DNA of 64,000 bases from Motilibacter aurantiacus (GTDB lineage: Bacteria; Actinomycetota; Actinomycetes; Motilibacterales; Motilibacteraceae): NCBI RefSeq assembly GCF_011250645.1, contig NZ_JAANNO010000007.1, positions 70,635 to 134,634 of the forward strand, in the 5' to 3' direction. The position numbers and the translations under genes are program-made. The notes beneath the pieces were generated by a model, which was given only the letters and a program-made list of their open reading frames with translations, was not told where the DNA came from and did no database searches. Shown piece after piece: positions 1 through 64,000 of this stretch (within the stretch, counting starts at the first letter, position 1; each line of letters opens with the position of its first letter).

Positions 1-26
1 GCGCACGACAGGAGCGCACGCGACAA

Positions 27-57
27 GAGCCGTGCACCCCCGGATGGTGCACGGCTC
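27..57. terminator. Terminator hairpin beyond the LuxR regulator gene
   Basis: A perfect 12-bp inverted repeat (GAGCCGTGCACC / GGTGCACGGCTC) with a 7-nt loop lies 16 bp beyond the stop codon of the minus-strand response regulator. There is no long T-run, which is common for terminators in very GC-rich actinobacteria. The role is inferred from structure and position. Confidence 0.7.
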
Positions 58-72
58 CGTCGACGGCTGTGG

Positions 73-741
73 CTACCGGCCGGCGCGCGCCACGTGCTTG
101 GTCGCGAAGATGGCGGCCTGCGTACGGCTCTCGAGGCCGAGCTTGCCGAGCAGGTTCGACACGTGGTTCTTGACCGTCTTCTCGGCGAGCGTCAGCCGCT
201 CGGCGATCTGCCGGTTCGTCATGCCTTCGGCGATGTGAGCGAGGATCCGGCGCTCCTGCTCGGTGAGGCTGGCCAGGCGGTCCGGGCGCCCCCCGCCGCG
301 CAGCCGCTCCAGCACGCGCGCGGTCACAGCGGGGTCGAGCAGGGATTGGCCGGCGGCGACGCGGTGCACCGCGTCGACCAGGTCGTCGCCGCGCATCTGC
401 TTGAGCAGGTAGCCCGAGGCCCCGGCCGTGATGGCGGCGAAGAGCGCCTCGTCGTCGTCGTACGAGGTCAGGATGAGGACGCGGACGCGCGGGTCTGCGG
501 AGCGGACGTCGCGGGCGACCTCCACGCCGCTGCCGTCGGGCAGCCGGCCGTCGAGCACGGCGACGTCCGGCCGGACCGCGAGGATGCCCGCGCGCGCCTC
601 GGCCGCGGTACCGGCCTCGCCGACGACCGCGATGCGCGGGTCGCTCTCGAGCAGGTCGCGCAGCCCGCGGCGCACGATCTCGTGGTCGTCGAGCAGGAAG
701 ACCCGCACCTGGTGCATCGGATCGGTCGCGCCCACGGTCAT
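73..741 (-). CDS. NarL/LuxR-family two-component response regulator
   Basis: Predicted 222-aa DNA-binding response regulator. Residues about 10-128 form a receiver domain with the acidic pair D18-D19, the likely phospho-acceptor D64 (in AVLDGRLPDG) and the conserved Lys of GYLLKQ. Residues about 155-210 form a LuxR-type helix-turn-helix (LTEQERRILAHIAEGMTNRQ, followed by KTVKNHVSNLLGKLGL). I chose the ATG at 741 because GGGAGA lies just upstream and the receiver fold starts soon after; the open frame extends to 915 but that part has no conserved content. No histidine kinase is present next to it in this window, so its partner and targets are unknown. A hairpin follows the stop codon. Confidence 0.92.
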   Translation of the reverse strand: MTVGATDPMHQVRVFLLDDHEIVRRGLRDLLESDPRIAVVGEAGTAAEARAGILAVRPDVAVLDGRLPDGSGVEVARDVRSADPRVRVLILTSYDDDEALFAAITAGASGYLLKQMRGDDLVDAVHRVAAGQSLLDPAVTARVLERLRGGGRPDRLASLTEQERRILAHIAEGMTNRQIAERLTLAEKTVKNHVSNLLGKLGLESRTQAAIFATKHVARAGR

Positions 742-882
742 GTCGTCTCTCCCGTCCACGTCGGGGCTCTCCCTCCGCTGCCTGCGCCATCGGCACGGCG
801 CGGGCGCAGCTTGAGCCGACCGGGGGACCGGCGTCGCACGGCAGGGGCACGTGCAGCGGGCCACGTGTATGCGGACAAAGCA

Positions 883-923
883 GACGGCCCATGCCTCGGG
901 GAGTCCCCGGGGCACGGGCCGTC
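883..923 (-). terminator. Probable terminator of tRNA-Ser(GCU)
   Basis: The arms GACGGCCC (883-890) and GGGCCGTC (916-923) bracket further pairing (ATGCC / GGCAC and TCGGGGA / CCCCGGG), giving a long GC hairpin immediately 3' of the minus-strand tRNA. On the minus strand it is followed by TGCTTTG. It fits an intrinsic terminator for the tRNA transcript. Confidence 0.7.
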
Positions 924-929
924 CGTTGC

Positions 930-1019
930 GGAGGCGGCGGGATTTGAACCCGCGAGAGGGTTTTTGCCCTCAACCCGCTTAGCAGGCGGGCGCCATAGAC
1001 CGGACTAGGCGACGCCTCC
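930..1019 (-). tRNA. tRNA-Ser (anticodon GCU)
   Basis: A 90-nt class II tRNA with a long variable arm. On the minus strand the acceptor stem GGAGGCG pairs with CGCCTCC at the 3' end. The D-arm, the anticodon stem CCCGC / GCGGG with loop CTGCTAA (anticodon GCT, reading AGC and AGU), the variable stem GAGGG / CCCTC and the T-arm with GGTTCAAATCC are all visible. The discriminator base is G, as expected for tRNA-Ser. CCA is not encoded. Confidence 0.97.
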
Positions 1020-1169
1020 AGCAGGGACGAGCGTAGCGGCCCTGGCCGTACGAGCCAAAGCGGGGAGGGCCGGAGCGGCGTTCGGCCGTTGGAGGTGCGC
1101 TCCGGCACGCAGTCTCAGGTCCCACCGCGGGCGGTCGACTCTGGACTCGTGAGCGAGGAACCGGGCACG

Positions 1170-3848
1170 ATGGCGCAGGGCCTTCCCCTCGCCTCCCCCG
1201 ACGTCCCCGTCGAGCGCCTCCCCGCCGTCGTGGCCGCGCTGCGCGAGGTCGCGTGCGCCGCCGCGGACCCGGACGTGCTGTTCGACCTCGCCGCCCGCAT
1301 CGTGCGCGGCCTGCTCGCGGCGGACACCGTCATCGTGGGCGTGCCGCAGGGCGACCAGTGCGTGCTGCGGGCGGGGGTCGGCGTGCCCGAGGGGCTCGAC
1401 ACCAGCATCCCGCTGGCCGGCACGACCGCCGGTGAGGCGCTCTCCACCCGCCGCCCGGTCCTCGTGTCCGACGCCTACTCCGGCGACGAGCCCACCCTGC
1501 CCGAGCTGAACCGCCGGTTCGGCCTGCGCTCGTCGGTGGTCGTCCCGCTGCTGGACAACGGCCGCGCCTTCGCCTGCCTCTCGGCGATCTCCCACCGGTC
1601 GGGGGCGTTCGACGAGAGCGACCTCGCCGTGCTGGCCCTCGTCACGGACGTGCTCTCCTCGCGCATGGCGCATGCGGTCGCGCTCTCCGAGCGCAGCCTC
1701 GCCTCGTCGGCGCTGCGTACGACCACCCAGCGGCTGCGCGCGGCCCAGGAGCTCAGCGGGCTGGGCCTGTGGTCCTGGCGCATGTCGACCCGCGAGCTGA
1801 CGGTCGACGCGAAGATGCACGCCCTGCTCGGGCTGTCGCCGGAGGAGGAGGTCACGGTCGAGCGGGTCTTCGACCGGCTGCACCCGGCTGACGCTCTCGC
1901 CGCGCGGCAGCTCGCGGGCTCCTGCCTGCAGGGCACCCCCGGCCAGGGGGTCGTCCGGGTCCCGCAGCCGGACGGCAGCGCCCGCTGGCTGGCCTTCTGG
2001 TCCGACGTCAGCCTGGCCCCCGACGGCACCCCCGACGGTGTCTGGGGCGTCATGCAGAACGTGACCGAACGCGAGGAGGCCGCCGCTGCCCTGCGCACGT
2101 CCGAGGAGCACTTCCGGCTCTCCTTCGACGGCGCGCCGGTCGGCATGCTGCTCGTGGGGCTGCGAGGGGAGCGCCACGGCGCCATCCTGCGCGCCAACCC
2201 CGCCTGGTGCGCGATGCTCGGGCTGTCGGAGGAGGAGAGCCGCGCGCTCGCGCCGGGCGAGCTGATGCCACCGGCGCACCGGGAGAGCACGCTCGACGCC
2301 CTGCACCGCATGGAGCAGGGCGAGCTGACGCGGGGCACCGCCGAGATGCGGATGCGCCACCGCGACGGCCACGAGGTGGACGTGCGGCTGGAGGCCGCCG
2401 TCGCGCCGGACGCCCAGGGACGCCCGCTCTACGCCGTCTGCTTCGTGCAGGACCTGACCGAGCAGCGCCGGACGCAGGCCGAGCTCGAGCGGCTCGCCCT
2501 GTACGACACCCTGACCGGGCTGGCGAACCGGGCCCTGCTCATGCGGCGGCTCGAGGAGACGCTCGCGGACCACGCCCGGTCCGGCGGGTGCCTCGCGCTG
2601 CTCATGCTCGACCTGGACCGCTTCAAGCTCATCAACGACAGCCTGGGCCACCATTTGGGCGACCAGCTCCTGGTGGAGGCCGGGGGCCGGCTCGCGGGCA
2701 CCTGCCGCTCCGACGCGACCGTGGCCCGGCTGGGCGGCGACGAGTTCGTCGTGCTGCTGCCCGACGTCGACGGCCCGGGCGGGGCGGCCGCGCTCGCCCG
2801 CCGCGTGCTCGAGGTGCTGCGGGCGCCGTACGACACCCGGGACGGGGTCACCCTCGTCACCAGCGCGAGCATCGGCGTGAGCACCTGCGAGGACGGGCAG
2901 CGCTCGGCCGCGGAGCTGTTCCGGGAGGCCGACCTGGCGCTGTACCGCGCGAAGGAGAACGGCCGCGACCGGTTCGCGCTGTTCGACGCGGAGCTGCGCC
3001 AGGAGGTGGACGAGCGGCTGGGCGCCGAGCAGACCCTGCGCCGCGCGCTGGACGAGCGCCGGCTCGTGCTGCTCTACCAGCCCGTCGTCAGTCTCGTCGA
3101 CGGATCGGTCCGAGCCGTCGAGGCGCTGGTCCGCATCGACGAGCCGGGGCGCGGCCTGCTGCCCCCCGCCGCGTTCATCGAGGTCGCCGAGGAGAGCGGC
3201 CTGATCGCCGAGCTCGACGGCCAGGTGCTGGAGGCGGCCGCCGAGCAGGTCGCCGCGTGGCGTGCGGCCGGGTGCACCACACGGGTCGGGGTGAACGTGT
3301 CCCCCCGCTCGCTGCAGCTGCCGCACTACGGACGCCGGTTCGAGCAGGCGCTGCTGCGCCATCCTGCGGCCAAGGGCGAGCTGCTCGTCGAGCTGACCGA
3401 GCGCAGCCTCCTCGGAGGCAGCGCGGTCGTGGAGCAGTCCCTGCGCCGGCTGCGCGAGCTCGGGGCGCACATGGCCGTCGACGACTTCGGGACGGGCTAC
3501 TCGGCCCTGGCGTACCTCGGCCGCTTCGAGCTCGATGCGCTGAAGATCGACCGGTCGTTCGTGTCCCGGCTCGGCACCCGGCAGGGGGACGCGGTCGTCG
3601 CGGCCGTCATCGACCTCGCGCACGCGCACGACCTCGTCGTCGTCGCCGAGGGCGTGGAGACGTACGGCCAGGCGGCCCTGCTGCGCGCCATGGGCTGCGA
3701 CCGGGCGCAGGGCTACCTGTTCGGCCGCCCGATGCCCGCCGCGGGGGTGCCCGCGGTCCGGTCGGTCACGCTCGAGCCGCCGGACCTCGAGCCCACCGCG
3801 CTGCCCGTCATCGGCGCGGCGCCGCTGCCGACCCGCCGGGCGGGCTGA
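1170..3848 (+). CDS. GAF-PAS-PAS-GGDEF-EAL c-di-GMP signalling protein
   Basis: An 892-aa soluble multi-domain protein. An N-terminal GAF domain (about 15-165) is followed by two PAS domains (about 190-300 and 315-430), a GGDEF diguanylate cyclase domain with intact RLGGDEF at about 519-525, and an EAL phosphodiesterase domain with EALVR at about 650 plus the DDFGTGYSAL and KIDRSF motifs. Both catalytic signatures are intact, so it could make or degrade c-di-GMP. The cyclase lacks the RxxD inhibitory site found six residues before GGDEF in some family members. I chose the ATG at 1170 because GAGGAA lies 9 nt upstream; a GTG at 1149 and a TTG at 1089 are in frame. No membrane segments are seen, so input should be cytoplasmic. 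Confidence 0.93.
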   Translation: MAQGLPLASPDVPVERLPAVVAALREVACAAADPDVLFDLAARIVRGLLAADTVIVGVPQGDQCVLRAGVGVPEGLDTSIPLAGTTAGEALSTRRPVLVSDAYSGDEPTLPELNRRFGLRSSVVVPLLDNGRAFACLSAISHRSGAFDESDLAVLALVTDVLSSRMAHAVALSERSLASSALRTTTQRLRAAQELSGLGLWSWRMSTRELTVDAKMHALLGLSPEEEVTVERVFDRLHPADALAARQLAGSCLQGTPGQGVVRVPQPDGSARWLAFWSDVSLAPDGTPDGVWGVMQNVTEREEAAAALRTSEEHFRLSFDGAPVGMLLVGLRGERHGAILRANPAWCAMLGLSEEESRALAPGELMPPAHRESTLDALHRMEQGELTRGTAEMRMRHRDGHEVDVRLEAAVAPDAQGRPLYAVCFVQDLTEQRRTQAELERLALYDTLTGLANRALLMRRLEETLADHARSGGCLALLMLDLDRFKLINDSLGHHLGDQLLVEAGGRLAGTCRSDATVARLGGDEFVVLLPDVDGPGGAAALARRVLEVLRAPYDTRDGVTLVTSASIGVSTCEDGQRSAAELFREADLALYRAKENGRDRFALFDAELRQEVDERLGAEQTLRRALDERRLVLLYQPVVSLVDGSVRAVEALVRIDEPGRGLLPPAAFIEVAEESGLIAELDGQVLEAAAEQVAAWRAAGCTTRVGVNVSPRSLQLPHYGRRFEQALLRHPAAKGELLVELTERSLLGGSAVVEQSLRRLRELGAHMAVDDFGTGYSALAYLGRFELDALKIDRSFVSRLGTRQGDAVVAAVIDLAHAHDLVVVAEGVETYGQAALLRAMGCDRAQGYLFGRPMPAAGVPAVRSVTLEPPDLEPTALPVIGAAPLPTRRAG

Positions 3849-3858
3849 CCCGGCCCGC

Positions 3859-4383
3859 TCAGGCCGGAGGCTCGCCCCACGACGGCGTGCCCATCGCGTC
3901 GAGCAGCTTGCGCCGCACGCGCTTGGGCAGCCGGTCGACGTACACGATGCCGTCGAGGTGGTCGTACTCGTGCTGCAGGCAGCGCGCCAGCAGGCCGGTC
4001 CCCTCGACGCGCACCGGCTTGCCGAACTCGTCGAGCCCGCTGACCGCCGCCCACGCCGGGCGCGGCACGACGTTCCACACCCCGGGCACGGACAGGCAGC
4101 CCTCCTCGGACTCGTCGAGCTCACGCTCCGCCCCGACCTCCAGCACCGGGTTGACGAGCGTCGCGACGACGTTCTCCCCGTCGGCGCCGGGACAGTCGAT
4201 GACGAAGATGCGCAGCCCGACGCCGACCTGCGGCCCGGCGACGCCCACCCCGTCGGCCGCGGCCATGCTCGCCCGCATCCGCTCGGCGAGGGCCACGAGC
4301 TCGTCGTCGAACGTCTCGACGGGGCGGGCGGCGCGGTGCAGCACAGGGTTGCCGTAGCGGGTGATGAGCGGAGCGTCTGCCAT
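3859..4383 (-). CDS. def: Peptide deformylase
   Basis: A 174-aa metalloenzyme that removes the formyl group from the N-terminal methionine of new proteins. All three family motifs are present: GVGVAGPQVG near residue 45 (motif 1, with AG where AA is usual), EEGCLSVPG with the metal-binding Cys, and QHEYDHLDG with the two metal-binding His and the catalytic Glu. The ATG at 4383 gives the usual length. It is divergent from the ROK kinase gene (44 bp between the two starts) and its end lies only 10 bp from the end of the GGDEF-EAL gene, so the latter pair is convergent. Confidence 0.95.
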   Translation of the reverse strand: MADAPLITRYGNPVLHRAARPVETFDDELVALAERMRASMAAADGVGVAGPQVGVGLRIFVIDCPGADGENVVATLVNPVLEVGAERELDESEEGCLSVPGVWNVVPRPAWAAVSGLDEFGKPVRVEGTGLLARCLQHEYDHLDGIVYVDRLPKRVRRKLLDAMGTPSWGEPPA

Positions 4384-4427
4384 AGCGGACCAGGGTAGGG
4401 CGGGCCCGGCAGGGCAGGCTGTCCTCC

Positions 4428-5228
4428 GTGACCGCGACACCACCGGGGGGCCAGGACGGCCCCCGCACCCTCGTCGTCGACTGCGGGGGCACCGGCATCA
4501 AGGCGACGGTCCTCGGGCCCGACGGCCGCATGGTGGCCCCGCGCGTCCGGGTGCCGACGCCGTACCCCTGCCCGACCGACGTCTTCGTCGCGACGGTGGC
4601 CGGGCTGGCCGAGCAGCTGAGGCAGCCAGGGAAGTCGGGGAGCTCCGGGCAGTACGACCGGGTGTCCGTCGGGGTGCCCGGGGTCATCCGCAAGGGGCGT
4701 GTGCTGCACACCCCGCACTTCGTCACGGTGGGCGGGCCCTTCACCGAGCCGGACCCGCAGCTGGTCCGGCAGTGGCGGGGCTTCGACGTGGCGGCCGCGC
4801 TCGAGAAGGCACTGCTCGCCCCCGTACGCGCCGTCAACGACGCGGAGATGCAGGGCTGCGCCGTGGTGTCCGGGGTCGGGTTCGAGGTCGTCGTCACCCT
4901 CGGGACCGGCTTCGGCTTCGCGATGTTCGACGACGGGCGGCTGTTGCCGAAGGTGGAGATGTCCGCGCACCGGCTGAAGAAGGGCGAGTCCTACGACGAG
5001 CGGCTCGGCAACCTCACCCGTGCCCGCATCGGCCGCGAGCGGTGGAACGCCCGGGTCGCCGAGGCGGTCGAGGGCCTGCGGTGGGTGTTCTGGTGGGACC
5101 GGCTCTACGTCGGCGGCGGCAACACCCGGCATCTCACGGTCGACCTCGGGCCCGACGTCACCGTCGTGCCCAACCTTGCCGGTCTGCTCGGGGGCGCGCG
5201 GCTGTGGGACCCCGCGCACGAGGCCTGA
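4428..5228 (+). CDS. ROK-family sugar kinase, polyphosphate-glucokinase-like
   Basis: A 266-aa protein with the ASKHA phosphate-binding motif CGGTGIKATVLG near residues 21-32, a second glycine-rich motif LGTGFGFAMFDDG near 159-171, and VNDAEMQG near 137, whose Asp matches the catalytic base of ROK kinases. The length and layout resemble actinobacterial polyphosphate/ATP glucokinase. The zinc-binding Cys cluster of larger ROK proteins is missing. The sugar and the phosphate donor cannot be read from the sequence. The start is a GTG at 4428. A strong hairpin lies 30 bp past the stop codon. Confidence 0.75.
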   Translation: MTATPPGGQDGPRTLVVDCGGTGIKATVLGPDGRMVAPRVRVPTPYPCPTDVFVATVAGLAEQLRQPGKSGSSGQYDRVSVGVPGVIRKGRVLHTPHFVTVGGPFTEPDPQLVRQWRGFDVAAALEKALLAPVRAVNDAEMQGCAVVSGVGFEVVVTLGTGFGFAMFDDGRLLPKVEMSAHRLKKGESYDERLGNLTRARIGRERWNARVAEAVEGLRWVFWWDRLYVGGGNTRHLTVDLGPDVTVVPNLAGLLGGARLWDPAHEA

Positions 5229-5257
5229 CCCTCCCCCCTCCCCCCGGGACCGACGAC

Positions 5258-5323
5258 GAAGGGCCCCGCCGGCGCCCCATCACTCCCCTCCCACAGGTGA
5301 TGGCGCGGCCGCCGGGGCCCTTC
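5258..5323. terminator. Long bidirectional terminator hairpin
   Basis: The outer arms GAAGGGCCCC (5258-5267) and GGGGCCCTTC (5314-5323) are perfect complements, and the stem continues inward through GCCGGCGCCCCATCAC opposite GTGATGGCGCGGCCGC with few mismatches. It sits between the ROK kinase gene and a convergent small gene, so it can serve both. Confidence 0.8.
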
Positions 5324-5338
5324 ACGGCGCGGAGTCGG

Positions 5339-5599
5339 TCAGACCCGCAGCGGGACGGCGGGACGGGCCCGCCCGGACGTGGTGCCGCCGGGGACGGCGT
5401 AGCGGCAGAGGTGTACGCGGTGCTGCGCGTGCCCACCGGCGTCCGCCGGCAGGAGCGACGGGAGCGCTGTCGCCGGCCACACCGGACGGCCCACCGGGTG
5501 CGCGTGCATCAGCGGGAGCAGCATCGTCGTGCGCCGGGCGCCGCGGGGGCGCGAGCCGTTCGCGGCGGCGGCGTACGCGGGGCGGGCCTGGGGGCTCAT
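5339..5599 (-). CDS. Small hypothetical protein
   Basis: An 86-aa open frame with no family that I recognise. It is supported by an AAGGAG ribosome-binding site 6 nt before the ATG at 5599 and by the strong hairpin directly beyond its stop codon. The product is Pro/Ala/Arg-rich and weakly basic, has two Cys (one in HLCRY) and three His in its middle section, and shows no clear signal peptide or membrane helix. A perfect 8-4-8 palindrome lies about 70 bp upstream. Low sequence complexity makes a chance frame possible. Confidence 0.45.
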   Translation of the reverse strand: MSPQARPAYAAAANGSRPRGARRTTMLLPLMHAHPVGRPVWPATALPSLLPADAGGHAQHRVHLCRYAVPGGTTSGRARPAVPLRV

Positions 5600-5667
5600 C
5601 GGGGGCTCCTTCTCGGGCGAGCTCTTCGTCCTGACAGCGACCAGCCTGCTCCTCGCGGCAGTGGCCG

Positions 5668-5687
5668 TCTGTCAGCCGCCTGACAGA
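5668..5687. promoter_or_regulatory. Palindromic candidate operator TCTGTCAG-N4-CTGACAGA
   Basis: A perfect 8-bp inverted repeat with a 4-bp spacer, in the 223-bp region between the small minus-strand gene (start 5599) and the plus-strand reductase-like gene (start about 5823). The size and symmetry fit a dimeric repressor of the TetR or GntR type, or a small hairpin. No regulator gene of those families lies next to it, so the binding protein is unknown. Confidence 0.5.
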
Positions 5688-5822
5688 TGCACCGACGCGC
5701 TCGTGACATTCGTCCTCGCCGATGAGTTCTCGCCCCGCAGGCGGTCACCAGGTGGCGACGACCCACCCGAGGAAGGCGACGCCCATGCCCAGCTGGAGCA
5801 CGTCCCCCCGCGGCACGACGCC

Positions 5823-6374
5823 GTGCTGATCGTCTCGATGAGCGTCTCCGTGGACGGCTTCGTCTCCGACCGCCACGGCGACTTCGGGTGGAGCGCGCCC
5901 AGCGAGGAGGTGTTCGGCGTCCACCTCGAGGGGGTGCGGCAGCTCGGCGGCTACCTCTGCGGACGCCGGCTCTACGAGGCGATGCTGGTCTGGGAGACGG
6001 ACCCGTCGATGCGGGCGGACGAGCCGCGGGCGCAGTTCGCCGACGCCTGGTGCGCGCTGCCGAAGGTCGTCTTCAGCCGCACCCTCGACCGCGTGCAGGG
6101 GAACGCCCGGCTCGCCACCGCTCCCCTGGCCGAGGAGGTCGCAGCTGCCCTCGCCGCGACGGACCGGGACGTCTCGATCGGCGGCGCGGCACTGGCCGGG
6201 GCGGCCATCGAGCTCGACCTCGTCGACGAGCTGCGGATGTTCCGCTACCCGGTCCTCCTCGGCGGCGGCACCCCGCTCCTGCCGCCGGTCAGCGGGAGGC
6301 GCGCCCTGGCCCTGGTCGAGACGTCGGAGTACGGCTCGGGCGTGGTCCGGGAGCGCTACCGGCGCACCCGCTGA
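5823..6374 (+). CDS. Dihydrofolate reductase-like (RibD C-terminal fold) protein
   Basis: A predicted 183-aa protein of the DHFR/RibD-C reductase family, widespread in actinobacteria. The N-terminal signature SMSVDGFVSD-like strand (SMSVSVDGFVSDRHG), GGYLCGRRLYEAM, VVFSRTL and the C-terminal GGAALAGAAIELDLVDELRM and YPVLLGGGTPLLPP blocks are all present. Family members bind NADPH; the substrate here is unknown. The start is uncertain: GTG at 5823 gives the family-like N-terminus but lacks a good ribosome site, and the frame is open further upstream. Confidence 0.8.
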   Translation: MLIVSMSVSVDGFVSDRHGDFGWSAPSEEVFGVHLEGVRQLGGYLCGRRLYEAMLVWETDPSMRADEPRAQFADAWCALPKVVFSRTLDRVQGNARLATAPLAEEVAAALAATDRDVSIGGAALAGAAIELDLVDELRMFRYPVLLGGGTPLLPPVSGRRALALVETSEYGSGVVRERYRRTR

Positions 6375-6407
6375 CGCCGGTGGCGCGAACGATCCGGCCG
6401 CCCGGCC

Positions 6408-6884
6408 TCACCGCGGCTCCAGCAGCCCCGCCGCCGTCGCGGGCAGGCGCTGCAGCAGGGCCGTGTGCTCCTGATCGGTGAGCGACAGCACCAGCGAGCC
6501 GCCGGTGTCGCCCGCCCGGACGACCTCGTCCTCGTCGGCGGTGTAGGCCTCGCCGGCCGTCGTCCAGGCCGCGAGCTCGGCGAACGCGGAGGCCTGCCCC
6601 GGGTCCGAGACGTCGACGTCGACGCCGAGGTGCGGCCCGTCCGTACGCGGCAGCCGGCCCTCCTGGACCTGCGCCCGCGCGGCGGCGCGCAGCCGCTCGA
6701 GCGCGCCGGCCGCCTCCGCCGGCACGCTCCCGAGCGGCGGCTCGTCGATCCACGCGGTGGCCAGCACCGGCGCGAGCACGTCGAGCGCCGCGGAGACGAC
6801 GAGGGTGAGGGCGGCCCTGTCGGCGCCGGGGCGCAGGGCGTACGAGTGGCGGGGGGCTCCAGGGGCGTGGCGGGAGGGGCTCAC
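6408..6884 (-). CDS. Hypothetical actinobacterial protein
   Basis: A 158-aa protein of a family I do not recognise. It starts with GTG at 6884. The N-terminal half contains a hydrophobic stretch (LTLVVSAALDVLAPVLATAW) that could be amphipathic or a weak membrane segment. The C-terminal half is acidic (YTADEDEVV) and ends in a pattern of short strands (GGSLVLSLTDQEHTALLQRL). It is convergent with the DHFR-like gene (33 bp between their ends) and is followed on the same strand by nothing in this window. Confidence 0.55.
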   Translation of the reverse strand: MSPSRHAPGAPRHSYALRPGADRAALTLVVSAALDVLAPVLATAWIDEPPLGSVPAEAAGALERLRAAARAQVQEGRLPRTDGPHLGVDVDVSDPGQASAFAELAAWTTAGEAYTADEDEVVRAGDTGGSLVLSLTDQEHTALLQRLPATAAGLLEPR

Positions 6885-6954
6885 GAGCCGATCGTGCCAG
6901 CCGCCCGGCGGGCGCCCGGGACGGGGCCGTCACGAGCCGGGCCGCCGGCCCGGG

Positions 6955-9573
6955 TCAGGTCTGCGTCGCCAGCCGCAGCGGGCGGGCCTTGCGCAGCACC
7001 GACGCGGGCTCGTTGACGCCCGGCCGTGGCGGCAGCGCGTTGTCGCGCAGCCACGTCTCGAGCCGCTCGGGCGGGAGCGGCCGCGACATGAGGTAGCCCT
7101 GGGCGATGTCGCATCCCATGGCCGTGAGCTTGTGCCAGCTGAGCGCGTCCTCGACGCCCTCGGCGACGACCTGCTTGCCCATGAAGTGGGCCAGCTGGAC
7201 GATCGCCTCGACGATGGCGGCGTCCTCGGGCTCGGTGGCCATGCTGAAGACGAACGACTTGTCGATCTTCACCTCGGTCACCGGCAGCCGGCGCAGGTGG
7301 GCGAGGGAGGAGTAGCCCGTCCCGAAGTCGTCCACGGACACCTTCACCCCGTGGCCGGTGAGCTGCTCGAGCGCGGGCACCGCGCGGGCCCGGTCGCTCA
7401 TGATGCTGGTCTCGGTCAGCTCGAGGGTCAGCAGCGCGGGCGGGACGCCCTGCGCCGCGAGCACCCGGACCACCTGAGCGGGGAAGCCGGGGTCCAGCAG
7501 CGCGCGCACCGAGATGTTGACCGCGACCGGGATGCTCTTGCCCTCCTCGAGCCACTGCCGGCACTGCGCCAGCGCGGTCTCGAGCACCCGGAGCGTCAGC
7601 GGCGTGATGACCCCCGTGTGCTCGGCGAGCGGGATGAACTCGTCGGGCGGGACGAGGCCGCGGTTCGGGTGCTGCCAGCGGGCGAGGGCCTCGACGCCGA
7701 CGAGCTCGGCGTCGCTGAGCCGCACCTTGGGCTGGTAGTAGACGACGATCTCGTCGGCGCGCAGCGCGCTGCGCAGCTCGGCCATGAGGGCCAGCCGCCG
7801 GGGGCCGCCCTCGTCCAGGGACGGGTCGTAGACGCGTACGCCCAGCGCCTGGGTCTTGGCGGCGTACATCGCGATGTCCGCGTGCTGCAGCAGCGCGGCG
7901 GCGTCGGTGCCGTGCTCGGGGTGGAGGGCGATGCCGACCGACCCCTCGACGTCGATGGCGGCGTCCTCGAACGGGACCGGGCCCATGAGCGCCTCGGAGA
8001 TGCGCCGCCCGAGCTGCTCGGCCTCGTCGCGCTGGCCCGGGGCGGGCAGCAGGACGGCGAACTCGTCACCGCCGAGCCGCGCGACCGTCGCCCCGTCGGG
8101 TGCGGCGAGCAGCAGCCGCGAGGCCACGGCGCGCAGCAACTGGTCGCCGCTGTGGTGGCCCAGCGCGTCGTTGATGTCCTTGAACCGGTCGAGGTCCATG
8201 ATCATGACGGCGAACTGCCGGCGGGCGGCGACCGCCTCGTCGAGCCGCTCCATGAAGTAGCCGCGGTTCGCCAGGCCGGTCAGGTGGTCGTGGTGGGCGT
8301 CGTGCCGCAGCCGGTCGAGCAGCTGGCTGTTCTCCAGCGCGAAGCCGGTGTGCGTCGCGAGGGTCTCCAGCAGGCGCAGGTCGGCAGGGGTGAAGGTGCG
8401 CGCGTCGGCCTGGTGGCCCGCCACCTCCAGCGTGCCGAACGCCCCGGTGTCGCCCACGAGCGGCACGACCATGGCGTCGCGCGCGCCGCGGGCCGCCAGC
8501 CACTCGCGCAGCCGGGGGTCGGTCGTCCCGCGGGCCACGAGCAACGCCTTGCGGGAGAGCAGCACCTCGTCGTGGATCTCGTCGCGGGCGGGGGCCCGCG
8601 GGGCCTCGGCCGGCGTCCCGCTGCCGTGCACCGCCAGGCCCACCGGCCGCTCACCGGGAGCGGGCCCGCTGTCGAAGCCGGAGGAGTCGGCGACCGCGAT
8701 CACCTCGTCCTCGTCGTCCGGGCCGTGCACCCGGATGACCGCGCGCTCGGCGTTGAGCAGGGAGCGGGCCTGCTCGAGCAGCTCGGGCACCACGTCGCCC
8801 CAGCGGGACCCGTTGCGGGTGGTCTGGGAGAAGTCGTAGAGCCGCTCGAGCGCGAGGTGCCGCTCCAGCAGCGTCGAGTAGGTGCGGTACGCCGTCCAGA
8901 GCACGCCGGCCAGCGGCAGCAGCAGCATCCACTGCCAGCCGCCGGGCTTCACGAGCGCGACGACGACCAGCCCGAGCGCGGCGCTGAACACCCCGCCCAC
9001 GCCGAGGACCGCCGCGACCCAGTCCGAGCGCTGCCGGCTCGGGGGACGCCCCTCGGTGAGCCAGATGACGGCGCGCAGGGCGGTGAGGTCCAGCGCGTTG
9101 ACGGCGAAGACGCCGACGAAGACGGCGAGGGCCGAGCGCAACGTCAGCTCGGCCCCGTCCCCGATGTACTCGAGCACCACGATGAGCACGAGGCACTCGT
9201 TGGCCGACAGCGCGAGGTTGAAGGCGGCCTTGGTCGCGGGGGTGCGGTTCCTCAGCACGACCGCGGCGGTGGCCAGCACGTGCGAGAGCAGGAACCCGGC
9301 GGGGCCGACCAGGAAGAGCGCCACGACGCCGGGGAGCTCGCTGAAGTGGATCGACCGGGTCTGCTTGCCGACGATGACGTGCAGCTGGCCGAGCTCGGTG
9401 CAGATGAAGGCCACGACCAGGGCGGCGACGATCCAGGGCTGTTCCAGAGTGGTACGCCGCGGGCCCGTGGCGTACCACAGGCCCGCGGCGAGGAGCACGA
9501 GGGCAGCCGTCAGCAGGGTGGCGCGGGCGTTCGCCGACAGCGGCCCACGCAGACCCCTTCCACGGTCCGCCAC
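6955..9573 (-). CDS. Membrane-anchored GAF-GGDEF-EAL c-di-GMP signalling protein
   Basis: An 872-aa protein. The first about 230 residues hold roughly seven hydrophobic helices forming a membrane sensor-like module, followed by a GAF domain (about 250-400), a GGDEF domain with intact RLGGDEF near residue 498 and an EAL domain with EALARW near 627, DDFGTGYSSL and KIDKSF. Both active sites look complete. The RxxD inhibitory site is absent from the cyclase half. The start is GTG at 9573. It lies on the same strand as, and just beyond, the secreted subtilase gene, but a 20-bp palindrome between them probably separates the transcripts. Confidence 0.92.
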   Translation of the reverse strand: MADRGRGLRGPLSANARATLLTAALVLLAAGLWYATGPRRTTLEQPWIVAALVVAFICTELGQLHVIVGKQTRSIHFSELPGVVALFLVGPAGFLLSHVLATAAVVLRNRTPATKAAFNLALSANECLVLIVVLEYIGDGAELTLRSALAVFVGVFAVNALDLTALRAVIWLTEGRPPSRQRSDWVAAVLGVGGVFSAALGLVVVALVKPGGWQWMLLLPLAGVLWTAYRTYSTLLERHLALERLYDFSQTTRNGSRWGDVVPELLEQARSLLNAERAVIRVHGPDDEDEVIAVADSSGFDSGPAPGERPVGLAVHGSGTPAEAPRAPARDEIHDEVLLSRKALLVARGTTDPRLREWLAARGARDAMVVPLVGDTGAFGTLEVAGHQADARTFTPADLRLLETLATHTGFALENSQLLDRLRHDAHHDHLTGLANRGYFMERLDEAVAARRQFAVMIMDLDRFKDINDALGHHSGDQLLRAVASRLLLAAPDGATVARLGGDEFAVLLPAPGQRDEAEQLGRRISEALMGPVPFEDAAIDVEGSVGIALHPEHGTDAAALLQHADIAMYAAKTQALGVRVYDPSLDEGGPRRLALMAELRSALRADEIVVYYQPKVRLSDAELVGVEALARWQHPNRGLVPPDEFIPLAEHTGVITPLTLRVLETALAQCRQWLEEGKSIPVAVNISVRALLDPGFPAQVVRVLAAQGVPPALLTLELTETSIMSDRARAVPALEQLTGHGVKVSVDDFGTGYSSLAHLRRLPVTEVKIDKSFVFSMATEPEDAAIVEAIVQLAHFMGKQVVAEGVEDALSWHKLTAMGCDIAQGYLMSRPLPPERLETWLRDNALPPRPGVNEPASVLRKARPLRLATQT

Positions 9574-9595
9574 GACGCAGTCCTATCCCATCGCT

Positions 9596-9615
9596 CCACC
9601 TCGCGCGCGAGGTGG
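9596..9615. terminator. Palindromic hairpin beyond the subtilase gene
   Basis: CCACCTCG-CGCG-CGAGGTGG is a perfect 20-bp palindrome placed 6 bp past the stop codon of the minus-strand subtilase gene and 22 bp before the start of the GGDEF-EAL gene. It can form a stable short hairpin and fits a terminator, or a regulatory site for the GGDEF-EAL gene. Confidence 0.55.
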
Positions 9616-9621
9616 GACCTC

Positions 9622-11307
9622 CTAACCCCAGAGCTCAGAGTTCCACCTGAGGCCGTTCCAGCGCAGGCCGTTCCAGCGAAGGCCGTTCCACCGCAGGCCG
9701 TTCCAGCGCAGCCCGTTCCAGCGCAGCCCGTTCCAGCGCAGCCCGTTCCACCGCAGCCCGTTCCACCGCAGCCCGTTCCACCGCAGCCCGTTCCACCGCA
9801 GGCCCGCCCAGGCGCCCGCCGCCTCGGCGTCGTCCGCGGCCTGGGCCTCGTCCCAGCCGTCGGGCAGCGCGAAGAGCTTGACCGGAGCCTTCGGCGCCGG
9901 GGCCGGGGCGGCGAGCGCGGCGTCGATGTCGAGAACGCCTCCGGGGGCCGCGGCCGGGGAGGCGAGCGGCTCGGCGGTCGTGGCGAGCAGCGTCTTGACC
10001 TGGTCGGGCGTCAGCTCGGGGCGCTCGGACAGCAGCAGGGCCGCGGCGCCGCTGACGACGGCCGCCGCGTGCGACGTGCCGCTGCCGCGGAACCAGCGGT
10101 CGCCCACGCGGGCGCCGGGGTAGGACTGGTCGAGCGTGGAGCCCGGGGCGCGCAGGCCCAGCACCGAGTCGCCGGGCGCGAAGACGTCGACGCCGCGCTC
10201 CTCGTTGCCGAGGTTCGTGTACGCCGAGGCCGCCGCGCCGTTCGCCGTACGCGTGGAGGAGCCGACCGCGATCACCGCGGGGGCGATGGCGGGCGAGGTG
10301 ACCCGCTCGTACTCCGAGCCGTCGTTGCCCGACGAGGTCACCACGACGATGCCCGCGTCGACCGCCGCGCTGGCCGCCCAGGCGAGCGGGTCGACCGTGT
10401 GGCTGTCGGGGCCGTAGCCGCCGACCGACAGGTTGAGCACGCGGACGTTGAGGCCGTGGTCGCGGCCGTGCTCGACCACCCAGCCGATCGCCATGACGAG
10501 GTCACCCAGGCTGACCTCGCCGTCGGTGCCTGCGACCCGGATGTTGACCAGCCCGGCGTCGGGGGCGATGCCGTCGGCGGCGTCCGGGTCGCCGATCGGG
10601 CGGGCCGCGTCGTCGCCGGCGATGATGCTCGCCATCACGGTCCCGTGGCCGAAGGTGTCGATCCCCTGCGCAGCCGCGTTCGCGGCCTCCGGCTGTGCGG
10701 GGTCGAGCGTGGAGTCCGGGCCGGTGACGACCTTGGCGCGGCCGTCGAGGCCGGGGACGGGGGCGACGCCGGAGTCGATCAGCGCGACGTCGACGCCCTG
10801 GCCGGTGGCCCCGCGCTGCCATGCGGCGGTCGCACCCACCTCCTCGGCGATGCTGTGCAGCGTCCGGCCCGCGGCGCCGGCGCCGTCCGCGCTCGACTCC
10901 AGCAGCTTGACCTGCAGGTCCGGAGTCACCCACCGCACGCCCGGCGCCCCGGGGAGGGCCGCGACGGCCGAGCCCGGCACCTCGGCGACGAGGGTCGCGA
11001 CGTCCGATGCGGCGTCGACCACCCGCCCGCCCGCTGCCGTGATCGACCGTGAGACGACGGCCTGGTCCGCGGCGAGGGCACCGACGACGACGCGGACCGG
11101 GGCGCCGAGCGCGTCGGCCGCGGACGCCACCCCCGGCAGCGGGCCGTCCTCACCGGCGGCGGCAGCGCCGGCTCCGGGGCCGGCCACCCCCGTGCCGCAG
11201 GCGAGCACCGCCGCAGCCAGCGCGGCCGTGGCCGGCGAACGTCGGCCGACACCGGCCAGGGACCCTGCGTGCGCCCCGCTGGACGGGACAAGAAGTCGAG
11301 CGAGCAT
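9622..11307 (-). CDS. Secreted S8 subtilisin-like protease with GLRWN repeat tail
   Basis: A 561-aa serine protease, probably exported. Residues about 20-55 form an Ala-rich signal-like segment, and a propeptide-like region follows. The catalytic triad is visible as Asp in VALIDSGVAP, His in TFGHGTVMAS and Ser in GSGTSHAAAVVSG (the usual GTSMAAP is altered). After the catalytic domain (to about 465) comes a short Ala/Asp-rich linker and then 11 perfect copies of GLRWN (residues 502-556) ending in SELWG. I chose the ATG at 11307 with AGGAGG upstream; the frame is open further. The tail may bind the wall, a partner or the protease itself; that is not known. A long non-coding leader lies upstream. 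Confidence 0.9.
   Translation of the reverse strand: MLARLLVPSSGAHAGSLAGVGRRSPATAALAAAVLACGTGVAGPGAGAAAAGEDGPLPGVASAADALGAPVRVVVGALAADQAVVSRSITAAGGRVVDAASDVATLVAEVPGSAVAALPGAPGVRWVTPDLQVKLLESSADGAGAAGRTLHSIAEEVGATAAWQRGATGQGVDVALIDSGVAPVPGLDGRAKVVTGPDSTLDPAQPEAANAAAQGIDTFGHGTVMASIIAGDDAARPIGDPDAADGIAPDAGLVNIRVAGTDGEVSLGDLVMAIGWVVEHGRDHGLNVRVLNLSVGGYGPDSHTVDPLAWAASAAVDAGIVVVTSSGNDGSEYERVTSPAIAPAVIAVGSSTRTANGAAASAYTNLGNEERGVDVFAPGDSVLGLRAPGSTLDQSYPGARVGDRWFRGSGTSHAAAVVSGAAALLLSERPELTPDQVKTLLATTAEPLASPAAAPGGVLDIDAALAAPAPAPKAPVKLFALPDGWDEAQAADDAEAAGAWAGLRWNGLRWNGLRWNGLRWNGLRWNGLRWNGLRWNGLRWNGLRWNGLRWNGLRWNSELWG
9640..9804 (-). repeat. Eleven 15-bp tandem repeats encoding GLRWN
   Basis: A 165-bp in-frame array at the 3' end of the subtilase gene. 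Every unit encodes Gly-Leu-Arg-Trp-Asn, but the units differ at synonymous positions (Gly as GGC or GGG, Arg as CGG or CGC, one Leu CTT and a terminal CTC), so the peptide is conserved more strictly than the DNA. This argues for selection on the peptide rather than a very recent slippage event. Confidence 0.95.
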
Positions 11308-11607
11308 CTCGAACTCCACCCTCCTGGGCCGGTCCGAGCGCCGGCCCCGAATCGGACTGTGCGACCGGCGGCCCCCAGGCGAGGACACCGGCTCTTCGGC
11401 AGGCACTGGGTGCTCCTTGACCCGGCGCCGGACATCTCGTCGCGGATGCCTCCCCCCGGGCCTCCACGTTGACGTCACCGCGAGCAACAGGATGCTGTCA
11501 CAAAGTAACGGTGGGTGGAGCCGTGGCATCGCGGCACAAGCCGCCGAAGACCCAGGGTGACCGAGACAAAACCTTAGGTGCCAACGATCGCACTGTGCGA
11601 CGAAATC

Positions 11608-11655
11608 GGCGGCCATAGCTCAGTTGGCTTATCAGCACTCGTCGCACTGAGTGAC
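11608..11655 (+). other. tRNA-like D-arm fragment, not a full tRNA
   Basis: The stretch GGCGGCCATAGCTCAGTTGG matches the acceptor/D-arm consensus of a tRNA (TA-GCTC-AGTTGG), and a CACTC / GAGTG stem follows. The second half of the D-stem reads GCAC instead of GAGC, the loop of the next stem is 8 nt, and no T-arm (GTTCRANNC) follows. It is either a degenerate tRNA remnant or chance similarity. Confidence 0.3.
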
Positions 11656-11780
11656 CAGAGACGGCGTCGCACAAAAGACGAGGGAACAAATGCGGAGAAT
11701 TCTCGCCGCTGCGCCGGGGCCGGGTGGCCCAGGTCACGCTCGTCGCGCCCCGCCCCGCGTCCGGCGGGACGGTGACGTCC

Positions 11781-11810
11781 TCCCGACGCCTCCCGACGCC
11801 TCCCGACGTC
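11781..11810. repeat. Three tandem copies of TCCCGACGCC
   Basis: Three directly adjacent 10-bp units (TCCCGACGCC, TCCCGACGCC, TCCCGACGTC) lie just beyond the stop codon of the minus-strand hypothetical gene. They are non-coding in the annotation used here and have no recognised function. Confidence 0.7.
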
Positions 11811-11828
11811 TCCGCGGCAGAGCGGGCC

Positions 11829-12686
11829 TCAGCGCCGGCCGGAGCCGTCGCCGCGCTCGGGCAGCCGGGTGTCCGGCACCGCGTCGGGCCGTGGCGCGGT
11901 GCGCCCCCGGGGCAGCGGGTCGGGGACGCCGAGCGGCCCGCCGGCGGGCAGGCCGCTGGTGGGCACGTCCGTGCCCGTCGTCCCCGCCGGCCCCGTCGGG
12001 CCGGTCGCGCCGGTGGGGCCGGAGTTGGCCAGGGCGGCGAGCACCGGCTCGGCGAGGAAGACGTCGAACGTCGCGTTGCAGGTGGTGAGAGCCTCGAGGA
12101 GCAGCGGCACGATGGCCTCCTCGTCCACCGCCTCCGGTGCCCGCTCGAAGCGCTCGCCGCGCGCCACGCGCCGCAGGTAGGGCACCGCGGTGCCGATGCC
12201 CGTGCTCGCCGTGGGCAGGACGTCGAGGCTCGGCGGCATGGGGCCGGCGGCCAGCCCCGAGAGGAACCGCGCCGCCTCGTCGCGGGCGTCGAAGGCCGCG
12301 AGCGTCTCCAGCGCGATCGAGTGCTCCACCACGTCGCGGGTGTTGACCTCCGCCTCGGCGGCGAACCCCTCGAGCAGCAGGAGCCGGGCGGCCTGCGCCT
12401 GCCGGTGCGCGCGCACCCACCAGGACGCCGCGACGTACTCCACCGCGGTGGTCGCCCGCAGAGCGATGGGCTGCACGCCCTCGAAGACGGCCAGCTGCCG
12501 GTCCAGGGCCGGGAGCCCCGGCGTACGCGCATGGCCGCGCGCCGAGCCGGAGGGCCCGTGCGCCGACCGTCCTGCTGCGCGCGCCGCAGGGTCCGCGGCG
12601 AGGAGCTCGGCCAGCCCGGGCGCGGCCTGGGCCGACCACGAGTCCATCGCGGCGCGCATCCTGCGGGCGACGTCGTCAGCACTCAT
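11829..12686 (-). CDS. Hypothetical protein with collagen-like GPTG tail
   Basis: A 285-aa protein that I cannot assign with confidence. The middle (about 75-190) is helical, with patterns such as VEYVAASWWVRAHRQAQAAR and VNTRDVVEHSIALETLAAFD, like uncharacterised actinobacterial proteins of the DUF5677 type. The C-terminal about 55 residues are low complexity, opening with collagen-like triplets (GPTGATGPTGPAG) and then Pro/Gly/Arg-rich sequence. I chose the ATG at 12686 with AGGAAGG about 13 nt upstream; a GTG at 12722 is also possible. No signal peptide or membrane helix is seen. Confidence 0.6.
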   Translation of the reverse strand: MSADDVARRMRAAMDSWSAQAAPGLAELLAADPAARAAGRSAHGPSGSARGHARTPGLPALDRQLAVFEGVQPIALRATTAVEYVAASWWVRAHRQAQAARLLLLEGFAAEAEVNTRDVVEHSIALETLAAFDARDEAARFLSGLAAGPMPPSLDVLPTASTGIGTAVPYLRRVARGERFERAPEAVDEEAIVPLLLEALTTCNATFDVFLAEPVLAALANSGPTGATGPTGPAGTTGTDVPTSGLPAGGPLGVPDPLPRGRTAPRPDAVPDTRLPERGDGSGRR

Positions 12687-13111
12687 CCGGGCAGCGGCCT
12701 TCCTGGTCGACGACAGGCCCACGGCACCTTGCGGCCGCGCCGGTCGGGCGCAGGGCCGGCCGACCGGGCGAACAGTAGGCGCGCCCCGCGCGGCCGGACA
12801 AGGCGCCCTCGGCGCGCGACGCGTCGAGGCAGTGCAACAGCCGGGGAGCGCGCAGGCGAGCCCGCTGCATCATGTGCGCTCCTCCGCTCGCCGCCCGTCG
12901 ACGGTCTGCCGGCAGGTCCACGTCGGTCGTATCACGTGCGCGCGGCAACCGTTCGCCGCAGCCCGCCCTCCACGCCGAATTCGCCCGGACGAGAGCGGCC
13001 GGTCCCACCCGTGACGCTGCAGCGTGATCGGCCGGCCACGGTATGCGCCGGCACGTCGATGCGCACCCGTGCCCAGGTGCGGTGGGCCGCTGTGCTCGCT
13101 AGCCTCCGTCC
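12687..13111. other. Intergenic region, no feature recognised
   Basis: About 425 bp between the divergent hypothetical gene (minus) and the VOC gene (plus). It must hold promoters for both, but I see no clear -10/-35 pair, hairpin, operator or conserved small gene. A minus-strand open frame at 12676-13008 has no conserved content or ribosome site and was not called. Confidence 0.5.
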
Positions 13112-13492
13112 ATGCTGGATCACCTCGGTGTGCCGGTGTCCGACGTCGAGGCGTCGCTCGAGTTCTACCTGCGGATGTTCGCGTCCTGCGGTGTGCAGGA
13201 GGCGATGCGCCACCCGGTGGGGGAGTCGTTCGTCGTGGGGCTGGCAGGCCCCGCAGGCAGCCCTGACTTCTGGCTCAGCCCGGCCGGTGCCGGCGAGGCC
13301 CGCGAGCTGCACATCGCGTTCGCGGCACCGGACCGGGCGGCCGTGGACGCGGTCCACACAGCGGCGGTCTCGTCCGGGGTGGAGGTGCTGCACCCGCCGC
13401 GCGAGTGGCCGGAGTACCACCCGGGCTACTACGCGGTGTTCTTGCGCGACCCCGACGGCCACAACGTCGAGGCGGTATTCCACGGCCCTTGA
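13112..13492 (+). CDS. VOC-family (glyoxalase-like) protein
   Basis: A 126-aa single-domain protein with two beta-alpha-beta-beta-beta units typical of the vicinal oxygen chelate fold. MLDHLGVPVSDVEASLEFYLRMF-type N-terminus carries the first metal-ligand His (H4), the second unit begins with ELHIAFAA, and the C-terminus has YAVFLRDPDGHNVEAVFHGP with the conserved DPDG-N-E pattern. Members bind a divalent metal; the substrate (lyase, dioxygenase or resistance type) cannot be read from the sequence. It starts at ATG 13112 and appears monocistronic. Confidence 0.9.
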   Translation: MLDHLGVPVSDVEASLEFYLRMFASCGVQEAMRHPVGESFVVGLAGPAGSPDFWLSPAGAGEARELHIAFAAPDRAAVDAVHTAAVSSGVEVLHPPREWPEYHPGYYAVFLRDPDGHNVEAVFHGP

Positions 13493-13708
13493 CTGCCTCG
13501 GCGGACTCTTTCTCACCGTCGAAGTTGTCGGCCGTCCGAAGGAATTGCGCGCGACCGGCCCGCGCCGCAGCGCGCTATCGACTGGAGGGCATTCGTCGCC
13601 AGCCCCGGCAGCTGCGGCGTTCGCATTTCGGCGACAGGACGGCACGTAGCCGCCCGCGCCTCGATCCCGGGCACCTCGGCAGGCGGTGCGCCGTCCCGGC
13701 GCGTGCGC

Positions 13709-13800
13709 GGAGGGCATGGGATTCGAACCCATGAGGCAGGCTTGGTGTCCTGCCTAGCGGTTTTCAAGACCGCCTCCATCGGCCACTCGGACAGCCCTCC
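13709..13800 (-). tRNA. tRNA-Ser (anticodon UGA)
   Basis: A 92-nt class II tRNA on the minus strand. The acceptor GGAGGGC pairs with GCCCTCC at the 3' end, the anticodon stem GCGGT / ACCGC encloses loop CTTGAAA (anticodon TGA, reading UCA and other UCN codons), the variable arm is long, and the T-arm is CATGGGTTCGAATCCCATG. CCA is not encoded. Confidence 0.97.
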
Positions 13801-13836
13801 CGGAGGACGCCCACGGTAGCGCCCGAGGGCCCGGGC

Positions 13837-14865
13837 TCAGCCCGCGGCGCCGCAGGACTCGCGCACCACCAGGCTGGTCTCGAGCACGACCGCCCCCTCG
13901 GGCTCCTCGTCGGGCGGGCTCGCGGCGAGCGCGAGGACCTGCTCGGCGGCGGCGGCGCTGAAGGCGGGGACGTCCTGCCGGACGGTCGTGAGCCGCGGCC
14001 GGGCGTACGCCGCTGCGGGCACGTCGTCGAAGCCGACCACCGCGATGTCGTCGGGCACCCGAAGGCCGGCGTCCCCGATCGCCGACATCGCGCCCAGCGC
14101 CATGAGGTCGCTGCAGCCGAAGACGCCGTCGGGCCGCTCGGGCAGCGCCAGCAGGCCGCGCATCGCCTCGGCGCCGCCGTCGTGGAAGAAGTCGCCGGCG
14201 GCGACGAGCTCGCCGGGCAGGTCGTGGCCGAGCCCGGCGAGCTCGTCGCGGAACCCGCGCAGCCGGTCCTCGGAGGTCGGCAGGTCAAGCGGGCCGGAGA
14301 TGCAGGCGAGCCTGCGCCGGCCGAGAGCGTGCAGGTGCCTCGCGGCCAGGGCGGCGCCACCGACGTTGTCCGAGGTCAGCCGGACGGTGCGCGGGCCGCG
14401 CCGGTCGATGTCGACGAGGACCACCGGGACGTCGCTGTCGATGAGCCCGCGCACGCAGGGCTGTGCCGGGTCGACGCCCATCACCACGACGCCGGCGAGG
14501 CTGAGCTGCCGGGCGCGCCGGACGTACGCCTCGGCGTCCTGGGCCGCCTCGTCGAGGACGGGGGCGACGAGCAGCGTGTCGTAGCCGCGGTTGCCGAGGC
14601 CGTAGCGGATCCCGTCGAGCACCTGGTGCAGGAACGGGTGGGGCGCCGGCTGGCCGAAGCCCGGGTCCCAGACGACGCCGACCATGGTGCTGCGCCGGCG
14701 GACGAGGGTCCGGGCGGCCTCGCTCGGGGAGTAGCCCAGCTCGCGGGCCAGCTCCTGCACCCGCTGCCGGGTCGCGGCGCTGACGTCGGTGTAGCCGTTC
14801 AGCGCGCGGCTGACGGTGGAGACGGAGACGCCGCTGCGCCGTGACAGCTCATGGATCGAGACCAT
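13837..14865 (-). CDS. LacI-family transcriptional regulator
   Basis: A 342-aa repressor. Residues 1-55 carry the LacI helix-turn-helix (IHELSRRSGVSVSTVSRALNG), followed by the hinge helix ELGYSPSEAARTLVRRRS and a periplasmic-binding-protein-like effector domain ending in DIAVVGFDDVPAAAYARPRL and the TTVRQD block. It should bind a palindromic operator and release it on binding a sugar-type effector. No sugar transporter or catabolic operon lies next to it, so its regulon is unknown. The start is ATG 14865. tRNA-Ser(UGA) lies 36 bp beyond its stop codon. Confidence 0.92.
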   Translation of the reverse strand: MVSIHELSRRSGVSVSTVSRALNGYTDVSAATRQRVQELARELGYSPSEAARTLVRRRSTMVGVVWDPGFGQPAPHPFLHQVLDGIRYGLGNRGYDTLLVAPVLDEAAQDAEAYVRRARQLSLAGVVVMGVDPAQPCVRGLIDSDVPVVLVDIDRRGPRTVRLTSDNVGGAALAARHLHALGRRRLACISGPLDLPTSEDRLRGFRDELAGLGHDLPGELVAAGDFFHDGGAEAMRGLLALPERPDGVFGCSDLMALGAMSAIGDAGLRVPDDIAVVGFDDVPAAAYARPRLTTVRQDVPAFSAAAAEQVLALAASPPDEEPEGAVVLETSLVVRESCGAAG

Positions 14866-14927
14866 GACTCGCCCCTTTCGTCCCCGACTCCGTCGTCGGT
14901 TCCGGCGAGCCGAACGCTAGCCGTCCC

Positions 14928-16784
14928 TCAGCCCGACTGGGGCCCGGGAAGCGAGAGAACCGCCGGGGGCGCGGCGGCGACGACCTGGTTCCGGCCGCCG
15001 GACTTGGCCGCGTAGAGCGCGGTGTCGGCGGCCGCGATCAGGTCGGTCATGTCGCGCATCGCGTAGGTCAGGGTCGCGACGCCCACGGAGGCGGTGATCT
15101 TCGGGTACTCCGGCGGCCCGTCGATCTCCTCGATCGCCCGGCGCATGCGCTCGGCCACGATGAGCGCGGCGTCCGCGGCCGTCTCCGGCAGCACCACGAC
15201 CAGCTCCTCCCCGCCGTACCGGTAGGCGACGTCGCTGCCGCGCAGGCCCGCGACGACGGCCTGGGCCGAGCGCCGCAGCCACTCGTCGCCGATGGCGTGC
15301 CCGGCGGTGTCGTTGATGCGCTTGAAGTGGTCCAGGTCGATCATGCAGACACTGAGCGGGCGGTCGTAGCGGCGGGAGCGCCCGTACTCGTGCGGCGTCT
15401 CCTCCTCCAGGCTGCGCCGGTTGCGCAGGCCGGTGAGCCCGTCCAGGCGCGCCTGCTCGGTGACGCTGGCGTGCAGGCGGGCCGAGTCCAGGGCGGACGC
15501 GGCGCTCAGCGCGAGGGCCTCGAGCACCGAGTCCACCTGGGCCGAGTCCTCGTCGTCCCAGGCCTCGGCCTCGACCTCCATGACGCCGACGACGGCGCCG
15601 CGGACGACGAGCGGGAAGTACGTCATGGTGCCGACGGTGACCGTGCGGGCCTCCGCGGCCGAGACCTCCACGTGCGGCGGGGCGACGAGGCCCGCCGGCG
15701 GGCGGGCGCCCTTCGGGTCGTCGCTGCGCCGGATCGCGACGAACTCGCCGTCGGTCTGCCGCTCCCACACGACGGCGCGGGTCCGCCCCAGCTCGACGGC
15801 CGCGGCAGCGACCGACTCCGCGACGAACCGCGGGTCGAGCGACCCGGAGGTCTCGCGGGCGACGCGCAGGATGACCTGCAGCCGGGCGGCGAGCTGGCTC
15901 GCGGCCTCCTCGCGCATCATCCCGCGGGCCTGCTGGGCCTCGATGCGCCGGGCCATCGCGGCCAGGCCGTCGCCGAGCCGGCGGAACTCCGAGGACCCGA
16001 GCCCGGGGGCCTGGACGCCCAGCTCGCCGGCCTCCATCCGCGAGATCATGTCCAGCAGCGCGCGCACGGGGGCGTCGATGACGAGGGCCAGCTGGCGCCG
16101 GCGGCGCATCCCGACCCCGAAGATGCCGGCGACGACGAGCACGTTGATGCCGCCGGCCACCAGCAGGGTGTGGCGCTGGCTGTCGAGGGCGGCGTCCCGG
16201 CGGTTGGCGGCACGCTCGGTCGCCACCGACTGCACCGCGCGGTAGCGGTCGAACAGCGTCTTGCCCCGGGCCAGGAACGCCGACAGCTTCGCGGTCTCCA
16301 GGGGCTCGCCCGGCGGCACGGCCAGCCCCTCGCTCGCCCAGCTCACCGCCCAGGCGCGGTGGGCCAGGATGGTGTCGACGAGCATGCGGGTCTCGGTGGG
16401 GTCCCCGGCCACCAGCCCGATGAGCTCGTCCTCGGCCCGGTTGGTCTTCGTCGCCCCGGCGGAGTAGGCCGCGAGGAAGGACGGGTTGCCCGTCGCCGCG
16501 TACGCGCGCAGGCCCGTCTCCTGGTCGAGCATCCCCTCGTGCAGCAGCCGCAGCTGCTTGACCACGGCGGTGGTGAGCAGCGCCCGCGGCTGCACGACGA
16601 GCTGGCTGTACGCCGCGCTGGAGGCGATGGTGACGAGCAGCACCGAGAGAGCGAGCGCGAGGGCGCGCCAGAACCGGCGCAGCTCCCCCTGCAGGCTTCG
16701 GCGCTGGGCGTCGGCCTCGGCGTCGTCAGCGGTGCCGGGGTGCAGGCGTACGTTCACGGGGCGAATGTCGGCGCCCTGATCCAC
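14928..16784 (-). CDS. CHASE3-HAMP-GAF-GGDEF diguanylate cyclase
   Basis: A 618-aa membrane protein that should make c-di-GMP. A first TM helix at about 35-57 is followed by an extracytoplasmic CHASE3-type helical sensor with LRLLHEGMLDQETGLRAYAA, a second TM helix near 205-225, a HAMP linker, a GAF domain (about 300-445) and a GGDEF domain with GGEEL at about 523-527. The inhibitory site is present as RGSD, with its Asp six residues before GGEEL, so product feedback is likely. There is no EAL domain. The start is uncertain: GTG at 16784, with another GTG at 16757. It is divergent from the MocR-like gene. Confidence 0.92.
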   Translation of the reverse strand: MDQGADIRPVNVRLHPGTADDAEADAQRRSLQGELRRFWRALALALSVLLVTIASSAAYSQLVVQPRALLTTAVVKQLRLLHEGMLDQETGLRAYAATGNPSFLAAYSAGATKTNRAEDELIGLVAGDPTETRMLVDTILAHRAWAVSWASEGLAVPPGEPLETAKLSAFLARGKTLFDRYRAVQSVATERAANRRDAALDSQRHTLLVAGGINVLVVAGIFGVGMRRRRQLALVIDAPVRALLDMISRMEAGELGVQAPGLGSSEFRRLGDGLAAMARRIEAQQARGMMREEAASQLAARLQVILRVARETSGSLDPRFVAESVAAAAVELGRTRAVVWERQTDGEFVAIRRSDDPKGARPPAGLVAPPHVEVSAAEARTVTVGTMTYFPLVVRGAVVGVMEVEAEAWDDEDSAQVDSVLEALALSAASALDSARLHASVTEQARLDGLTGLRNRRSLEEETPHEYGRSRRYDRPLSVCMIDLDHFKRINDTAGHAIGDEWLRRSAQAVVAGLRGSDVAYRYGGEELVVVLPETAADAALIVAERMRRAIEEIDGPPEYPKITASVGVATLTYAMRDMTDLIAAADTALYAAKSGGRNQVVAAAPPAVLSLPGPQSG

Positions 16785-16876
16785 CCGGTTGAGTCACCCG
16801 TCCGGGAGCGGACCCGGCACGAGGGCCTGCGCGATCGGCGGAAATGGCTGGCGCGACGCAGGCCGATCGAGGTGGA

Positions 16877-18334
16877 ATGGCCTCCGTGATCCGGACCATG
16901 CCCGCCAGTCGGCTCGTCGTGCTCCTCGGGGACTGGCGCACGTCGCCGTCCCCCACCCGCCGCCCCATGGCCGACCTGCTGAGCACGGCGCTGCGCGCTC
17001 TGGTGGTCGACGGGCGCGTGCCGGTCGGGGCCCGCCTGCCCGCCGACCGGGACCTGGCTGCGGCCCTGGGAGTCAGCCGCGGGGTGGCGTCCGCGGCGTA
17101 CGACCGGCTGCGCGAGGAGGGGCTGCTCGAGCGCCGCGTGGGCGCTGGCAGCTTCACCGCCCTTCCGCTGGAGTCGCCGCTGCCGGCCGGGGCGTGGGTG
17201 CCGCGGACCGGGGGCCCGGACGTCGTCGACATGACGATCGCGAGCCTGCCGGCACCGGCGTCCGCGATGCTGGCGGCGGTCGCGGAGGCCGGCGAGCTGC
17301 TCCCGGCCCACCTGGGCGGTCACGGCTACGACCTGCTCGGGATGCCGGAGCTGCGGGCGGCGATCGCCGATCGCTACACGAGCCTGGGCGCGCCGACGAC
17401 CCCGGACCAGATCCTGGTCACGACCGGGGGCCAGTCCGCCCTGGACCTGCTGGCCCGGACCGTCCTGGGGCCGGGCGACACCGCGCTGGTCGAGGTGCCG
17501 ACGTACCCGAACGCCCTGGACTCGCTGCGGACGGCGCGTGCGCGCCTGCACCCGGTCCCCGTCGACGCCGCGGAGGGGTGGGACCCCGTCATGCTGGTCG
17601 ACGCGCTGCGGCGGGGGCCACGGCTCGCCTACGTCGTGCCGGACTTCCACAACCCGACGGGCGCGGTCATGCCCGAGCAGGTGCGCGCCCGTGTCCTGGA
17701 CGCGGCTGCCCGCTCGGGCACCGTCACCGTGGTCGACGAGGCAATGGCCGACCTGGTGCTCGAGGGGCCGGAGCCCCCGCGCACGGCCCGGCTGCCCCAC
17801 GGCGGCCAGCTGGTGTGCGTGGGCTCGCTGAGCAAGAGCGTCTGGGGCGGGCTGCGCACGGGGTGGCTGCGCGCCGACCCCGCTCTGGTCCGCCGGGTGG
17901 CCGAGGTCCGGGCGGTCTCGGACATGGGGCCGCCCGTCCACGGCCAGCTGGTCGCGCTGGCCCTGCTGCGCCGCCTCGACGCCGTGGTCGCGGAGCGCCG
18001 CGAGCTGCTGCGCTCGCGCCGGGACGTGCTCGTCGCGGCGCTCGCCGAGCGGCTCCCCGAGTGGTCGGCGCGGGTCCCGCGCGGCGGCATGTCGCTGTGG
18101 GTGGGCCTCGACGCCCCGGGCAGCACGGCGCTGGCCGCGGCCGCGCCGGAGGCCGGCCTGCGGGTGGCGCCCGGGCCCCGCTTCGGCATCGACGGGGCGT
18201 TCGACCGTTTCGTGCGGCTGCCCTTCACGGCACCCGAGCCCGTCCTGGTCGACGCGGTCGACCGCCTCGCGCAGCTCTGGGGCTCCCTCCTGGGGGGTTT
18301 CCGCCCCGCGGCCGCATCCCGCATCCTGGTCTAG
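16877..18334 (+). CDS. MocR-type GntR/aminotransferase fusion regulator
   Basis: A 485-aa fusion of an N-terminal GntR winged helix (about 25-95, with LPADRDLAAALGVSRGVASA and YDRLREEGLLERRVGAG) and a class I/II aminotransferase-like domain (about 115-460). The PLP-binding region shows PDFHNPTG and the probable Schiff-base Lys in SLSKSVWGGLRTGW. Relatives such as PdxR and GabR use PLP as a sensor rather than for transamination. I chose the ATG at 16877; a GTG at 16886 is as likely given GAGG at 16869. Neighbours on both sides are c-di-GMP enzymes, so the target is not evident. Confidence 0.88.
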   Translation: MASVIRTMPASRLVVLLGDWRTSPSPTRRPMADLLSTALRALVVDGRVPVGARLPADRDLAAALGVSRGVASAAYDRLREEGLLERRVGAGSFTALPLESPLPAGAWVPRTGGPDVVDMTIASLPAPASAMLAAVAEAGELLPAHLGGHGYDLLGMPELRAAIADRYTSLGAPTTPDQILVTTGGQSALDLLARTVLGPGDTALVEVPTYPNALDSLRTARARLHPVPVDAAEGWDPVMLVDALRRGPRLAYVVPDFHNPTGAVMPEQVRARVLDAAARSGTVTVVDEAMADLVLEGPEPPRTARLPHGGQLVCVGSLSKSVWGGLRTGWLRADPALVRRVAEVRAVSDMGPPVHGQLVALALLRRLDAVVAERRELLRSRRDVLVAALAERLPEWSARVPRGGMSLWVGLDAPGSTALAAAAPEAGLRVAPGPRFGIDGAFDRFVRLPFTAPEPVLVDAVDRLAQLWGSLLGGFRPAAASRILV

Positions 18335-18421
18335 ACGGGGGTCACGACGGGAGCTGTCGCTCAGCTGTCGCCGCCCTCGTCCGATAGGTCGCCGCTGACC
18401 CACGGACGCAAGGGAGTTGGA

Positions 18422-20830
18422 GTGCCGGACGCTCGTTCCGCCGCGCCCGTGGCGCCCGGCTCCGCCCCGCTCACCACGCTGGCCCGGCTGGTCCGCGACA
18501 TCAGCGCCCTGCGCGGGCTGCAGCCCACGCTGGAGGCCGTCGCCGCCGCGGCGGTGCACGACCTCGGGTTCACGGTGGCGACGCTCAGCCTCGTCGAGCC
18601 GTCGGGCGACCTGCGCACGGTGGCGGTGGCCGGCTCCGAGGAGGCCAGTGCCGCGCTGCTCGGCGGCTCGGGCTCGCGCGCGGACTGGGAGGCGTTGCTC
18701 GCCGCCGGCGACCCCGTGGGCCCGTTCGGCGAGCTCTGCTTCGTGCCCGCCGGGCGCGAGCCCGCGAACGGGCTGCAGAGCTGGCAGCTGCCGCGGGCCG
18801 AGGGGCCGGACGCCCCGGGGCGGTGGCACGCCGAGGACATCCTCTGCGCGCCCCTGCGCTCGACCCGCCACGGGCTGCTCGGCGTGCTCTGCGTGGACCT
18901 CCCGCACGGCGCGCCCCGGCCCTCGGGGTCGCAGCTGGAGCTGCTCGAGGCCTTCGCCGCGCAGGCCGCCCTCGCGATCGACAACGCCCAGCTGGTCGCG
19001 GACGCCAAGGCCGCGCTCGACCGCGAGCTGCGCGCCCGGGAGCGCCAGCAGGCCGCGGTCGCCGAGCTGGGGCAGGCCGCGCTGACCGCGGACGACCTGC
19101 CCGAGCTGCTGCGTACCGTCGTGGCGACGGTCGCGAGCACGCTGGACGCGCCCATGGCCAACCTCATCGAGTGCGTCCCGGACGGGCTGCGCTTCGCCGC
19201 GACGTACGGCGCGAGCTTCCCGCCCGGCGCGCGCCCGGTCAACGGCGGGATCACCGCGCAGGCGCTGGAGACCGGCGCGCCGGTCGTGATCTCCGACCAT
19301 GCGCTGCGCGACCCCGGCGAGCACCCGCTGCTCACCGACGCCGGCATCCGCAGCAGTGCGGTGATCGTCGTGGGCAGCGTGCGCCGGTGGGGGGTCCTCG
19401 CGGTCCACTCGCGCCAGCAGGGAGCCTTCGGCGAGGAGGCGCTGCACTTCCTGCACGCGGTCTCGAACGTCGTCGCCGCCGCGGTGGAGCGTTTCCGGGT
19501 CGAGGCCGAGGTGCGCTACAGCGCGACGCACGACGCGCTCACGGGACTGCCCAACCGCGGGCTGCTGCACGAGCGGATGGGCGCCGCCCTGAGCGCCGAC
19601 CGGGCGGCCGGCACCGCGACCGCCCTTCTGCTCATCGACCTCGACGGGTTCAAGGACGTCAACGACTCGCTCGGCCACCAGGCAGGCGACGTCGTGCTCG
19701 GCCAGGTCGCCACCAGGCTGCGCGAGCGCGTACGCCGCGGGGACGTCGTCGCGCGGCTGGGCGGCGACGAGTTCGCGGTGGGGCTGCTCGACCTCAAGGA
19801 CGCCGACGACGCGGTGACCGTCGCCGCCGGGCTCTACGAGCAGCTGCTGCGCCCCTTCGACACGCCCGCCGGGCCGGTGCTGCTCGGCGGCAGCATCGGC
19901 GTGGCCATCGCGCCCCGGCACGGCCCGGACACCCACACCCTGCTCAAGCACGCGGACCTGGCGATGTACCGCGCCAAGCGCGAGCGCACCGGCTGGGCGG
20001 CGTTCGACCCCCAGGTCGACGAGGACGCCAGCGCGCGGCTGGGCCTGGTCAACGACCTGCGCAGCGCCATCGAGGGCGGGCAGCTGCGGGTCGCGTACCA
20101 GCCCGTGGTCGACCTCGCCACCGGGACGGCCACCGGCGCGGAGGCCCTGGTGCGCTGGGCCTCGCTCGCCCGCGGCGTCCAGTCACCGGCCACGTTCGTG
20201 CCGCTCGCCGAGCAGAGCGGGCTCATCGGCGGCCTGACCGACGTCGTGCTGCGCAGCGCGGCCGCCCAGTGCGTGGCGTGGGAGAGCAGCGGGCGGCGGA
20301 TGCCGGTCGCGGTCAATCTCTCCGGCGTGGTGCTCGCCGACCCCGGCTACCCCGCCGAGCTGCAGCGCACGCTGCGCGAGCTGCGCCTGCCCCCGAGCCT
20401 GCTCAAGGTCGAGGTGACCGAGACGACGCTGGTGAGCGAGTCCGCGGTCTCGGCCCTGCGCCGCATGAACGCCGAGGGCATCCGGGTCGCCGTCGACGAC
20501 TTCGGCACGGGCTACTCGTCCCTCGGCCGGCTCAAGCAGCTGCCGGTGCAGACGCTGAAGATCGACCGCAGCTTCGTCACCGGCATCACCGGCGACCGGC
20601 GTGACGTCGCGATCGTGCGCTCGATCGTCGCGCTCGCCGACGAGCTCGGGATGAACGTGATCGCCGAGGGCATCGAGACGCGCGACGTCGCCCGCATGCT
20701 GTGGGACCTCGGCGTGCGCCGCGGGCAGGGCTACCTGTTCGCGCCGCCCATGCCCGCGCCGCAGTTCGAGGCCTGGCACGACCGGTGGCTCAGCGGGGAC
20801 CGGGCCGACTGGCACGTGGCCGTCGCCTGA
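18422..20830 (+). CDS. GAF-GAF-GGDEF-EAL c-di-GMP signalling protein
   Basis: An 802-aa soluble protein with two GAF domains (about 20-185 and 210-355), a GGDEF domain with intact RLGGDEF near residue 447 and an EAL domain with EALVRW near 573, DDFGTGYSSL and KIDRSF. The cyclase also carries an inhibitory-site motif (RRGD, with its Asp six residues before GGDEF), unlike the two other hybrids in this window. The start is GTG 18422 with AAGGGAG 6 nt upstream. It follows the MocR-like gene on the same strand after 87 bp and may have its own promoter. Confidence 0.93.
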   Translation: MPDARSAAPVAPGSAPLTTLARLVRDISALRGLQPTLEAVAAAAVHDLGFTVATLSLVEPSGDLRTVAVAGSEEASAALLGGSGSRADWEALLAAGDPVGPFGELCFVPAGREPANGLQSWQLPRAEGPDAPGRWHAEDILCAPLRSTRHGLLGVLCVDLPHGAPRPSGSQLELLEAFAAQAALAIDNAQLVADAKAALDRELRARERQQAAVAELGQAALTADDLPELLRTVVATVASTLDAPMANLIECVPDGLRFAATYGASFPPGARPVNGGITAQALETGAPVVISDHALRDPGEHPLLTDAGIRSSAVIVVGSVRRWGVLAVHSRQQGAFGEEALHFLHAVSNVVAAAVERFRVEAEVRYSATHDALTGLPNRGLLHERMGAALSADRAAGTATALLLIDLDGFKDVNDSLGHQAGDVVLGQVATRLRERVRRGDVVARLGGDEFAVGLLDLKDADDAVTVAAGLYEQLLRPFDTPAGPVLLGGSIGVAIAPRHGPDTHTLLKHADLAMYRAKRERTGWAAFDPQVDEDASARLGLVNDLRSAIEGGQLRVAYQPVVDLATGTATGAEALVRWASLARGVQSPATFVPLAEQSGLIGGLTDVVLRSAAAQCVAWESSGRRMPVAVNLSGVVLADPGYPAELQRTLRELRLPPSLLKVEVTETTLVSESAVSALRRMNAEGIRVAVDDFGTGYSSLGRLKQLPVQTLKIDRSFVTGITGDRRDVAIVRSIVALADELGMNVIAEGIETRDVARMLWDLGVRRGQGYLFAPPMPAPQFEAWHDRWLSGDRADWHVAVA

Positions 20831-20836
20831 GCGGGC

Positions 20837-21757
20837 TCAGCTCCCGTCGAGCGCCCGGATGCGCCAGCTCACCGCGTGCTCCGCGCCGGGCGCCAGCGTG
20901 ACGAGGTCGGTGCCGCTGTTGAACGCGTCGGGCGGGCAGGTCATCGGCTCGACCGCGAGCCCGGTGCGGTTCAGCTCCGGCTCGGGGCGGTCGGCGGTGT
21001 GCACCTGGACCCAGGGGCTCGCGCTGTCCCAGACCACCTCGACCCCGGTGCCGTCGGCGCCGAGCACCTGCACGCGGGCGTAGCCGTCTTCGCCGAACGA
21101 CACTTCGGTAAACGCATGATCCACGAACAGGTCTTCGACGGCCCGGCCGGCGCGGAAGTCGAACGGCGTCCCCTCGACGGGCAGCACCTCGCGCGGCAGC
21201 AGCCGCTCGGGGTCGACGTCGAGATAGCGCGCCGCGGGCAGCCGCAGCGTCCAGTCGTCGACGGTCCCGGCCGCGCCCGGCAGCACGTACGGGTGGATCG
21301 ACGCGCCGTACGGGGCGCTGACGTCCCCGGCGTTGACCGCGCGCAGCGTCCACTCCAGCCCGTCCGGGCCGAGCGCGTACTCCGCCTCGAGGTCGAGGAT
21401 CGTGGGGTACGCCGGGGAAGGCCACACCCGGGTGCGCAGCACCGCGCGCTCGGCGGACCGCTCGGCGACGTCCCAGGCCGACCAGGCGACCAGCCCGTGC
21501 AGGGCGTTGCCGCGGTCGTGCTCGTTGATCGGGACGAGGTGGTCCCGGCCGTCGAAGGAGTACGCCCCGTCGCGGATGCGGTTGGGCCAGGGCGCCAGGA
21601 CCACGCCGCTGCTGACGGGCGTGAGGGAGTCCGCGGGGTACTCGCGGACGAGCGGGCGCCCGTGGGCGCGCAGGCTGCGCAGCCCGGCGCCGACCTGCGT
21701 CACGACGGCGGTGTACCCGGCCGCCGAGAGCTCGACCTGCTCGCCAGAGGGGATCAC
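20837..21757 (-). CDS. Aldose 1-epimerase family protein
   Basis: A 306-aa galactose-mutarotase-like protein. It shows the substrate-binding pattern LAPWPNRIRDGAY, NALHGLVAW with a conserved His, IHPYVLPG with the putative catalytic His, DHAFTE, and AVEPMTCPPDAFNSG with the catalytic Glu. Family members interconvert alpha and beta anomers of aldoses. The start is GTG 21757. It is convergent with the GAF-GGDEF-EAL gene (6 bp between ends) and lies just beyond the chelatase gene on the same strand (11 bp gap), so those two may be co-transcribed. Confidence 0.88.
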   Translation of the reverse strand: MIPSGEQVELSAAGYTAVVTQVGAGLRSLRAHGRPLVREYPADSLTPVSSGVVLAPWPNRIRDGAYSFDGRDHLVPINEHDRGNALHGLVAWSAWDVAERSAERAVLRTRVWPSPAYPTILDLEAEYALGPDGLEWTLRAVNAGDVSAPYGASIHPYVLPGAAGTVDDWTLRLPAARYLDVDPERLLPREVLPVEGTPFDFRAGRAVEDLFVDHAFTEVSFGEDGYARVQVLGADGTGVEVVWDSASPWVQVHTADRPEPELNRTGLAVEPMTCPPDAFNSGTDLVTLAPGAEHAVSWRIRALDGS

Positions 21758-21768
21758 GGCTCGCCAGC

Positions 21769-22506
21769 CTAGGGGAGCGGCGCCGGCCCCCTGCCCGCGA
21801 CCCGGTCGAGCACCACCTCGGTCACCTCCGGCGCGTCGCCCAGCGGGGCGGACACCAGGTCGGCGCCGGCGTCGTGCATGCGCTCGGCGAAGAAGCCGGG
21901 GGCGAGCAGGTACGTCGCGAGGGCGACCCTGCGCGCTCCCCCGGCCCGCAGCCGCGCCACCGCCTCGGCCGGCGTCGGCGGGGTCGCCGAGGCGTACGCC
22001 GCGACCACCTCGCCGCCGGTGCGGGCCGCGAGCCAGCGCACCGCCTGGGCGGTGGCGGCGGCCGAGCGGGCCGAGCTGGAGCCGGCGGCGCCGAGCACGA
22101 CCGGGCCGCCCGGCTCGTAGCCGGCCTCGAGCAGCCGCCGGAGGGCCAACCCGACCAGCCGCTCGTCGGGCCCGACGGGTGCTGTGCAGACCACCGGATG
22201 GGCCGCTGCGGCGGCGACCGCGGGCAGGTCGACGTCGACGTGGTAGCCGGGCGCGAGCAGCAGCGGGACGACCAGGGCGGGCGCGTCGAGCGCGGCGAGC
22301 GTCTCCCCGACCGTCGGCCCCACGACGTCGAGGTAGCCGACCCGGACCTGGCGCCCGGGCAGCGCGGTGGCCACCCGCTCGGCCATCGCCTCGACGGTGC
22401 GCAGCCCGGCCTCCTCGGCGGTGCCGTGCGCGGCGATCACGACCGGGGCGTCGGCGGGCAGCTGCGCGGCGGGGGCGCCCGGCGCCGGGGCAGGGGTGGG
22501 AGGCAC
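21769..22506 (-). CDS. CbiX/SirB-type sirohydrochlorin chelatase-like protein
   Basis: A 245-aa tandem-domain chelatase-family protein. The first domain has VVIAAHGT and LLLAPGYHVDVDLP, with two His that match metal/active-site positions of CbiX. The second has the related pattern VVLGAAGSSS and YLLAPGFFAERMHD, where the second His is replaced by Phe, so only one half is likely to be active. Such enzymes insert Fe2+ or Co2+ into sirohydrochlorin. The start is unclear: GTG 22506 is given; an ATG at 22545 would overlap the bioY start codon itself. It is divergent from bioY. Confidence 0.8.
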   Translation of the reverse strand: MPPTPAPAPGAPAAQLPADAPVVIAAHGTAEEAGLRTVEAMAERVATALPGRQVRVGYLDVVGPTVGETLAALDAPALVVPLLLAPGYHVDVDLPAVAAAAAHPVVCTAPVGPDERLVGLALRRLLEAGYEPGGPVVLGAAGSSSARSAAATAQAVRWLAARTGGEVVAAYASATPPTPAEAVARLRAGGARRVALATYLLAPGFFAERMHDAGADLVSAPLGDAPEVTEVVLDRVAGRGPAPLP

Positions 22507-22543
22507 TGCAGAACGGTACGGGGTGCTGGCAGGCTGTCCGGTC

Positions 22544-23143
22544 ATGAGCTCGCTGTCGCATCCCGCCTCGCCGTACGCCCCGCGCGTCCCCCGGGTCCTC
22601 GCCGACCTCGTCCCGCGGTCGCTGACGGCCGACGCCGTCCTCGTCGTCGGGGCCGCCGCGCTGATCGGCGTGTGCGCGCAGGTGTCGATCCCGCTCTGGC
22701 CGGTCCCGCTGACGCTGCAGACGTTCGCCGTCCTGCTCGCCGCGACCGCGCTCGGCTCCGTGCGCAGCCTGCTGGCCACGACGGTCTACCTGCTGATCGG
22801 CGTCGCGGGCGTGCCGTGGTTCTCCGACGGCCGGTCCGGCTGGGGCGGGAGCCCCTCGTTCGGCTACATCCTGGGCTTCCTGCTGGCGGCGCTGGTCGTC
22901 GGCCGGCTCAGCGAGCGGATGAGCACGCGCAGCCCGTGGCGGGTCCTGGCGCTCAACCTGCTGGGCTCGGTGCTCATCTACGCCGTCGGCGTGCCGTGGC
23001 TCATGGCGACGCTGGACGTCGGCCTCGCGCAGGGGCTCGACTACGGCCTCTGGGACTTCGTCCCCGGCGACCTGGTGAAGTCCGCCGCCGCCGCGGGGCT
23101 GCTGCCCGCGACGTGGGCGCTCGTGGACCGCGTCCGGCGCTAG
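22544..23143 (+). CDS. bioY: Biotin transporter BioY
   Basis: A 199-aa membrane protein of the BioY family, the substrate-binding component of ECF-type biotin uptake. About six hydrophobic helices are visible (for example VLVVGAAALIGVCAQVSI, LLATTVYLLIGVAGVPWF, FGYILGFLLAALVVGRLSE). The family patterns VPLTLQTFAVLL and GWGGSPSFGYILGF are present. No bioM/bioN energy-coupling genes follow, so it either uses shared ECF parts encoded elsewhere or acts alone. The start ATG at 22544 shares the tetramer CATG with a possible chelatase start on the other strand. The ribosome site is weak. Confidence 0.92.
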   Translation: MSSLSHPASPYAPRVPRVLADLVPRSLTADAVLVVGAAALIGVCAQVSIPLWPVPLTLQTFAVLLAATALGSVRSLLATTVYLLIGVAGVPWFSDGRSGWGGSPSFGYILGFLLAALVVGRLSERMSTRSPWRVLALNLLGSVLIYAVGVPWLMATLDVGLAQGLDYGLWDFVPGDLVKSAAAAGLLPATWALVDRVRR

Positions 23144-23151
23144 GCGGCCCT

Positions 23152-24123
23152 GTGCACGCCGTCACGATCCCGGTGCCGGGCGGTCCCGAGGCGCTGGTGT
23201 GGGCCGAGGTGGACGACCCGGCGCCCGGGCCGGGCGAGCTGCTGCTCGACGTCGTCGCCGCCGGCCTCAACCGCGCGGACCTGCTGCAGCGCCAGGGCCA
23301 CTACCCGCCGCCCCCGGGCGCCCCGGCGTACCCGGGGCTGGAGGTGAGCGGGCGCGTGGCCGCGCTCGGGCCCGGAGTGACGGGATGGGCGGCCGGCGAC
23401 GAGGTGTGCGCGCTGCTCGCCGGCGGCGGCTACGCCGAGCGCGTCGCGGTGCCGGCCGGGCAGGTGCTCCCGCTGCCGCGCGGGGTCGACCTGGTGACGG
23501 CGGCCGGCCTTCCGGAGACGGCCTGCACCGTGTGGTCGAACCTGGTCATGCGGGCCGGGCTGGCGGCCGGCGAGTGGCTGCTCGTCCACGGCGGGGCGGG
23601 CGGCATCGGCACGGCCGCCGTCCAGATCGGAGCCGCCCTGGGCGCCCGGGTCGTCGCGACGGCGGGGTCGGAGGAGAAGCTCGCGCTCTGCCGCCAGCTC
23701 GGCGCGGAGGCCGCGGTCAGCTACCGCGGGGACTGGGTGGCCGACGTCCGCGCGATCACCGGCGGCGGCGCCGACGTGGTGCTGGACCCGATCGGCGCCA
23801 AGTACCTCGGCCCGAACGTCGACGTCCTCGCCCCGGACGGGCGCCTGGTCGTCATCGGCATGCAGGGCGGGACCCGTGGCGAGCTCGACCTCGGCACCCT
23901 GCTGGCCAAGCGCGGCGCGGTGCACGCGACCGCGCTGCGCTCCCGGCCGATCGCGCAGAAGGCGCAGATCGTCGCCCAGGTGCGCGAGCACGTGTGGCCG
24001 ATGGTCGCGGACGGCCGGGTGCGCGTCGTGGTCGACTCGACGTACCCCATGGAGCGGGCCGGCGAGGCCCACCGGCGCATGGCCGGCGGGGACGTGACGG
24101 GCAAGGTCCTGCTCCGGGCATGA
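23152..24123 (+). CDS. NAD(P)H-quinone oxidoreductase of the zinc-independent MDR family
   Basis: A 323-aa enzyme of the medium-chain reductase superfamily, similar to PIG3/QorA proteins. The N-terminal catalytic domain has VVAAGLNRADLLQRQGHYPP and PGLEVSGRVAALG. The Rossmann domain has the nucleotide-binding LVHGGAGGIGTAAVQIG. Zinc-ligand Cys/His are absent, as expected for quinone oxidoreductases. The start is GTG 23152, 9 bp after bioY. Its stop overlaps the next start (ATGA), so it is translationally coupled to the acetyltransferase. Confidence 0.9.
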   Translation: MHAVTIPVPGGPEALVWAEVDDPAPGPGELLLDVVAAGLNRADLLQRQGHYPPPPGAPAYPGLEVSGRVAALGPGVTGWAAGDEVCALLAGGGYAERVAVPAGQVLPLPRGVDLVTAAGLPETACTVWSNLVMRAGLAAGEWLLVHGGAGGIGTAAVQIGAALGARVVATAGSEEKLALCRQLGAEAAVSYRGDWVADVRAITGGGADVVLDPIGAKYLGPNVDVLAPDGRLVVIGMQGGTRGELDLGTLLAKRGAVHATALRSRPIAQKAQIVAQVREHVWPMVADGRVRVVVDSTYPMERAGEAHRRMAGGDVTGKVLLRA

Positions 24124-24668
24124 GCGGAGCGCAGCCCACGCTGCAGGGCAGCCGCACGGTCCTGCGCCCCTGGAGCCTCGCCGACGTGGACGCGCTCGCC
24201 GCGGCCTGCCAGGACCCCGAGCTCTCCCGGTGGACCCGCGTGCCCTCCCCGTACGCCCGCGCGGACGCGGTCGCGTTCGTGACCGGCGTCGCCCCGGCCG
24301 CCTGGGCCGCCGGTGGCGGGGCGTTCGCGGTGACGGAGCGGGGCTCCGGCGTGCTCGTGGCGAGCATCGCCGCGCACTCGGTGGTGGACGGCGTCGCCGA
24401 CGTGGGCTACTGGGGCGCCGCGCCCGCCCGGGGCCGCGGCTACGTCTCGGACGCGCTGCGCACGCTCACCCGCTGGCTGCTCGCCGAGCGGGGGGCGGCC
24501 CGGGTGGAGCTGGTCGTCGAGCCGGGCAACACGGCCTCGCGCCGGGTCGCGGAGGCGGCGGGCTTCACCGCCGAGGGGGTCCTGCGCGGCCGGCTGCTGC
24601 TGCACGGCCGCCGCGCCGACGTGGTGATGTACGCCCTGCTCCCCGGCGACGCCGGCGCCCCGGCCTGA
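24120..24668 (+). CDS. GNAT acetyltransferase, RimJ/RimL type
   Basis: A 182-aa acetyltransferase. It has the typical TVLRPWSLADVDALAAACQD N-terminus, YWGAAPARGRGYVSDALRTL (acetyl-CoA-binding loop Q/RxxGxG/A variant ARGRGY), and EPGNTASRRVAEAAGFTAEG near the C-terminus. The closest family type acts on protein N-termini or amines, but the substrate is unknown. The start codon overlaps the stop of the quinone oxidoreductase gene (ATGA), so the two form a coupled pair. Confidence 0.9.
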   Translation: MSGAQPTLQGSRTVLRPWSLADVDALAAACQDPELSRWTRVPSPYARADAVAFVTGVAPAAWAAGGGAFAVTERGSGVLVASIAAHSVVDGVADVGYWGAAPARGRGYVSDALRTLTRWLLAERGAARVELVVEPGNTASRRVAEAAGFTAEGVLRGRLLLHGRRADVVMYALLPGDAGAPA

Positions 24669-24675
24669 GCACGGG

Positions 24676-25611
24676 TCAGCCGGCCGGCAGCACCCAGGCG
24701 TCGACCTGCAGGACGCGCCGCATGCCCACCGACTCGTAGAGCGCGTACGCCCCGGTCGTGCCCTGCTCGTCGACGTGCAGCAGCACCGCGGGCAGGCCGC
24801 GCGCCCGGACGTCCGCGAACGCGGTCAGCAGCAGCGCGCGGGCGACCCCTCGGCCGCGCGCCGCGCGCAGCACGCCGAGCCGGGCGACGTACCCCGCCTG
24901 CTCGTCCTCGACGTAGTCGTCGCTGCCGTAGAGGGCGCCCACCGGGCCGGACGCCGTCTCGGCGAGCCACACCTGGGACCAGTCGACGGTGCTGCGCGCG
25001 TCGAGGCGGGCGAACCACTCCTCGAACGGCTCGGGGACATGGCCGTACGAGTCGGCGAAGGCCGCGTCGATGACCCCGTGCACCGCCCGCAGGCCCTGCT
25101 CGTCGCCGGGCGGGACGCGGCGGACCGTCACGTCGCCCGGCGGCGCGGGAGCGGGCGGCGGGTCGGCGAGCTCGAGCCGGAGCCGCGCCCAGCTGGTGGC
25201 CCGCCGCCAGCCGGCGTCCTCCAGCCACGCTGCGGTCCGCTCGTCGGGCCGCAGGATGCTCGTCCGCAGCTCACCGGCCACGGCGAGCAGCTCGCGGCCG
25301 CGCGCGGTCAGCGCCGCCAGCAGCTGCGGCCCGAGCCCGGGGTCGACGGTGTAGAGATCGAGGTAGACGACCGCGTCGCCCTTCGGCTCGACCGTCGCGT
25401 ACCCGACGGGGCCGGCCTGCGGATGCTCGACGAGCCAGGCCTCGAGCGTCGCGCTCTCCAGGTCGTCGCGCAGGTCGGCCAGCGTGCCGTCAGGGTGCCC
25501 GAGCACGCGCTCGTCGTCCGCGCCGGCCACGGCGTACGCGGCCTCGGCGTCGGACGGGAGGGCACGGCGGGACGAGTACGGAGGGCGCAGGGCGAGCACG
25601 CCGACGACCAT
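24676..25611 (-). CDS. Tandem-GNAT acetyltransferase
   Basis: A 311-aa protein with two GNAT folds. The N-terminal half (about 10-150) is degenerate. The C-terminal half (about 160-311) has GYVARLGVLRAARGRGVARALL with an intact acetyl-CoA loop RGRGVA, and GTTGAYALYESVGMRRVLQV. The arrangement recalls mycothiol-synthase-like proteins, but the diagnostic MshD patterns are not evident. The ATG at 25611 was chosen; the frame stays open to 26079 but that part is antisense to bpa. It is convergent with the RimJ-type gene (7 bp between ends) and divergent from bpa. Confidence 0.85.
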   Translation of the reverse strand: MVVGVLALRPPYSSRRALPSDAEAAYAVAGADDERVLGHPDGTLADLRDDLESATLEAWLVEHPQAGPVGYATVEPKGDAVVYLDLYTVDPGLGPQLLAALTARGRELLAVAGELRTSILRPDERTAAWLEDAGWRRATSWARLRLELADPPPAPAPPGDVTVRRVPPGDEQGLRAVHGVIDAAFADSYGHVPEPFEEWFARLDARSTVDWSQVWLAETASGPVGALYGSDDYVEDEQAGYVARLGVLRAARGRGVARALLLTAFADVRARGLPAVLLHVDEQGTTGAYALYESVGMRRVLQVDAWVLPAG

Positions 25612-25674
25612 GGCAGCCCGACCCCGTTCGAGGCGAGCGGTTTCCCCGGCTCCCGCGTTGGCAGGATGGTGTGC

Positions 25675-26211
25675 ATGACTGAGCCGAGCAGCGCCGACCC
25701 GACCCCCCGCATCGTCGTCGTCGGACCGGACGGCATGGGCGTCAGCACGGGGACCCCGCCGCAGCAGGAGCAGCAGGACGACGACTCGACGCCGGTCACG
25801 GAGCTGGTCGAGCAGCCGGACAAGGTCATGCGGATCGGCAGCATGGTCAAGCAGCTGCTCGAGGAGGTGCGCAGCGCCCCGCTCGACGAGGCGAGCCGGG
25901 CCCGGCTGCGCGAGATCCACTCCTCCTCCATCCGGGAGCTCGAGGCCGGCCTCGCCCCGGAGCTGGTCGAGGAGCTGCGCCGCATCACGCTGCCCTTCAG
26001 CGAGTCCGAGATCCCGACCGACGGGGAGCTGCGGGTCGCGCAGGCCCAGCTGGTCGGGTGGCTCGAGGGCCTCTTCCACGGGATCCAGGCCGCGCTCTTC
26101 GCCCAGCAGATGAACGCCCGGGCGCAGATGGAGGCCGGGGGGCGGCGGGCGCTGCCGCCGGGCGCCGTGCAGGGCGTGCCGGCCGAGCGGCCCACCGGCC
26201 AGTACCTCTAG
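25675..26211 (+). CDS. bpa: Bacterial proteasome activator Bpa
   Basis: A 178-aa protein of the Bpa/DUF2587 family. Residues about 40-150 form the four-helix core (VTELVEQPDKVMRIGSMVKQ, DEASRARLREIHSSSIRELE, ELVGWLEGLFHGIQAALFAQ-like pattern) and the C-terminus ends in GQYL, the motif that docks onto the 20S proteasome ring in mycobacteria. It is an ATP-independent ring-shaped activator that feeds partly unfolded proteins to the proteasome. The first 40 residues are acidic, Gln-rich and probably disordered. I chose the ATG at 25675; one at 25666 is in frame. The proteasome subunit genes are not in the window. Confidence 0.93.
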   Translation: MTEPSSADPTPRIVVVGPDGMGVSTGTPPQQEQQDDDSTPVTELVEQPDKVMRIGSMVKQLLEEVRSAPLDEASRARLREIHSSSIRELEAGLAPELVEELRRITLPFSESEIPTDGELRVAQAQLVGWLEGLFHGIQAALFAQQMNARAQMEAGGRRALPPGAVQGVPAERPTGQYL

Positions 26212-26377
26212 GGCGGTAGCCGCAGGGGCCGGTCCGCAGGGGCCGTACCTCCTGCCTCCGCCCGGCTTCCGGGTGTGCTGGCCACACCCGGAAGCCGCCA
26301 GGGAGCACGGTGGGCCCGCGCGCCCGCCCGGAGCAGAGTTCTGGTGTCAGACAACGCGTCCACGCCAGGAGCCTCCC

Positions 26378-27094
26378 GTGACCAGCACGCTTCCGACCGC
26401 TGCCCCCTCGATCGCCTCCACCTCCACCGCTGCCTCCGGGCGCCCTGCAACCCCGCGGCGCGCGCTCTGGCCGCTCGCCGGCGTGCTGGGGGGCGCCACG
26501 AGCTTCGCCGCAGCGTTCATCGGCCTCACGGGCAACTACGCCGAGAAGAACGAGAACAAGGGCCTCGCGATCCTGGACGACGTGAACCGCGGGAACTACC
26601 ACATCGCGTTCCTGCTCGGCCTCGTCTCCGTGGCCTCGTTGCTCGTCGCCTCGTCCGGCTGGCGACGGTGGGCGGAGGAACGAGCACCGCGCAGCATCGC
26701 CGCGCGCACGGTCTCCCAGGCCCTCGCGGCGACCGCCGCGATCAACGTCATCGGCTACAGCCTCGCCGGCTCGATGGCGCTCTACCTGCCCGGCGGGACC
26801 GACAGTGGCTGGCTGACTCCGGAATCGATGTTCGTGAACTGGACGTACCTCGACTTCGGCCTGCTCCTCGGCTGGTGGGGCGGCGCCGTCGCCGCGGGGT
26901 GCGTCACGGCGCTGTCGTTCGGTCGCAACGCCCTGCTGCCCAAGTGGATGGGCGTCGTCAGCATCCTGCTGCTGCTCCCGCCGGTGGGCATGGCGATCGG
27001 GATGGCGCTGCCGGGCATGCCGGGCTTCACGATGCCGCTGTGGCTGATCGTGGTCAGCGTCGGGATGGTGTTCAGCAAGAAGGCGCAGGCCTGA
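26378..27094 (+). CDS. Six-helix membrane protein of unknown function
   Basis: A 238-aa integral membrane protein that I do not recognise. After a Thr/Ser/Pro-rich start come about six hydrophobic helices (near residues 30-50, 73-93, 112-137, 155-180, 188-208 and 215-233). It is Gly-rich within the helices and has a loop TGNYAEKNENKGLAILDDVN between the first two. The start is GTG 26378 with AGGAG 7 nt upstream, a strong assignment. A bidirectional terminator lies 15 bp past the stop codon. Confidence 0.8.
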   Translation: MTSTLPTAAPSIASTSTAASGRPATPRRALWPLAGVLGGATSFAAAFIGLTGNYAEKNENKGLAILDDVNRGNYHIAFLLGLVSVASLLVASSGWRRWAEERAPRSIAARTVSQALAATAAINVIGYSLAGSMALYLPGGTDSGWLTPESMFVNWTYLDFGLLLGWWGGAVAAGCVTALSFGRNALLPKWMGVVSILLLLPPVGMAIGMALPGMPGFTMPLWLIVVSVGMVFSKKAQA

Positions 27095-27108
27095 CCCGCG
27101 TCCTCTTC

Positions 27109-27162
27109 ACCGCCGGCCTCACCTCGGGCCCCGTGCAAGGGCCCCGAGGTGGGGCCGGCGGT
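27109..27162. terminator. Bidirectional terminator hairpin
   Basis: The arms 27109-27132 (starting ACCGCCGGCC) and 27139-27162 (ending GGCCGGCGGT) are near-perfect complements over about 24 bp with a 6-nt loop. It lies between convergent genes and can end both transcripts. Confidence 0.85.
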
Positions 27163-27170
27163 GCAGGAGC

Positions 27171-27458
27171 TCAGCCCTCGGACACCTCGACCCCGCGCCA
27201 GAACGCGACGTGGCCCTTGATGCTCACCGCCGCGTCCTTGGGCTCGGGGTAGTACCAGGCCGCGTCCGGGTTCTCCGCCCCGTCGACCGCGAGCGTGAAG
27301 TAGCTCGCGGTCCCCTTCCACGGGCAGACCGTGTGCGTGTCGCTCGGCCGCAGGTACTCGTCCTTCACCACCCCCCGCGGGAAGTAGTGGTTGCCCTCGA
27401 CCTGCTCGGTCACCTCGGACTCGGCGATCACCGCGCCGTTCCACGTCGCTCGCACCAT
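27171..27458 (-). CDS. DUF427 domain protein
   Basis: A 95-aa compact beta-rich protein of the DUF427 family. The conserved pattern is complete: VRATWNGAVIAES, GNHYFPRG, VCPWKGTASYFTL, AWYYPEPKDAA, IKGHVAFWRGVEV. Function is unknown; a Cys-Pro-Trp-Lys-Gly motif is the most conserved part. The start is ATG 27458, 6 nt after a strong GGAGG ribosome site. It is convergent with the membrane protein gene. Confidence 0.93.
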   Translation of the reverse strand: MVRATWNGAVIAESEVTEQVEGNHYFPRGVVKDEYLRPSDTHTVCPWKGTASYFTLAVDGAENPDAAWYYPEPKDAAVSIKGHVAFWRGVEVSEG

Positions 27459-27697
27459 GGCGGCCTCCTTCGTCGTCGTCCTCAGGCTGCCATCGCGCCA
27501 GTTGCGACGCCATCAGGGCGGGCTCGTCCCAGTCGCCCGAACCACCGCGCCGTGGCCGCACCGCCGAGCGCCAGCTACGGCACGAGCACGCTGCAGATCG
27601 ACAGCGGGAGGTACGCCGCCGCCACCCCCCGGCCGCCGTGACCGCGCCCGCGAGGCGGCGGCGGAACGGGGCGGAGCAGGGGCCCGGAGCGGCGGAG

Positions 27698-29029
27698 TCA
27701 GAGCGCGCGCGGCGCGTACTCGGTCAGGTCCACCCGGAGCTTGCCCTTCTCGCCCCACCAGAACGTGACCCGCTCGCGCAGCCTGCCGTCGCGCGGGAAG
27801 ACCGCCCACAGCACGACCCGGTCCCTGGCCGGCACGATCACCCGCTTGCCGGGGTGCTCGTAGCAGTAGGCCTCCGTGGCGGCCATGAAGGCGTCCGCTC
27901 TCTCGGGGCCGTACTGGATTCGCGGCGCCTGCCTGGAACGGGCGCCCTCGGCCGGGCAGGTCGTCGCCAGCCGGGGCTTGCCGGTGTCGTTGCGGTAGGC
28001 GACGGAGTAGCGCACCGCCTGGCCGTCCGCCTCCGCGCGCACGAGCACGGGGGCGCCCGGCGCCCGCACGATGGTCCTGCCGATCTCGTAGCGCCCCTCG
28101 GCGGGCCCTTCCAGCGCGGCCAGGGACCGGGCGATCGCCGCCGCCCGGACCTTGGACGCGTGCTTGACCTGGGCGACGCCCGCCGCCGCACCGGCCACGA
28201 GCACGGCGACCACGGACACCGCTCCCGCGATCAGGGCGTAGCCGGACCTCCCGGGGCGCGCGAGCCCGTGCGGGCCGAGCGCGGTGAGGGACGCCCAGAG
28301 CCGGCGGGCCTCGATCCCGGAGAGGGCCGCGAGCGACACCGCGCCCGCGACACCGAGCCAGCCGAGCTGCGTCTCGAGCCGTCCGGAGGAGCCCGCGACG
28401 GTCCCGATCCCCTCGCGCAACGCGAGCACCGCGAGCACGAGGCCGATCGCGGCCGGCAGGAGCGGGTGCACCTCGCCCGCGCGGAAGGAGTAGCGGATCG
28501 CCAGCGCCTGGGAGCGGAAGTACGCGGTCAGCAGCACGGGCAGCGTCAGGGCGCCGACGACTGCGAGCACGGCCACCGGGCCGTTCGTCGCGCCGTCGTC
28601 CGCGAGCTCACGCTGGCCGAGCAGCACGAGCGCCCCGACCAGGCCCGGGGGGACCACGGTCACGACGACGGCGAAGCCCAGCGGCTTGAGGTCCCTGACC
28701 AGCTTGGCGTGGCGGCCCGCGCCCGGGGTCAGGGCCGCGACCAGGCAGGCCCCGAGCAGGAAGCACGGCGCGGCGAGCGCGGCCTTGTAGAGCGGCGCCT
28801 GGAAGGCGCCCTCCATCAACCGGCCCGCGAACGCGTCCCCGGCCGCCTCGCCGTTGCCCAGCAGGATGGCGACGACGGCGGCGAAACCGACCCAGGAGCG
28901 CACCAGCTGCAGGCGGCGGACCGGCTCGGCGAGCGGTTGCGCGGGCGTGAGCCGGTCCCCGACCCACCGCCACGTCGCGCGGACCCCGCGGGCGTAGCCC
29001 CCGACCGCGCGCAGCCCCAGAGCGAGCAC
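27698..29029 (-). CDS. Multi-pass membrane protein of unknown function
   Basis: A 443-aa protein with about seven hydrophobic helices in the first 310 residues and a soluble C-terminal domain of about 130 residues (from KHASKVRAAAIARSL), rich in charged residues and with two Cys. The C-terminal part, including FWWGEKGKLRVDLTEYAP, may face outward. I do not recognise the family. The start is GTG 29029 with GGAGGAGG about 11 nt upstream. The 238 bp between its end and the DUF427 gene hold nothing that I recognise. Confidence 0.7.
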   Translation of the reverse strand: MLALGLRAVGGYARGVRATWRWVGDRLTPAQPLAEPVRRLQLVRSWVGFAAVVAILLGNGEAAGDAFAGRLMEGAFQAPLYKAALAAPCFLLGACLVAALTPGAGRHAKLVRDLKPLGFAVVVTVVPPGLVGALVLLGQRELADDGATNGPVAVLAVVGALTLPVLLTAYFRSQALAIRYSFRAGEVHPLLPAAIGLVLAVLALREGIGTVAGSSGRLETQLGWLGVAGAVSLAALSGIEARRLWASLTALGPHGLARPGRSGYALIAGAVSVVAVLVAGAAAGVAQVKHASKVRAAAIARSLAALEGPAEGRYEIGRTIVRAPGAPVLVRAEADGQAVRYSVAYRNDTGKPRLATTCPAEGARSRQAPRIQYGPERADAFMAATEAYCYEHPGKRVIVPARDRVVLWAVFPRDGRLRERVTFWWGEKGKLRVDLTEYAPRAL

Positions 29030-29127
29030 AGGCCTCGGCCTCCTCCGTCCGGCGCAGCCGATCGTGAAGCCGCGCTCCCCGTGTGGACGGGCAGGAACCT
29101 AGCCGCAGCTACCGACAGCGGGCTCCC

Positions 29128-29931
29128 TCAGCCCGCTGCCGGGAACAGCCCTTCCAGCACCTGCGCCACCCCGTCCTCGTCGTTGGTCGCCGTCGACCGG
29201 TCCACCGCGGCGAGCACGTCGGGGTGCGCGTTGGCCACGGCGTACGAGGTCCCGGCCCACGCCAGCATCGGCAGGTCGTTGGGCATGTCGCCGAAGGCCA
29301 CGACCTCCTCGGCGCGGACGCCGCGCGCGGCGCACAGCCGGGCGAGAGTCGTCGCCTTCGAGACGCCCGCGGCGGAGATCTCCAGCAGCGCGCCGTTGCC
29401 GCCGGGGGTCGAGTGGGTGGCGGTGACCGTGTCGCCGAGCACGTCGCGGGCGGCGGCCAGCAGCTCGTCCGAGGACCGGTCCGAGCTGCGGACCAGCAGC
29501 TTCACGACGGGGTCGGTCAGCAGCTCCTCGACCGCGGCGACGCGCACGTCGGCCGGGAGCGAGTAGCGGGTGCGGTAGGTCGGCTCGAGCCCGAACCCGT
29601 GCTCGCTCTCGACGGCGAAGTGCAGGTCGTGCATCGCGTGGCGCAGGACGCGCACGGTCTCGCGGGCCGTCTCGGCCGCGAGCGGGAAGCGCTCGACGAC
29701 CCGCTCGCTGTGCAGGTCGTAGAGGAGCGCGCCGTTGGCGCAGACCGCGAGCCCGGTGTGGCCCGTCGCCTGCGCGACCTCGGCCATCCAGCGTGGCGGG
29801 CGCCCGGTGACGAAGACGACGGTCCCGCCGTTCTCCTCCACGGCGCGCAGCGCGTCGACCGTGCGGGCGGAGATGGTGCCGTCGCTGCGCACCAGCGTGC
29901 CGTCGAGGTCGGACGCCACGAGCCGGATCAC
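29128..29931 (-). CDS. Cof-type HAD phosphatase
   Basis: A 267-aa HAD-superfamily hydrolase of the IIB (Cof) class. Motif I is ASDLDGTLV with nucleophile and acid Asp, motif II VFVTGRPP, motif III Lys in SKATTL, and motif IV VAFGDMPNDLPML. Members dephosphorylate small phosphometabolites such as sugar phosphates or flavin/pyridoxal phosphates. The start GTG at 29931 overlaps the stop of the upstream HAD gene in GTGA, so they are translationally coupled. It is the last gene of the serS-HAD-HAD set. Confidence 0.92.
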   Translation of the reverse strand: MIRLVASDLDGTLVRSDGTISARTVDALRAVEENGGTVVFVTGRPPRWMAEVAQATGHTGLAVCANGALLYDLHSERVVERFPLAAETARETVRVLRHAMHDLHFAVESEHGFGLEPTYRTRYSLPADVRVAAVEELLTDPVVKLLVRSSDRSSDELLAAARDVLGDTVTATHSTPGGNGALLEISAAGVSKATTLARLCAARGVRAEEVVAFGDMPNDLPMLAWAGTSYAVANAHPDVLAAVDRSTATNDEDGVAQVLEGLFPAAG

Positions 29932-30734
29932 GCGAACCACCGTTCCAGCGCCCGGGCGGCGCCATCGTCGTCGAACGTGCCCGTCACCACGTCGGCGGCG
30001 TCCTGCACCTCGGCCGGGGCGTGCCCCATGGCGACCCCGCAGGCCGCCCACTGCAGCATCTCGAGGTCGTTGCGGCCGTCGCCGATGGCCAGCGTGCGGT
30101 CGGCGGGGACACCCAGCCGCTCGCGAACGGGCTCCAGCGCGTACGCCTTGGTGACCCCGTCGGGGGCGAGGTCGAGCCAGGCGGTGTAGCCGACGGCGTA
30201 CGACACGTCGTGCAGCCCCAGCCGGCCGACGACGTCCAGGAAGTCGCCCGGCTCCTTCTCCGGGCTGCGCAGCACCACGCGGGTCACCGGGTCGCGGACG
30301 AGCTCGTCGACGTCCATGAGCACCTGCTCCCCCGCGAGCTCGCCGGCCGGGAAGGGCGCGCTGACCCGGTAGCCGACGCCGAGCTCCTCCACCGCGACGA
30401 GCGCGTCGGGCAGGTGCTGGCGGAGCAGCCGGACAGCGGGGGCGGCGTCGAACGTGACGGTCTCGACGACGACGGGAGGGTCGATGGTGGCGGTGACCGC
30501 CCCGTTGCTGCAGACCAGCCAGCCCTCGGTCAGGCCGAGCGTCGCCGCCACCGGCCGCGTCGCGTGGACCGATCGGCCGGTCGACAGCACGACGTGCACC
30601 CCCGCATCGAGGACCCGGCGCACGGCCTCCGCCACGGCGGGCGAGACCCGCTCGTCCGGGGAGACGAGGGTGCCGTCGATGTCGAGGGCCACGAGGCCCG
30701 GGCACCAGCCCGGCTCGTCGTACGCGCTTCGCAT
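29928..30734 (-). CDS. Cof-type HAD phosphatase, second tandem copy
   Basis: A 268-aa paralogue of the downstream phosphatase. Motif I is ALDIDGTLV, motif II VVLSTGRSV, the motif III Lys lies in VTKAYAL, and motif IV is AIGDGRNDLEML. The two copies share layout and motifs but are well diverged, so the duplication is old or they were brought together. The start is ATG 30734, 14 bp beyond the end of serS, and the gene is probably co-transcribed with it. Confidence 0.92.
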   Translation of the reverse strand: MRSAYDEPGWCPGLVALDIDGTLVSPDERVSPAVAEAVRRVLDAGVHVVLSTGRSVHATRPVAATLGLTEGWLVCSNGAVTATIDPPVVVETVTFDAAPAVRLLRQHLPDALVAVEELGVGYRVSAPFPAGELAGEQVLMDVDELVRDPVTRVVLRSPEKEPGDFLDVVGRLGLHDVSYAVGYTAWLDLAPDGVTKAYALEPVRERLGVPADRTLAIGDGRNDLEMLQWAACGVAMGHAPAEVQDAADVVTGTFDDDGAARALERWFA

Positions 30735-30748
30735 GCCGGGCGAGCGGA

Positions 30749-32017
30749 TCAGCGAGCCGCGACGGGCTCGAGGACCTCGCGTCCGACGTAGGGCACCAGC
30801 GCCGCGGGCAGGCGCACGGACCCGTCGGCCTGCTGGAAGTTCTCCAGGATCGCGACGACCAGGCGCGGGACCGCCGCCAGCGTGCCGTTGAGGGTCGCGA
30901 CGGGCCGGGTGCCGGCCTCGTCACGGGTGCGGATCTTGAGCCGACGGGCCTGGAAGTCGGTGCAGTTGGACGTCGAGGTGACCTCGCGGTACTTGCCCTG
31001 CGTCGGGACCCACGCCTCGCAGTCGAACTTGCGGGCCGCGCTCGCGCCCAGGTCGCCGGTGGCCACGTCGATCACGCGGAACGGCAGCTCCAGCAGGCCG
31101 AGGAAGGCCTTCTCGTGCGCGAGCAGCTTCTCGTGCTCGTCCTTGGCGTCCTCCGGGCGGCAGAAGACGAACATCTCGACCTTGTCGAACTGGTGCACCC
31201 GGATGATGCCGCGGGTGTCGCGCCCGTGCGCGCCGGCCTCCCGGCGGAAGCAGGGCGAGTACGCCGCATAGCGCAGCGGCAGCGAGCCGGCGTCGAGGAT
31301 CTCGTCCATGTGGTACGCCGCGAGCGGGACCTCGGACGTGCCGACGAGGTAGAGCCCGTCGTCGGGCATCGCGTAGACGTTCTCCGCCGCCTGGCCGAGG
31401 AAGCCGGTGCCCTCCATCGCCTCCGGGCGCACGAGCACCGGCGGCAGCACCGGGATCAGCCCCTCGCGCACGGCGTAGTCCTGCGCGCACCGCACGATCG
31501 CCGACGCGAGCAGGGCGCCGACCCCGGTGAAGAAGTAGAAGCGCGAGCCCGAGACCTTCGCGCCGCGGTCCAGGTCGAGCGCCCCGAGCAGCTTGCCCAG
31601 CTCGACGTGGTCCTTCGGCTCGAAGCCGAACTCGGGCTTGGCGCCCACCTCCTCGACCAGCGCGAAGTCCTCCTCGCCGCCGATCGGGGCCACCGGGTCG
31701 ACGACGTTGGAGAGCGCGAGCAGGGCGCGGTCGACGTCGGCCGCGGTGGCCGTCGACTCCGCCTCGGCCGCCTTGACCTGCGCCGCGAGCTCCTTGGTGC
31801 GCGCGAGCAGCGCCGCCTTCTCCTCGCCCTTGGCCTTGGCGACCTGGGAGCCGAGCGTCTTCTGCTCGGCGCGCAGCGCCTCGAAGCGGCCGATGGCGCT
31901 GCGGCGGGCCGCGTCGGCCGCGAGCAGCACGTCCACGAGCCCGGGGTCCTCCCCGCGCGCCCGCTGGCTGGCGCGTACGGCGTCCGGGTCCTCGCGGAGA
32001 AGGCGCAGGTCGATCAC
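30749..32017 (-). CDS. serS: Serine-tRNA ligase
   Basis: A 422-aa class II aminoacyl-tRNA synthetase that charges tRNA-Ser. The N-terminal about 105 residues form the tRNA-binding antiparallel coiled coil ([20 protein letters not shown]). The catalytic core has motif 2 ([20 protein letters not shown]) and motif 3 ([18 protein letters not shown]), plus [10 protein letters not shown] and [11 protein letters not shown]. The length is typical of bacteria. The start is ATG 32017. Two tRNA-Ser genes lie in the same window (about 18 and 31 kb away). Confidence 0.98.
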
Positions 32018-32169
32018 GGGCCGAGCCTAGTGGGCGCGAGTGGATCAGGGACGCCCGGCCGAGCCACCTCGTCACGTTCTGCCCTCGGTCGATGTCGGTC
32101 TGTCACCAACCGCCCGTGGCCTGCGTGCCGGCACCCGGGCGGGGCGGCCGTCGGGAATCATGGCCGACC

Positions 32170-32769
32170 GTGGCCACCACACTCCTGCTCGACTACGGCG
32201 CCGTCATCTCCTTCGTCCAGACCGAGGAGGACCTGCGCGGCCTCGAGGCGGTCGTGCCGCAGGTCCCGCCCGCCGCGCTGTGGGAGGCGTACTGGGCGCA
32301 CCGGCTCGACTACGACCTCGGCCTGGACGACGCGGCCTACTGGGCGGCCGTCCTCGGCCGGCCCGCGACCGGGGACGAGCTGGCCGAGCTGGTGCGGCGT
32401 GACGTCGACAGCTGGCTCCACGTCAACCAGGCGGTCGCCGGGGCCCTGCCCGGGCTGCGGGCGCGGGGCGTACGCCTCGGGCTGCTGTCCAACGCCCCCG
32501 CAGCCATCGCGCGCCGGCTGGAGGAGCAGCCCTGGACGCAGGCACTGCACGCGATGACGTTCAGCTGTGACATCCCGGCGGCCAAGCCGGACCCGGCGGC
32601 GTACACGGCGGCGCTCGACGCGCTCGGCGCCGCCGCCGAGGACGTGGTCTTCGTGGACGACCGGGCCGAGAACGTCGAGGGCGCGCGAGCCCTGGGCATC
32701 ACCGCCGTGCACTTCGTCGAGCCCGACGTCGCGCTCGCCGAGGCCCTGCGCCACCTCGGCATCGGCTGA
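32170..32769 (+). CDS. HAD-IA family hydrolase
   Basis: A 199-aa haloacid-dehalogenase-like hydrolase. The first motif is LLDYGAVI, in which the usual second Asp is Gly, as in the YihX/epoxide-hydrolase-N-like subgroup. Motif II is LGLLSNAP, motif III Lys in AAKPDP, and motif IV VVFVDDRAENVEGA. It probably acts on a phosphosugar or similar small phosphate; the substrate is unknown. The start is GTG 32170, close to a weak ribosome site. It is divergent from serS. Confidence 0.88.
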   Translation: MATTLLLDYGAVISFVQTEEDLRGLEAVVPQVPPAALWEAYWAHRLDYDLGLDDAAYWAAVLGRPATGDELAELVRRDVDSWLHVNQAVAGALPGLRARGVRLGLLSNAPAAIARRLEEQPWTQALHAMTFSCDIPAAKPDPAAYTAALDALGAAAEDVVFVDDRAENVEGARALGITAVHFVEPDVALAEALRHLGIG

Positions 32770-32870
32770 CCGTCCGACCGGCGCGCCGCTCGATTCCCCG
32801 CGGCCCGTCACCCGCTCACCTAGGATGGCGGGCGCCCGTACCCGATCGCGCCCTGCCAGGAGAACGCCGC

Positions 32871-34628
32871 GTGCCGCACCTCGACCGCGGGCTCAGCCGA
32901 CGGCTGGGACTGGCAGCCGGTGGCGTCGTGGGGCTGGGGGCGGTCCTCTGGGTGGGCGGCTACGCCCTGGCGGGGGAGACCGCGCCGCGCGGCACCAGCG
33001 TGCTGGGCGTCCCGATCGGGGGGCTCGCCGCCGACGCGGCGCGCGACAAGCTGACCACCGGGCTGCAGGACCGGGTCTCCGCGCCGATCCGGGTGACCGT
33101 CGGGGACGGCAAGTTCACCGTCGACCCGAAGGACGCCGGCCTCAGCCTCGACGCCGCGGCCACGGTGCGGGCCGCCGGCGCGGCGCGCAGCTGGAACCCC
33201 GCCGACATCGTGCGGCGCTTCACCGGCGGCGACGAGGTCGACCCGGTCGTGCGCACGGACGCCGCCAAGCTGGCCTCGGCGGTCGCGGGCCTCGCGGCGA
33301 AGGCGGACAAGGCCCCGCAGGACGGCGCCGTCACGTTCGACGGCAAGGAGCCCGTGACGACCGAGGCAAGGCCGGGGGTCACGCTCGACCAGGACGCCGC
33401 GCCCGCTGCGCTGCAGGAGGCCTACCTGCGCCCCGGGGACCACCCGCTGCCCGCGGCCGTCACCGAGCCTGCGGTCGACGCGGACGAGGTGCAGCGGGCG
33501 TTGGCCGAGTTCGTCGAGCCCGCGGTCGCGTCGCCGGTCACGATCGTCGCCGCCGGCGAGCGCGTGCGTGTCCCGCCCGGCGCCGTCACGCAGGCGCTGT
33601 CCCTCACCGGCGGCGCGGACGGACGGCTGGTGCCGGAGCTCGACACCGACGAGCTCGCGGAGTCACTGCGCCCGCGGCTGACCGGCGCCGAGGTCCCCGC
33701 GCGGAACGCGACCTTCGAGATCGAGGGCGACCGCCCGCGCGTCGTGCCCGCCAGGCCCGGCCGTCAGGTGGACATGACCGCGCTCGCCGCGGACCTGCTG
33801 GACGTCCTGCCCGAGGCGGCGTCCGCGGACCGGGTGGTGAACGCCTCGCTCGAGGAGGCCGAGCCCGACCTGACCACCGCCGAGGCGCGCAAGCTCGGCG
33901 TCAAGGAGCTCGTCTCCGAGTTCACGACCTACTACCCCTACGCGGCCTATCGCGTCACCAACATCGGCCGGGCCGCCGAGCTGATCGACGGCACGCTGCT
34001 CGAGCCCGGCGAGGAGTTCAGCCTCAACGGCATCGTCGGGGAGCGCACGCTCGAGAACGGCTTCGCCGTCGGCACGATCATCCGCGGGGGCCGCTTCGCG
34101 GAGGAGCTGGGCGGGGGCGTCTCGCAGGTCGCGACGACGACCTTCAACGCGATGTTCTTCGCCGGGCTGAAGGACGTCCAGCACAAGCCGCACAGCTTCT
34201 ACATCAGCCGCTACCCGGAGGGCCGCGAGGCCACCGTCGCCTGGCCGACGTTGGATCTGAAGTTCCTGAACGACACGTCCTACGGCGTCTTCATCCAGAC
34301 GGTCCACGACCCGGGCGACTCGCTGACGGTGCGCATGTTCTCGACCAAGCACCGCGAGGTGACGGCGTCGAAGTCCGCGCGCTACAACTACCGGGGCTTC
34401 AGCACGGTCTACGACACCTCGGCCGGCTGCGTGCCGCAGGGCGGGGTGAGCGGGTTCGACGTCGACGTGACGCGGACGATCACCGAGAAGGGCAAGAAGA
34501 CCCGCAAGGAGACGTTCCACACCCGCTACAACCCGGCCAACCAGATCTACTGCCGGGCCGAGCCGGCTCCGCCCCGCGCGAGCACCACGCCCGCGCCGTC
34601 GACGTCCGCCTCGCCCGACGCGGGCTGA
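32871..34628 (+). CDS. VanW-family, peptidoglycan-binding-like wall protein
   Basis: A 585-aa exported protein anchored by one N-terminal helix (about 13-34). Two repeated domains of the PG_binding_4 type (about 60-190 and 200-325) are followed by a VanW domain (about 345-520) with YPYAAYRVTNIGRAAELIDG, LLEPGEEFSLNGIVGERT and GGGVSQVATTTFNAMFFAGL. The C-terminus has two Cys and a Pro/Thr/Ser-rich tail. The family is linked to the wall and, in some species, glycopeptide resistance clusters, but the activity is unproven. The start is GTG 32871 with CAGGAGAA upstream. No van genes are nearby. Confidence 0.92.
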   Translation: MPHLDRGLSRRLGLAAGGVVGLGAVLWVGGYALAGETAPRGTSVLGVPIGGLAADAARDKLTTGLQDRVSAPIRVTVGDGKFTVDPKDAGLSLDAAATVRAAGAARSWNPADIVRRFTGGDEVDPVVRTDAAKLASAVAGLAAKADKAPQDGAVTFDGKEPVTTEARPGVTLDQDAAPAALQEAYLRPGDHPLPAAVTEPAVDADEVQRALAEFVEPAVASPVTIVAAGERVRVPPGAVTQALSLTGGADGRLVPELDTDELAESLRPRLTGAEVPARNATFEIEGDRPRVVPARPGRQVDMTALAADLLDVLPEAASADRVVNASLEEAEPDLTTAEARKLGVKELVSEFTTYYPYAAYRVTNIGRAAELIDGTLLEPGEEFSLNGIVGERTLENGFAVGTIIRGGRFAEELGGGVSQVATTTFNAMFFAGLKDVQHKPHSFYISRYPEGREATVAWPTLDLKFLNDTSYGVFIQTVHDPGDSLTVRMFSTKHREVTASKSARYNYRGFSTVYDTSAGCVPQGGVSGFDVDVTRTITEKGKKTRKETFHTRYNPANQIYCRAEPAPPRASTTPAPSTSASPDAG

Positions 34629-34669
34629 GGCCGAGCGCGCGTCCACGGCCCGGGGCCATCGCGCTGACC

Positions 34670-34708
34670 GTGGGCTCGCGACACCGCGTGTCCTGCGCCC
34701 GAGCCCAC
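34670..34708. terminator. Bidirectional terminator hairpin
   Basis: Perfect 9-bp arms GTGGGCTCG (34670-34678) and CGAGCCCAC (34700-34708) with a 21-nt loop that can pair further (CGACACC / internal), between the convergent VanW and NmrA-like genes. Confidence 0.65.
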
Positions 34709-34744
34709 GATCACCGCATGTGCGGGGTCGCCGGAGGCCCGCGA

Positions 34745-35605
34745 TCAGAGCGCGGCCTTCGCCTCCCGGACGGCGTCGGCGAGCGGCGTGGCCGGGCGCC
34801 CGAGAAGGCGCTCCAGGTCACCGCTGTCGGTGTCCAGCTCGCCCGCGGCGATGGCCGCGTCGATAGCGGCCACGAACGACGCCGTGCCCTCGTCCAGGCC
34901 CGCGGCCTGCAGCGCGGCCACCAGCTCGGGGACGGTCACGTCGCGGTACGCCACGTCGCGCCCGGTCTCCGCGGACACCGTCGCGGCCAGCTCGGCGAAG
35001 GTGAACGGCGTGCCGCCGAGCTCGTAGGCCTCGTCGGGCGCGTCCGCGAGCAGCGCGGCGGCCGCAGCGGCGGCGTAGTCCGCGCGGGCTGCGCCGGCGA
35101 CGCGGCCCGTGCCGGTCGCGCCGAGGATCTCGCCGCGGGCGACGTAGCCCGCCAGCTGGGAGGTGTAGTTCTCGAGGTACCAGCCGTTGCGCAGGAACGT
35201 GACGGGGATGCCCGACTCGCGCAGGGCCTGCTCGGTCGCCTGGTGCTCGGGCGCGAGCGGGTTGGAGGTCGCGCCGGCCTTGAGGATGCTGGTGTACGCG
35301 ATCCGGCCCACGCCCGCCGTTCGGGCCGCCGCGACGACGTTCGCGTGCTGGGCGACCCGCCGGCCCGCCTCGCTGCCGGAGATGAAGAGCAGGCGGTCGA
35401 TCCCGGCGAGCGCGGGGGCGAGGGTCTCGGGACGCGAGTAGTCGCCCTCACGGACCTCGACGCCGAGCGCCGCGATGTCGGCAGCCTTGGCCGGGGTCCG
35501 GGCGATCGCGACGAGCTCGGCCGGGGCGACGCCCCGGCGCAGCAGCTCGGCGACGGCGAGCCGGCCGAGGTGCCCGGTCGCGGCGGTGACGGCGTACGTG
35601 GTCAT
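34745..35605 (-). CDS. NmrA-like NAD(P)H-dependent quinone/aldehyde reductase (QorB type)
   Basis: A 286-aa atypical short-chain reductase. The N-terminus YAVTAATGHLGRLAVAELLR is the NmrA/QOR2-type nucleotide-binding motif, followed by LLFISGSEAGRR, IAYTSILKA, and VTFLRNGWYLENY. Relatives (E. coli QorB/YtfG) reduce quinones with NADPH. It is divergent from an HxlR regulator with a 23-bp palindrome between them, the arrangement known for redox-sensing QorR control of a quinone reductase in Corynebacterium. The start is ATG 35605 with GGAGGG upstream. Confidence 0.92.
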   Translation of the reverse strand: MTTYAVTAATGHLGRLAVAELLRRGVAPAELVAIARTPAKAADIAALGVEVREGDYSRPETLAPALAGIDRLLFISGSEAGRRVAQHANVVAAARTAGVGRIAYTSILKAGATSNPLAPEHQATEQALRESGIPVTFLRNGWYLENYTSQLAGYVARGEILGATGTGRVAGAARADYAAAAAAALLADAPDEAYELGGTPFTFAELAATVSAETGRDVAYRDVTVPELVAALQAAGLDEGTASFVAAIDAAIAAGELDTDSGDLERLLGRPATPLADAVREAKAAL

Positions 35606-35653
35606 GGAGCCCTCCTGAGGTCCTTCCGGGGCGCAGATGCTTCCCGTTCCTCG

Positions 35654-35676
35654 GGCACTAACTTCGGGTTAGTGCC
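35654..35676. promoter_or_regulatory. HxlR-type operator GGCACTAAC-N5-GTTAGTGCC
   Basis: A perfect 9-bp inverted repeat with a 5-bp spacer (TTCGG), 48 bp before the reductase start and 27 bp before the HxlR start. The position and symmetry fit autoregulation of both genes by the HxlR protein. Binding is inferred. Confidence 0.85.
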
Positions 35677-35703
35677 AGTCCATTCCCGGGGTACGGTGGG
35701 GTC

Positions 35704-36126
35704 ATGAGCGCGTGCGAGAACGACGGCCCGTCGCAGGAGCTCGTCGCCGACGTCTTCGCCCGCGGCTGCACGTCCCGCGCCACCCTCGAGGACATCGGGA
35801 GCAAGTGGGCGCAGCTCGCTCTGCTCGCGCTGGGCGAGGGCGGCTACCGGTTCAACGCGCTGCGCCGCCGGGTCGAGGGGGTCAGCGAGAAGATGCTGTC
35901 CCAGACCCTGCAGACGCTCGAGCGGGACGGCCTGGTGACCCGCGACGTCGTCACGGCGATCCCTCCCCGCGTCGAGTACGCCCTCACCCCGCTCGGGGAG
36001 GAGGTCGCCCGCCGCCTGCGCGAGCTGGCCGACCTGCTCGAGCGCTCGGTGCCCCTCGTCACCGCCGCGCGGGAGGCGTACGACAGCCGGGCCGACGCGA
36101 AGGCAGGCGCCGGATCACCCCGCTGA
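35704..36126 (+). CDS. HxlR-family transcriptional regulator, QorR-like
   Basis: A 140-aa winged-helix repressor. The HxlR core runs from LEDIGSKWAQLALLALGEGG through FNALRRRVEGVSEKMLSQTL to ERDGLVTRDVVTAIPPRVEY. Two Cys lie near the N-terminus (C4 and C22). In relatives such as QorR, YodB and HypR a conserved N-terminal Cys senses quinones or disulfide stress, so thiol-based release from the operator is likely. The ATG at 35704 is close to the palindrome. It probably represses itself and the divergent reductase. Confidence 0.92.
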   Translation: MSACENDGPSQELVADVFARGCTSRATLEDIGSKWAQLALLALGEGGYRFNALRRRVEGVSEKMLSQTLQTLERDGLVTRDVVTAIPPRVEYALTPLGEEVARRLRELADLLERSVPLVTAAREAYDSRADAKAGAGSPR

Positions 36127-36204
36127 CGGGCGAGCTGCGCCGCTGACCACTACCCTTGATGGCGTTCAGCCGCGCGGGCGGCGAACCGGGAGGGCGGGCG
36201 GGCA

Positions 36205-38355
36205 GTGGCAGCAGCGACGGATGGCGCCGCCGCGCGCTCCTCCTTCGCTCGGGGTGTCACCGCCGGGCTGGCCCACGTCGCGGGCGACGAGCCCGCCGCC
36301 GTGCTCCTGGTCGACCTGCAGGACCGGCACGTCGTCTACGCCAACGGGGTCGCCGAGCAGCTGGCCCCGGGACTGCGCCTTCCCGTGGGGCTGGAGGCCT
36401 GGTCCGACGCCGCTGCGCTGCTCGACCTCGACGGCCACGAGCTGAGCGAGACGTCCCACCCGCTCTCCCGCGTCGCCGACTCGATGCCGGTCGCCGGGCA
36501 GGCGGTCTCCGCCGCACGCGCGACCGACCTGGGCCGCCGTCGCGAGCCGCTCTGGGTCGTCGGCCTGCCGATGAGCGGCGCGCCACAGCTCGAGGGGCAC
36601 GCGCTCGTGGTGTTCCTGCCGCTGCGGGCCCGCGAGGCCGCCGAGGCGGCGGCCACGGCGGCGCACGCCGAGGCCGAGCTGCGCGACCGGGCCGTGCTCG
36701 CCACCGGCATGTCGTTCACGGTCGCCGACGCGCAGGCCGAGGACATGCCGCTGATCTGGGTCAACCCGGCGTTCACCGCGACCACCGGCTACTCCTTCGA
36801 GGAGGCCGTGGGGCGCAACTGCCGCTTCCTGCAGGGCGACGCCACCGACCCCGAGGCACCTCGCACCATGCGCGAGGCCCTCGAGAGCGGCCGGGACGTG
36901 TCGCTGCCCGTCCTCAACTACCGCAAGGACGGCTCCGCCTTCTGGAACCACGTCTCGATCAGCCCGATCCACGGCCCGGACGGCGAGCTGACCCACTTCG
37001 TCGGGATCCAGACCGACGTCACGGCCCGGGTGGCGGTCGACGAGGAGCGCGACCGCGCCCTCACCGCCGAGCGCGCCGCCCGGGAGGACGCCGAGGCCGC
37101 CCACGCCCAGCTCGCCCTGCTGGCCGAAGCCACGAGCCAGCTCGCTTCGACGCTCGACGTCGACGAGTCGCTCCAGCGGCTCATGGCCCTGGTCGTCCCC
37201 AAGCTCGCGGACTGGATGCTCATCGCCACCGCCGGCAAGCACGGGGAGGTGGCACACGTGCGCGCCCGGCACCGCGACGGCCGCGAGGAGGAGCTGCGCA
37301 CCTACACCGAGCTGCTCGAGCGCACCTCGACGCGCGGGTCGATCCTCAACGTGATGCTCGAAGGGGCCCCGCCCCGCCTGCTGACCGACTACAGCAGCCG
37401 CAGCAGGCGCCCGGAGCGGCGCCAGTGGGTCGAGGACGAGTCGGTGCTCGACATGTCCGACCGGCTGGGCTCGGAGAGCGTGCTCTTCGTGCCGCTGCCG
37501 GGGCGCCGGCACGTCACGGGCGTCATGGCGCTCGTCCGCGGCCCGGGCAGCACGCCCTACACCGAGCACGACCTCGCCGTCGCCAGCGACCTCGGGCGCC
37601 GGGCCGGCCTGATCCTCGACAACGCCCGGCTCTACGAGTCCGAGCACCGGATCGCCGAGACGCTGCAGCGCAGCCTGCTGCCCGACCTGCCCACCATTCC
37701 CGGCATCAGGGCCGCGGCGCGCTACCTCGCCAGCGAGACCGGCGCCGACGTGGGTGGCGACTTCTACGAGCTGATCGACCTGCCGGACGGCGCGATCGGG
37801 CTGGCCATCGGCGACGTCATCGGCCACGACGTGCTCGCGGCCGCGGCCATGGGCCACCTGCGCGGGCTGCTGCGCGCGTGCGCGTTCGACGTGGAGGAGG
37901 GCCCGGGGCGTGACCCCGCGGCCGTGCTCGAGCGGGTCGACCGGCTGGTGCAGGGCCTGCAGGTCGCCACCCTGTCCAGCGTCACGTACGCCCGGCTGGA
38001 GGCGCAGCCGGACGGCACCTGGCGGCTGCGCTACAGCAGCGGGGGGCACCCGCCGCTGCTGGTCCGCCGCCCCGACGGCACGGTCGACACGCTCACCGAG
38101 GCCGACGGCCTGCTCCTCGGCGTCGACTCCACCCCCCGGGTCAGCGCCGCGGTGTCGGTCGCCCCGGGCTCGACCCTGCTCGCCTACACCGACGGGCTCG
38201 TCGAGCGGCGCGGGGAGGACCTCGACGTCGGGATCGAGCGGCTGCGCCGCGCGCTGGCGGCCGGGCCGCAGGAGGTCGGCGAGCTCTGCGACCACCTGCT
38301 CGCGGAGCTCGGCGACAGCGAGGACGACGTCGCGGTCCTCGCCATCGCGCTCTGA
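36205..38355 (+). CDS. PAS-LOV-GAF-SpoIIE (PP2C) phosphatase, probable blue-light sensor
   Basis: A 716-aa protein. Residues about 30-140 form a PAS-like domain. Residues about 165-275 form a LOV domain with the flavin-binding motif GRNCRFLQG and photoactive Cys at about 206, the Asn pair in LNYRKDGSAFWN and the Gln of FVGIQTDV. A short coiled coil leads to a GAF domain (about 310-465) and a SpoIIE PP2C domain (about 480-716) with metal-site motifs DVGGDFYEL, IGDVIGHD, YTDGLVERRG and DDVAVLAI. It should dephosphorylate an anti-anti-sigma partner in response to light. The start is GTG 36205 after GGGAGGG. No STAS protein gene lies next to it. Confidence 0.93.
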   Translation: MAAATDGAAARSSFARGVTAGLAHVAGDEPAAVLLVDLQDRHVVYANGVAEQLAPGLRLPVGLEAWSDAAALLDLDGHELSETSHPLSRVADSMPVAGQAVSAARATDLGRRREPLWVVGLPMSGAPQLEGHALVVFLPLRAREAAEAAATAAHAEAELRDRAVLATGMSFTVADAQAEDMPLIWVNPAFTATTGYSFEEAVGRNCRFLQGDATDPEAPRTMREALESGRDVSLPVLNYRKDGSAFWNHVSISPIHGPDGELTHFVGIQTDVTARVAVDEERDRALTAERAAREDAEAAHAQLALLAEATSQLASTLDVDESLQRLMALVVPKLADWMLIATAGKHGEVAHVRARHRDGREEELRTYTELLERTSTRGSILNVMLEGAPPRLLTDYSSRSRRPERRQWVEDESVLDMSDRLGSESVLFVPLPGRRHVTGVMALVRGPGSTPYTEHDLAVASDLGRRAGLILDNARLYESEHRIAETLQRSLLPDLPTIPGIRAAARYLASETGADVGGDFYELIDLPDGAIGLAIGDVIGHDVLAAAAMGHLRGLLRACAFDVEEGPGRDPAAVLERVDRLVQGLQVATLSSVTYARLEAQPDGTWRLRYSSGGHPPLLVRRPDGTVDTLTEADGLLLGVDSTPRVSAAVSVAPGSTLLAYTDGLVERRGEDLDVGIERLRRALAAGPQEVGELCDHLLAELGDSEDDVAVLAIAL

Positions 38356-38383
38356 GCCCGCCGTTCGTGGGCACTCCTCAGGA

Positions 38384-39181
38384 GTGACCCCCGCCCCGCT
38401 CCCCCAGCGACACGTCCCCGGCCCCGAGCGGCTCCTCGGGGGCTTCCTCGGCGCGGTCGCGCTCGCCGTTCCCGCCCTCGTGCTGCTGCTGCTCGTCGAG
38501 GCCGCGTGGGAGCCGCTGGAGCGGGCCGACCGGTGGGCCTCCCGCGAGCTGTCGTCCCACGCGCTGTCGTCCCCCGGGTTGGCCGACGCCCTGCGCACGG
38601 TGGAGATCGCCACGCGGGCCCCGCTGTGGTGGGGGCTCGGGCTGGTCGCGATCACCGTCGCGCTGCTGCACGGCCGGCGGCGGGTGGCGGCCTGGGCGCT
38701 GCTCGTCGCGATCACCGGCGCGGTGCTCACCCCGCTGCTCAAGGCGCTCGTCGGGCGCGCGCGCCCGGTCCTGGAGGAGCGGCTCACCACGGCGGACGGC
38801 GGGTCGTTCCCCTCCGGCCACGCGACGTCGTCCGCGCTCGGGGTGGGGGTCGTCCTCGTCGCGCTGCTGCCGCTCGTCCGCCACCGAGGGGTACGCGCCC
38901 TCGTCGTCGGGCTCGGCCTGCTCGCCGTCCTCGCGGTCGGCGTGGACCGGGTCGCCATCGGCGCGCACTGGCCGAGCGACGTGGTGGCCGGGTGGTCGCT
39001 GGCCGCGGCGTACCTGCTCGCGACGGCGCGGGCGGTCGACCCGCTGCGCGGGACGCAGGGTCAGCCGTTGCCGCGCTCACGCACCCGCGCGAGCCAGGCC
39101 TGGGCCTCCCGGAAGGCCGAGTCCGAGGAGGTGGACGCCGGCGCGGGCGACGCCTCGGCCCGGGGGTACGACCCGAGGTAG
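38384..39181 (+). CDS. PAP2-family membrane phosphatase
   Basis: A 265-aa phosphatidic-acid-phosphatase-like enzyme with about five or six membrane helices. The three motifs are present: KALVGRARP, FPSGHATSS and RVAIGAHWPSDVVAGW, with the catalytic His residues. Typical substrates are undecaprenyl diphosphate or phosphatidylglycerol phosphate. The C-terminal about 40 residues (from PLPRSRTRAS) are hydrophilic and encoded antisense to the end of pheA (121-bp overlap). The start GTG at 38384 lies in a CACTCC-TCA-GGAGTG hairpin, with no separate ribosome site. Confidence 0.85.
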   Translation: MTPAPLPQRHVPGPERLLGGFLGAVALAVPALVLLLLVEAAWEPLERADRWASRELSSHALSSPGLADALRTVEIATRAPLWWGLGLVAITVALLHGRRRVAAWALLVAITGAVLTPLLKALVGRARPVLEERLTTADGGSFPSGHATSSALGVGVVLVALLPLVRHRGVRALVVGLGLLAVLAVGVDRVAIGAHWPSDVVAGWSLAAAYLLATARAVDPLRGTQGQPLPRSRTRASQAWASRKAESEEVDAGAGDASARGYDPR

Positions 39182-40020
39182 CGCGTCTCCGCGCAGACCC
39201 GGCGCAGCCCCATGAGCGCCTCGCCGACGGCGGCCTCGTCGACGTGGCCCTCGCAGTCGATGGAGAACAGGTAGCGGCCCAGCCCCTGGCCGGTGGGCCG
39301 GGACTCGATGCGGGTCAGGTTGACCCCGCGGACGGCCAGCTCGGTGAGGATCTCCAGCAGCGCGCCCGGGTGGTCCTCGCGGATGAAGAGCACGATCGAG
39401 GTGCGGTCGGCCCCTGTGGGCAGCGGGGGCGGCACCGGGCGCGAGACGAGGACGAACCGCGTCACCGCGTGCGGGTTGTCGCCGAGGCCGTCGGCGAGCA
39501 CGTCCAGCCCGTAGGTCGCGGCGGCGATCGGGGCGCTCAGCGCGGCGTCGTACGTCGCGGTGCCGCTCGCGATCGCCTCTGCGGCCGCAGCGGTCGAGGC
39601 CGCGGTCTGGTACGTCGCCCGCGGGAGGTTCTCGGCGACCCACTTGCGGCATTGGGCTTCGGCATGGGGGAACGTGCCGAAGGACCTGACGTCCTCGAGC
39701 CGCGTGCCGGGACGCGCCATCAGCGCGAACCGCACCGGCAGCAGCACCTCACGCGTCACCACGAGCGGCTCGCCGTTCGCCAGCTCGTCCAGCGTGGCGG
39801 GGACGCCCCCCTCCACGCTGTTCTCGATCGGGACCATCGCCGCGGCAGCGTCCCCGGCCCGCACGGCCTCGAGCGCGGCGGGGACCGACGGGTACGGGGC
39901 CAGCTCGGCGCCGGGGTCGTGCGGCAGCGTGCGCAGGGCCGCCTCGGTGAACGTCCCGCGCGGGCCGAAGTAGGCGTAGCGCGCGGCGGGCAGCGGCCCG
40001 ATGGGGCGGTGCGCGGTCAC
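39061..40020 (-). CDS. pheA: Prephenate dehydratase
   Basis: A 319-aa enzyme that makes phenylpyruvate from prephenate in phenylalanine synthesis. The catalytic half (about 12-195) has YFGPRGTFTEAAL, MVPIENSVEGGVPATLDEL and the TRF motif (TRFVLVSRP). The C-terminal ACT domain (about 210-285) has ALLEILTELAVRGVNLTRIE and ESRP, which binds Phe for feedback inhibition. The start GTG at 40020 overlaps the stop of the DUF4446 gene in GTGA. The 3' end overlaps the PAP2 gene on the other strand. Confidence 0.96.
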   Translation of the reverse strand: MTAHRPIGPLPAARYAYFGPRGTFTEAALRTLPHDPGAELAPYPSVPAALEAVRAGDAAAAMVPIENSVEGGVPATLDELANGEPLVVTREVLLPVRFALMARPGTRLEDVRSFGTFPHAEAQCRKWVAENLPRATYQTAASTAAAAEAIASGTATYDAALSAPIAAATYGLDVLADGLGDNPHAVTRFVLVSRPVPPPLPTGADRTSIVLFIREDHPGALLEILTELAVRGVNLTRIESRPTGQGLGRYLFSIDCEGHVDEAAVGEALMGLRRVCAETRYLGSYPRAEASPAPASTSSDSAFREAQAWLARVRERGNG

Positions 40021-40562
40021 CGCGCAGCCCCGTCGTACGGGCGGTCCATCCCCCGGCTGTCGCCGCCGCGGCCGTCGGTGCCGCGTCGGGCGTACCCGAT
40101 CGCCTGCTCCTCCTCCGGCGACAGCGACTGCTCGCTGCGCCCGGACTTCACGCCCTTGGCGTAGGTGCGGGTCTCGCTGCGGCCGTTGATCGAGGTGAGC
40201 ACGAGGCCGTCGCCGGACTCGTCGAGCAGCGCGGCGGAGAAGGACAGCCGGCCGCCCATGTCGCCGAAGGCGTCGTAGCGCACCACCGCGACGTGGCGGA
40301 GCGAGTCGCGCAGCTCGGCGCGCGCCCGCTCGGCCTCGGCCCGGGTCGCCGCGACCTCCTGGCGGAGCCGGACGACCTCGTGCGCGTGCCGGGAGAGCAC
40401 GTCCAGGACGTCCTCGTTCTCGACGCTGCCCAGCGAGCGGAGGGCGCGCCGTGCCGTGCGGAGCCGGGTCAGTGCCACCAGGGCGAGCACGAGCGCGAGC
40501 AGCGCGACGCCACCAGCGCAGAGGGCGAGGTACGCGGCCTGCTGCGCGTCGAGCTCGGGCAC
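40017..40562 (-). CDS. DUF4446 family membrane protein
   Basis: A 181-aa protein with one N-terminal helix (about 10-32), a coiled coil (about 55-90, with VVRLRQEVAATRAEAERARA) and the DUF4446 domain (about 90-155) with VVRYDAFGDMGGRLSFSAAL and GLVLTSINGRSETRTYAKG. The C-terminal 30 residues are Gly/Arg/Asp-rich and low complexity. Function is unknown; the family commonly neighbours pheA and serS in actinobacteria. The start is GTG 40562. The stop is coupled to pheA. Confidence 0.92.
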   Translation of the reverse strand: MPELDAQQAAYLALCAGGVALLALVLALVALTRLRTARRALRSLGSVENEDVLDVLSRHAHEVVRLRQEVAATRAEAERARAELRDSLRHVAVVRYDAFGDMGGRLSFSAALLDESGDGLVLTSINGRSETRTYAKGVKSGRSEQSLSPEEEQAIGYARRGTDGRGGDSRGMDRPYDGAAR

Positions 40563-40665
40563 GGCTGGGCACGTCCTTCGGGCACGGGTGAAGCGGGCGC
40601 AGCGAGCCTAAGGCACGTGCCCGGCCCGCGCCGGGCACACGGCGGGCACACAACGGGCACATGCA

Positions 40666-40703
40666 TGGAGCGCCGGCCGCGCGATGACGCGGCCGGCGCT
40701 CCA
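40666..40703. terminator. Terminator hairpin beyond the PhyH gene
   Basis: Perfect 15-bp arms TGGAGCGCCGGCCGC (40666-40680) and GCGGCCGGCGCTCCA (40689-40703) with an 8-nt loop, lying 20 bp past the stop codon of the minus-strand PhyH gene. Nearly the same stem recurs at 46771-46818. Confidence 0.85.
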
Positions 40704-40722
40704 CGGGTCGGCGAGGGTGTCG

Positions 40723-41589
40723 CTACTCGGCCTCGCCCATCACGAGCCCCTCGATCGTGTGCTTCTGGCTGATCGGCGTCAGCTGGTCGACGATCGGGCA
40801 GACGAGGTGGTCGCGCACGCTCTGCGGCAGCTGCTCCCAGTAGTCCCGGGTGACCGCGAGGTCGTGGTGCTCGGCGTTGCCGGCGCCGGGCGCGTCGACG
40901 CCGATGACGAGCACCGGCCGTGACTTCTGCGAGAAGTTCTTCGTGCCCCGGTGGATCGTCAGCGCCGACCGCGCGGAGATGTCGCCCATCTGCGGGTACT
41001 TGCGGACGGCCCGCTCCTCGTAGCGCGGGTAGTACGGCTTGGGCGGGAACATCTCGTGCCCGAAGTCCTCGGACCAGTCCCACTGCGTGCCCGGCGCGAT
41101 CTCGAACGGCCCCATGTCCTGCTCGGTGTCGACCGCCGTGAGGTTGAAGGCGAGGCTCGTCAGCCGGCCCTCGCGGCGGGTCGTCTCGGGCATCGGGAAG
41201 TCGCGGTGCCACGGCTGGTTGACCGCGCCGGCGAACGGGATGTCGAAGCCGACCTCGACGATCTGGTAGTCCGGGCCGAGCACCGACGCGCAGACCTTGC
41301 CGAACCACGGGTGGTCCACGATCTCGACGAACCCGCGCAGCTGCTCCGGGTGGATCTCGACGTACCAGCGCTTGGGCCCGCGGCCGACGGCGCCGTTGGG
41401 GCGGCTGCGCGCCTCCTCGAAGGCGGCCTCGATGTCCTCGCGCATCCGCTCGGCGAACTCCCGGCTGAAGGCGCCCTTCTTGGCCGTGATGCCGTCGGTG
41501 TAGAGCGCGTGGACGATGCTCACCGCCTCCTCGTCCGCGTTCGGCGGCAGGGGCAGCACGTCGGTGTCGCGCACGGCGGTGACGATCAC
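40723..41589 (-). CDS. Phytanoyl-CoA dioxygenase (PhyH)-family oxygenase
   Basis: A 288-aa Fe(II)/2-oxoglutarate-dependent oxygenase. The metal triad is visible as HxD in PWHRDFPMPE and the distal His in LTIHRGTKNF, with a 2-oxoglutarate-binding Arg in SRPVLVIG. Family members hydroxylate lipids or small metabolites, including ectoine-like and secondary metabolites; the substrate is unknown. The start is GTG 41589 after GAGGAGGA. It is divergent from a LacI regulator across a 31-bp palindrome and is probably its target. Confidence 0.9.
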   Translation of the reverse strand: MIVTAVRDTDVLPLPPNADEEAVSIVHALYTDGITAKKGAFSREFAERMREDIEAAFEEARSRPNGAVGRGPKRWYVEIHPEQLRGFVEIVDHPWFGKVCASVLGPDYQIVEVGFDIPFAGAVNQPWHRDFPMPETTRREGRLTSLAFNLTAVDTEQDMGPFEIAPGTQWDWSEDFGHEMFPPKPYYPRYEERAVRKYPQMGDISARSALTIHRGTKNFSQKSRPVLVIGVDAPGAGNAEHHDLAVTRDYWEQLPQSVRDHLVCPIVDQLTPISQKHTIEGLVMGEAE

Positions 41590-41621
41590 GGGTCACTCCT
41601 CCTCGGGCTGGGGTGACTCAA

Positions 41622-41652
41622 CCTTGCCACGTGGCATTGCCACGTGGCAAGG
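41622..41652. promoter_or_regulatory. 31-bp perfect palindromic operator, two TGCCACGTGGCA boxes
   Basis: The arms CCTTGCCACGTGGCA (41622-41636) and TGCCACGTGGCAAGG (41638-41652) are perfect complements around a single T. Each arm also contains the 12-bp palindrome TGCCACGTGGCA with a central CG, as in LacI-family operators. It is 33 bp before the PhyH start and 74 bp before the LacI start. Confidence 0.9.
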
Positions 41653-41725
41653 TCTGTTACCGGGTCGTTGCCGACGCGCCTGGCACGATGGGCCCGAACG
41701 CTCGGACGAGCCCGGAGGAGGCGGC

Positions 41726-42796
41726 GTGGCGGTGAGCATGCGCGACGTCGCGGCCCGCGCCGGCGTCTCGCCCCGCACGGTCTCGAACGTCGTCAACGAC
41801 GCCCCGTACGTCGCGGCCGGCACCCGCGCCCGCGTCGAGCAGGCGATGGCCGAGCTCGGCTTCCGCCCGAACGCCGCAGCGCGCAGCCTGCGCCGCGGCC
41901 GCTCCGGGCTGGTCGCGCTCGTCGTCCCCGAGCTCGACTCGCCCTACTTCTCCGCCCTGGCGGCCCGGCTCAGCGAGGCGTGCGCGGAGCGCGGCTGGAC
42001 CCTGCTCGTGGAGCAGTCCCACGGCGACCCCGAGCGGGAGCGCCGGCTCCTCGACGGGGTGCGCGACCAGCAGGTCGACGGCGTCTTCTTCAGCCCCTGG
42101 GGGCTGAGCACGGACGAGCTGCGCGAGCGCCGGGACCCCACACCGCTCGTGCTGCTCGGCGAGCAGGGCGACGTGTCCGTCGCCGACCACGTCGTGATCG
42201 ACAACGAGGCCGCCGCCTTCGAGGCGACGGCACACCTGCTGTCCACGGGGAGGCGCCGCATCGCCGCGGTGGGCGCCAGGTCTCCCGTGGGCCGGGAGAC
42301 GGTACGCCTGCGCCGGGCCGGCTGGGCGCGTGCCCACGCGGCGGCCGGGCTCGCCCCCGACCCCTCGCTCGAGGTGCCCGTGGACTCCCTGCACCGGGCG
42401 GCGGGCGCCGCTGCCGCCGCCCGGCTCCTGGACGAGGGGGTGCAGGCCGACGGGCTCTTCTGCTTCACCGACGAGCTGGCCCTGGGGGCGATGCACGCAC
42501 TGCTCGCCCGGGGCGTGCGCGTTCCCGCCGACGTCGCCGTGGTCGGCTTCGACGACATCGAGGACGGCAGGTACGCGACCCCCAGCCTCACAACCGTCTC
42601 CCCGGACCTTCCCGCGCTCGTCCGCGGCGCTGCCGCCTGCCTCGCCGACAGGCTCCCGGTGGAGCGCGGCCGCCCCGGCCCTGAGGACGGGCCCGCGGGG
42701 CACCGCGCGGTGCACACGCCGCACCGGCTCGTCGTCCGAGGCTCCAGCGGGGGCACGGCGGCCGTCGACGGGGCACGTCCCGAGCGCCTACCCTGA
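41726..42796 (+). CDS. LacI-family transcriptional regulator
   Basis: A 356-aa repressor. The helix-turn-helix is MRDVAARAGVSPRTVSNVVN, followed by hinge helix LGFRPNAAARSLRRGRS and an effector-binding domain ending in DVAVVGFDDIEDGRYATPSL and TTVSPD. GGAGGAGG precedes the GTG at 41726; GTG 41732 and ATG 41738 are also in frame. It should bind the adjacent 31-bp palindrome and control the divergent PhyH-family gene, possibly sensing its substrate. The last about 40 residues are low complexity. Confidence 0.92.
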   Translation: MAVSMRDVAARAGVSPRTVSNVVNDAPYVAAGTRARVEQAMAELGFRPNAAARSLRRGRSGLVALVVPELDSPYFSALAARLSEACAERGWTLLVEQSHGDPERERRLLDGVRDQQVDGVFFSPWGLSTDELRERRDPTPLVLLGEQGDVSVADHVVIDNEAAAFEATAHLLSTGRRRIAAVGARSPVGRETVRLRRAGWARAHAAAGLAPDPSLEVPVDSLHRAAGAAAAARLLDEGVQADGLFCFTDELALGAMHALLARGVRVPADVAVVGFDDIEDGRYATPSLTTVSPDLPALVRGAAACLADRLPVERGRPGPEDGPAGHRAVHTPHRLVVRGSSGGTAAVDGARPERLP

Positions 42797-42958
42797 AGCT
42801 CTGCGCCGCCTGCGGGCGGCGAATCGGCGTTGAGCAGTGACGCGGTCCGTGGGTCGAGCGGAACTCGACCTGAGCAGGCACCGGCGGACGGCTGGTGCTC
42901 CTCCCGGTCGTCCGACGCCATCGACGGCGGCCGGCCTCCCCGTGAAAGCAGTCGCCGC

Positions 42959-43732
42959 ATGGCCTCCGACCGCTCGTTGGACGAGATCCTCCACACCGCC
43001 GCCCCCGACCCTCGCCCGGAGCAGCGGGCACACCGGCTCGATCCCACCGAGGCGCTGGCCGAGCTCGCCAGGATCGACCTGCGAACGGCGGACCTGCCGG
43101 CGGTGCTGCAGCGCATCGCCGAGCTGGCGCAGCGGACGCTCCCGGGCGCGGACGAGGTCTCGGTCAGCCTCCTCGCTGATCGCACGCGGGAGGCCGCCAC
43201 GCCCGCCTACACCGGCCAGCTGGCGCTGGAGGCGGACGAGCAGCAGTACGGCGAGGGCGAGGGCCCGTGCATCGAAGCGGCGACCACGGGCACGACCGTC
43301 CTGGTCGACGACATCACCGCCGAGACGCGGTGGCCGGGTTACGTCCCGGACGCAGCCCGCGTGGGGGTCGGCAGCTCGCTGTCGGTCCCGCTGCCGGTGC
43401 AGGAAACGGTCAACGGGGCGCTCAACGTGTACTCCCGGACGGCTCACGCCTTCGACGAGCAGGCCGTCGAGCTCGCGACCTCGTTCGCCGGCTACGCGGC
43501 GATCGCCGTCGCCAACTCCCGGCTCTACGAGACCACCGCGGCCGTCGCCCGCCAGCTGCAGGAGGCGATGGAGTCCCGCGCCGTGATCGAGCAGGCCAAG
43601 GGCCTGATCATGGGGCAGCGGCGCTGTAGCTCCGACGAGGCGTTCCAGCTGCTGGTGAGCGCCTCCAGCCGCAGCAACCGCAAGCTGCGCGACATCGCCG
43701 CCGAGCTGATCGCGACCACCCAGCGGCGCTGA
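42959..43732 (+). CDS. GAF-ANTAR RNA-binding regulator
   Basis: A 257-aa protein with a GAF domain (about 40-185, including GEGEGPCIEAATTGTTVLVD) and a C-terminal ANTAR domain (about 195-250) with AVIEQAKGLIMGQRRCSSDE and the AFQLLVSASSRSNRKLRDIA continuation. ANTAR domains bind paired hexanucleotide-loop hairpins in RNA and suppress termination. It has no receiver domain, so a small molecule or redox signal at the GAF domain is likely. I chose the ATG at 42959; the frame is open upstream. A second ANTAR gene follows after 70 bp. Confidence 0.9.
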   Translation: MASDRSLDEILHTAAPDPRPEQRAHRLDPTEALAELARIDLRTADLPAVLQRIAELAQRTLPGADEVSVSLLADRTREAATPAYTGQLALEADEQQYGEGEGPCIEAATTGTTVLVDDITAETRWPGYVPDAARVGVGSSLSVPLPVQETVNGALNVYSRTAHAFDEQAVELATSFAGYAAIAVANSRLYETTAAVARQLQEAMESRAVIEQAKGLIMGQRRCSSDEAFQLLVSASSRSNRKLRDIAAELIATTQRR

Positions 43733-43802
43733 TCGAAGGCGTGCGTGCATCGCGGGCCGGCCGCTCCGGGCGTGGCCGGGGCCCCTTCGCTAGCGTGACG
43801 CC

Positions 43803-44492
43803 ATGAACGCCGGGGGCGACTTGAGGGCGTGGCAGGAGCGCCTGGACCTGCTCGAGGCCGAGCTGATCGCGCGGGCGGCGCAGGCCGCCGACGCCGGGGA
43901 CTGGACGCCACGCGAGCTCGCGGCGCTCGCCGACGAGCTGGACGAGCTGGCGGACCAGCGGGACCGGCTGGCCGACGCGAAGGACACGGCCGCGCTCCGG
44001 CGCGACGAGGCCGCCGAGGCCCGGGAGGGCACGGCCACCGGGCGCGACCGCGCGGCCCGCGAGCGGGGCCAGGACACCGACGAGGGCTTCCCGGACCGCT
44101 TCCTGTCCGCCCGGGACCGGGACGAGGCGCTGTCGGACCGGGTCGAGTCCCACGCCGAGCGGCGGTCCGCGCAGGAGGACCGCCACCGCAGCGCGGCCGC
44201 CCGCGCCCGTGCCGCCGGCGACCGGGACGCCGCCGACCGGGCGGCCACCGCCTCCGCCGCCGAGCTGTCCGGGCTGCGCGACGCCCTGGCCTCGCGGCAC
44301 GTGATCGGCCTGGCCCAGGGCATTCTCATGGAGCGGCACGGCCTCGACGCCGACCAGGCGTTCCGGATGCTCGTCGAGCTGTCCTCGCACACCAACACCA
44401 AGCTGCGCGACGTCGCCGCGCAGCTCGCCCACCACCCGCAGCGACGGCCCGCCCCCAGGGCAAGCGGTGCGGGGGCCGTCCGGCCGGGGTAG
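43803..44492 (+). CDS. Charged coiled-coil ANTAR protein
   Basis: A 229-aa protein. Residues about 1-165 are extremely rich in Arg, Asp, Glu and Ala and predicted as long coiled coil (LADELDELADQRDRLADAKD, RDRAARERGQ, SARDRDEALSDRVE). Residues about 160-215 form an ANTAR domain with ASRHVIGLAQGILMERHGLD and MLVELSSHTNTKLRDVAAQL. There is no GAF or receiver domain. ATG 43803 is clear. It is in the same direction as the GAF-ANTAR gene 70 bp upstream and could share its transcript. Function unknown. Confidence 0.85.
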   Translation: MNAGGDLRAWQERLDLLEAELIARAAQAADAGDWTPRELAALADELDELADQRDRLADAKDTAALRRDEAAEAREGTATGRDRAARERGQDTDEGFPDRFLSARDRDEALSDRVESHAERRSAQEDRHRSAAARARAAGDRDAADRAATASAAELSGLRDALASRHVIGLAQGILMERHGLDADQAFRMLVELSSHTNTKLRDVAAQLAHHPQRRPAPRASGAGAVRPG

Positions 44493-44604
44493 CACCGGGG
44501 GGTGACGCCGCCCGCAACGGGTACCGGGAAGTCGCCCCGGCCCGCCGGACGGGGTGACGGCGCGGGGGCGCGCAGCGTGCTCGGAACCGACGGAAGGACC
44601 TCCT

Positions 44605-45558
<954 letters not shown>

Positions 45559-45674
45559 GGCCGCGCGCCTCGCTCGTCGGGGCGGCTGTCGTTGCCGGGC
45601 GGCGTACGGGCGCCCGTCCTCGACCGCCGGCGAAGCTCAGGCGGCGAACGGCGGGAGCGCAGCGGCCATCCGGC

Positions 45675-46031
45675 TCAGTCCCGCAGCAGCAGGGTGTAGA
45701 GCCGAGCGATGCGCCCGTCCGCGACGAGAGCGATGTCGATGCCGCGGACGACCGGCGGCTCCCCCGCGGGCCCGAGGCCCCACGCCTGGTAGCCCAGGTC
45801 GCTGCTCTCGTACGCCTCGCCCATCGGGCTGAAGACGAAGCCAAGCGCGTCGTCGAGGACCTTCTGCGCCTTCGCGTCCACGGCGGCGTGGCCGGTGACG
45901 GTGCCCTCGGGATCGGAGAACGCGACGTCCGGCGCGTACGTCCGGGCGATCGCCGCCCGGCGCCGCTCGGGGTCGCGCTCGTCGAAGACCTCGAGCAGGT
46001 TGGCCCGCATCAGGTCGGTGGTGTCGCTCAT
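45675..46031 (-). CDS. SnoaL/NTF2-like protein
   Basis: A 118-aa single-domain protein of the nuclear-transport-factor-2-like fold. Features are ARTYAPDVAFSDPEGTVTGH, then AWGLGPAGEPPVVRGIDIAL and VADGRIARLYTLL. Members include ketosteroid-isomerase-like enzymes, small-molecule binders and hydrolases; catalytic Asp residues typical of polyketide cyclases are not obvious here. The ATG at 46031 gives the typical length. The gene stands alone, convergent with the DUF808 gene. Confidence 0.85.
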   Translation of the reverse strand: MSDTTDLMRANLLEVFDERDPERRRAAIARTYAPDVAFSDPEGTVTGHAAVDAKAQKVLDDALGFVFSPMGEAYESSDLGYQAWGLGPAGEPPVVRGIDIALVADGRIARLYTLLLRD

Positions 46032-46202
46032 CGCACGCTCCCGTCGGCAGTGTCACGGCCCGGCGACGGCGGCGGGCAGGCGGGGCGAGGCTAGGAGCCC
46101 GGCCGAGGGCACGTCAACGCCCTCCGGCGGGCGGGGCGTACCCCTGGCCCATCGGTGGAAGGGGACGGGCGACCCATTTCTGCCTACCAGAAGGGACGAC
46201 CC

Positions 46203-46760
46203 ATGCCGAGCACCACCTCGCACCGCCCGCTTCTGCTCCCCCTCGCCGGCGCCGCCGCGCTCACCCTGGCCGCCGGGATCGCCGCCCCCGCCGCCACGGC
46301 CGCCGACCGCGTCCGCGAGCGCGGCGACGTCGTCCGCTACGACACCGCCCTCGTCCCCGAGGACGCCCGCGCCCGGGTCACCGCGACGTACGACCGCAAG
46401 GGCGGGACCGAGGTCGTGCTGCGCGTCCGCGGCCTGCTGCCCGACCGTGAGTACGGCGCGCACGTGCACGTCAACGCGTGCGGCGCGACGGGCGCGGCCG
46501 CCGGCCCGCACTACCAGTACGTGGTGGACCCGGTGCAGCCGTCGGTCGACCCGGCGTACGCCAACCCGGAGAACGAGATCTGGCTGGACTTCACCACGGA
46601 CGCGCGCGGCAACGCGGTCGCCCGGGCGGAGGTCGACTGGCAGTTTCCGGCGAACCGCCGCGCCGGCTCGGTGGTCATCCACGCGGAGCACACCTCGACC
46701 GAGCCGGGCATGGCCGGCATGGCGGGCGCGCGCGTCGGCTGCGTGACCGCCCCCTTCTGA
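46203..46760 (+). CDS. Secreted Cu/Zn superoxide dismutase-like protein, zinc site missing
   Basis: A 185-aa exported protein: signal peptide about 1-33 (LLLPLAGAAALTLAAGIAAP, cut after ATAA), then an SOD-like beta barrel. The copper ligands are visible as HVH in EYGAHVHVNACG, His in GPHYQY and His in VVIHAEH, and two Cys (NACG and GARVGC) can form the conserved disulfide. The zinc loop with its His/Asp ligands is absent; a shorter Pro/Asp-rich segment replaces it. Zinc-less copper SODs exist in mycobacteria, but dismutase activity is unproven. ATG 46203 follows GAAGGGA. Confidence 0.8.
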   Translation: MPSTTSHRPLLLPLAGAAALTLAAGIAAPAATAADRVRERGDVVRYDTALVPEDARARVTATYDRKGGTEVVLRVRGLLPDREYGAHVHVNACGATGAAAGPHYQYVVDPVQPSVDPAYANPENEIWLDFTTDARGNAVARAEVDWQFPANRRAGSVVIHAEHTSTEPGMAGMAGARVGCVTAPF

Positions 46761-46770
46761 GCGGAAGGGG

Positions 46771-46818
46771 GGACGTGGAGCGCCGGCCGCGTCAGGGCAC
46801 GGCCGGCGCTCCACGTCC
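46771..46818. terminator. Terminator hairpin beyond the SOD-like gene
   Basis: Perfect 18-bp arms GGACGTGGAGCGCCGGCC (46771-46788) and GGCCGGCGCTCCACGTCC (46801-46818) with a 12-nt loop, 10 bp past the stop codon. The inner part GTGGAGCGCCGGCCG is nearly the same stem as at 40666-40703. Confidence 0.9.
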
Positions 46819-46891
46819 CGTGCTCGAGCCCGGCCGAGGGGGGTCGGCACCGGCTCGAAGAGCACCCGGCGTGCGCTCCGGTGCGCAGAAG

Positions 46892-48169
46892 CTAGCGGAC
46901 GTCGGCGCCGGCCGCGCACTTTTCGACAACCGCGGTGGCAGAACCGTCGCCCGGCCCGGCCCGCCGCCGGGCCGGGCGCACCACCAGCAGGTGCAGCGCC
47001 ACGATCAGCAGCACCGAGCCGGCGGTGTACGAGGACTGCAGCAGCCGCGCCCACGCCTGCGGGACGTCGGGGTCGTAGAGCAGCCGCGCCCCGCGCCAGG
47101 GCAGGTCGAGCGGCGTGGAGAAGAGCGCCCACACCGCGACGGCCGCACCGACGCGTACGCGGGAGCGGGCGTCGCCGGCCAGGGCCAGCAGCCCGGGGAC
47201 GACCCACACCAGGTGGTGCAGCCAGGCGACGGGCGAGAGCAGCACGGTCAGCACGCCCACGACGGCGACCGCCGCGACGTCCTCGCCGGCGCGCGCCGCC
47301 CGGGCGGCCACCCACAGCCCGTAGACGGCGACGACCACGGTGACGGCCGCCCAGAGCAGCGACCCCGCCGCGCCGTCCGGCCCGAGCCGGGCGCCGAGGC
47401 CGGTGATCGAGCCGTTGTAGGTGCCGGCGGTCACGCCGATGCGCTCGGTGTCGAAGAGTGCCGTCCCCCAGTACGCCACCGACTCCTGCGGCAGCACGAG
47501 GGCCGCGCCGGTCGTCGCCCCAGCGGCTGCGGCCAGCGCCACGAACGCGGCCCGCCACCGGCCGGCCAGCCACAGGTGGACCAGGAACAGCCCGGGGGTC
47601 AGCTTCAGCGCCGCCGACAGCCCGACCAGCAGGCCCTGGGGCCACCGGCCGCGCACGGCGTTGTCCAGCAGGCAGAGCGTCGTCAGCAGGATGCCGACCT
47701 GGCCGAAGAAGAGCCCGTCGGAGACCGGGAGCATCCAGCACGCCGCCGAGGCCAGCGCCGCCAGCACCACCGGCGCCGCGGGGCCGCAGCGGGCGAGGAG
47801 CGGCCGGGCCGACACCGCGCAGATGACGACGACGAGCGCGACCTGCAGGGCGGCCCACAGCGCCTGCGCCACGCCGAAGGGGACGAGCCCCAGCGGCAGC
47901 GCGACGAGCGCGGCGAACGGCGGATAGGTGAAGGGCAGCAGGTTGGGCACGTCGGTGACGTAGGAGTACAGCGGGCGCCCGGTCAGCAGCGACACCCCGG
48001 CGGCGCGGTAGACCTCGAGGTCGACGTTGCGCTGCCAGGCCGGCACGTCGAGCGCCTCGACCAGCGCCGGCCCCACGCCGAGCGCGAGGACGGCGGCGCC
48101 GAGGAGCCACCAGGGCCACGGAGCCGACCACGTCGCCGCTCGTCGCGCGGACCGGACCCCCGTTGCCAT
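46892..48169 (-). CDS. GT87-family polyprenol-phosphate mannosyltransferase
   Basis: A 425-aa integral membrane glycosyltransferase with about ten or eleven helices (GT-C fold). The conserved Asp lies in the first outer loop, in QRNVDLEVYRAAGVSLLTGR, followed by LLPFTYPPFAALVALPLGL, and LSPVAWLHHLVWVVPGLL near the C-terminus. The mycobacterial relatives add mannose to phosphatidylinositol mannosides, lipomannan or arabinan. It probably uses a polyprenyl-phosphate sugar and builds a surface glycan. ATG 48169. It is divergent from the membrane protein gene at 48205, with 35 bp between starts. Confidence 0.9.
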   Translation of the reverse strand: MATGVRSARRAATWSAPWPWWLLGAAVLALGVGPALVEALDVPAWQRNVDLEVYRAAGVSLLTGRPLYSYVTDVPNLLPFTYPPFAALVALPLGLVPFGVAQALWAALQVALVVVICAVSARPLLARCGPAAPVVLAALASAACWMLPVSDGLFFGQVGILLTTLCLLDNAVRGRWPQGLLVGLSAALKLTPGLFLVHLWLAGRWRAAFVALAAAAGATTGAALVLPQESVAYWGTALFDTERIGVTAGTYNGSITGLGARLGPDGAAGSLLWAAVTVVVAVYGLWVAARAARAGEDVAAVAVVGVLTVLLSPVAWLHHLVWVVPGLLALAGDARSRVRVGAAVAVWALFSTPLDLPWRGARLLYDPDVPQAWARLLQSSYTAGSVLLIVALHLLVVRPARRRAGPGDGSATAVVEKCAAGADVR

Positions 48170-48204
48170 CCGGGCCAGCCTACGCAGCGGGGGAGAATGG
48201 CCCG

Positions 48205-50451
48205 ATGACCGACGGCCGCGGACGATCTGCTCGGCGGCTGGCCCGCCTCCTGCCGGCGACGGCCCTGGCGGCCCTGCCGTCGACGGCCCTGGCGGCCCTC
48301 GCGGCCCTGGCGGCCCTGGCGCTGCCGGCCGGCCCGGCGCGGGCGGCCGAGGCCCCCGTCGGCTTCTCCCCGGTCGTCGTGCTCGGCGCCGGCGGGCTGC
48401 GCTGGTCCGACGTCTCGCCCGAGGCCACCCCGACGCTGTGGGAGCTGGCCGGCGCGGGCGCGGTCGGCTCGCTGGTCACGCGTACGGCCCGGCCGGTCAC
48501 CTGCCCGGCCGACGGCTGGCTGACGGTCGGCGCCGGCGCCCGGGCCCAGGCCGTGGAGCACGGCGGGCGGGCGGGATCGAAGGAGACCTGTCCCACCGAC
48601 GGGGTGCGGGTGACCCCGGACGGGGAGGGCGCCCGGGTGCAGGGCTGGGACGCGATCGGGCGGCTGGACGCCAACGAGCGCTTCGACAGCCGGCCCGGGC
48701 TGCTGACCGAGGCGGCCGCGCAGGCACCGGGGACGTGCGTGGCCGCGGTCGGCCCGGACGCGGCGCCGGCGGCCGCGGACGGCGAGGGCCGGGTCGCCTT
48801 CTACGCCGGCTCCGTCGCGGACGCGACCTCGGCCGACGTGACCCGCTGCCAGCTCACCCTGGTCGACCTGGGCTCGGTCGACGCCCGGGCCGGCGACCGG
48901 GCGGCGCAGGTGGCGGCGGTCGACGCGGCGGCCGCGCGGGTGCGCGAGCTGCGCCAGGGGCCGGCCACCTGGCTGGTGCTCGGGCTGTCCGGCGACGCGA
49001 GCGGGCAGACGCACCTGGGCGTCGCCGTGCGCGCCGGCGACCTCGCCCCCGAGACGTCCCCCCGCTGGCTTGACTCCTCCTCCACCCGCCGGCAGGCGGT
49101 CGTCCAGCTGACCGACGTCACCCCCACGCTGCTCGGGCTGGTCGGCGCGCCGGTGCCTGACGAGGCGGTCGGCTCGCCGCTCGAGGCCGGCGCCCCGGCA
49201 GGAGGCCTCGCGTCGGCGGTGGGCGACCTGGTCGCGGCGGACACGGCCGAGCGCGTGGTGCGCGGGACCCAGTCGTGGTTCTGGGTGACGCTGCTCGGCC
49301 TGCAGCTCGTGGTCTACCTGCTCGCGACGCTCGTGCTGCGCCGGTCGTGGGGGGCGGCCCGCCGACGGGTGCTGACCGCGACCCGCTGGGGAGCGCTCGC
49401 CTCGGGTGCCGTGCCCGCCGCGACCTTCCTGGCCGACCTCGTGCCCTGGTGGCGGGCGGGCGCCCCCGTGCCGGTCATCGTGGCCCTCGTGGCCGGGCTC
49501 GCGGTCGCGATCGGGGCGCTGGCCGCCGCGGGTCCCTGGCGGCACCGCCCGCTCGGCCCGCCGTCCGCGGTCGCCGCCCTCACGGCCCTCGTGCTGGGCC
49601 TCGACGTCCTGCTCGGCGCGCGGCTCCAGCTCGGCAGCCTCATGGGCTACTTCCCGACCGTCGCCGGCCGGTTCTACGGCTTCGGCAACCAGGCCTTCTC
49701 GCTGTTCGCCACCGGCGCGCTCTTCGCCGCGGGCGGGCTCGCCGCCTGGCTGCTCGCCCGCTCGCCCGGCAACCGCCGGCTCGCGACGGCCCTGGTCGCC
49801 CTGGTGGGCCTGGCCGCGCTCGTCATCGACGGGGCGCCGTCGCTGGGGGCCGACGTCGGCGGCGTGCTCGCGATCCTGCCCGGCTTCGCGGTGCTCGCCC
49901 TGCTCGTCAGCGGCCGCCGGGTCTCCGTCCTCGAGCTGGCGGCCGCGCTCGGTGCGGCCGTCGTGCTGCTCGCCGTGGTCGGCGTGGCCGACGCCGCCCG
50001 CCCCGCAGGGTCGCGCACCCACCTCGGCCGCTTCGTCATCGAGGTACGCGACGGCGAGGCCGGCAGCGTCATCGCCCGCAAGCTCGGGGCCAACCTCGGG
50101 CTGCTCACCAGCACGCCGCTGACCCTGCTGCTGCCCGCCGCGATCGTGTTCGTCGTGCTGGTGCTGCGCCGCCCTGCCCGCTGGCACGCCCCCGCGCTGC
50201 AGAGCGCCTACGAGCGCGAGCCGCTGCTGCGCCCCACCCTCGCCGCGCTGCTCGTGCTGCAGGCGGTCGGCTTCGCCGTCAACGACTCCGGCGTGGCGAT
50301 CCCGGCGGTCGCGCTGATGCTGATCATCCCGTTCCTGCTCGCGGCGACCGTCCACGCCCTGGAGCTCGACGAAGCCGCTGCGCCGCCCAGCCCAGCAACG
50401 CCGCCACGGCCAGCCACCCCAGCCAGGGCGCCACGTCCCGCCGCCCCGTGA
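48205..50451 (+). CDS. Membrane protein with alkaline-phosphatase-like exported domain
   Basis: A 748-aa protein. A signal segment (about 12-48) leads to an exported domain of about 300 residues with features of the alkaline-phosphatase superfamily (VVVLGAGGLRWSDVSPEATP, PADGWLTVGAGARAQAVEHG and LTDVTPTLLGLVG), although the full metal site cannot be traced. From about 350, ten or more membrane helices follow (to about 715) and a Pro/Ala/Arg-rich tail. The protein is a type found beside mannosyltransferases in actinobacteria and is of unknown function. ATG 48205, with GGGGGAGAA upstream. The 3' end overlaps the next gene on the other strand by 128 bp. Confidence 0.8.
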   Translation: MTDGRGRSARRLARLLPATALAALPSTALAALAALAALALPAGPARAAEAPVGFSPVVVLGAGGLRWSDVSPEATPTLWELAGAGAVGSLVTRTARPVTCPADGWLTVGAGARAQAVEHGGRAGSKETCPTDGVRVTPDGEGARVQGWDAIGRLDANERFDSRPGLLTEAAAQAPGTCVAAVGPDAAPAAADGEGRVAFYAGSVADATSADVTRCQLTLVDLGSVDARAGDRAAQVAAVDAAAARVRELRQGPATWLVLGLSGDASGQTHLGVAVRAGDLAPETSPRWLDSSSTRRQAVVQLTDVTPTLLGLVGAPVPDEAVGSPLEAGAPAGGLASAVGDLVAADTAERVVRGTQSWFWVTLLGLQLVVYLLATLVLRRSWGAARRRVLTATRWGALASGAVPAATFLADLVPWWRAGAPVPVIVALVAGLAVAIGALAAAGPWRHRPLGPPSAVAALTALVLGLDVLLGARLQLGSLMGYFPTVAGRFYGFGNQAFSLFATGALFAAGGLAAWLLARSPGNRRLATALVALVGLAALVIDGAPSLGADVGGVLAILPGFAVLALLVSGRRVSVLELAAALGAAVVLLAVVGVADAARPAGSRTHLGRFVIEVRDGEAGSVIARKLGANLGLLTSTPLTLLLPAAIVFVVLVLRRPARWHAPALQSAYEREPLLRPTLAALLVLQAVGFAVNDSGVAIPAVALMLIIPFLLAATVHALELDEAAAPPSPATPPRPATPARAPRPAAP

Positions 50452-51781
50452 GCGTCCAGTCCTCCACCCGCGCCGACATCCCCTCGACGCGGCCGGGGAC
50501 GTACGCCGCGGCGAGCACCGTGCTGCGGGCCGCGAGCACCGCGGTCACCAGCACCGGCCCCCCGAGGGCGGCGAGCGGTGCCCACGCCAGCGCGTCGTAC
50601 CACGGCAGCACGTAGGGCGCGGCCAGCACGTACGCGAGCGCGAGCAGCAGCCAGACCCGGGCCGCCTGCTGCTCGCGGCGCTCCCCGGCCGGCGGCAGCA
50701 GCCGGTGCAGCGCGAGGGCCAGCAGGAGGGCGAGCGCCGCCGCAGCGCAGCGGGTGAGCCAGCGCGACGTGCCGAAGCCGAGCGGCCCGTCCAGCGCGTG
50801 GGCGACCGGCCCCCAGGGCGACGCGAGCGACACCAGCTGGGAGGCCGGGCCGAGCCGGTCCAGCGCGTTCGGGCCCGCCAGGGCGTACGCGACGGCGAGG
50901 GTGGCCACGCCGCCGGCCGCCGCGCTCAGCAGCGCGCGGGCGTCGCGGCGCAGCGCCCACGCCACCCCGAGCGCGGCCAGGGCGAAGGGAAGCTTGATCG
51001 CGACGGCGAGGGCCAGCAGCACGCCCGCAGCGACGTGCCTTCGCCGGGCGAGCGCGGCCAGCGCGCCGACCGCCGGCAGCACGGCGAGGGCGTCGACGTG
51101 CGCGCCGGCGACCAGGGTCCAGAGCAGCAGCGGGTTCAGCGCCCACAGCAGCAGCGGCATCGGGTCACCCGGCCGGAGCCGCGACAGCAGCAGTCCGGTT
51201 CCCCAAAACCCGATTCCTGAAGTCAGCGACAGCAACCACACGGTGAGCGCGAGGTCGTCGCCGGCCACGCGGGAGGCGATCATCTGCACGCCGGTGGCCA
51301 CCGGCCCGTACACCGACGGCGTCGACCGCCAGGGGTCCCGGACGGCGCTGGCCACCGGGTCCGCGTCCCCGGCGAACTGGTCCGGCGGGGTGAGGTACGG
51401 GTCGCCGCCGAGGGCCGCGATCCGGCCGTAGGAGGCGTAGCTGAGGTGGTCGGCGGAGCCCATGGGCGGCACGCACACGAGCGCCGCAGTGCAGATCGCC
51501 GAAGCCACGAGCAGGCGTCGGGGCGACGGGCGCCAGCCCCGGACGACGGCCGCGGCCGCGCAGCCGAGGCCCGCGGCGCCGGCCGCGAGGGCGCACACCA
51601 GCAGCACGGTCACGAGCCCGGAGCTCGCGCCGGCGTCGAGCGCGTAGGGCGGCAGCGGCCCGAGCTCGCCGAGGGGCGGCTGGGTGGCCGACGTGCCGAG
51701 CACCCCGGTGAGCAGCACCAGGGCGACGCTCACCAGGGCCCCGGCGACCCCCGCGCCGCCGAGCCGTGCCGGGGAGGTCAC
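50324..51781 (-). CDS. MptB-like polyprenol-phosphate mannosyltransferase
   Basis: A 485-aa GT-C membrane glycosyltransferase with about twelve helices. The first outer loop has SADHLSYASYGRIAALGGDP, with the catalytic acidic Asp, followed by RDPWRSTPSVYGPVATGVQM, both close to patterns in mycobacterial alpha-1,6-mannosyltransferases MptA/MptB. The GTG start at 51781 is 5 bp beyond the stop of the GT2 gene, and there is no ribosome site, so translation is likely coupled. The C-terminal 45 residues are antisense to the end of the neighbouring gene. Confidence 0.85.
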   Translation of the reverse strand: MTSPARLGGAGVAGALVSVALVLLTGVLGTSATQPPLGELGPLPPYALDAGASSGLVTVLLVCALAAGAAGLGCAAAAVVRGWRPSPRRLLVASAICTAALVCVPPMGSADHLSYASYGRIAALGGDPYLTPPDQFAGDADPVASAVRDPWRSTPSVYGPVATGVQMIASRVAGDDLALTVWLLSLTSGIGFWGTGLLLSRLRPGDPMPLLLWALNPLLLWTLVAGAHVDALAVLPAVGALAALARRRHVAAGVLLALAVAIKLPFALAALGVAWALRRDARALLSAAAGGVATLAVAYALAGPNALDRLGPASQLVSLASPWGPVAHALDGPLGFGTSRWLTRCAAAALALLLALALHRLLPPAGERREQQAARVWLLLALAYVLAAPYVLPWYDALAWAPLAALGGPVLVTAVLAARSTVLAAAYVPGRVEGMSARVEDWTLTGRRDVAPWLGWLAVAALLGWAAQRLRRAPGRGRSPRAGTG

Positions 51782-51785
51782 CGGC

Positions 51786-52559
51786 TCAGCGCCGCGCCAG
51801 CGACCGGGCACGCCCCGCCACGTCGCCGACCGTGTCGCGCAGCGGGAAGGCGCCGCGCTCGCGCAGCGCGCGGGCCACGTCCCGCCACTGCCGGGCACGG
51901 TGCAGCTGCCCGCGCCAGTCGTTGCCGGTGGCGCGGTGGCGCAGCTCCACGTCCACCTCGCGCACCCGCAGCCCGCGGCGGAGCAGGTCCACGGTCAGCC
52001 CGGCCTCCACGCCGAACCCGGACGCCAGCGGCAGCCCGGCCTCGAACGCCTCGCGGGTCAGGGCCCGCTGGCCGGACAGCGGCTGGCGGGCCTCCCAGCC
52101 CGTGGCCTGCCGGATGCCGTCCCGCGCGAGCCGGACCACGAAGCCGAGGCCGCCCGCGCTCGTGCCGTCGTCGCGCGTCTGCGCCGGCAGCACGCCGATC
52201 GTCATGTCGGCCGCTCCGCTGGCCACCGGGCCGAGCAGCGGTGCCGCCCCGGCCGCGCTCGCGCCGAGGTCCGCGTCGAGCAGCAGCAGGTGGCGGCGCA
52301 CGCCCTCGCGGCGGTCCAGCGCGCGCACGAGCTCGGCCCCGGTCTCCAGTGCCGCAGCCTTCCCCCGGTTGCGGGCGTGCCGGACGACGAGCGCGCCCGC
52401 CTCCTCGGCGACGCGGGCGGTCGCGTCCTCCGAGCCGTCGTCCACGACCACGACGACGTCGACCCCGGGCAGCGCGGCGGCAGCCCGCACCGTGCCGGCG
52501 ACCCGCTCGCCCTCGTCGTGGGCCGGGACGACGACCGCGAAGGGCAGGGAGTCGCTCAC
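51786..52559 (-). CDS. GT2 glycosyltransferase
   Basis: A 257-aa soluble GT-A glycosyltransferase. Residues near the N-terminus have VVVPAHDEGERVAGTVRAAA and VVVVDDGSEDATARV, then LLLLDADLGASAAG with the metal-binding DAD. The C-terminal half has QPLSGQRALTREAFEAGLPL and ASGFGVEAGLTVDLLRRGLR. It resembles dolichol-phosphate-sugar and glucosyl-glycerate synthases; the sugar is unknown. GTG 52559. It is directly upstream of, and coupled to, the MptB-like gene, so it may supply its lipid-linked sugar donor. Confidence 0.85.
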   Translation of the reverse strand: MSDSLPFAVVVPAHDEGERVAGTVRAAAALPGVDVVVVVDDGSEDATARVAEEAGALVVRHARNRGKAAALETGAELVRALDRREGVRRHLLLLDADLGASAAGAAPLLGPVASGAADMTIGVLPAQTRDDGTSAGGLGFVVRLARDGIRQATGWEARQPLSGQRALTREAFEAGLPLASGFGVEAGLTVDLLRRGLRVREVDVELRHRATGNDWRGQLHRARQWRDVARALRERGAFPLRDTVGDVAGRARSLARR

Positions 52560-52777
52560 GGCGGACAGGCTAGTTCGCCGGCCCCGGGCCGCCCGCGCGC
52601 CGCTCCAGCCGCGCCCGCAGCCCCTCGAGGGACAGCGCCGCGCCTGCGCGAGCCGCTCCCCGTCGTCGCGCACGAGCCGGCAGCTCGCCGCGGCCCCTGG
52701 GCTGGGCGGCCGGACGGTGCCGGGGTGGCCGGACGGTGCGGCCGGGGACGCCCCTCCGGCCGGGGCAGGATGAGGCC

Positions 52778-53572
52778 ATGGACATCTCGCTCTCCGGTAA
52801 GACGGCATTCGTCAGCGGCTCGACACAGGGCATCGGCAAGGCCATCGCCTCCGGCCTGGCGGCCGCCGGTGCGCAGGTCGTCGTCAACGGCCGCGACCGC
52901 GGCCGGGTCGACGCGGTCGTGGCCGAGCTCCGCGACCGGGTGCCCGGCGCCGGGGTGCGCGGGGTCGCCGCCGACGTGGCCACCGCGGACGGCGTCGAGC
53001 GCCTCGTGCAGGAGCTGCCGGCCGTCGACATCCTGGTCAACAACCTCGGCATCTTCGGCCCGAGGCCGGTGCTGGAGGTGAGCGACGAGGAGTGGCTGCG
53101 CTACTTCGAGGTCAACGTGCTGTCGGGCATCCGGCTCGCCCGGGCGTACCTGCCGGGCATGACCGAGCGCGGCTGGGGGCGGGTGCAGTTCCTCGCCAGC
53201 GACTCGGCCGTCGTCATCCCGGCCGAGATGGTGCACTACGGCGTCACCAAGACCGCGCTGCTCGGGGTGTCGCGCGGACTGGCGAAGGCCGTTGCAGGAA
53301 CCGGGGTGACGGTGAACACGGTGGTCGCGGGCCCGACGAGGACCGAGGGCGTCGAGACGTTCGTCGGCGAGCTCGTCGGCACCGGCCTCGAGTGGGAGGA
53401 GGCCGAAGCCCGCTTCATGCGTGAGCACCGGCCGAACTCCCTGCTGCGGCGCCTCATCCGCCCGGAGGAGATCGCCAGCATGGTGGTCTACCTGAGCTCC
53501 GAGCAGGCGTCGGCGACGACCGGAGGGGCGCTGCGGGTGGACGGCGGCTACGTCGACGCGATCCTGCCCTGA
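52778..53572 (+). CDS. Short-chain dehydrogenase/reductase
   Basis: A 264-aa classical SDR oxidoreductase. The nucleotide-binding motif is [20 protein letters not shown], followed by [13 protein letters not shown], the catalytic Ser in [10 protein letters not shown], and YGVTK with catalytic Tyr and Lys. The end has [13 protein letters not shown]. The substrate is unknown. ATG 52778 is preceded by AGGATGAGG. Its stop lies 46 bp before arcA, so these two may be co-transcribed. Confidence 0.93.
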
Positions 53573-53618
53573 GCCTGCGGCAGGTGATCGTCCGGCGGGC
53601 GCGGGGAAGGAGGCCGGG

Positions 53619-54872
53619 ATGGCGTACGTCGACAGCGAGGTGGGGCGGCTGCGGACCGTCCTGCTGCACCGCCCCGGGCCCGAGCTGGCCCGGCTGACCC
53701 CGCGCAACAACGACGCGCTGCTGTTCGACGGGATCCCCTGGGTCGCGCGGGCGCAGGACGAGCACGACGCCTTCGCGGAGGCGCTGCGCACGCGGGGCGT
53801 CGAGGTCCTCACCCTCGACGCCCTGCTCGAGGAGGCGCTCGCCTCCCCCGCCGCCCGGGAGGAGGCGATCACCGCCGCGGTGGACGGGCCGGGGCTGGGG
53901 GACTCGCTGCGCCGCTGCGTGCGCGGGCACCTCGAGGGGCTGCACCCGCACGACCTCACGGTCGCGCTGGTCGCCGGCCTGCTCGCGGAGGAGGTGCCGG
54001 CCGGGACCGGCCTGGTGGCACGGCTCCTGGAGCCGCACGACTTCGTCCTGGCCCCGCTGCCGAACCTGCTCTTCACCCGCGACTCCAGCGTGTGGGTCGG
54101 GGACCGGGTGGCGGTGACGCGGCTCGCCATGCCCGCCCGGGCGCGTGAGACGACGCTCACCCGGGTGCTCTACACCCACCACCCCCGCTTCGCCGGCGCC
54201 CGGCACGTCTACGACCCGGCGGACGAGCCGCTCGAGGGCGGGGACGTGCTGCTGCTCGGCCCGGGCGTGGTCGCCGTCGGCACCGGCGAGCGCACCACCC
54301 CGGCCGGCGTCGAGCGGCTGGCCCTCCGGCTGCTCTCGCAGGGGCTGGCCCACACCGTCCTCGCCGTCCCCGTCGCCCAGCGGCGGGCGACCATGCACCT
54401 GGACACGGTCTGCACGATGGTCGACCGCGACGCCGTGGTGATGTACCCGGGCGTCGCGCACTCGCTGGAGGCGTACACCGTCACCGGGGGCGACGAGCCC
54501 GGCGCGCTGCGGGTCGAGGGGCCGCGCCCGTTCCTCGAGGCCGCCGCGGACGCGATGGGGCTGGAGCGGCTGCGGGTGATCGACACGGGCCTGCACCCGG
54601 TCGTCGCCGAGCGCGAGCAGTGGGACGACGGCAACAACACGCTCGCGATCGCCCCCCGCGTGTGCGTGGCCTACGAGCGCAACACCGAGACGAACGCGCG
54701 TCTGGAGAAGGCCGGGATCGAGGTCGTCGCGATCGCCGGCAGCGAGCTGGGAAGCGGCCGGGGCGGGCCGCGCTGCATGTCGTGCCCGGTCGAGCGGGAG
54801 CCGCTGGGAGCCGGCGCGGCGACCTCGGGGGCCGGGGCGCGGGGGCTGCAACCGCCGGCTGGGGCAGCCTGA
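53619..54872 (+). CDS. arcA: Arginine deiminase
   Basis: A 417-aa enzyme that converts arginine to citrulline and ammonia. Family signatures are [33 protein letters not shown] with the catalytic His, and CMSCPVERE with the catalytic Cys near residue 388. The length is typical. There is no arcB, arcC or arcD next to it, so it may act in nitrogen release or acid resistance rather than as a full energy pathway. ATG 53619 follows a strong GGAAGGAGG. The last about 25 residues are Gly/Ala-rich and extend beyond the family core. Confidence 0.95.
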
Positions 54873-55001
54873 CCGGGAGCCGGGATGGAGTGACCCGAGC
54901 GCTGCAGACGGGGGATGCAGCAGCGCCCGGGCCGGTTCTCGACCCTACTAGCAAGACCGCCCCAACGGTCGCCCCGACTCCACGAACGCCCCGTCCGTAG
55001 C

Positions 55002-55017
55002 TGTGACGTGAGTCACA
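55002..55017. promoter_or_regulatory. CRP/GlxR-type site TGTGA-N6-TCACA in a convergent gap
   Basis: TGTGACGTGAGTCACA is a perfect match to the CRP/GlxR consensus TGTGA-N6-TCACA. It lies between arcA (ends at 54872) and the SEC-C gene (ends at 55079), that is, downstream of both. No gene start is next to it, so it may serve an unannotated RNA or antisense transcript, or be a chance match. Confidence 0.6.
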
Positions 55018-55078
55018 TCATGGTAACGGGCCAGCGAGGCGGTGCCGATGTTGGTACAAGCGCACTAACTCGATGGAG

Positions 55079-56041
55079 TCAGCGCAGGGTGAGCTGGCGT
55101 CCCTGCAGCCCTGCGCGGGCCTTGCGCTCGGCGGCCGAGAGCGCGGTGGTGGACGCCAGCGCTGCGTCGAGCCGGGCACGCAGCGCCGCGGCCTCGTCCT
55201 CGACCGCGTCCGCGCCGGTGCCGAGCGGGATGTCCCAGACCGGCACCAGCAGCCCGTGCGCGCGGAACGTGCCGAGCAGCCGCGTCCCCGTGCCGACCCC
55301 GTCCTCGCCGGCCGCGCGCAGCCGCGCGAGCCCGTCGAGCAGCGCCTCCTCGTCCTCCGGCAGCGCCCAGCGCAGGTGCTCCCGCTCGCCCATCCGGCAC
55401 CAGTACGCCGCCTGCACCGACACCAGGCGCACGGTCGGGGTCGCGGCGGCGTTCGCCCGGTCGACGGCGGCCCGCAGCCCCTCGCCGGAGAGCGCCGCCT
55501 CCACCTCGGGAGCGTCCTCGCCGGCCTCGGGCATCCAGAACCCGAACCCCTCGTGGACCGTCACCTCGAGCGGGGCGTCGGCGGCCAGCAGGTCCTGCAG
55601 CCGGGGGCCGGGGCCGGGCAGGCCCTCCGGCGGGACCGGGGTGCCGGGCTCGGCCTCGAGCGCGCGCAGCAGCGCGGCCGCCACGTCGCGGCTCGGGTCG
55701 CCGGAGCCGCCCTGCACCTGCAGCGCCACGAACACGTGCCCGTCGGCCCGGACGTACGCCGGCCAGGCCATGGGCAGCACGGTCGCCACGGACACCTGAC
55801 GCTCGGGGGCGTCCACCAGCCGCAGCGGCGCGGTCGCGGCGGGCACGACCTCGCGCAGCGCCACCCAGTCCGGCTCGCCGGCCAGCCCCTCGAAGGGGCG
55901 GGTGACGAGGCGTACGGACTCCCGGGCCGCGGCCTTGCCGTGGCACGCCTTGTAGCGCTTGCCGCTCCCGCAGGGGCAGGGCTGGCGGGGCCCGACGACG
56001 GGGACGTCGGTGTCGGGCGAGGAGGCGGGAGAGGTCGGCAT
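55079..56041 (-). CDS. SEC-C motif, DUF5926-type protein
   Basis: A 320-aa protein. The N-terminal SEC-C zinc motif CPCGSGKRYKACHGKA (about 22-38) is the one found at the end of SecA, where it binds zinc and SecB or ribosomal contacts. The remainder (about 45-320) matches the actinobacterial DUF5926 family with AAYWCRMGEREHLRWALPED and HEGFGFWMPEAGED. Role unknown. ATG 56041 was chosen; GTG 56047 is also possible. It is convergent with arcA. Confidence 0.88.
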   Translation of the reverse strand: MPTSPASSPDTDVPVVGPRQPCPCGSGKRYKACHGKAAARESVRLVTRPFEGLAGEPDWVALREVVPAATAPLRLVDAPERQVSVATVLPMAWPAYVRADGHVFVALQVQGGSGDPSRDVAAALLRALEAEPGTPVPPEGLPGPGPRLQDLLAADAPLEVTVHEGFGFWMPEAGEDAPEVEAALSGEGLRAAVDRANAAATPTVRLVSVQAAYWCRMGEREHLRWALPEDEEALLDGLARLRAAGEDGVGTGTRLLGTFRAHGLLVPVWDIPLGTGADAVEDEAAALRARLDAALASTTALSAAERKARAGLQGRQLTLR

Positions 56042-56076
56042 GGGCACCGAGGGTAGCCGTGCCGAACGCGCCCCGG

Positions 56077-56529
56077 TCAGCTGCGCAGGTGCCGCAGGGG
56101 GCGCAACCGCAGGGCGCGGTCGTCGAGGTCGATGCGCGCCCAGACCGTCGTCTCCGCGCCTTCCTCGACGACGCCCCAGTCGGTGGAGAGATCGCGCACG
56201 ATCCCGAGCCCGCGGCCGCCGTTGGCCGACGCGGACAGCGGGAGCACGCGGGGGCGGGTCGACGCCCCGCCGTCGGTCACCTGCAGCTCGATGCCGTGCT
56301 CAGCGAGGGCCCAGGTCACGCGGATCCGGCCGTCGGCCAGCGGGCGGGCGTGCTTGAGGGCGTTGCTGAGCAGCTCGGAGAGCACGAGCACGGAGTCCTC
56401 GACCACCGTGGGCGGCAGCCCCTGGGCGAGCAGCTCGGAGTGGGCCCGCTCGCGCGCCGCGGCGACACTCGTCGTGGCGTGCGGGACCAGGGTCATCGCA
56501 CTGGCGACCACCTCAGGTGACGCGAGCAC
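56077..56529 (-). CDS. RsbW-like ATP-binding anti-sigma factor or kinase
   Basis: A 150-aa GHKL ATPase. The N-box is LSELLSNALKHARPL, the G1 box VTDGGASTRP, and the G2 box GGRGLGIVRDLS. Such proteins bind or phosphorylate a STAS antagonist or hold a sigma factor. I chose GTG 56529 because AGGAGGG lies about 10 nt upstream; the frame continues to 56592. No STAS or sigma-factor gene lies next to it. The SpoIIE phosphatase at 36.2 kb is the opposing activity in this window but is 18 kb away. Confidence 0.88.
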   Translation of the reverse strand: MLASPEVVASAMTLVPHATTSVAAARERAHSELLAQGLPPTVVEDSVLVLSELLSNALKHARPLADGRIRVTWALAEHGIELQVTDGGASTRPRVLPLSASANGGRGLGIVRDLSTDWGVVEEGAETTVWARIDLDDRALRLRPLRHLRS

Positions 56530-56627
56530 CGGGTGCTCCCTCCTGCTCGGTACGGCCCTCTCTTCCCCCGCTCGGGTGACAGGAAACGGCACGGGCGCTC
56601 GTGCGCACGGCCGCAGCAGCCGCCGGG

Positions 56628-57635
56628 TCAGCCCCGGCCGGGCGTCTCGAGGTGTTTCTCAGCCTCTCTGCGGCTCTCTAGCGTCCGCGCTAGATCGGCC
56701 TCGACATCCCTAGCCGGCCGTCGGCCGGCCGTCTCAACGTAGTAGGCGGGCCGGCCCTGCGCCTGGGCGTAGAGCCGGCCGAGGTACTCCCCCAGCAGGC
56801 CCACGCAGAGCAGCTGCACCGAGCCGAGGAAGAGGACCGCGACCAGCACGGACGTCCAGCCGGGCACGACGTGGCCGGCGAGCCGGGCGGCGACCGCCCA
56901 GACCGCGAGCAGCGCGGACAGCGTGCTCACCCCGAGGCCGAGCCAGGTGGCGTAGCGCAGCGGGGACGCGGTGAACGCCGTGACGCTGTCGATGCCCAGC
57001 CGGATCATGCGGCCCAGCGGATAGTGGGTACGCCCGGCGGCCCGGGCCTCCCGCTCGTACGCGACGGTCGCGCTGGGGTAGCCGAGCCAGGGCACGAGCA
57101 GCCGGTAGACCGGGGCCCGCTCCGGCAGCGCGAGCAGGTCGTCCACGACCGGCCGGGTCATCAGCCGGTAGTCGCCGGCGTCGGGCTGGATGTCGCTGCC
57201 CGCGATGCGGCGCATGAGGCGGTAGTAGAGGCGCGCGGTGCCGCGCTTGAAGGCGGTGTCGACATCGCGCCGGGAGCGGACGGCGTAGACCACGTCCACG
57301 CCCTCGCGCGCGGCCGCCGCGACCAGGTCGCCGATGAGCTCGGGCGGGTCCTGCAGGTCGGCGTCGATGGTGACGACCAGGTCGCCGCGGGTGGCCGCCA
57401 GCCCCGCGCTGATCGCGGCCTGGTGCCCTGCGTTGCGCCGCAGCCGGAGCACGCGCAGCTGCGGCCAGCGCGCCGCCGCGTCCGCCAGCGCCTCCCGCGT
57501 CCCGTCGGTGCTCCCGTCGTCGACGGCCACCACCTCGTACGCCCCGTCGAGCCCGTCCAGCGCGCGCCGCGCCCGCTCCACGAAGAGCGGGAGCACGTCA
57601 CGCTCGTTGAAGACCGGGACGACCACGCTGAGCAC
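56628..57635 (-). CDS. GtrB-like GT2 glycosyltransferase with membrane anchor
   Basis: A 335-aa polyprenyl-phosphate sugar synthase-like enzyme. The GT-A domain (1-220) has VVVPVFNERDVLPLFVERAR, VVAVDDGSTDGTREAL, VVTIDADLQDPPELIGDL, and RSRRDVDTAFKRGTARLYYR. Two membrane helices follow (about 230-255 and 265-290), with LLGEYLGRLYAQAQGRPAYY near the C-terminus. Relatives attach glucose, glucosamine or mannose to undecaprenyl phosphate. GTG 57635. It lies between the RsbW-like gene and the second subtilase gene. Confidence 0.92.
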   Translation of the reverse strand: MLSVVVPVFNERDVLPLFVERARRALDGLDGAYEVVAVDDGSTDGTREALADAAARWPQLRVLRLRRNAGHQAAISAGLAATRGDLVVTIDADLQDPPELIGDLVAAAAREGVDVVYAVRSRRDVDTAFKRGTARLYYRLMRRIAGSDIQPDAGDYRLMTRPVVDDLLALPERAPVYRLLVPWLGYPSATVAYEREARAAGRTHYPLGRMIRLGIDSVTAFTASPLRYATWLGLGVSTLSALLAVWAVAARLAGHVVPGWTSVLVAVLFLGSVQLLCVGLLGEYLGRLYAQAQGRPAYYVETAGRRPARDVEADLARTLESRREAEKHLETPGRG

Positions 57636-57798
57636 CGGACCGCCTTCCAGCTGCTGACTTGCGCGCGACGATACCCGGCGGGGGCGGGACCTCCGGAAAC
57701 GATCATGAGGCCCGCCGGCCGCCCCTCGGGCGTGTCACCGGCGAGCCCCATGCTCGGGTCGCGACAGGGTGCGGCCGGTTGCCCCGGCCGCGGCAGCG

Positions 57799-59538
<1,740 letters not shown>

Positions 59539-59791
59539 GGGGCTCCTTGCGAGCGAAGGAAGCAGTGCACTGTGAGTCGCGGCGTGGTCGCAGCGAGCAA
59601 CCGTTAGGTGTAACCACCCAACCCGTCCATAATGTCCGGGATACGGGTGAGACGCTGGTCACTTCACCGCATTCTCGGGTTTGGACCGCCCGGGCGAGCG
59701 AGCTTGCAGGCGTGCGCGAGGATGCGACGGTGCACCGACCACAGCCGCCTCGCGCCGCCCGTCGACCGTCCCTCCAGCCCCCGGCCGAGTG

Positions 59792-61657
59792 ATGCAGGCG
59801 CTGCTCGGGACGCTCCTGGTCCTCACTGGCTGCCTGGCCCTGTGGGTGGCCGGCGCGGCACTGGCCCGGTCCCTGCGGGAAGGGCTCGTCCTCGCGGTCG
59901 CGGCCGGCGCTGTTGTCGTGGCCGTCGGCACCGAGCTGTTGAGCCTGGTGAACGGGCTCCGGCCGCTCCCGGTCGCCGCCCTCTGGGCCCTCGTGATCCT
60001 GGTCAGCGGCACGATCGCCTGGCGCCGCCGCGGCCAGCTGACCCGGTTGGCCAGGCGGTCCCTAGGGGCAGCACGAAGCGCGCGCCGCGTCGCGATGGGC
60101 ATGGCGCTCGCCGCCGTCGCACTGGCCGGCTCGACGCTGGTCGTGTCGATCGCCGCCCCGCCCAACAACTGGGACTCGATGACGTACCACATGCCTCGTG
60201 TCGCCCACTGGGCTGCGCAGGGCAATCTCGACTACTGGTCGACGGGCATCGACCGGCAACTGTGGACGACGCCGCTGAGCGAGTACGGCATCCTGCATCT
60301 CGTCCTGGCCAGCGGCACCGACAGGTCCGCCAACCTCGTCCAGTGGGTGTGCTTCCTCTGCGCCGCGATGCTCGCCTCGCTCATCGCACGGCAGCTGGGA
60401 CTCGGTGGACGCGGCCAGGCGATCGCCGCCCTCGTCGTCATGACGACCCCGATGGCCTTGGCCCAGGCGCCGACGACGCAGAACGACCTCGTGGTGGGCG
60501 TGATCGTGCTCGCAATCGTCTCCATCTGCCTGCGCCGACCGAGGCAGCAGGTGTGGGCCGACGGGCTGGTGCTGGCCGTCCTCGGCGCCGCCAGCTTCAT
60601 GGCCAAGCCCACTGCGCTGATCGTCGCGCCGTTCGGCCTGCTCTGGGTGTGGCGCCAGCTGCGCCTCTCCCCGGCCCGGCTGGTGCCCGTAGGCCTCATG
60701 ATCGTGGTCGCCTTCGCCGTGATGGCAGGCCCTTTCCTCGCCCGCAACACCGCTGAGTTCGACCGGCCGCTGGGTCCGTCGGAGTACCAGACAACGGTCC
60801 GCTCGCCGGGACTGGTGCCCACGGTCGAGAACGCCGTCCGGCTGATTGGGGTGAACGTCGGCACACCGCGCCCCGGCCTCAACGGACGCATCAGCCGGGC
60901 CATCAGAGAGGGCATGACGAAGGTCGGGCTCGACCCGGACGACCCACGGACGACATACCCGGGCACGCGGTTCGACGTCCCGTTCGGCCGCAGCGAGGAC
61001 ATCACGGGGAACGCGCTGCTGCTGATCCTGACGACAACCGCAGGGGCGGTGACCCTCCTCCGCCGGGACCTGCGCGCCAAGGCCGGCGTTTACGTCGGTC
61101 TGCTCACGGCCGCAACCGTGACCTTCTGCGTCGTTCTGACGTGGCAGCCATGGATCAACCGGCTCGCCCTGCCGCTCGCCTTGCTGAGCGCGCCGGTCGT
61201 CGCCGTCGCGGCCATCGGGGTGCTGCCACGCTGGCCCCGACGCGTCCTCGTCGCCGCCCTCGTCGCCGCGTCATTGCCGTGGGCGATCAATATCCAGGTC
61301 CGCAGCCTGGTCGGCTCGGCGTCCGTGCTGCAGGGGGACGACACGGCCGAGCGGTTCTATGCCAGGCCGCCGCTTTTCCAGCCGTACGTCACGACGCTCG
61401 CGCAGCTGCGCAAGAGCGGCCAGAGCAGGTTCGGGCTGGTTCAGGCGCTCGACGACTGGGAGTACCCCTGGTGGGCGCTGCAGCCGGCAGGCCCGGCCGG
61501 AAACCCGGCCATGATGCCTGTCGACATCACGGACACGCCCGCGACCGCCTGGGAGGACGCGGGGTTCGAGGTCGTGGTCTGCACGAGGCCGTGCACGCCG
61601 CCCACGGGCTGGACTGCCCGGGACATGGGTGCAGGCGTGACGCTCGTCTCCCGCTGA
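59792..61657 (+). CDS. GT-C membrane glycosyltransferase (GT39/ArnT-like)
   Basis: A 621-aa integral membrane protein with about twelve helices and a C-terminal soluble domain from about 510. The first outer loop has the signature PPNNWDSMTYHMPRVAHWA with the catalytic Asp, shared with polyprenol-dependent sugar transferases of the PMT/ArnT group. Helical blocks such as LPLALLSAPVVAVAAIGVLP follow. Substrate unknown. ATG 59792 is given (GTG 59789 overlaps it); I see no ribosome site. It is divergent from the subtilase gene and convergent with the methyltransferase gene. Confidence 0.85.
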   Translation: MQALLGTLLVLTGCLALWVAGAALARSLREGLVLAVAAGAVVVAVGTELLSLVNGLRPLPVAALWALVILVSGTIAWRRRGQLTRLARRSLGAARSARRVAMGMALAAVALAGSTLVVSIAAPPNNWDSMTYHMPRVAHWAAQGNLDYWSTGIDRQLWTTPLSEYGILHLVLASGTDRSANLVQWVCFLCAAMLASLIARQLGLGGRGQAIAALVVMTTPMALAQAPTTQNDLVVGVIVLAIVSICLRRPRQQVWADGLVLAVLGAASFMAKPTALIVAPFGLLWVWRQLRLSPARLVPVGLMIVVAFAVMAGPFLARNTAEFDRPLGPSEYQTTVRSPGLVPTVENAVRLIGVNVGTPRPGLNGRISRAIREGMTKVGLDPDDPRTTYPGTRFDVPFGRSEDITGNALLLILTTTAGAVTLLRRDLRAKAGVYVGLLTAATVTFCVVLTWQPWINRLALPLALLSAPVVAVAAIGVLPRWPRRVLVAALVAASLPWAINIQVRSLVGSASVLQGDDTAERFYARPPLFQPYVTTLAQLRKSGQSRFGLVQALDDWEYPWWALQPAGPAGNPAMMPVDITDTPATAWEDAGFEVVVCTRPCTPPTGWTARDMGAGVTLVSR

Positions 61658-61714
61658 CGTCCGCGACCGGGGCGGGTTCCGACGCGCCCCGGTCATGGGC
61701 CGGGCGACGACCGG

Positions 61715-62416
61715 CTACGGCTCGAGCGGGCGCCGCGCCACAGCGAAGACCGACTGGCCGAAGGGGGGCCGGAAGCGCTGCTCCGCCTTCCGGAGCAGCG
61801 GCACCATCGCGCCGTCGTAGACCCGCAGTGGCAGGCCCGCCTTCGGCCGGCCGCGCAACGCCTTCATCATGACCAGCCAGGCGACGAGCCCCACCGGGTT
61901 GACGTAGCGCACCTGCACAGGCTCGAGGCCGGCGGCGGTGAGCGCGTCGTTCATCATCCTGATGGTGTAGCGCCTGTAGTGGCCGATGCTCACGTCGAAA
62001 CGGCTCATGGCGAAATTGAAGGCCGGGACGATGAAGACGAGATTGCCCCCGGGCCTCACCAGGCCCGCGAAGCTGCGCAGCGCCGCCGTGTCGTCCTCGA
62101 TGTGCTCCAGCACGTTGAGCGCGACGACCGCGGTGTGCATGGCCGTATCCACGACCGGCGCCTGCAGCTCACGAACGGTGACCCGCTGATTGCCCGCGAA
62201 CCTCTCGCTCAACATGGCAAGGCGAGACGGATCGGCCTCCGACACGGTGATGCGCGGCAGGCCGGACCGGATCCACTCCTCGGCATAATCCCCGTTCCCG
62301 GACCCGATCTCGAGAGCATCGTCCCCGAGATAGGGCTGCGCCAGGCCAGCCAGCCAGGCCCGGTAGTTGTGGGCTGAGGACAGGTCCTCGAGGATCAGCG
62401 TCTGAAACTCACTCAC
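61715..62416 (-). CDS. Class I SAM-dependent methyltransferase
   Basis: A 233-aa methyltransferase. Motif I is DALEIGSGNGDYAEE, motif II ITVSEADPSRLAML, post-motif VVALNVLEHIEDDTAALRSF, and RPGGNLVFIVPAFNFAMSRF. The C-terminus has GHYRRYTIRMMNDALTAAGL, a pattern of lipid- or sugar-modifying enzymes. The substrate is unknown. GTG 62416 starts 5 bp beyond the stop of the GT2 gene, so the two form an operon. It could modify a product of the neighbouring glycosyltransferases. Confidence 0.9.
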   Translation of the reverse strand: MSEFQTLILEDLSSAHNYRAWLAGLAQPYLGDDALEIGSGNGDYAEEWIRSGLPRITVSEADPSRLAMLSERFAGNQRVTVRELQAPVVDTAMHTAVVALNVLEHIEDDTAALRSFAGLVRPGGNLVFIVPAFNFAMSRFDVSIGHYRRYTIRMMNDALTAAGLEPVQVRYVNPVGLVAWLVMMKALRGRPKAGLPLRVYDGAMVPLLRKAEQRFRPPFGQSVFAVARRPLEP

Positions 62417-62420
62417 GCGC

Positions 62421-63149
62421 TCAGACCGCCCGGCCGGCGAGGGCCTGCTCGACGGGCGCCGGCGGCCGGTAGGTGACGCGGAGCCGGCCGAGGATCCAGA
62501 GCGCCTCGACGCCGTCCTTCCAGGTCAGCTTCTTGCCCTCTTCGCGACGGCGAGCTTTGTAGCTGATCGGCACCTCGTAGGGGCGCACCCCGCTCTTGAG
62601 CAGCTTGCCGGTCAGCTCGGCCTCCATGCCGAAGCCCGCCGAGCGCACGTCGAGCGCGCGGTACAGGTCCAGCGGCAGCAGCTTGAAGCACGTCTCGAGA
62701 TCGCTGATCCACGCGTCATAAAGAACATTGGCGGCCATCGTCACACCCTTGTTCCCCATGACGTACCAGAAGGAGAAGGCGGTGTGACTGCCGAAGCTGC
62801 GCGTGCCATAGACCACCGAGGCCTCGTTGTCCAGAACGGGGCGCAGCAGCCCGGGGATCTCCTCGGGCGCGTACTCGAGGTCCGCGTCGCACATGATGAC
62901 GTAATCACCGGTGGCGAGGCCCGCGGCCGTTCGGATAGCGGCGCCCTTGCCCGCGTTCTGGGCGTGGTCGTGGCGGGTGACCCGCGGGTCCGTGATTCCG
63001 TCGAGGATCTTTCCGGTCCCGTCCACGCTGCCGTCGTTGACGATCACGAGCTCCATGTCGCAGCCGTAATCGACCGCGAGCACGCGCTCCAAGGCGTGCG
63101 CGAGCGTGCGCTCCTCGTTGTACACGGGCATGAGGATCGACAGCTTCAC
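62421..63149 (-). CDS. GT2 glycosyltransferase, dolichol-phosphate-mannose-synthase type
   Basis: A 242-aa soluble GT-A enzyme. It has ILMPVYNEERTLAHALERVL, VIVNDGSVDGTGKILDG, NAGKGAAIRTAAGLATGDYV, VIMCDADLEYAPEEIPGLL with DAD, and ISDLETCFKLLPLDLYRALD. Relatives attach sugars to polyprenyl phosphate. The start is GTG 63149. It is the first gene of a pair with the methyltransferase. Confidence 0.92.
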   Translation of the reverse strand: MKLSILMPVYNEERTLAHALERVLAVDYGCDMELVIVNDGSVDGTGKILDGITDPRVTRHDHAQNAGKGAAIRTAAGLATGDYVIMCDADLEYAPEEIPGLLRPVLDNEASVVYGTRSFGSHTAFSFWYVMGNKGVTMAANVLYDAWISDLETCFKLLPLDLYRALDVRSAGFGMEAELTGKLLKSGVRPYEVPISYKARRREEGKKLTWKDGVEALWILGRLRVTYRPPAPVEQALAGRAV

Positions 63150-63280
63150 GGGGCGCACTCCGTCCGAACGGAAGATTGGCAAGGGGGCCGGGACCACCGC
63201 ATGTTATGGCAGGACGCCGGGGTCATCACGCAGCGCGCAAGAAGGGCGACCCCGGCCGCCGGGGGGCGAAGGCTGCGAAC

Positions 63281-64000
63281 TCACTCGCCCTGCTGGCGGA
63301 GGTACCGACCAAAGTGCGGCACGGTGAACGACACGCTGCCTCGCTCCGCCGAGTAGACCAGCCCCTTCTTGAGCAGGCCGTCGCGCACCGGCGACAGGCT
63401 CGCCGGCTTTCGGCCGAGGGCCGTGGCCACGGCAGAGGTCGATACCGGCCCGTCGGCGGACTCACCTCCCAGTTCGGCCATGGTCCGCATGTACTCGCGC
63501 TCGGCCGGGGTCGCACGCTCGTAGCGGCTGCCGAAGAACCCGACCGCGAGCTCCCGCTCCGCCTCGGGAAGTCCGACGCGAACGTCCGCCGCGGTGATGG
63601 GGGAGCTCGGCGCCACGTCCCACGCCGCTTTCCCGTAGGCCTGCACGAAGTAGGGGTAGCCCTCCGTGGCGGCGTACAGGGCGTCGAGCGCGTCCTCGGA
63701 GTACTCGACGTCCTCGTCAGCAGCGGGCGCGACGAGCGCTCGGTCCGCCGCGTCCCGGTCGAGCCGGTCGATGCGCGCGTAGCGGAACAAGCGCTCGGAG
63801 TAGGACTTGCTCGCACTGAGCACCGCCGGAAGGTGCGGCAGCCCCGCCCCCACCACCACCAGCGGGCCGCCGGTCTGGCTCAGCTCGTGGCACGCTCCGC
63901 ACAGCGCGTCGACGTCCCCGCCCGGCAGGTCCTGCATCTCGTCGATGAACAGGGCGATGCCGGTGCCCACGTCGCCGGCCACGGCCGCGGCGTCACCCAG
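63281..64000 (-). CDS. AAA-type ATPase, truncated by the window edge
   Basis: The C-terminal 239 residues of a larger protein; the 5' part lies beyond position 64000. The visible part has a Walker B motif ALFIDEMQDLPGGDVDALCG, a sensor-like segment PLVVVGAGLPHLPAVLSASK, an arginine-finger-type helix (SYSERLFRYARIDRL), the lid helices (YSEDALDALYAATEGYPYFV), and a C-terminal winged-helix-like part (STSAVATALGRKPASLSPVR). This is the layout of Orc1/Cdc6-like or AAA_16 ATPases that bind DNA or act in signalling. Function unknown. Confidence 0.8.
   Translation of the reverse strand: MGDAAAVAGDVGTGIALFIDEMQDLPGGDVDALCGACHELSQTGGPLVVVGAGLPHLPAVLSASKSYSERLFRYARIDRLDRDAADRALVAPAADEDVEYSEDALDALYAATEGYPYFVQAYGKAAWDVAPSSPITAADVRVGLPEAERELAVGFFGSRYERATPAEREYMRTMAELGGESADGPVSTSAVATALGRKPASLSPVRDGLLKKGLVYSAERGSVSFTVPHFGRYLRQQGE

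Follow-up and report, generated by a model that had tools for sequence, protein, structure and literature searches.

In the Agr and ComQXP systems of the Firmicutes, a short secreted peptide is encoded beside a multi-transmembrane (multi-TM) receptor, and the peptide and the membrane domain of the receptor diversify together; one such peptide, ComX, carries a key tryptophan. In yeast, alpha-factor is made as tandem Trp-containing peptides in one precursor, which is cut by the subtilase Kex2, the product being sensed by a multi-TM receptor. The PatA/PatG cyanobactin proteases are likewise subtilases, and their substrates are precursor peptides in which the cores are repeated; the LapD/LapG c-di-GMP system links an extracytoplasmic protease to a membrane GGDEF-EAL protein. 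MASE1 is placed among the sensory domains of unknown purpose in a 2022 review of c-di-GMP inputs (PMC8846402), in which a word search found no pheromone receptor. Further, the open-access literature searched yielded no account of subtilases with Trp repeats, nor of MASE9 or GGDEF-EAL receptors that sense peptides.

The locus considered here lies in a stretch of 64,000 nucleotides from Motilibacter aurantiacus (hereafter the window; contig NZ_JAANNO010000007.1, positions 70,635 to 134,634), and comprises a subtilase gene with a Trp-repeat C-terminus followed by a gene for a membrane GAF-GGDEF-EAL protein:

9622..11307, minus strand: putatively secreted S8 subtilase with Trp-repeat tail, 561 aa (signal-like N-terminus by eye)
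9961..10803, minus strand: Peptidase S8 domain, residues 169-449, with Asp178/His221/Asn328/Ser412 (Pfam PF00082, E 1.7e-39)
9640..9804, minus strand: 11 x GLRWN tandem repeat, residues 502-556, predicted to be disordered and proposed to act as receptor ligand or peptide precursor
9625..9639, minus strand: terminal SELWG, residues 557-561 (SGFWG in the Motilibacter deserti ortholog)
6955..9573, minus strand: membrane protein with GAF-GGDEF-EAL, the proposed cognate receptor, encoded 48 nt beyond the protease stop
8827..9507, minus strand: conserved multi-TM domain, residues 23-249, MASE9-related, with an ECF S-component-like model; the part common to partner genes
8335..8793, minus strand: GAF domain, residues 261-413 (Pfam PF01590, E 1.3e-13)
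7849..8298, minus strand: GGDEF domain with intact GGDEF motif at residue 501 (Pfam PF00990, E 5.2e-42)
7078..7782, minus strand: EAL domain with intact EAL motif (Pfam PF00563, E 7.7e-76)

In comparison with Agr and ComQXP, genes for Trp-repeat or tiny Trp peptides lie beside a multi-TM receptor gene in this locus and its relatives, export and the ligand role being putative here; this locus and its relatives differ in that the output is mostly GGDEF-EAL, the precursor is a subtilase tail or a small repeat protein, and the receptor domain is MASE9-related and S-component-like. The alpha-factor/Kex2 system offers the same elements of tandem Trp-peptide copies, a subtilase and a multi-TM receptor, but here they are bacterial, repeats and subtilase are combined in one protein, and release of the peptides is presumed. 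In the case of PatA/PatG (TIGR03895), the substrate is a separate protein, and the window protease scores 55.5 against a cut-off of 421. The pairing of a membrane GGDEF-EAL protein with an extracytoplasmic protease recalls LapD/LapG; however, LapG belongs to another protease family, and the window receptor scores 152 against the LapD cut-off of 1020. By analogy, the proposed system would work most like the peptide pheromone systems, and it resembles the logic of alpha-factor/Kex2 and the cyanobactins.

The protease scores 136 bits against PF00082 (cut-off 21.8) with D178, H221 and S412 in place, which identifies it as a Peptidase S8 enzyme. This domain is its sole Pfam match, the tail matching no Pfam family up to E=1, and every NCBIfam match of the protein falls below its own cut-off; against the curated T7SS mycosin model (TIGR03921) it scores 132 bits where 278.75 are required. 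The eleven GLRWN units are all identical in peptide sequence and are followed by SELWG and a TAG stop. At the DNA level, Tandem Repeats Finder reports a 15-bp array at 9640-9806 (11.1 copies, 93% match, score 241), and a two-unit GLRWN DNA pattern has 10 matches in the 4.59-Mb genome, all at this locus, as against 0 for the reversed control; the array is far above chance. Comparison of the units with one another yields 84 pairwise synonymous and 0 non-synonymous codon differences, and the same holds for a GSSWR tail (L072; 387 versus 0) and a GLTWR tail (L091; 54 versus 0), these pairwise counts not being independent of each other. That several independent changes include no replacement at all speaks against recent slippage alone. 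An earlier note, made from the sequence alone, had described a complete S8 protease ending in eleven GLRWN units plus SELWG, a unit outside any named domain, and conservation of the peptide rather than the DNA; its description was exact in each of these respects, and its coordinates (9622-11307), though right, leave out the other half of the module, namely the partner gene at 6955-9573.

The AlphaFold2 model of the protease has a confident protease core and leaves residues 479-561 without structure, with a pLDDT of 24-36 in the tail. This bears on the idea of an adhesin, or of the spaced aromatic ladder binding wall glycan that the earlier note had offered as one function for the tail. The regular Trp spacing could indeed present aromatic residues in this manner; against this, the tail has no predicted structure, neither a carbohydrate-binding nor any other wall-binding family is detected by Pfam or NCBIfam, the conserved partner is a membrane receptor, and the ladder would leave both the receptor linkage and the small Trp peptides described below unexplained. 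We regard it as very improbable, and of the earlier proposals it is another, a ligand for a partner, which best fits the genomic evidence. A pentapeptide-repeat beta-helix was also considered for the tail and dropped, given the lack of a model match in the window tail, the unfolded model and the periods of 6 and 7 in relatives; the only pentapeptide-repeat score was an isolated low-complexity GETHR one for the GSSWR tail of L072. No riboswitch was detected upstream of the protease, Rfam giving no match at E up to 0.5 across 9000-12500. The 48-nt gap between the protease and receptor genes contains a perfect 20-bp palindrome, CCACCTCGCGCGCGAGGTGG (9596-9615), possibly an intercistronic hairpin or operator. 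The window holds a second S8 protease, matched to S8 at 58375-59055, in which a long linker of Pro-Thr repeats (58143-58310) is present and a Trp tail is not.

The partner protein, on account of its intact GGDEF and EAL motifs, belongs by sequence to the c-di-GMP turnover proteins. Its membrane domain of ~226 residues has no Pfam match in the window protein and, specifically, none to MASE9 (PF20972, cut-off 24.3) up to E=1, whereas receptors of a second subfamily pass that cut-off (L213 at 25.1 bits, L216 at 35.2 bits). The domain is thus related to MASE9, likewise a membrane domain, though it is not filed there. It is modelled with eight predicted helices and one hairpin joined by short loops, and in a Foldseek search with this model (pLDDT 67) the top 10 PDB matches were all ECF proteins, i.e., S components and CbiM (probability 0.92-1.00, E 0.02-0.08, TM 0.3-0.6). 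ECF S components bind their small ligands inside the membrane, and the resemblance to them is best treated as a lead. A viral fold search with the receptor returned no match. Near the module, at 14928-16784 on the minus strand, the window encodes another membrane GGDEF-type protein, of 618 aa.

A genome-collection scan together with 60 related genomes recovered about 60 related Trp-tail proteases from Actinomycetota, Chloroflexota and Acidobacteriota, in which the Trp recurs every 5, or sometimes 6 or 7, residues and numbers about 5 to 26 per tail. In Actinomycetota the spacing is nearly always 5, the longest tails hold 22 to 26 Trp, and units include GSSWR, GAGWR, GTAWT, GANWY, ASSWS and ARMWG; in Chloroflexota the periods are 5 (NSVAW), 6 (ADGLSW) and 7 (GGYASWS), and in Acidobacteriota 6 (GDQSIW, GSSAVW). 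Hence, Trp and its spacing are conserved across phyla, and the remaining residues vary among genes yet are retained by orthologs. The window genome itself encodes three further Trp-tail S8 proteases (GLTWR x9, GHNWS x3-4 and a GRRWS-rich mixture), and comparison with Motilibacter deserti shows that orthologs retain their units while paralogs differ: GLRWN x11 in the window against x9 in the M. deserti ortholog (L024), GLTWR x9 against x7, and GHNWS in both. Between the window and M. deserti pairs, the receptor domain is 90% identical and the protease 73%. In uniform tails the differences between units are synonymous; many other tails mix several units. The earlier note had called for a search for related tails and a comparison of copy number, and had named as refuters random C-termini in relatives and recent slippage without conservation; neither was borne out, given that close relatives keep their Trp tails, and that the units diverge only synonymously and are retained in M. 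deserti. One Trp-tail protease (L096) has apparent F5/8-type (discoidin-like) stretches, called by eye, between the S8 domain and its GSRWT tail. A candidate fusion of protease and GGDEF-EAL protein (L023) was rejected, being two ORFs in different frames. Two Chloroflexota subtilases with 6- and 7-residue units (L026, L027) neighbour an opposite-strand gene that by eye is adenylate-cyclase-like/ATPase/TPR rather than a receptor.

An iterated profile built from the first 255 residues of the window receptor matches the gene downstream of the protease in about 40 loci, including one from Chloroflexota (L031), and a similar membrane-GGDEF gene is seen by eye in the equivalent position in a dehalococcoidian (L028). 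The outputs of these partners vary, comprising GAF-GGDEF-EAL, GAF-PAS-GGDEF-EAL, GAF-PAS-HisKA-HATPase and GGDEF-HD-GYP, while the membrane domain stays; it is therefore this domain, and not the enzyme, that constitutes the conserved partner. Among loci with enough flanking DNA, a receptor-domain gene adjoins 47 of 59 Trp-tail S8 proteases and 0 of 32 tail-less ones (Fisher p=5.7e-15; one GSSWWG tail, L112, missed by the automatic tail test, was reassigned by hand), a comparison that does not separate the tail from the protease subfamily, the tail-less group being also the more distant one in sequence. The receptor lies directly downstream on the same strand in 45 of the 47 and is divergent in 2. 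In the window genome, all 4 S8 proteases found with Trp tails have a receptor-domain neighbour, and none of its other S8 proteases adjoins a receptor-domain match among those listed. Viewed in reverse, 48 of the 81 strong receptor-domain matches in the 60 genomes have an S8 match no more than 2.5 kb away; more broadly, the window-type domain is encoded in 69 of 297 sampled actinobacterial genomes (E<=1e-15). The linkage of protease and receptor as a module is firm. It also bears on the possibility that the tail is a functionless slippage product on an ordinary secreted subtilase, to which the tandem DNA repeat and the differing copy number in two congeners (11 and 9) might lend some credence. 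This neutral expansion is already contradicted by the exclusively synonymous unit differences and the receptor linkage (p=6e-15), and further by equal Trp spacing with different units across phyla; we give it almost no credence.

A more substantial rival takes the linkage at face value and assigns the tail a mechanical role: the Trp-rich segment would tether the secreted protease to the membrane or wall, and the receptor would interact with the protease domain, not the tail, for example through being cleaved by that domain or by retaining it, in the manner of LapD/LapG. Tryptophan partitions to membrane interfaces, the protease-receptor linkage is strict, and loose anchoring would suit mixed-unit tails. 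However, an anchor needs neither exact spacing nor ortholog-specific units, no wall-binding family is detected by Pfam or NCBIfam, and the predicted receptor domain offers a protease only short loops between helices. This proposal stays alive because of the mixed tails and the 12 of 59 Trp-tail proteases that have no partner nearby (e.g., L076, L081, L098, Chloroflexota L026/L027 and Acidobacteriota L030/L035), and we consider it unlikely but deserving of serious attention. The same partnerless proteases count against a ligand role for the tail, as do mixed units, which are superfluous for a single pheromone.

Receptor loci without the protease address the confounding of tail and protease subfamily in the linkage test. 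Among 20 receptor genes without a nearby S8 match, of which 4 are cut by contig ends, a small repeat ORF lies directly upstream in 5 cases: ASNGWQ x4 behind a signal-like N-terminus (L166), ATWN x4 (L168), SHTWE x4 (L174), TPGTGWH x4 with no signal (L167), and a secreted repeat at about 4000-4380 with about 20 copies of GASLT and no Trp (L180). That only 5 of the 20 have a repeat peptide, one of them devoid of Trp, again speaks against the ligand role. Three of these loci (L166, L167, L168) look like versions of one locus: identity is 72-74% over the GGDEF-EAL parts but only 50-54% over the membrane domains, and no two have the same Trp motif. Two receptor-domain genes (L178, L175) have an OmpR-type response regulator as their neighbour, and no peptide was found at either; the output of L178 is a histidine kinase with a receiver domain.

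In the second receptor subfamily, some members of which are MASE9 by Pfam, there is a tiny ORF whose C-terminus consists of a hydrophobic segment plus a short Trp tail (GAGTKWMN, GAGVKWN, GAANKWW, APGKWH, GAGWKF, GAGWKW). Under a rule written after these examples had been seen, 7 of 36 loci in the first set pass, compared with 0 antisense and 5 of 3600 shuffles (~0.1%). With the rule unchanged in a wider search, the best 12 matches all had one or two such ORFs (7 known before, 5 new) and none antisense, and among the next 18 a single ORF of a different kind passed. Five loci (L255-L258, L261) have two tiny GAGxKWx-ending ORFs upstream of MASE9-type GGDEF-EAL genes; two such ORFs, when searched, matched nothing in Pfam or NCBIfam. 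These protease-free loci indicate that the Trp peptide and receptor are the more constant feature and the protease optional, and the linkage of same-family receptors to small Trp proteins and tiny Trp peptides is difficult to reconcile with a protease tether. They do raise a different alternative, namely that unreleased Trp segments dock in the membrane domain of the receptor as its permanent subunit or inhibitor, the receptor being freed by an external cue or proteolysis. Each tiny peptide resembles one TM helix whose KW would sit at the outer interface, and these peptides could be membrane subunits rather than secreted, which counts against the ligand role. Nevertheless, large exported arrays on a soluble protease would be an odd form for a TM subunit, as would the wide range of Trp counts among the tails, and we deem this alternative improbable.

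Tail similarity tracks receptor-domain similarity when the output domain is corrected for (rho 0.19, Mantel p 0.012), and to a weak extent when the protease is allowed for (partial rho 0.12, p 0.013). This putative coevolution signal is weak and, like the modest receptor model (pLDDT 67, Foldseek E 0.02), tempers the case for a ligand. Still, a tail serving as ligand for a cognate receptor fits best with the linkage, the variable outputs, the protease-free Trp peptides, the units kept by orthologs, the synonymous-only differences, the correlation of tail and receptor, and the S-component-like model. On balance, and arguing from linkage, we lean towards the tail being such a ligand, probably as a tandem peptide precursor, which would feed c-di-GMP or histidine-kinase output.

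Under this preferred reading, the protease and the membrane GGDEF-EAL protein would form a single two-gene signalling module. The protease would be exported, and its disordered Trp-pentapeptide tail would be the part recognised by the multi-TM domain of the partner, most likely after being cut into short GLRWN-type peptides by this protease or another. Binding would shift the cellular c-di-GMP output or, in other lineages, a histidine-kinase or GGDEF-HD-GYP output, and the unit sequence would set which receptor is addressed, such that paralogous pairs within one cell stay insulated. Within this scheme we infer that the protease is exported, that its tail is recognised by the receptor, that proteolysis releases the peptides, and which way c-di-GMP changes. 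A stronger version, in which the subtilase carries and releases many copies of its own pentapeptide pheromone, a dedicated S-component-like receptor converts peptide concentration to c-di-GMP or kinase output, and each unit defines a specificity group with several insulated channels per cell, is put forward tentatively, as a conjecture with somewhat less than even prospects.

Taken together, the sequence evidence suggests an undescribed peptide-to-receptor signalling system. If this is true, a large class of membrane GGDEF-EAL and kinase sensors that are now orphans in Actinomycetota and Chloroflexota would gain inputs, extracellular peptides would be tied directly to c-di-GMP, and the question would be testable with short synthetic peptides whose sequences can be read from the genome beside each receptor.
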